Source: a virus
Reading direction: 5' to 3' (one strand)
IMG/VR virus record: IMGVR_UViG_3300005782_000172
Span: 1-20,853 of that record
DNA: 20,853 nucleotides
Made by a program: the position numbers and the translations under genes. Positions 1 to 20,853 of this stretch are shown in pieces. Every line of letters starts with the position of its first letter. Position 1 is the first letter of the stretch. Below the pieces are notes generated by a model. The model searched no databases. It saw nothing but the letters and a program-made list of their open reading frames with translations, and was not told the DNA's origin.

Positions 1-57
1 CCACCGAGATCTACACCTAAGCCTTCGTCGGCAGCGTCAGATGTGTATAAGAGACAG
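1..57 (+). other. Illumina Nextera adapter (non-biological)
   Basis: Bases 1-16 match the tail of the Illumina P5 primer, 17-24 (ctaagcct) read as an 8-base i5 index, 25-38 are the Nextera read-1 spacer, and 39-57 are the 19-base Tn5 mosaic end. It is untrimmed library sequence joined to the left end of the assembly. It creates false peptides: the last 13 residues of the apparent gp6 reading frame (ending SYTHLTLPTKA), and an MCIRDR start on the plus strand at base 41. Confidence 0.98.
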
Positions 58-3000
58 GTACATTTTCAGCACTTGCCGCCGAAGCGAACAACTGATCCGG
101 CTCAGACCTGACCTGGAACATTGCACCAAAGGACAAATCATTGGACCTTGGTACGATAACCACCGACTGGATATCCGGCGTCAATTCCTTATGGATATAT
201 GCTGCCAGTTCGGTGAAGTAGAATGTCTCACCGAAGTCCCAGTTCGCTGCTTCGAAGAATGTGTTGATCGCTGCCAAAACTCTCAGGCGGATATTGTTTT
301 CACTAACCAGTGATCCTGGGGTCTGAACAATCTTGAAAGTAGCCTGGAGTTCTGGTATCGCCTGCTCACCAAACAACAGTAAGTATCTGGTCGAGTGGAA
401 GATAATCGAATCACTCATGGTTTTGAAATCTTCAAAATCCTGGAACTGAGTGCGCAGTGCTTCCGAGGACGGGGCTTCTGGCATCGTGCTCAGTGGTTCG
501 TTGTTGAACAACCAGGAACGGATTTGCTCATCATATAGCGCCGTGAGGATATAAACATCCATGACATTCGACACCGACGGGTCAATTCGAATGGAATCCG
601 GGGAGTAATGAACCCACTTAAACGGTAGATCATCCCTACCAATCCGATACTGATACGCATCCTGATTAACAGCGACTTCCCATTCACCCTCAACGTGGGT
701 GGTCTGGTTAGCACCATTTGCCACCAACCATTGACCGGTGGTCTGGTCATAGTGAATATCACCACTAACATACGGAATAGTGTGACACGCCACGAGTGGG
801 GTGGCGGAATAATAGATCGTCTTAGTCTGGATGGGATCACCCGGTACTGGATAACCACTAACGGTATCAACACCTTGCGTTCCATACGTCCCTTTCGGCG
901 AAGTGAATCGGTTTATCGGCTGGGGTACTGTGAATCCTTGCGAATCAATACTCCTCCAAAGAACCAAATCGGTTACTCCGTCCTCTACAACGAAATCGCT
1001 AAACAGGAACGGATTGTCGTAGAATCCCGAATTATCTAAGTCAGCCGGGGTGACAAAAATACCGTCAGTATTGACGTAGCCGTCTGGATATCGGAGAACA
1101 TCGGAGACAAACAGCTCATTTCCGGAGTCCGAGATAAAACTGGGATCGTCTGAGATGCACTGTCTACGTAAGCTGTCCCTGGTCTCATTGCAATTAAGAA
1201 TGGTAACGGCGTCATGTTCAACCACACCAGTCTCGGGATTAAGAACAGCAGAATTATTTACGAAGAAGAAATCGACTTCACGAGCTGATTCCCAGAAGAA
1301 TCCAAACCCACGGTCTGTGATGCTCCAGAAATCTTCACCGGTTCCACCAGGAACGAATTCAGCCATAATCATCCACGACGCATCAAGTCCGGAGCCGGAC
1401 GTATTACCTTGGTTTGCAAGGCTAAATGGTGATGTCTTATCGAGATTTTCAAAGGTGATCATATTCCAAGTGGATGTCACATAGTCCCAGGAGATACCAA
1501 AATCAAGACGGAACAATAATTGCTGCTCGATGTTGGCAAGCTCGGCTCCAGTGAATACTGTACGCATAGCCGGGAGCACGGAGTCAATCGTGTCCAAGTC
1601 CTGCACTATATCACGAAGGATTATCGATCCGGCACCAGTGCCGTCATCAACGATCCGATCCACGTATGCGTTTACGCTCAACCCGGTTGTTATAACGGCG
1701 TCAACATCAACGAATTGAAGATTAGTTGTTGTATTTCCGGTACCTACCGGTAAAATATTACTACTATTGTCCTTGATATTACCACGGGACTGGTCGGCAA
1801 CTATCGCATTTTCTGCCCATTCATATGGTTGAAGAACAAAGTCACCATTGCCATTAAGGCGGGTATCGGTGTTAGTGTTATCAAACTTTATCGGCGGATA
1901 ATCATTAACATACAGAACATTCTTGTCCGGTTTTGAAATAAGAGGTGCTATGTAATTGTTCAATAAGGAATCAATAGGCACGATGGTTATGTCTGCGGAC
2001 ACCTGGGTGTTCGTCAGAGTATTATCTTTATAGAACCTACCATCGTCTGCCATGACCTTAACGTTCTGGTACAATCCAGTCGGGTCTGTCAGTTTGGAGA
2101 ATCTGGAGTGACCGGCATACGTCCGATTTACAACCTTGACTTTCTCGATGGCACTATCTTTCAGGAAGAAACTATTATAATCCTGACCGGTAACCATGCG
2201 ATTCTGGGTGTAGAATACCCGATTAGCACGGGTTCTGATATCGTCATTCGATTCTGTAGCGGCAGCATTCAGTAACTGATCCCTCAGAGAGAATGTCAAT
2301 GTCAAATAAAATATAGTCGAGTCAACAACATAAGGCACGGTTACTTGTTGATTCTGTATGGCTTCTGGCTTGATAGCCTGCGGCTGTGGGTTTGCGGTGC
2401 GGTACCAGAACCTGAATAGTCCCTGGGGGATCGCACCGAATTTACCATCACCAAAACGAACCCGAACCGTGTCGCCGAGTAGGGTGTCTATTTCATAAAT
2501 GGTATTCGAACTGTCAACGTCCGGATCGAATGAAACGCCTTCACCGAACACATCATCAACCTGAGTCCAATTCTGGATAACGTCACCATTTTCATCGACT
2601 TCTTGAACAAAGAAATCGTCATTATTAATATTGGGGACATCAAGATCAAACACACGGATAATGATCGGGTCTACAAAATCCACATCACGGAAGGTGAGGG
2701 TTCCCTGTACTACCTGGAAGAAGAATCCAGTACCGTCGGAGGAAAGACCTTTACCGTCCTGGTTATACAGGATGTTGTAAGCGTTTGTTGGGTCAGGAAT
2801 ATTTTCCTCGACCACACCAGTATCCTTGTCCAATAACAAGTTGATGGTATCAAACGGGAGGTTCACACCATTAACCTGGGTGGTGAACGGGTATGAGCCG
2901 CCCTCGGGGGCAGCCGAATTGAAAACGTACTGGTCCTTCTGGATGCCATCAGTCTGTGTGGAAACCAGCGGTCTACCGAACTGGGTCCGGCGAGTGAATG

Positions 3001-3490
3001 CGGAGTTCATGATCAAAATAAACTGTTCCAACCAATCCTCGTTGCGGGGGTCGTTCCAGATAATATCAGCATTCTGGATATTAATACCGTTGGAATCGGT
3101 GATTGGTTGATCTGTTCTTATGCGCTCGATGCGGACTTGACCGCTGGCGGAAGTAACACGGTCTACCTTATATGCCACGTTTTCGGCGAGGCGGATGAGG
3201 CTGTTACGACGTTCTGCTGTCGCCAAAAAGTTTTCCCTGGCGTTCAGGTCGATCCTGAAAGCGATGTTCTGGGACAACCACGCCAGTGTCTCGACTTTCA
3301 TTATAAATTCCGAGGAGGCTATCCAATCGTTGAATTCTTCCGGGAAGGTCTGCTGTAAGTGATCCATTATAGCCTGGACTAAGTTATCGAAGTCGTAGGC
3401 TCTAAAGTCAACGTTTTCAATGGCTTGGTATATCTGAATCCAATCCTCAGCGACGAATAATGTATTCTGTCTACTAATTACGTTTGCCAT
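58..3490 (-). CDS. gp6: Baseplate wedge protein gp6-like, 3' end cut by adapter
   Basis: Structural protein of the T4-type baseplate wedge; gp6 dimers form the ring that links wedges around the hub. The N-terminal helical region (about 45-110: FNDWIASS, WLSQNIAFRIDLNARE, LAENVAYK) and a baseplate-J-like strand segment (about 341-365: RVRFGDGKFGAIP) are typical of the family. So is the segment near the end (NWDFGETFYFTELAAYIH). Real sequence covers 1144 residues, against about 660 for T4 gp6; most extra length is an insertion of several hundred residues after about residue 560, rich in aromatic and Asp/Asn/Gly residues, which I do not recognise. The family C-terminal motif is nearly complete, so probably only a short tail is lost. 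The start ATG shares one base with the gp25 stop (TAATG), suggesting coupled translation. Identity is strong; the function of the insertion is unknown. Confidence 0.88.
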
Positions 3491-3861
3491 TATATTTGTG
3501 CCTCAAAGATTGCTGCGAAATTTGCCGTCATATCGAATTCCAGAACTTTTAATGTAATATCGAGTCTAATGCTGTGGTTTTCAAGGTCCACCGTGGGTTC
3601 TAGTGCTAAAAGCTGCACCCGTGGGTCTTCAGAAATTATTCTCTCAGCGTCTTGCACTATCAATGCTTCCGTGCGAGAATCTGACAAATCGAACATGAGA
3701 TCATGAATAACGGAACCATAATTGGGGCGCATACGGCGTTCGCCCAGGCGGGTGTTGAATTGATTTAGTAAATCCTGAGATACTAAATTGATATCAAACA
3801 ACCCGGTCTGGATACCCTCGTTTGCTACGGAAGAAAAACCCCGGTAAAGTGCCTTCGCCAT
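3490..3861 (-). CDS. gp25: Baseplate wedge protein gp25-like
   Basis: A 123-residue protein of the GPW/gp25 family, a small wedge component at the sheath-baseplate junction that helps start sheath assembly. The family pattern is visible: an N-terminal segment ending in VSQDLLNQFNTRLGERRMRPNYGS, here spanning about residues 28-50 in shortened form around NTRLGERRMRP, followed by a helix with AERIISEDPRV and a strand-rich C-terminus. Length is close to T4 gp25 (about 132). The start has a good ribosome site (AGGAAA about 8 bases upstream) and lies 25 bases downstream of a TAAATAT late-promoter-like element. It is the first gene of a gp25-gp6 transcription unit, head to head with the RpoH-like sigma gene. 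Confidence 0.92.
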   Translation of the reverse strand: MAKALYRGFSSVANEGIQTGLFDINLVSQDLLNQFNTRLGERRMRPNYGSVIHDLMFDLSDSRTEALIVQDAERIISEDPRVQLLALEPTVDLENHSIRLDITLKVLEFDMTANFAAIFEAQI

Positions 3862-3879
3862 CTTGATTTCCTAGAACAT

Positions 3880-3907
3880 TAGACTTATATTTAATACCCG
3901 CTATACT
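3880..3907 (+). promoter_or_regulatory. Candidate sigma-70-type promoter of the RpoH-like gene
   Basis: TAGACT (3880-3885, four of six bases of TTGACA), a 16-base spacer and TATACT (3902-3907, five of six bases of TATAAT) precede the sigma gene by about 77 bases. A host-type promoter here would let the sigma factor be made early. It overlaps the leftward late element on the other strand. Confidence 0.35.
3887..3893 (-). promoter_or_regulatory. Candidate late promoter of gp25-gp6
   Basis: On the minus strand this reads TAAATAT, within ATTAAATATAAG, 25 bases before the gp25 ATG. T4 late promoters recognised by gp55 have a lone TATAAATA at -10 and no -35. The same heptamer lies 22 bases before the other late leftward operon (11179-11185). 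Inference from position and similarity. Confidence 0.5.
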
Positions 3908-3953
3908 ATGTGGGCTCATCTTTAATATTTACTAAAGAATTCTCTTAAGAATT

Positions 3954-3961
3954 CATATACT
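3954..3961 (+). promoter_or_regulatory. Shared octamer CATATACT upstream of the RpoH-like gene
   Basis: CATATACT lies 23 bases before the ATG. The identical octamer lies 20 bases before the gp55-like gene at 11251-11258. It contains TATACT, which could be a -10 element, but neither copy has a clear -35. Just upstream are two GAATTC sites (3937-3942, 3949-3954) flanking CTTAAG, an AT-rich palindromic stretch. Confidence 0.35.
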
Positions 3962-3984
3962 TCATACTCTGAGGAGGGTAGCAG

Positions 3985-4851
3985 ATGAAAAAAGCCTTAT
4001 GCATGGATGATTTTATTCAGAATTACAGGGTTTTACTAACAGAGGAGCAAGAAAACGACCTGTTTCAACTTTGGTGGGATACCAAAAGTCAAGAAGTACT
4101 ACTTGAAATTGTTAAGGCATACTCGCCGATAATCCAGCGTTGCGTCCGGGAGCTTGCCGGATACAAAGCAAATCCAGAAGACTTGCGTAGTGAAGGCGTC
4201 ATTGCACTCCTTGCCGCTGCACAAAACTTCAAACCTGAAGTTGGGCGATTCGCAACCTATGCGAAAACGTGCATTAAAGGTATTATGCTGGGTTTCATCA
4301 CCAAGAACTATTTTCCAGTCAACGTATGTACCAGTCATGGGAAGAAGAAATTATTTTTCTCAATCCGAAAACTGGTGGCTATCACACTGATTAAGGAAGG
4401 TAAATTCGACATGACCAGGGATATCGCCGTGGAACTTGCGGAGAGTCATGAAGTGGATGAGGCTGTGGTTTACAGCATGTACGACATGATACGGAAGCCG
4501 TACATTTCACTTTCCGAGAAGATTCCGATGTATGGTTTTGAGACGGATCACACCATTGAGGAACATATGGTGCTCGACGGTGATGATACCGATGTATCAG
4601 CTGACCTCACCGACCTGCAATTCCACCGCAGGATCATTGATACCGCAATGGATGAGGTTCTCGACAACCGGGAGCGTAGGATTTTCGAATCCCAAATGCT
4701 GGTAAATCGGGAGGACAGGATAATCCTGGAAGACCTCGGGGCGGAATTTGACATCTCCAAGGAACGAGTACGGCAGTTAAGGAACGGTGCCTATACTAAG
4801 GTCAAGCGTGCGATCATCCGGACCATCGGTCACGATCCGGATATGTTTTAA
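3985..4851 (+). CDS. Sigma-32 (RpoH)-like RNA polymerase sigma factor
   Basis: A full-size sigma factor of 288 residues, the length of bacterial RpoH (E. coli 284) and much longer than T4 gp55 (185). Region 2 spans about 44-110 (PEDLRSEGVIALL, FKPEVGRFATYA). KKLFFSIRK at 121-129 closely matches the RpoH box (QRKLFFNLR in E. coli), which is specific to heat-shock sigmas. Region 4.2 is at about 249-278, with a helix-turn-helix ISKERVRQLRNGAYTKVKRAI. It would bind host core polymerase and redirect it to its own promoters. The start has a strong ribosome site (GAGGAGGG). The gene runs against the late genes on both sides, and its TAA interlocks with the gp5 stop in TTAA. RpoH-type identity rests on the box and on region 4; which promoters it reads is unknown. 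Confidence 0.85.
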   Translation: MKKALCMDDFIQNYRVLLTEEQENDLFQLWWDTKSQEVLLEIVKAYSPIIQRCVRELAGYKANPEDLRSEGVIALLAAAQNFKPEVGRFATYAKTCIKGIMLGFITKNYFPVNVCTSHGKKKLFFSIRKLVAITLIKEGKFDMTRDIAVELAESHEVDEAVVYSMYDMIRKPYISLSEKIPMYGFETDHTIEEHMVLDGDDTDVSADLTDLQFHRRIIDTAMDEVLDNRERRIFESQMLVNREDRIILEDLGAEFDISKERVRQLRNGAYTKVKRAIIRTIGHDPDMF

Positions 4852-7307
4852 CCGACCCCAAGCTCAGTATCCGTTGCGGAGAAGAACTGTTCAAGTTCTT
4901 GTCTGCGACGGTCATTGAGACCCTTATTGAATTTCTTCTGAGACCTATTGAATCGCATCCAGTTCTCCGGAACCTGCTCTATGTTTCCAGAGTTCAGACG
5001 CTTCAATGCCGTGCTATTTGCGAATGCTGTTATTCCGATGTTGTAAGACAGTGACACCATGGCATCAAACTGCCCCTGGGTTATATCAACCGTGACATTG
5101 GAACGCACTGCTCCCTCAAACTTCCTCAAGTCTTGGTCGAATAAGCGGTCAGCTTCAGCCGTGGTTATCTGTAAGTTCCCGTTTGTTCTATACAATTCTG
5201 CTATAAAGGCTTTATCAACCACCTTCCCGTTTATCACATCACCAAGGATGATGTTATGTCCATATCCGATTGCCCATGCGGTACCAGCGTCCAGATAAGC
5301 AGTCTGTGTGACTTTACCCTCTTTGGTATGCATGAACCTTTTAACAGCCGCCGACGACGTATACTCAACAGCCGGTCGTAATACTCCGTCGGCTGGGGTT
5401 CCGAGGTCTTCGTAAACTGGGGTCTCACCAATATTAGTGGTCGTGTAGTCCACACCACGTGATATGGATGGCACCGATGCGCCAAACGACAATCCAACAA
5501 TACTCAACGGGGCGACAGCATTCGGGATTGATGATCCAGCTCTGGTTTCGATTTCCTCATACTCGTCCACAAACCCTCTGAAACCGAGTGTGGACTTGAT
5601 ACGACCGCTCCAAGGTTGATGTTGGGGCACTACGGTGGCAAGAGCCGATCTCGTCGCTACGGGCTCCTGACCAAGCGATATCTCATCATCGGTGGGAGCA
5701 GCCGGGACGGTGTTGAGTTCCGGGATGGATGCTGATCCTGCGGGGCTTGCGGGTTTTGCTGGCTCCGCCTGGGCACCGGTACCCGAGTTCATGAAAATAC
5801 CAGCCGGGGCTGTCTCACGATATACTGTTGTAGTGACGGATATATCAGCTGATGCCGTTTCTCTAATGCTCAGTGCCGACATACTGATATCAGCACCGGA
5901 TGAAATTCTAGCAAAAGATGCCGCCAATAAATTAATACCACCACCAGTGGTTAAACGATACTCACCACCAACGTTCATATCGAAACTTCCTGATGAAGAG
6001 AAGTTGGCGGACCCGGATGCATTGATAGAATAGCTCCCAGCCTCAATGTTTTTATTACTGTACCGTTCATTACTGGTGCCAACCACATCCATAGTATGGT
6101 TGCCCCCAGCTTTTAAATTCAAATCAGTACCAGACTCGATATTAACGGCACCACCGGCTGTTAAGTTGAGATCACCTTCAAAGTTAAACGACCCGGAACC
6201 TGCACCATACACGTTGAGGTCTCCGTCGTCCTGCATCTCTATCCACACATTACCTTTGGGTGTTGAGATATAGATAAAAGCGTCATTGGGAGCTTCTCCG
6301 GTGAGACCACCATCGTTGAAATATATCTGCGACCCAGCCGAGGTACGAATGCGGAGCCCTTGGTTGTCCGGGTGATCATCCATGACGATCTGATGACCCT
6401 CGGAGTTTACATTCTGATATTTGCTCCTAGTGGGGGCAGTTATTGACGTACCCACTGGATTACCATCGAATTTATCACCAGTCGTTGCATTTACATTATA
6501 TTTTTCAGCATTAAAGAACCACCCAGGAGACTTCAACCCCGTCACATAAGATGGTGACTCACGACGGGCACTGGATATACCGGCACCACGAAACTGATCG
6601 TTGATGAGACCAGACAACATAAGATTCAACATGTATGTCCTGGCTGGGTATACATCATCAAACCGTCGGGCGGCATCGGTACCAGCAATGTCCCGTGTTT
6701 TTTCAAGCGAAGGGATGAGTGCATCCGGAGGTATTGTCTTACCATCGAGTGTGTTTGCCAGTACCTCTGGGTCAACAGTGTCTTGGTTTACGCCAGAAAT
6801 AGACGGGGTGGAAAAATTACTATAGAATTTTGGGACTGCGCCTATCCAGTAAGCACGGGCTATGTCCCCGTGTGAGAATAACACACCGACCTGATCGCCT
6901 ATACGAGGTGTTGCCCAAAATCCATATGATGAGGTATCACCATTCTGGACGGCATTACGATTATCTGAATCAGTAACCCTATTACTATCGGAACCGAAGA
7001 ATGGCATCAGCGGGTAACATTGAATCCAACCCACTCGTTGCGTTTGATCAAATTCCAACTGACCAGTTCCTCGATCTGGTGTAGTTCCGGACGTTGGTAT
7101 GGCTCCCTCGTTCAGTCGCTTACCGGAGAATGCCGGTATGTATACCCAGACTTGCCCCATACGCTGGTCGTCGGCGTCATCCATAACGGTTCCGATGTAG
7201 AAGCCCATTCCCTGTTGTTCTGGTACGGGCGTAGACCTACCCCCGGAAGCTACACGCCGGGTTATCTCACCTATACCATTATTGAAAGTGTTGTTGCCTC
7301 TTCCCAT
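4848..7307 (-). CDS. gp5: Baseplate hub/spike protein gp5-like with C-terminal lysozyme
   Basis: Central spike that pierces the outer membrane and digests peptidoglycan during injection. An OB-fold domain is seen at about 35-160 (GQVWVYIPAFSGKR, TPRIGDQVGVLFSHGD). A VgrG/gp5-type region follows at about 300-365 (GHQIVMDDHPDNQGLRIRTS, KGNVWIEM), then repetitive beta-helix sequence at about 365-505, an Ala/Pro linker at about 510-550, and a GH24 phage lysozyme domain at about 656-815. The likely catalytic Glu is 663 (KEG) and Asp 673 (YLDAG). The usual TIGYGH is AIGYGH (679-684), so the Thr seen in T4 lysozyme is Ala. In T4 gp5 the lysozyme lies between OB fold and beta-helix; here it is last. 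At 819 residues it is longer than T4 gp5 (575). A ribosome site (AGGAA) precedes the ATG, 8 bases after the upstream gene's stop. Confidence 0.9.
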   Translation of the reverse strand: MGRGNNTFNNGIGEITRRVASGGRSTPVPEQQGMGFYIGTVMDDADDQRMGQVWVYIPAFSGKRLNEGAIPTSGTTPDRGTGQLEFDQTQRVGWIQCYPLMPFFGSDSNRVTDSDNRNAVQNGDTSSYGFWATPRIGDQVGVLFSHGDIARAYWIGAVPKFYSNFSTPSISGVNQDTVDPEVLANTLDGKTIPPDALIPSLEKTRDIAGTDAARRFDDVYPARTYMLNLMLSGLINDQFRGAGISSARRESPSYVTGLKSPGWFFNAEKYNVNATTGDKFDGNPVGTSITAPTRSKYQNVNSEGHQIVMDDHPDNQGLRIRTSAGSQIYFNDGGLTGEAPNDAFIYISTPKGNVWIEMQDDGDLNVYGAGSGSFNFEGDLNLTAGGAVNIESGTDLNLKAGGNHTMDVVGTSNERYSNKNIEAGSYSINASGSANFSSSGSFDMNVGGEYRLTTGGGINLLAASFARISSGADISMSALSIRETASADISVTTTVYRETAPAGIFMNSGTGAQAEPAKPASPAGSASIPELNTVPAAPTDDEISLGQEPVATRSALATVVPQHQPWSGRIKSTLGFRGFVDEYEEIETRAGSSIPNAVAPLSIVGLSFGASVPSISRGVDYTTTNIGETPVYEDLGTPADGVLRPAVEYTSSAAVKRFMHTKEGKVTQTAYLDAGTAWAIGYGHNIILGDVINGKVVDKAFIAELYRTNGNLQITTAEADRLFDQDLRKFEGAVRSNVTVDITQGQFDAMVSLSYNIGITAFANSTALKRLNSGNIEQVPENWMRFNRSQKKFNKGLNDRRRQELEQFFSATDTELGVG

Positions 7308-7315
7308 TATTGTTC

Positions 7316-10015
7316 CTACTTATCCCTTCGGTTCAGTACGTTAGCTGTTGTTCTTGGGTTATTAACACTCTGGCTAGCGGTCGTGCTGGTCGTACTATCC
7401 CCTAATAATGGACTCCGCTTCTGTTGCGTGAATGCATCCGAAACCTGTCCTTTAACTCCAGGTTGTGAGTTTCCGGGTGCCTCTTTATATTTAATCGTGG
7501 AGCTAATGATATCTTCAAATCTAAGACCTTCCTCAACGTAATTCAAGTGATTCATTTTATATCCTTGAATCTTCTGAGTAAAACTACCACCGGAGAATGT
7601 ACTCTCCACTGAGTATACCCCATAAAAACCACCCATTACATTTGGGTTCCTACCCTTTTTATCCTCAGACTTGATAGTACTGTATGAGTCTGGGTCCATG
7701 TAGTTTTTCTGCTTGGGTGCTCTTATGTTAATGAAGATACACTTATCAGTATTTGGTTTAATCAATCCACCTATTTTCTTCAATCGGTTCATGTCAGCCG
7801 ATGCATACGGGGATAACAACCACAGTGGATCGCCACGAACTTGTAAATCTTCTATCTGCATCTGATCATTTGCTAACCAATCCTGGAACTCCCGCATATA
7901 CTTGTCCTTCCGGGAATTTATAGATGCAGCTTCCCCCTGGATTGCACCGTATGAATTTTGATCGGGTGCCATTCCTTTACCACCACCGAGAATATCATAT
8001 GGCGGAAGTCTATTGTTTGCTGCGGTTTCGAGGTCTTTCCCTCCACCCAGGACTGTATCAAACCTATTATCTCTATCGGTCACACCAGTTAATGTGGTTC
8101 CAATTTGTGTCTGAATTGATTCACTAAACGCCTGATACTGTTTATCACGTAAGTTTTTTTCTTGCTGAGCTGCGGTGGTTGTCGTTCCGGTTCCTTTAGT
8201 TCCTGGGAAATCCTGACCACTGTCCATAGCCTCAAAGAAGAACGCAGATAGATTTATACTAAAATCCAACACTTCAGTATTACCAGAAGTATTCAAGTAA
8301 TCATATTTTCGGACTATAGCACCTATTTTTGTCATCTGTGATACTCGGCGTATCTGGGCTTCTAATGCGGTATATTCGCCAACATTCCTAGCGGAGTAAG
8401 AACCCTTCTTGAATGATATAAACGGTTCAATTATCACCTGTATCTTTAAATTCTTATAGTCGCCGACCTCTTCAGCCTTTTCACCATACACCACATTAAA
8501 CCGAACAGTGAAATGTGTCCTGGGTCTGACAAATTGATTATTATCGTTCTCGGATGATTTCGCAATGAATAATTCATGGACATACGGCAAGTCAGTCAAT
8601 GCCGATTGTATCACAGTCAACAAGTCTATATTTTTACCAACACCAACGAGTGACCCAGCCTTATCTGGCTTGACATACGCCTGACTAACCGCCCATTCCT
8701 GACTCCAAAATTCAGTATTACGTAGGGATTCGGGTGCTATAAATTCATATTCTCTAAGCAATCCAGTAGGACCATTAGTGGATTGGGTAGTATCGATCCT
8801 GCGAGATTCCTCCAATACTACTTTGACATGATCCAAGAAACCACCAAACGTGTTGGAAGTTCCGGTGAATATTTTTGCTGCATCAACTGCGAAGTCTTCG
8901 GTACGAAGTGCGGCAGAGCCAGACGGTACAAAATCTATATTATAAACGGTGCCGGTGTTCGTTACTTTGGCTTCAACCTTGGATATCACAACATAATACG
9001 TCAGGAATGGTATCCTAGTTTCCTTACGTGTGTCTATATCTATGACCTCTTTCCAGCTTCCCGTCCGTGGGTCGTATCCTGAAAAGCTTATATCAATACG
9101 ATACAGTATGCGACCATTATTGACATTCTTATAACCAATACGGTCTGATATTGTCCTTATATCATCATTGAAACTAAAACCACCGGGTTCTAAGATTGTC
9201 ATCCTGCCTGCAAACATAGAAGATATTAACGGGTTGGCATTTGTCGGGGATTGGTAATTTTCAACAACCATGTCAGTGATGGCATAATAATTCTTATCAC
9301 CGATGAACACATTCTCCGTTTTTACCGTCGGACCGGCAGATGCTTTTGCATTCATCATTGCTGATATATCACCGGCACTACCTGTCACCCCTGGGGGTAA
9401 TCTAAACGGGGCTCCCGGTGGTGGTGTCTTGTTCTCTTCAACCGTTGTGGTTCTAACAAAACTATGATCGAAATTACTACCAGTCGATGCAATAACGACG
9501 GCTCCTTTCGCTCTCAATTCACTGGCGATATCTCGCTGTGGTAATTCTTCACCGAGTGGGATAGATTCCTGAATCTCTATGGTGGTATCTTCTGGTACCA
9601 TTGAAAAGACAATATTATATTGAACATTCAGGTAGTCATTAAGAACGTTTGTGGCAATACCAGTGTAATTATCAGGATCATCCTCGAAGATCAAACTACC
9701 AGTTTCACCGGTACAATCGACAGTTTTCTTTTCACGTTTTGTCCTAATCCTCGTGCCACGTCTTCCCTTGGAGACATATTCCCGGTTTACGTATTGTTCC
9801 TCACCCAGTCCATGACATACATCGGAGGGGATGGCACCATTCTGTTTACTATCAGTAGTATCCAGTGCTTTATTAACATTGGCACCACCACGGCGCTTGG
9901 AACTCCTCGGCGATACAGCCCCATGCGCATTAGACCCCGTGACAGCCTGTTTTAAACTATCAACGAAACCTAATTTAGGGGTGATCTTCTTTTTCCGAGG
10001 ATTATTCCTACTCAC
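7316..10015 (-). CDS. Probable baseplate central hub protein (gp27-like candidate)
   Basis: An 899-residue protein encoded between gp53 and gp5. I do not recognise it with certainty. Position beside gp5 and two features suggest the hub ring that holds the spike (gp27 in T4, 391 residues). First, strand-rich tube-like segments, for example around FAGRMTILEPGGFSFND and IQVIIEPFISF. Second, a C-terminal FSGGSFTQKIQGYKM (807-821), which resembles the endings of hub proteins in other contractile-tail phages. The first 110 residues are basic and low in structure (RKKK, KGRRGTRIRTKREKK), and the last 60 are Ser/Thr/Asn-rich. The start is GTG, overlapping the gp53 stop as GTGA, so translation is probably coupled. 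It could instead be a fused structural protein carrying additional baseplate functions. Confidence 0.6.
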   Translation of the reverse strand: MSRNNPRKKKITPKLGFVDSLKQAVTGSNAHGAVSPRSSKRRGGANVNKALDTTDSKQNGAIPSDVCHGLGEEQYVNREYVSKGRRGTRIRTKREKKTVDCTGETGSLIFEDDPDNYTGIATNVLNDYLNVQYNIVFSMVPEDTTIEIQESIPLGEELPQRDIASELRAKGAVVIASTGSNFDHSFVRTTTVEENKTPPPGAPFRLPPGVTGSAGDISAMMNAKASAGPTVKTENVFIGDKNYYAITDMVVENYQSPTNANPLISSMFAGRMTILEPGGFSFNDDIRTISDRIGYKNVNNGRILYRIDISFSGYDPRTGSWKEVIDIDTRKETRIPFLTYYVVISKVEAKVTNTGTVYNIDFVPSGSAALRTEDFAVDAAKIFTGTSNTFGGFLDHVKVVLEESRRIDTTQSTNGPTGLLREYEFIAPESLRNTEFWSQEWAVSQAYVKPDKAGSLVGVGKNIDLLTVIQSALTDLPYVHELFIAKSSENDNNQFVRPRTHFTVRFNVVYGEKAEEVGDYKNLKIQVIIEPFISFKKGSYSARNVGEYTALEAQIRRVSQMTKIGAIVRKYDYLNTSGNTEVLDFSINLSAFFFEAMDSGQDFPGTKGTGTTTTAAQQEKNLRDKQYQAFSESIQTQIGTTLTGVTDRDNRFDTVLGGGKDLETAANNRLPPYDILGGGKGMAPDQNSYGAIQGEAASINSRKDKYMREFQDWLANDQMQIEDLQVRGDPLWLLSPYASADMNRLKKIGGLIKPNTDKCIFINIRAPKQKNYMDPDSYSTIKSEDKKGRNPNVMGGFYGVYSVESTFSGGSFTQKIQGYKMNHLNYVEEGLRFEDIISSTIKYKEAPGNSQPGVKGQVSDAFTQQKRSPLLGDSTTSTTASQSVNNPRTTANVLNRRDK

Positions 10016-10311
10016 ACTAACGTTCCTATGTATGATGGGTCCGGAATTATCAAAGCTCGACCAAACGTCAGGTCAAACACCGGGTCTTGTAAACCATTTC
10101 GAACTGGGATCACCCAGAACAAATCTTCGTTGCCGTATATATCCCTGGCGAGCAGGTCCGGGCGATTGACATACCGCTCATTATTGAGGATGGTTGCCCT
10201 ATCTAATGGATGTTGATCCACGGACCGATGGACGTAATAGGTCAGATACTTCCCAGTAATATCTGTGAAGTTATACGGCGATGCTGAATCGTATGATGGT
10301 ACGTATGTCAT
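10012..10311 (-). CDS. gp53: Baseplate wedge protein gp53-like
   Basis: A 99-residue member of the gp53 family, which joins neighbouring wedges into the six-fold baseplate. The diagnostic segment is NRPDLLARDIYGNEDLFWV, followed by RNGLQDPVFDL and a GRALIIPD strand like the end of a LysM-type fold. It is about half the length of T4 gp53 (196), and the C-terminal half is missing. ATGA overlaps the stop of the upstream gp48/gp54-family gene, and its own stop overlaps the GTG of the next, so three late genes are translationally linked. Confidence 0.88.
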   Translation of the reverse strand: MTYVPSYDSASPYNFTDITGKYLTYYVHRSVDQHPLDRATILNNERYVNRPDLLARDIYGNEDLFWVIPVRNGLQDPVFDLTFGRALIIPDPSYIGTLV

Positions 10312-11156
10312 TGTTTTATATCCCGGTGGAATCCCTTACGATTTTTTAACATGGTGCCGTCTCGGTAATCTTGCAGAGACCAGTTGAGCCAGTAGTTTGG
10401 TGTGTGTTGAACTATCAAACTGATCGATGACACCTCAAATTTCATCGGCAACCATGTGTAGGAACCAGATGATGGGTTCCTACTCGTCAACATAGTCCTG
10501 GATATGTACTCGGGTGACCCAGGCTCGGGTATGCCAACATAATCAATATCATTCGGAAATGTCCAATCCGCCTTTTCCATGAACACCGGAACCCGGTTGA
10601 ATGCATAATTACCATATGCGCTAAACCACATCGGTGATGGTGGTCTACCTGTTCCGCTCCTGCCAAAATCCATGTTACTATACGACCGAAGGAAGTGAAG
10701 CACCGCCATTGCATATATTGCGTTGTCGAAGGTGTCGCACGTCCACATACAATTTGATAATGAAATCCGGACGTTAGATGTGTTTTTGTAGAAATGATAC
10801 GACTCGTTGGAGTGTGTTATTTCAGCCGCCTCGTAATTGACCTGGACATTCTCACTGATCGTTGGGTTGTATGGGAACACCAACCCATTCGTCATAGAAA
10901 TGGGCCATAATGCACTGGTGCGGTCCGTGTCCCTGGATGCGCTAACCCCAGCCGTTGTGTTGATATCGATGGTGATACCATTATATTGCTCACCGGTGGC
11001 AAACGATGTCCCCGGCTTGGCAGCGGGGGGAGCCGGGTTGGCAGCAGCACCAGAAGCAACAGATTCCGACCCATTCATGTTGAAATCAAATGGCGTTAAT
11101 CTTGCTGCGACGTGCTCGAAAGCGAATGATGGCTCTTTGTTTGCATTAGTTTCCAT
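10308..11156 (-). CDS. Baseplate tail-tube junction protein, gp48/gp54 family
   Basis: Forms the layer between baseplate hub and tail tube and starts tube polymerisation. Family motifs are clear: FPYNPTIS (about 94-101), the THSNESYHFY segment, a helix with AVLHFLRSYSNMDFG, PPSPMWFSAYGNYAFNRVPV, and FPNDIDYVGIP. Length is 282, against 320 (gp54) and 364 (gp48) in T4. gp48 and gp54 are related, and only one copy is seen here, so I do not choose between them. The N-terminus has an Ala/Pro-rich stretch (about 34-48) that is probably disordered. It is the first gene of the leftward late operon, with AAGGA before the ATG and a TAAATAT element 22 bases upstream. Confidence 0.85.
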   Translation of the reverse strand: METNANKEPSFAFEHVAARLTPFDFNMNGSESVASGAAANPAPPAAKPGTSFATGEQYNGITIDINTTAGVSASRDTDRTSALWPISMTNGLVFPYNPTISENVQVNYEAAEITHSNESYHFYKNTSNVRISLSNCMWTCDTFDNAIYAMAVLHFLRSYSNMDFGRSGTGRPPSPMWFSAYGNYAFNRVPVFMEKADWTFPNDIDYVGIPEPGSPEYISRTMLTSRNPSSGSYTWLPMKFEVSSISLIVQHTPNYWLNWSLQDYRDGTMLKNRKGFHRDIKQ

Positions 11157-11178
11157 ATCAAAATCCTTGGTTACTTGG

Positions 11179-11185
11179 ATATTTA
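11179..11185 (-). promoter_or_regulatory. Candidate late promoter of the gp48/54-gp53-hub-gp5 operon
   Basis: The minus strand reads GATAAATAT, one mismatch from the T4 late -10 TATAAATA over eight bases, 22 bases before the ATG. It shares TAAATAT with the gp25 leader. No -35-like element is needed for gp55-type promoters. Inference from motif and spacing. Confidence 0.55.
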
Positions 11186-11197
11186 TCTAAAATAGGA

Positions 11198-11228
11198 CTT
11201 GAATTTTGTGACAAAAATAACCACATTA
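11198..11228 (+). promoter_or_regulatory. Weak sigma-32-like promoter before the gp55-like gene
   Basis: CTTGAAT (11198-11204), 16 bases, then CCACATTA (11221-11228). The E. coli sigma-32 consensus is CTTGAAA, 13-17 bases, CCCCATNT, so the -35 matches six of seven bases and the -10 five of seven informative bases. No better sigma-70 pair is seen in this gap. It suggests that the RpoH-like factor could drive gp55, but the match is short and could be chance. Confidence 0.3.
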
Positions 11229-11250
11229 TACCTAACACAAAAATAATAAG

Positions 11251-11258
11251 CATATACT
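11251..11258 (+). promoter_or_regulatory. Shared octamer CATATACT upstream of the gp55-like gene
   Basis: The octamer is identical to that at 3954-3961 and lies 20 bases before this ATG. It may be a -10 element of a phage promoter class or a binding site in the mRNA leader. The gap (11157-11278) otherwise holds only the divergent promoter candidates. Confidence 0.35.
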
Positions 11259-11278
11259 AACATTGGAGAGAGAATATT

Positions 11279-11800
11279 ATGGCTGTTCGGAAGAGGAAGC
11301 CCAAGAACTACGTTAACAATGCTGATTTATTGATACAGATTCAACTCAGTAAGAACACACAGTTGGAAAATGAGGATTTTACCCCGGCTCAGTGCCTCAC
11401 CAGCGAACTGGTGAAGATGCTGATCATGCTCGTTGAGCGGTACTCCCAGAAAGCAAACTGGAGGAATTACACGTACTTAGACGATATGAAGGGAGAGGCT
11501 ATCGCCTCTTTGTGCCAGAATGCGCTCAAGTTCAAACCTGAGAAGAGTAACAATCCGTTTGGGTACTACACCCAAATAGTTACGCATTCTTTCCTCACTT
11601 TCCTTGAAAAAGAGAAAAAAGTGCGTAAAATACGTGATGACCTTCTGGAACTCAATGGGTTCACCCCGTCATTCACCAGACAGATCGAGAATGACGAGCA
11701 GGCTCGGGTTGACCGGGAGGATAGAGCTATCACCCACGACGAGGTGGTAGAGAAACCTGACCCCCACGGAGCACAAGATGAGTACAAAGATCACACCTGA
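11279..11800 (+). CDS. gp55: Late-transcription sigma factor gp55-like
   Basis: T4 gp55 is a minimal sigma factor that, with gp33 and the gp45 clamp, directs host polymerase to late promoters. This 173-residue protein matches gp55 (185) in length and plan. It has an N-terminal basic stretch followed by NYVNNADLLIQIQL (T4: NYVNNKELLQAI), then a region-2-like helix bundle, with YLDDMKGEAIASLCQNALKF and NNPFGYYTQIVTHSFLTFLE (T4: KNPHAYITQACFNAFVQRI). A charged tail follows. It has no region 4 helix-turn-helix, as in gp55. The ribosome site is GGAGAG, 8-10 bases upstream. The 3' end overlaps the next gene by 23 bases. Partners gp33 and gp45 are not in this window. Confidence 0.85.
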   Translation: MAVRKRKPKNYVNNADLLIQIQLSKNTQLENEDFTPAQCLTSELVKMLIMLVERYSQKANWRNYTYLDDMKGEAIASLCQNALKFKPEKSNNPFGYYTQIVTHSFLTFLEKEKKVRKIRDDLLELNGFTPSFTRQIENDEQARVDREDRAITHDEVVEKPDPHGAQDEYKDHT

Positions 11801-12041
11801 ATCCATACATGAAACCCTGGACTCGATAAATTACGACCCGGATGAATGTACGGAAACCATAGAACTCGAATCCGATGTCTTTCAAGATTTGGCGTTGATT
11901 GCACACGAATTGGATATCACCGTCAATGCGCTGGTATGCGCCATCCTTCATAGTAAATGCGTGGATGATGGTATGTTTGACCCACCAAGCATCCCAGGCG
12001 TGGGCACCGCTCCTTATATGGAAGAGGAATGGAAAAGTTGA
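11778..12041 (+). CDS. Small acidic protein, possible ribbon-helix-helix fold
   Basis: An 87-residue protein starting inside the end of the gp55-like gene, with GGAG five bases before its ATG. Residues about 27-60 (TIELESDVFQDLALIAHELD then ITVNALVCAIL) have the strand, helix, turn, helix pattern of ribbon-helix-helix DNA-binding proteins: an amphipathic strand, then a helix starting with residues that favour a cap, then ITVN and a second helix. The remainder is acidic and Pro-rich. The fold is a guess from pattern. If correct, this could be a regulator made together with the late sigma factor, and the palindromes just downstream (12032-12085) would be possible targets. Confidence 0.6.
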   Translation: MSTKITPESIHETLDSINYDPDECTETIELESDVFQDLALIAHELDITVNALVCAILHSKCVDDGMFDPPSIPGVGTAPYMEEEWKS

Positions 12042-12047
12042 CTTTTC
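12032..12047. repeat. Palindrome over the -35 of the next promoter
   Basis: GAAAAGT and ACTTTTC are perfect 7-base inverted arms separated by TG. The two-base centre is too tight for an RNA hairpin, so it looks more like a DNA-binding site. It covers the stop codon of the 87-residue gene and the TTGACT -35 element. Confidence 0.5.
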
Positions 12048-12066
12048 ACATGTGGGGACTTATATT
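12038..12066 (+). promoter_or_regulatory. Strong sigma-70-like promoter of the gp47-gp46 operon
   Basis: TTGACT (12038-12043, five of six) and TATATT (12061-12066, five of six) are separated by the ideal 17 bases. Transcription would start near 12073, giving a leader of about 96 bases to the first small frame and 118 to the 92-residue gene. It is the best promoter match I see in the window. Confidence 0.6.
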
Positions 12067-12085
12067 TCATTCATAAGTCCCCACA
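12051..12085. repeat. 13-base perfect inverted repeat overlapping promoter and start site
   Basis: The arms are 12051-12063 (TGTGGGGACTTAT) and 12073-12085 (ATAAGTCCCCACA), with a 9-base centre. Arm centres are 22 bases apart, about two helical turns, so a dimer or tetramer could bind one DNA face. The left arm covers spacer and -10; the right begins at the predicted start site. As RNA it would be a stable hairpin, but neither strand has a following U-run, so a simple intrinsic terminator is less likely. Confidence 0.7.
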
Positions 12086-12168
12086 CCGATGCCTATAAAC
12101 TATCCCTTCAAAAATAAAAATACAAAAAAAGTAAACTAACCTATTGATTTTATTGAGAGTGAAATTTT

Positions 12169-12189
12169 ATGAAGAAATTTAATTCGTGA
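12169..12189 (+). other. Six-codon leader reading frame (MKKFNS)
   Basis: A tiny frame with its own GAGAG ribosome site nine bases upstream ends in TGA one base before the ATG of the 92-residue gene. That gene has no evident ribosome site of its own and cannot start further upstream, because an in-frame stop lies at 12170-12172. The arrangement fits termination-reinitiation, or a leader peptide. Confidence 0.35.
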
Positions 12190-12190
12190 A

Positions 12191-12469
12191 ATGGACCTCT
12201 ATTATAGGAATTACAGAACGATTAGTTATCCGGGCGTTAGTGAGTTTTACACCCAGTGGGAAACCGAATTGATAGAGGAAGCCATGAGGCTGTACCGCAA
12301 GGTCATCTATGACGCTGAGTGTAACGAGTGCATCCCATATGATATGCCAGGAGCGGGTATTGTAAGACCGGAAGATGAGTCGCATGTAGTGTGTGCCTAT
12401 TGTGGTATTATGTATTATGTGTCAAGATACGAAAAATGTGCTGAAGTACTGAGGAAAGATACAGAATGA
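12191..12469 (+). CDS. Small protein with two CxxC pairs (putative zinc ribbon)
   Basis: A 92-residue protein I do not recognise by family. Residues about 1-42 are helical with many Tyr and Arg/Glu. CNEC (about 44-47) and CAYC (about 68-71) form two CxxC pairs that could bind one zinc ion as a ribbon, followed by a further Cys in YEKCAEVL. It is the first gene of the recombination operon and overlaps gp47 by ATGA. Start choice: the only ATG available, because an upstream in-frame stop blocks extension. Confidence 0.7.
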   Translation: MDLYYRNYRTISYPGVSEFYTQWETELIEEAMRLYRKVIYDAECNECIPYDMPGAGIVRPEDESHVVCAYCGIMYYVSRYEKCAEVLRKDTE

Positions 12470-13518
12470 ATATGTTCAAAAAAGCGGCTGTCTTCACCGA
12501 CATACATTTTGGTAAGAAGTCGGACTCTGAGCAACACAATATGGATTGTCTCGACTACATCGGGTGGTTTGTAAAACAGATAACAGACCACGGATGTGAT
12601 ACAATCATCTTCACCGGCGACTGGTTCGACAACCGATCACGCCTGCGTCTGGACACCAACTGGTATTCCGACCAAGCAATTCGTAAACTGGTTGACCTGG
12701 GTCTTCCAATCTATTGGATCATCGGCAACCACGACCTCTACTACAAGCAGAAGCGTGATATCTACTCGCTACCAGCTCTCACCGAATACGCTGATAACAT
12801 ACATATTATCAACGAGTTGACCGAAATCGGTGATGTACTCCTGTGCCCCTGGTTAGTAGGTAATGAATTTACAGTGCCCGCCGCTAAAGAATGCAAATAC
12901 GTATTCGGACATTTCGAACTTCCATTGTTCCTCATGAACGAATCGGTAGAGTGCCCGGACCATGGTGGTCTTCATATGGATCACTTCTACCAATGCGATC
13001 AGGTATTCTCCGGTCACTTCCATAAGCGGCAAACCAAACTGAACGACCACAACATTCCTATTACCTACATCGGTAACTGCTTCGCCCATGACATGAATGA
13101 TGTCAATGACGTTGAGCGTGGGTGTATGATACTGGAATGGGATAAGGAACCCGAATACCTGTCCTGGGAAGAGGGTCCACGCTACCTCCGTATGAACCTC
13201 TCGGAACTCATCGACATGATCGAAAAGGACGAGACCGAGGGTATCATAACACCACGCACGGTTGTTGAATGTAAGGATGACCTAAATATCGATTTGGAAC
13301 AGTCCCTCGCTATCCGTGAAGAGTTACAAACCATCATGCGAGACCTGCGCCTCAAACCAGCGGGGGATACCGTTGATGTCGGGTCCGAGACAGAAGTTGA
13401 CGGTGATGACCTTACCGTTGATCAGTTAGTAGTTGAGCATCTCACACAGATAGATACGAACGGCTCCGATTTTGAATCACAAATCTTACTTCAACTTTAT
13501 GAAGGATCAGGAGAATAA
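12466..13518 (+). CDS. gp47: Recombination endonuclease subunit gp47-like (Mre11/SbcD family)
   Basis: Nuclease subunit of the gp46-gp47 complex, which resects DNA ends to start recombination-dependent replication and helps degrade host DNA. Metallophosphatase motifs are complete: TDIH (11-14), GDWFD (51-55), GNHD (87-90), GHFE (148-151) and GHFHK (183-187). Length of 350 is close to T4 gp47 (339). The acidic C-terminus (about 285-350) is probably where gp46 binds. The start overlaps the preceding gene (ATGA); a second Met two codons on is possible. Confidence 0.93.
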   Translation: MNMFKKAAVFTDIHFGKKSDSEQHNMDCLDYIGWFVKQITDHGCDTIIFTGDWFDNRSRLRLDTNWYSDQAIRKLVDLGLPIYWIIGNHDLYYKQKRDIYSLPALTEYADNIHIINELTEIGDVLLCPWLVGNEFTVPAAKECKYVFGHFELPLFLMNESVECPDHGGLHMDHFYQCDQVFSGHFHKRQTKLNDHNIPITYIGNCFAHDMNDVNDVERGCMILEWDKEPEYLSWEEGPRYLRMNLSELIDMIEKDETEGIITPRTVVECKDDLNIDLEQSLAIREELQTIMRDLRLKPAGDTVDVGSETEVDGDDLTVDQLVVEHLTQIDTNGSDFESQILLQLYEGSGE

Positions 13519-13522
13519 TAAC

Positions 13523-13702
13523 ATGTCCGGTGATGAGCTTAACTTTGAAACACAATACGAAAGAGGCACATGTCAGTGCGGTGATGAACATTTAGCCCTT
13601 GATTGGGACGAAGATAAATTGTCTTTTACAGCAGAATGTGGCTGTATGAAGCGCCATGAAATCAAACCGATTACTTGCGTTGTCGAAGTAGTCGAAGAGT
13701 AA
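13523..13702 (+). CDS. Small cysteine-rich protein (putative zinc binder)
   Basis: A 59-residue protein starting at 13523, four bases after the gp47 stop, with GGAG about 10 bases upstream. Longer in-frame starts lie within gp47 and lack support. CQCG (about 18-21) and CGC (about 38-40) plus a later Cys suggest a compact zinc or disulphide fold. Many acidic residues. No family recognised. Confidence 0.6.
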   Translation: MSGDELNFETQYERGTCQCGDEHLALDWDEDKLSFTAECGCMKRHEIKPITCVVEVVEE

Positions 13703-13728
13703 TTTTATCCACTTATCCCGGAGGGGAA

Positions 13729-13932
13729 ATGTTAACCGAAACCAAAAATGCTATAGTCGAATATCTTGGAGCAAATCCAGGAAGCAGCACACGGAAAGTA
13801 AACGAAGGGATCGCATCCGACCGTGCTACTACCTATTCCACATTATGTAAAATGGAACAGGGTGGTAATGTAAAACGAAGCGGTGGTATCGATGGTACCA
13901 CTATCTGTTTCTCCTGGACATTATTGGACTAA
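13729..13932 (+). CDS. Small winged-helix-like DNA-binding protein
   Basis: A 67-residue protein. The start at 13729 is set by GGAGGGG five bases upstream; the longer frame from 13675 has no ribosome site. The pattern is that of a minimal winged helix: helix 1 (TKNAIVEYLGAN), a short helix with GSSTRKVNEGI, a recognition helix (RATTYSTLCKMEQGG), then a two-strand wing (NVKRSG, TICFSWTLL). It lies between gp47 and gp46, four bases before the gp46 ATG. It could bind the palindromes at the operon's promoter, or single-stranded or recombining DNA; this is inference. Confidence 0.7.
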   Translation: MLTETKNAIVEYLGANPGSSTRKVNEGIASDRATTYSTLCKMEQGGNVKRSGGIDGTTICFSWTLLD

Positions 13933-13936
13933 AACA

Positions 13937-15823
13937 ATGAGCAATACCGACGCATTACTTTTACGGAACATGGGTTTCAAGAACTTCCTGTCATTCGGAA
14001 ATACTGAAACTGTCGTAAACCTCGACGCCGACCTCATATCAGTGGTCATGGGTGAGAACCTGGACACCGGGGGCGAGGACTCCAGAAACGGTGTTGGTAA
14101 AAGTGCCATAACCGATGCACTGTGTTACGTGTTGTTCGGCGGCACCCTCCGTGGGGTATCGAATCAGAAACTCATAAACGATCTGTCCCGGAAGGGTCAG
14201 CCTATGGTCGTGTGGGTCACCTTCGACAAGGGCAATTACAGCTACCTCATCGAGCGTTCTGAGCGCCCCGGTAAACTCCTGTTCCTCCGTAAGGACATTG
14301 ATGACGATACCGACATCCGTGCTAAGGAAAAGCGCAAGTACATATATGACATTTCCAGGAATAAAACCGAAACTACCAATGAAATCATTGAGATGCTGGG
14401 TTTTGACCTCACACTATTCTCCTTCCTGGTTGTTAACTCATCCGAGTCGGACCCGTTCTTTAAACTCCCCGAGGGTAAGCGCCGGGATATCGTGGAGAAG
14501 CTGTTTGGTTTCACCATCCTGAGTAAGCGTGCCGAAAATCTCAAGGAGCAGCGTAAGGAAGAGAAGAAAGAATTCATCCGGGTTGAAACCGAATACTCCA
14601 CTACCGTCAAAGCAAACGAACGGGTGGAATCCCAGATCGCCGAAATGAACAGGCGTAGTAAAGATTGGGAAGCCAAAAAGAAGCGGACGCTTGCCGATCT
14701 TCGCTCTACCATCGCCGAGCTTGAGAAAGTTGATGCCGATGGTGAGATCGAAATCCTCCAGTTGGCTGATGAGCTGTCCGCCAAATACAAGGAACTGTCC
14801 GCCAAGCGCCGTGAAGTCAATGGTAAGGTTGCACTGTTCGAGAAGAACATTACTGTCGAGAAGCGAGATATCAATCGCAACAATAAACTGGTCGAGAGTA
14901 ACGCTGCATCATTGGCAACCCTGGACAAAAGCATTTGCCCCACCTGTCAGCAGCACTGGGAAGCTGACCCTGCATACCGTACAAAACTTGAGGATGAATT
15001 GACCGAGGCTACGGATGCTATTGCTACTTCCACGGAAACCATCAAGACCAATCAGGAAGGCGTGGATGCCATAGCTGATGAGGTGGCAGCTGTGGATGCC
15101 GAAATAAGCGTTATTAAGGTCGATCTTGATGAGATTGCTAAAGCCGATCTCACCTACAGCACCATTGAAGAGGCAAGTCGTGCTGGTGCTACGCTCATGG
15201 CTCTTGAAGACAACTTCAAGGACACTGAGAGTAGTGAGAATCCCCACACCTCCAGCATCGATTCTCTGAAGAAGGAAGCCATTCAGGAGGTGAGCGATTC
15301 TGGTATTAAGGATTTGAAGAAACTCATCAAACATTATGATTTCCTTATATCTTTGTTGACCGACAAGGACAGCTATATACGTAAGCAGATCATCGACCGG
15401 TGGTTGCCTAAACTGAACCAGGGTATTGCAAAGTACCTGGACATGCTTGAGCTGCCACACACTGTCAAGTTCCTTCCGGATATGTCGGTTGTCATCCTGA
15501 AGCACGGTCGTATTGAGAAGGACTACGGAAACCTGTCCAAGGGCGAGCGCCAGCGAGTTAACATTGCTCTCAACTTTGCGTTCCAGGACGTATTCGAGTT
15601 GATGAACTACCGGATCAACTTCATGGCAGTTGACGAGCTTATCGATAACGGTATCTGTAACCGTGGTGCAGAAAACACCGTCAACCTGCTTAAGGACATG
15701 GCAGCCAGGAAGCACAAACGTGTTATCCTAATCACCCACCGTGAGGATATTGCTGCCCGTGTTGATGACATGATGATTGTCCAGAAGGAAAATGACATCT
15801 CACGTATCACCCAGGCTGGTTAA
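13937..15823 (+). CDS. gp46: Recombination ATPase subunit gp46-like (Rad50/SbcC family)
   Basis: ATPase partner of gp47. The P-loop is an extended form (39-56: GENLDTGG then SRNGVGKSA), as in T4 gp46, which also carries an insert before GKT. Long coiled-coil arms (about 195-330 and 345-460) flank a zinc hook, CPTC, at 334-337. The signature LSKGER is at 533-538, Walker B FMAVDE at 562-567 and the switch His at 601 (ILITHRED). Length is 628, somewhat longer than T4 gp46 (560). I start at 13937 (MSNTDALLLRNMGF), where family similarity begins, rather than at 13883, which would overlap the winged-helix gene. No ribosome site is seen, so translation is probably coupled to that gene. Confidence 0.93.
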   Translation: MSNTDALLLRNMGFKNFLSFGNTETVVNLDADLISVVMGENLDTGGEDSRNGVGKSAITDALCYVLFGGTLRGVSNQKLINDLSRKGQPMVVWVTFDKGNYSYLIERSERPGKLLFLRKDIDDDTDIRAKEKRKYIYDISRNKTETTNEIIEMLGFDLTLFSFLVVNSSESDPFFKLPEGKRRDIVEKLFGFTILSKRAENLKEQRKEEKKEFIRVETEYSTTVKANERVESQIAEMNRRSKDWEAKKKRTLADLRSTIAELEKVDADGEIEILQLADELSAKYKELSAKRREVNGKVALFEKNITVEKRDINRNNKLVESNAASLATLDKSICPTCQQHWEADPAYRTKLEDELTEATDAIATSTETIKTNQEGVDAIADEVAAVDAEISVIKVDLDEIAKADLTYSTIEEASRAGATLMALEDNFKDTESSENPHTSSIDSLKKEAIQEVSDSGIKDLKKLIKHYDFLISLLTDKDSYIRKQIIDRWLPKLNQGIAKYLDMLELPHTVKFLPDMSVVILKHGRIEKDYGNLSKGERQRVNIALNFAFQDVFELMNYRINFMAVDELIDNGICNRGAENTVNLLKDMAARKHKRVILITHREDIAARVDDMMIVQKENDISRITQAG

Positions 15824-16242
15824 TGCAATTCGACTCTTCATCAGAATACCTCGTCCACGTTAAGGCGGGCTCCCGTGAGCACTTCGAAACTTCACTGAGC
15901 CTAGCCTTCAACGGGAGGTTTGTTACCGCATACGGGGATTATGGTGATTTCGGTTTGGTGTACTACTGGTTCAGGAGCACCCTCGGGATGTTCGAGCCGC
16001 CAATATTGAAAACCAAAAATGAGTTCGACGAGTACGTTCTTCACCACCCTAAAGCCTTTCACACGTTTGCTATCGATCAGAGTGTCGGGGACGTGATGGG
16101 TTTTGCCTGGGAATGGCTACGTGACGACTCGTTAATTCACACCGACAACCCGAATCTCATCGGGTTTGACATAACGACTGACCCCGGTTATAATGGCTCG
16201 GACATAATGTGTATCATCCGACGCACTTATCCGGAGTATTGA
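15823..16242 (+). CDS. Hypothetical protein, 139 residues
   Basis: No family recognised. The ATG shares a base with the gp46 stop (TAATG). The protein is rich in aromatics (YGDYGDFGLVYYWF, FAWEW), has no membrane segment or Cys-rich motif, and looks like a small soluble alpha/beta protein. Frame use is consistent with neighbours, and it lies in a tightly packed operon, so it is very probably a real gene. Confidence 0.65.
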   Translation: MQFDSSSEYLVHVKAGSREHFETSLSLAFNGRFVTAYGDYGDFGLVYYWFRSTLGMFEPPILKTKNEFDEYVLHHPKAFHTFAIDQSVGDVMGFAWEWLRDDSLIHTDNPNLIGFDITTDPGYNGSDIMCIIRRTYPEY

Positions 16243-16243
16243 T

Positions 16244-16522
16244 ATGGCAACAGAAAAAAAATTCCCAACAAGTCATTGGTTATTCGGTGATTACCGGGTA
16301 ATCGAGGTTGAAGTCGAAACTCAATGTTGTGATTGTTTCCATTCCCCCGTGTGTGCTCGTGATAATGAGAAACGCTGTTTAAATTACACGTTCGGCACCA
16401 GTGAAGGCAGAGGATGTCACAGCTGCACCAATCGCTACGCCCGGTTTTGCAACAAAACACCAGTTCCCTGTTTCCTCTGTGAAGATTTTGTCCATAAGGA
16501 TAAAGTAACGATTATTGAATAA
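16244..16522 (+). CDS. Very cysteine-rich small protein
   Basis: A 92-residue protein with ten cysteines in the segment from about residue 28 to 79: QCCDC, PVC, RC, GCHSC, FC, then PCFLC. The spacing could bind two zinc ions or an iron-sulphur cluster. I recognise no family. The start is one base after the previous stop, with GGAG about 10-12 bases upstream. It lies immediately before the RuvC-like gene. Confidence 0.65.
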   Translation: MATEKKFPTSHWLFGDYRVIEVEVETQCCDCFHSPVCARDNEKRCLNYTFGTSEGRGCHSCTNRYARFCNKTPVPCFLCEDFVHKDKVTIIE

Positions 16523-16545
16523 CATACCACTAAATAGGTGGTATG
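16523..16545 (+). promoter_or_regulatory. Hairpin sequestering the RuvC start codon
   Basis: CATACCAC (16523-16530) and GTGGTATG (16538-16545) are perfect 8-base inverted arms around a 7-base loop TAAATAG. The right arm ends with the ATG of the RuvC gene and contains the only purine-rich ribosome-site-like sequence (GGTGG), which is unusually close to the ATG. The gene cannot start elsewhere, since an in-frame TAA lies at 16531-16533. Probable translational control. Confidence 0.55.
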
Positions 16546-17055
16546 AAATATACTATCGGCATCGACCCAGGGTTCAAAGGAGCTATCGCTTTCTACAACC
16601 CGGAACACCTTGTGGTTTACCCCACTCCAATCGTTCAGGTAGAATTTATCAAGAGTGGGAAGAAATGCAAGCGCAGCGAAATGGTTCTTGCTGATGCATG
16701 TAAAACTATTTCAGAATTCGATGATATAAGCATGGCTTGCATCGAGTTGGTAACCGCAGGTCGTGGTCAGGGTGTTACCGGTATGTTCCGCTTTGGTAAG
16801 AACGCCGGTCACTGGGAAGGCATCCTCATGGGTATGCTCATACAGACGACCGCAGTACGCCCCCAGGCATGGAAGAAGCATTACGGACTGATCGGGGAGA
16901 ATAAAGACGGCTCACTCGCTCTCGCCAGGGAACTGTTCCCGGACAATCTCGATTCTTTTCGCCTTAAGAAACAAGACGGTCTGGCAGAAGCTTCACTCAT
17001 CGCAAAATACGCCTGGGACAATCCCAACAGTCTGGATTTGACTTATATCAAGTAA
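16543..17055 (+). CDS. RuvC-like Holliday junction resolvase
   Basis: Resolves branched recombination intermediates before packaging. RuvC/RNase H-fold motifs are present: GIDPG (Asp8) on the first strand, IELV (Glu68), the GMFRFGKNAGHWEGIL segment (about 80-94), and KKQDGLAEASLIAKYA (about 142-157) with Asp145 and Glu149 as likely metal ligands. Length of 170 is right for RuvC. T4 uses the unrelated endonuclease VII (gp49) for this job; none is seen in this window. The gene has a hairpin-buried start codon and follows the cysteine-rich gene by 20 bases. Confidence 0.87.
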   Translation: MKYTIGIDPGFKGAIAFYNPEHLVVYPTPIVQVEFIKSGKKCKRSEMVLADACKTISEFDDISMACIELVTAGRGQGVTGMFRFGKNAGHWEGILMGMLIQTTAVRPQAWKKHYGLIGENKDGSLALARELFPDNLDSFRLKKQDGLAEASLIAKYAWDNPNSLDLTYIK

Positions 17056-17094
17056 TACGATAACCTTATTATTACCCCGTTTAGGAGAAATAGT

Positions 17095-17538
17095 ATGTCG
17101 AATATTGATGCCGAATCTTTAGTTTTCGCAATGCCGGAAAACGACTCCACTGATAGTAGAATGATTACCTGCCAAATGCCGGTGGATATGATCATGAACT
17201 GGATGCAAGTGGTGTACCCCCACGTTGACAACTACCGACGGGTTCAGGGTCATTACGCTAATATTGCGGCAAAATGTAATATCGATCCGGAAGATTATGA
17301 TGCAATACTCGATTACGTGAATGACCAGGGTATGAAAGACGACCTCCAGGCACTCATGATGGAAGTCATCGTCGATCTTTCCGAAACCATGGGTAATGAG
17401 GATTTCTTCGATCTGTACACTATGAAAGTGACAGAGGAAGACGAGGCATACCTATCCACCCAAGATTGGGTCGGGCTCGATCCGGATGGTAATACCTTCA
17501 AGGCGTCAATGGCATCCGATTCCGCCGAAACTGATTGA
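17095..17538 (+). CDS. Hypothetical acidic protein, 147 residues
   Basis: No family recognised. A good ribosome site (AGGAG) lies eight bases before the ATG. The protein is strongly acidic, mostly helical by pattern (VDMIMNWMQVVYPHVDNYRR, DLQALMMEVIVDLSETMG), with a Ser/Asp/Glu-rich C-terminus. Such acidic small proteins are common among phage early genes, but I cannot assign a role. Confidence 0.65.
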   Translation: MSNIDAESLVFAMPENDSTDSRMITCQMPVDMIMNWMQVVYPHVDNYRRVQGHYANIAAKCNIDPEDYDAILDYVNDQGMKDDLQALMMEVIVDLSETMGNEDFFDLYTMKVTEEDEAYLSTQDWVGLDPDGNTFKASMASDSAETD

Positions 17539-17563
17539 TTTCCTCGCATTCTCCACCTATATT
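17535..17563 (+). promoter_or_regulatory. Sigma-70-like promoter of the dNMP kinase operon
   Basis: TTGATT (17535-17540, four of six) and TATATT (17558-17563, five of six) with a 17-base spacer, followed by the palindrome ATATTAATAT. As at 12038, the -35 overlaps the stop codon of the preceding gene and the -10 is TATATT. The remaining gap up to 17655 contains no other recognised element. Confidence 0.45.
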
Positions 17564-17655
17564 AATATCGAGGTATCGAGTGATGTGCGACGGGCCTATA
17601 CATAACCTAAAAATAATATATTTTCACCAACTCAGCGATCACACTCGGGTTAAAA

Positions 17656-17949
17656 ATGGTAACTGAAGAAGAAGAAGCTCTCGCATGGCACGAAACTTGT
17701 AGGAAGATTCGCAAGGAGCAACTTAGAAATTATTTGAATCCGGGGGTTCCCACTACTACTGTGGCTCCGGATTTAACAAATGACGAGGGTACAACAACCT
17801 ACGACATCGATCAGAATATAGAATATTCTCTAACACCAGAGAATAGGCATGAGCGCCGGAAGGCTAAGGCACTCGCACGCAAAAAACGTAATAAAGTCAG
17901 GAGTAATCATGCGAATAATCGGATTAACAGGAAAGGCAGGAAGCGGTAA
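17656..17949 (+). CDS. Hypothetical protein with acidic start and basic tail
   Basis: A 97-residue protein. The N-terminus is acidic (TEEEEAL) and helical. The middle is Thr/Asp-rich, and the C-terminus from about residue 63 is strongly basic (NRHERRKAKALARKKRNK and onward), so it may bind nucleic acid. The ribosome site is weak. Its 3' end overlaps the dNMP kinase gene by 41 bases in another frame, which is long for this genome and lowers confidence. Confidence 0.5.
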   Translation: MVTEEEEALAWHETCRKIRKEQLRNYLNPGVPTTTVAPDLTNDEGTTTYDIDQNIEYSLTPENRHERRKAKALARKKRNKVRSNHANNRINRKGRKR

Positions 17950-18574
17950 GGATACCGTAGCGAGAATAATCACCGAAGAACTTGAAGGTCAGGGGAAAAC
18001 AGTCACCAAGCTTTCGTTTGCTGCACCCCTCAAAGACTGCGCCGTCCTATTATGGGGATGGGATAGAGAGCGCCTGGAAAGTGATTTCGACTACAAAGAA
18101 GGAAACACCCTGGACGATGGTTCCCCAGACCCCGCCTGTGAAGCCCTGGGAATGACCCGGCGTGAATTCATGCAACAGTTCGGTACCGAAGCTATGCGTA
18201 ATAACATCCACCGGGATGTGTGGGTGATAGCCCTCAAGATGTCCGTCGCCCGTGGTGATTTTGATGGCTACGATTATGGTATGTTGACCGACTGCCGTTT
18301 CATGAATGAACTCCAGTTTGTCGCCGATCTCGATGGTTTAACATACAAGATCGTCCGTGGTGGAACGGTTACCACACTCACTAATAACACCGAGCACGCT
18401 TCCGAATTGGAATGGGAAGCATGGGATGAATGGGATGATATTATTGAAAATATCGTCGATGATAACCTGAGTATGGAAGAGAACCTTACCACACTCCGGG
18501 AAGTTGTCATCACTAATATACTAACACCGATCACTGAGGGTTACTTGGAAGATGTCCAAGAAGCTACTAATTAA
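17909..18574 (+). CDS. gp1: Deoxynucleoside monophosphate kinase, gp1-like
   Basis: T4 gp1 phosphorylates dNMPs, including modified ones, for phage DNA synthesis. The 221-residue product begins with MRIIGLTGKAGSGKDTVA, a P-loop at residues 8-16. It continues with the family pattern LSFAAPLKD, a MTRREFMQQFGTEAMR segment, and LTDCRFMNE, which matches the conserved 'D-x-RF-x-NE' motif of this kinase group. T4 gp1 is 241 residues. Start at 17909 is set by AGGAG five bases upstream and by the P-loop position. It overlaps the next gene by 23 bases. Confidence 0.85.
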   Translation: MRIIGLTGKAGSGKDTVARIITEELEGQGKTVTKLSFAAPLKDCAVLLWGWDRERLESDFDYKEGNTLDDGSPDPACEALGMTRREFMQQFGTEAMRNNIHRDVWVIALKMSVARGDFDGYDYGMLTDCRFMNELQFVADLDGLTYKIVRGGTVTTLTNNTEHASELEWEAWDEWDDIIENIVDDNLSMEENLTTLREVVITNILTPITEGYLEDVQEATN

Positions 18575-19097
18575 CCTCGAAAGTCCGTTCGCCGGACAAA
18601 TCGAACTTAACACACTGTATGCTCGCTTTTGTATGCATGATAGTATCGTCAATCATGGCGAGGCTCCGTATGCCTCACACTTACTATACACACAACCGTA
18701 TGTGTTGGATGATGATATATACGAGGAGCGCCAACTGGGGATACAGTCCGGGTTAGAATTCAACAGTGTTACAGACAAAACTGTGCTGTATATTGACCTC
18801 GGGGAGTCCCCTGGGATGACGCAGGCTGAGTTAGCTGCACTAATGGACAACCGTGAGATTGAGCGCCGGAACCTTCCCGAAAAATCTATGAAGAAATTCT
18901 GGGAAGCCGCAGTCACTGAAGGGTTGGTAGTGCCGCACGGTGATACCTATCTTACGGCTATCAGACCAGTGGGTCCACCGAATCGAACCATTAATGAAGA
19001 CGTGCCGTATGTAAAACAGTTGGCATGGGTTATACCATTAATATTACTTGGTATAATCGCATACGGTATTGCCGAGTCAGTAGGGTGGGTCGGATGA
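18552..19097 (+). CDS. Deoxyribosyltransferase-like (DUF7768-type) protein with C-terminal membrane helix
   Basis: A 181-residue protein. Residues 7-92 carry the pattern of the DUF7768/nucleoside deoxyribosyltransferase-like group: ESPFAG, an NTLYARFCMHDSIVNHGEAP segment, SHLLYTQ, VLDDDIYEERQLGIQSGLEF and VLYIDLGESPGMT. Homologues are common in phages and may act on nucleosides; their activity is mostly unproven. Residues about 93-155 form an extra segment, and about 157-174 (LAWVIPLILLGIIAYGIA) is a clear transmembrane helix, unusual for this fold. ATGA overlap with the next gene. The nucleotide-metabolism neighbourhood fits a role in nucleoside handling. Confidence 0.7.
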   Translation: MSKKLLINLESPFAGQIELNTLYARFCMHDSIVNHGEAPYASHLLYTQPYVLDDDIYEERQLGIQSGLEFNSVTDKTVLYIDLGESPGMTQAELAALMDNREIERRNLPEKSMKKFWEAAVTEGLVVPHGDTYLTAIRPVGPPNRTINEDVPYVKQLAWVIPLILLGIIAYGIAESVGWVG

Positions 19098-19423
19098 TAA
19101 TAAATCGACATGAAATAATGTGGGCAGACCTCGAACTCGATGTTTATTGTGGTGATAAATGTGATGAATCAGAACCACAATGGCACACGTTTTGTGAAGG
19201 TGACATGGATAGTGATACGGACCGTAAGCCTCTAATATTGGATGCCAAACACTTTCCCCCAGGTACACGTGTGACGGTTTCGATACCAGAGTGTCCCGAG
19301 TGTTACACCCCCCGTGATGTTTTAGTAACCAGTGACGGTTCAAATCAACACATCGAGCACGAAACTACATGTAGTGGTTGTGGGTTCGACTGGTCAGCCT
19401 GGGAACAAAACGAATACTCTTAA
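19094..19423 (+). CDS. Small protein with zinc-ribbon-like Cys pairs
   Basis: A 109-residue protein, started at 19094 by ATGA overlap with the preceding stop; the longer frame from 19025 would run inside that gene. Seven cysteines: CGDKC near residue 19, one in HTFCEG, CPEC (about 68-71) and CSGC (about 94-97, followed by GFDW). The last two pairs are a plausible zinc ribbon. No family recognised. Confidence 0.62.
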   Translation: MIINRHEIMWADLELDVYCGDKCDESEPQWHTFCEGDMDSDTDRKPLILDAKHFPPGTRVTVSIPECPECYTPRDVLVTSDGSNQHIEHETTCSGCGFDWSAWEQNEYS

Positions 19424-19442
19424 TTTAACAAAGGAAATTATC

Positions 19443-20600
19443 ATGCGCTACATAAAAATCGGGGTTCCCGATGACTTCGACGAAGAGAAGCAAGGCGATC
19501 TCACCCTTGTAGATTATTCCAAAGACGGTACTGGTACCAAGATCGAACTCTGGAAGCCGCCGTATCGTGAAGTCCTAAACCACGGCTTTATCGGTTTGGT
19601 TGACTTCATGGGTGACGACGCACGAATTGTGAACTCTGCCAGGGTCTCTTACGGTAAGGGCACCAAGAAGGTCCGTCAGGATCGTGGTCTCATCCGCTAC
19701 CTGATGCGCCATCGCCATACTACCCCGTTTGAAATGGTCGAGCTGATGTTCCATGTGAAGGCACCAATCTTTGTCTTCCGCCAGTGGCACCGGCATCGTA
19801 CCGCCAGCATCAATGAGTACTCCGGTCGTTATTCCATCCTGGAAGACGAGATGTATATCCCGGAGCACCAACATGCAGCACCGCAGTCTACCACGAACAA
19901 TCAGGGTCGTCAGGAAAACACCCTTGACGACAATGATTACTTGGCCATTCTAGCCGCAGTCGAGCAGTCGTTCCAGGATTCATATAGCACTTACGAGTAT
20001 CTGGTTGGTTCCACCGCTACTCCACCGGACGCTATCAACAACCGTAGACTGTGGATTGAGGAATCGGCTGTTAAGGCTGCTGCTGAAGTTCGCAATCGGA
20101 TGATCGAGTCCGACACTGAGCTGACCAACGAAGATGCCGAGAAGATGCTCGAAGAAAAGATCACGGAATATTACGCCGCCAATGAGCTTGCTGTTGTCGG
20201 TCCTGATTTCCCCGGTATGGCAAAGGAACTTGCCCGTATCGTGTTGCCGGTCGCCACTTACTCGCAGATGTACTGGAAGGCTAACCTGAAGAACCTGTTA
20301 CACTTCATAGGACTGCGCTCCGATCCTCATGCCCAGTATGAGATAAGGGTCTACAGTGACATCATGCTGGAAATGATCACACCCATCGTTCCATGGGCAG
20401 TTGAAGCATTCATGGACTACCAATTCAATGGTGCCAACCTGTCAACCTACGAGGTCGATGCGGTAAAGGCTATGATCGGCATCATGAAGAATAATGATTT
20501 GGTCGAAGGTGGAGCGGCGGAATGGCTTACCGGTATCCTCACAGATAAAGGTGCCTCCAAGCGAGAAATCGACGAGTTCATTGCCAAGTTCGACGCATGA
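19443..20600 (+). CDS. thyX: Flavin-dependent thymidylate synthase ThyX
   Basis: Makes dTMP from dUMP using folate, FAD and NADPH. The signature RHRTASINEYSGRYS (117-131) is complete. The nearby FRQW, the RHRHTTPFEMVE segment (about 89-100), and LRSDPHAQYEIR (291-302) also match the family. At 385 residues it is long: usual ThyX proteins are about 220-320. The extra length is a 40-residue N-terminal segment, an acidic insert at about 185-260 and a C-terminal extension after about 325. I start at 19443, with AAAGGAA upstream, not at 19332, which would overlap the zinc-ribbon gene. T4 instead uses the unrelated gene td. Confidence 0.93.
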   Translation: MRYIKIGVPDDFDEEKQGDLTLVDYSKDGTGTKIELWKPPYREVLNHGFIGLVDFMGDDARIVNSARVSYGKGTKKVRQDRGLIRYLMRHRHTTPFEMVELMFHVKAPIFVFRQWHRHRTASINEYSGRYSILEDEMYIPEHQHAAPQSTTNNQGRQENTLDDNDYLAILAAVEQSFQDSYSTYEYLVGSTATPPDAINNRRLWIEESAVKAAAEVRNRMIESDTELTNEDAEKMLEEKITEYYAANELAVVGPDFPGMAKELARIVLPVATYSQMYWKANLKNLLHFIGLRSDPHAQYEIRVYSDIMLEMITPIVPWAVEAFMDYQFNGANLSTYEVDAVKAMIGIMKNNDLVEGGAAEWLTGILTDKGASKREIDEFIAKFDA

Positions 20601-20853
20601 AAAAACAGTATCACACACTGATACTTCTGTCCGGTGGTCTCGACTCAACGACTTGTTTGTTCAAGCTGTTGGGTCAGACCAAGGATGAGATTACAACACT
20701 CTACGTGGACGTTTCAAATAACTCCGCCAAGTCATGGTGTGAGCGACTGGCTATCACTCGCCTGCGTGACCGGGCTGAGGAACATATCAGAGAAATAAGC
20801 CATAAACATATTGAAACCCCGGCTACCATAAACGGTTCCGTCAACGGTGGGCT
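20597..20853 (+). CDS. PP-loop ATPase, QueC-like, cut by window end
   Basis: The first 85 residues only. LLSGGLDSTTCL (10-21) is a PP-loop motif (SGGLDS), and the following strand (LYVDVS) and helix (SWCERLAITRLRDRAEE) fit the QueC/adenine-nucleotide alpha-hydrolase fold. QueC makes preQ0; in some phages preQ0-type bases are placed in DNA to resist restriction. The truncation hides the C-terminal zinc site that would confirm QueC. Another PP-loop enzyme remains possible. ATGA overlap with thyX. Confidence 0.65.
   Translation, partial: MKKQYHTLILLSGGLDSTTCLFKLLGQTKDEITTLYVDVSNNSAKSWCERLAITRLRDRAEEHIREISHKHIETPATINGSVNGG

Follow-up and report, generated by a model that had tools for sequence, protein, structure and literature searches.

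The locus and its gene content

The window, i.e., the whole stretch of DNA that was analysed, is an entire viral contig of 20,853 bases from an uncultured large tailed phage, of which 8.9 kb found no match in a megablast search against 50,697 phage records. The gp46-like nuclease subunit encoded in it shares 60% identity with the counterpart in a viral contig of 25.9 kb (IMG/VR 3300001270_000075, hereafter L092), and only about 34% with its top-ranked matches from cultured phages. Positions 1–57 resemble an Illumina/Nextera adapter, which we take to have remained in the contig, so that the ORF at 17–3490 (minus strand) ends in an artefact tail. Two sigma-factor-like ORFs (3985–4851 and 11279–11800), recognized by eye, lie amid baseplate-like genes on the other strand. 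The cluster studied here consists of a dNMP kinase, a DUF7768 protein, a small ORF and ThyX, with a QueC-like gene next to them:

17909–18574, plus strand: dNMP kinase (DNMK PF21448, E 9.5e-13; phrog_139, E 3.8e-43), overlapping the start of the DUF7768 gene by 23 nt
18552–19097, plus strand: DUF7768 protein with a predicted C-terminal membrane anchor, 181 amino acids (ORF with ATG start and TGA stop; PF24963)
18552–18917, plus strand: predicted NDT/DNPH1-fold domain, residues 1–122 (AlphaFold2, Foldseek, VIA-align)
18579–18581, plus strand: codon of Glu10, at the NDT beta-1 Ala/Gly position (family invariance, alignment register)
18825–18827, plus strand: codon of Ala92, which aligns with the nucleophile Glu of NDTs (family counts, alignment register)
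18879–18917, plus strand: extra helix, residues 110–122, common to the subfamily found at loci L092, L011, L012 and L018 (alignment, model)
18918–19007, plus strand: disordered linker, residues 123–152 (pLDDT below 50 at 132–150)
19008–19079, plus strand: predicted transmembrane helix, residues 153–176 (model helix, hydropathy; absent in relatives)
19094–19423, plus strand: small cysteine-rich ORF, 109 amino acids, its ATG overlapping the stop of DUF7768 as ATGA (phrog_24515, E 1e-10)
19443–20600, plus strand: ThyX thymidylate synthase (PF02511, E 1e-51)
20600–20853, plus strand: first part of a QueC-like gene truncated where the contig ends (PF06508, E 8.1e-05, barely above its cut-off)

The start codon of the DUF7768 gene is supported by its 23-nt overlap with the kinase gene, which recurs in L092 with 20 nt, and the gene end by the ATGA shared with the gene that follows. 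Were the tail a separate small gene, in-frame starts would be available (e.g., GTG at 19002), with no clear ribosome-binding site upstream. L092 is a syntenic relative, in which the same order is observed (gp47, gp46, RuvC-like, dNMP kinase, DUF7768, ThyX) and in which the identities to the window amount to 67% for the dNMP kinase, 52% for DUF7768 (over residues 6–140) and 65% for ThyX. There, 60 nt separate the DUF7768 gene from thyX, the window having about 410 nt more at this place, and the 109-residue ORF, which has relatives in two unrelated phages, was not detected by tblastn. The slot between the dNMP kinase and thyX holds differing small cysteine-rich ORFs in related phages (19094–19423 in the window; 5709–6002 in L093), as in a variable cargo site.

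The setting in nucleotide metabolism that the preliminary description of this gene had evoked is found at the locus itself, where the dNMP kinase and ThyX flank the DUF7768 gene. Elsewhere, DUF7768 adjoins a dCTP pyrophosphatase in Yersinia phage TG1 and lies within about 2.1 kb of ThyX in Vibrio phage 496E54-1, while SLOG-type and QueC-family genes are near it in L018 and also in L011, the latter having in addition a MazG domain and a dCMP deaminase (Pfam). QueC-family genes occur in the window as well as in the L011 and L018 records, the last two of which carry the extended DUF7768 subfamily; none was found in the records of L092 and L012, both of them perhaps fragmentary. The proteins downstream of DUF7768 in L011 (4372–4851) and L018 (4694–5170) look like NDTs and have a Glu where the nucleophile would be (GSYFELAW), but no Pfam match. 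Across the family, the sample of neighbours came from the 110 loci with usable gene calls among 140 non-redundant ones (212 near and 174 far genes), of which the first 148 near genes and the first 120 far genes (four genes away) were scanned; L092 was excluded, since its neighbours were what had led to it. Nucleotide enzymes show no clear excess beside DUF7768, which speaks against a link to nucleotide metabolism, with about 5/148 near vs about 3/120 four genes away among the matches listed, the near ones listed being dGTP diphosphohydrolase (2), dCMP deaminase (2) and ThyX (1). DNA methyltransferase matches are in excess, with 13/148 near vs 1/120 four genes away, again among the matches listed, where a member may count twice.

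The DUF7768 domain, its fold and its catalytic positions

The preliminary description proposed a DUF7768-type domain in the N-terminal 90 residues, followed by a linker and a C-terminal transmembrane helix, an architecture that PF24963, AlphaFold2 and hydropathy confirm at the level of prediction. Pfam DUF7768 (PF24963) matches residues 7–103 (E 1.6e-20; 73.7 bits vs a cut-off of 26), close to the proposed extent, but the folded unit reaches about residue 122. Among PHROGs, the protein matches phrog_24212, of unknown function, and phrog_355 (E 6.3e-11), labelled “nucleoside 2-deoxyribosyltransferase”; NCBIfam yielded no match. When used as a tblastn query, the protein matched 326 of 50,697 phage records, none of these matches covering 80% of its length, and a single-sequence search of viral contigs for close relatives returned four pattern matches, of which none was confirmed. 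Profile searches recovered 374 stretches of viral contigs, of which 80 were kept, as well as 74 loci in bacterial and archaeal genomes. The conserved residues of the family (E10-S-P, S42-H43, R60, D82, G88-M89, R106) are all present in the window protein; the invariance of S42, H43 and E37 is partly built in, since these residues lie inside the search patterns, and positions 10 and 92 lie outside of them. DUF7768 is widespread in phages and also present in bacteria and archaea, yet no paper naming DUF7768 or PF24963 was found in the open-licence literature, nor, among the matches listed, any title on an anchored deoxyribosyltransferase-type phage enzyme.

Neither the window protein nor the family profile led to a solved structure by sequence, and an AlphaFold2 model of the protein was built with 69 sequences (mean pLDDT: 85.6). 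It comprises a confident domain over residues 1–122, which includes the extra helix 110–122 (block means of 92–98 over residues 1–120), a linker at about 123–152 in which pLDDT falls below 50 at 132–150, and a separate C-terminal helix at 153–176 (block pLDDT of 84–85 over 161–180). Foldseek against the PDB returned two matches below 1e-3, both to the NDT of Chroococcidiopsis thermalis (best: 8pqt, E 3.2e-4, probability 1.00). With VIA-align, the closest structure is PA1492 (1t1j; Z 12.7, 2.2 Å over 103 residues), with NDTs, DNPH1 and MilB at Z of about 8–11, and the best matches in the viral library include named DUF7768 proteins, then phage deoxyribosyltransferases. The deoxyribosyltransferase-like fold put forward in the preliminary description is thus recovered by both Foldseek (8pqt) and VIA-align (1t1j), and, according to the model, residues 1–122 are a DUF7768 domain of the NDT/DNPH1 fold.

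The deoxyribosyltransferase label fits this fold, not the catalytic residues. Enzymes of the NDT superfamily use a triad of Tyr, Asp/Asn and Glu. Glu104 of DNPH1 forms the glycosyl-enzyme (PMC10603095) and, in DmtZ, a phage NDT-like enzyme acting on dAMP, replacing either Glu103 or Tyr6 with alanine abolishes both activities (PMC12884076). We aligned 69 DUF7768 proteins with two NDTs, one DUF1937 protein and two NDT-like phage proteins using L-INS-i; DUF4406/DUF1937 searches of 18 genomes had given matches in one place, which were taken as comparison sequence. In this alignment, the NDT nucleophile Glu aligns with Ala92 of the window protein, a position at which 228 relatives, out of 243 loci, have Gly (186), Ala (39), Ser (1), Leu (1) or a gap (1), i.e., Gly or Ala in 225 of them and never Glu. 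Where NDTs have their Tyr, at the last residue of strand 1, the window protein has Asn8 and its relatives mostly have Ile or Val. The region of the Asp/Asn acid-base residue holds E59/R60, the alignment being unsure there. Finally, the small residue of NDT strand 1 (Ala/Gly) aligns with Glu10, which is invariant (238/238 relatives) and which is replaced by Val in the two NDT-like phage proteins. Comparison of the family profile with single NDT sequences by hhalign was insignificant, one weak match agreeing with the placement of the nucleophile Glu at Ala92, and the active-site register consequently rests on the L-INS-i alignment, together with the SP[FY] motif and the structural match.

With both the nucleophile Glu and its partner Tyr absent, catalysis through the standard NDT triad is not supported, nor is a handling of nucleosides in the manner of an NDT. 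Ser9 of the Y7F/A9S variant of CtNDT is reported to lie 2.5 Å from the nucleophile E88 (PMC12645435); Ala9 of CtNDT, we infer from the common [AE]SP[FY] motif, would correspond to Glu10. The presence of Glu10 at an Ala/Gly position that comes this close to the nucleophile in an engineered NDT suggests, on the strength of the alignment, a swapped carboxylate, from the helix Glu to Glu10 of strand 1.

The C-terminal helix and its distribution

The tail of the protein is the most hydrophobic segment among the 24 translated genes of the window. The 19-residue Kyte-Doolittle mean peaks at 2.06 at residue 157, the next of the 24 translated genes reaching 1.71, and the lowest Hessa-type sum is 1.87, the next of the 24 being 6.02. 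Among the stop-free 41-codon stretches in the six frames of the window, 111 of 11,260 reach 2.06 (those overlapping the tail being counted), while none of the 5778 coding-frame stretches outside the tail does. Shuffling the residues of the whole protein reaches this value in 974 of 20,000 cases, but the test is weak, the tail itself being part of what is shuffled. In the model, the hydrophobic stretch is not buried in a soluble fold: its helix lies outside the domain and follows the disordered linker.

Positive charges (K155, R138, R145) are found on the N-terminal side of the helix and none in residues 176–181. Positive charge flanking a membrane helix marks the cytoplasmic side (positive-inside rule), and this pattern would thus place the domain in the cytoplasm. 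A single predicted helix at the C-terminus, followed by five residues and preceded by a soluble domain, corresponds to the layout of a tail anchor. The preliminary description had located the protein at the inner membrane; a membrane helix is indeed predicted, but “inner” would hold only for a Gram-negative host.

To count such tails, 243 loci were considered, from which 8 were set aside (the motif used to place the C-terminus was not found) and duplicates were collapsed, leaving 199 distinct proteins. The search for the same fusion elsewhere, which had been proposed at the outset, came back empty: 0 of these 199 relatives has a C-terminal anchor, and none has a C-terminal segment above 1.34. 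The DUF7768 protein of L092, with 147 amino acids, ends at about residue 140 of the window protein, where the linker begins, and is devoid of anchor. In L014, a hydrophobic stretch lies upstream of the domain, before the likely start Met, and was not counted as an anchor. When compared alone to phages, the tail (last 71 residues) matched only two records of one Sphingomonas phage with an E of about 1; these matches lie under an endolysin and were taken as chance rather than as relatives. C-terminal additions of other kinds do occur: in two Parcubacteria proteins (L154, 3980–4915; L156, 1–897), DUF7768 is joined to a guanylate-kinase domain (PF00625, with a cut-off of 25.2 bits and scores of 30.5 and 28.4), a further pointer to nucleotide metabolism. 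An N-terminal MazG domain suspected by eye in a protein of Pectobacterium phage CBB (L010) had no support in Pfam. On the sequences compared, the anchor is lineage-specific, and it looks like a genuine addition that is so far unique, i.e., a single case.

Interpretation and comparison with known systems

Our preferred reading, to which we give a probability of about 0.5, is that the gene encodes a cytoplasm-facing, tail-anchored phage DUF7768 protein that acts on or binds (deoxy)nucleoside monophosphates, as judged from its sequence and model. The domain would be held to the membrane by the C-terminal tail anchor and would bind, and probably act on, a (deoxy)nucleoside monophosphate via Glu10, possibly as a substitute for an NDT nucleophile that has moved. 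The anchor would be a recent, lineage-specific addition relocating an otherwise soluble enzyme, for example to the site of phage DNA entry or replication. A narrower version, which we advance tentatively and consider rather unlikely, would make DUF7768 a branch of the NDT superfamily with a moved carboxylate (E88 to Gly/Ala; A9 to Glu10), the same spot being reached from another side of the pocket, and the window protein a tail-anchored nucleotide-modifying enzyme in a dNMP kinase/ThyX cluster.

Alternatively, the hydrophobic tail could be accidental, inserted DNA (with the small ORF) having removed the old stop of a soluble enzyme and the read-through happening to be hydrophobic. Such an event would account for the earlier end of the L092 protein in the same gene order, with its much shorter distance to thyX, and for the tail being found in 0/199 relatives; moreover, about 1% of the stop-free 41-codon stretches of the window are equally hydrophobic. 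However, this frequency also means that a 1% chance event is required, while the stop codon shares an ATGA with the start of the following gene, as would be expected of an established gene, and the tail combines the length of a membrane helix (24 residues in the model) with a fitting charge pattern, and we hold the accident to be unlikely, albeit with an appreciable chance.

The two remaining alternatives accept the anchor and differ from the preferred reading in what the domain does. That it might be a catalytically dead NDT-fold nucleotide binder at the membrane, e.g., one that soaks up or senses nucleotide signals for the purpose of anti-defence or exclusion, would agree with the lack of the NDT nucleophile Glu and Tyr in the family, with a fold that binds nucleotides and with the membrane presumably being where entry and exclusion act. 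Yet the near-invariant polar residues E10, D82, R60 and R106 suit an enzyme at least as well, and no link to defence or anti-defence was found: PADLOC, which covers defence and not anti-defence, gave 0 matches for the window protein and two single weak ones in 69 DUF7768 members (E 0.0084 and 0.02), and the anti-Thoeris protein Tad3 was matched by 1 of the 120 genes four positions away from DUF7768, without any pattern, which leaves us regarding a dead binder as improbable. A standard NDT or DNPH1-type N-glycosidase/transferase for base salvage from host DNA, merely tethered to the membrane, appears very improbable, even though the fold match and the phrog_355 label would fit and a phage NDT-like enzyme, DmtZ, is described as acting on dAMP (PMC12884076): the residues at positions 92 (Ala92 here, Gly/Ala in 225/228) and 8 (Asn8 here, mostly Ile/Val in relatives) argue against it, and, in the same source, DmtZ loses both activities once Glu103 or Tyr6 is changed to alanine.

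Should the carboxylate swap be true, a crystal structure or a Glu10 mutant would give DUF7768 the status of a defined class of enzymes. A real anchor would mean that nature has placed a nucleotide enzyme of a phage at the membrane, where it can be compared with a soluble syntenic relative. DUF7768 as a stand-alone domain was already known, and what is new here is a membrane anchor present in no examined relative. Stand-alone phage DUF7768 proteins share with the window protein a domain above the cut-off and the conserved ESP, ASHLLYTQ, ER, D, GM and R, but they are mostly short and lack the C-terminal membrane helix. The protein of L092 further shares the place between the dNMP kinase and ThyX and the extra helix region, yet it has neither the anchor nor the small ORF before thyX. 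PA1492 (1t1j), which is DUF1937-like, is the best structural match to the domain and has, in its motif S-A-G-I-R-R-E, a Glu where DUF7768 has Gly/Ala. DNPH1 and phage DmtZ, which are dNMP N-glycosidases of the NDT superfamily, resemble the window protein by their nucleotide-pool setting and, for DNPH1, by the fold; they need the Tyr-Asp/Asn-Glu triad (PMC12884076, PMC10603095), whose Tyr and Glu the window protein lacks, and no membrane anchor is mentioned for them in the passages cited. Finally, the Parcubacteria proteins of L154 and L156 also carry extra C-terminal sequence after DUF7768, but there the partner is a kinase domain instead of a membrane helix.
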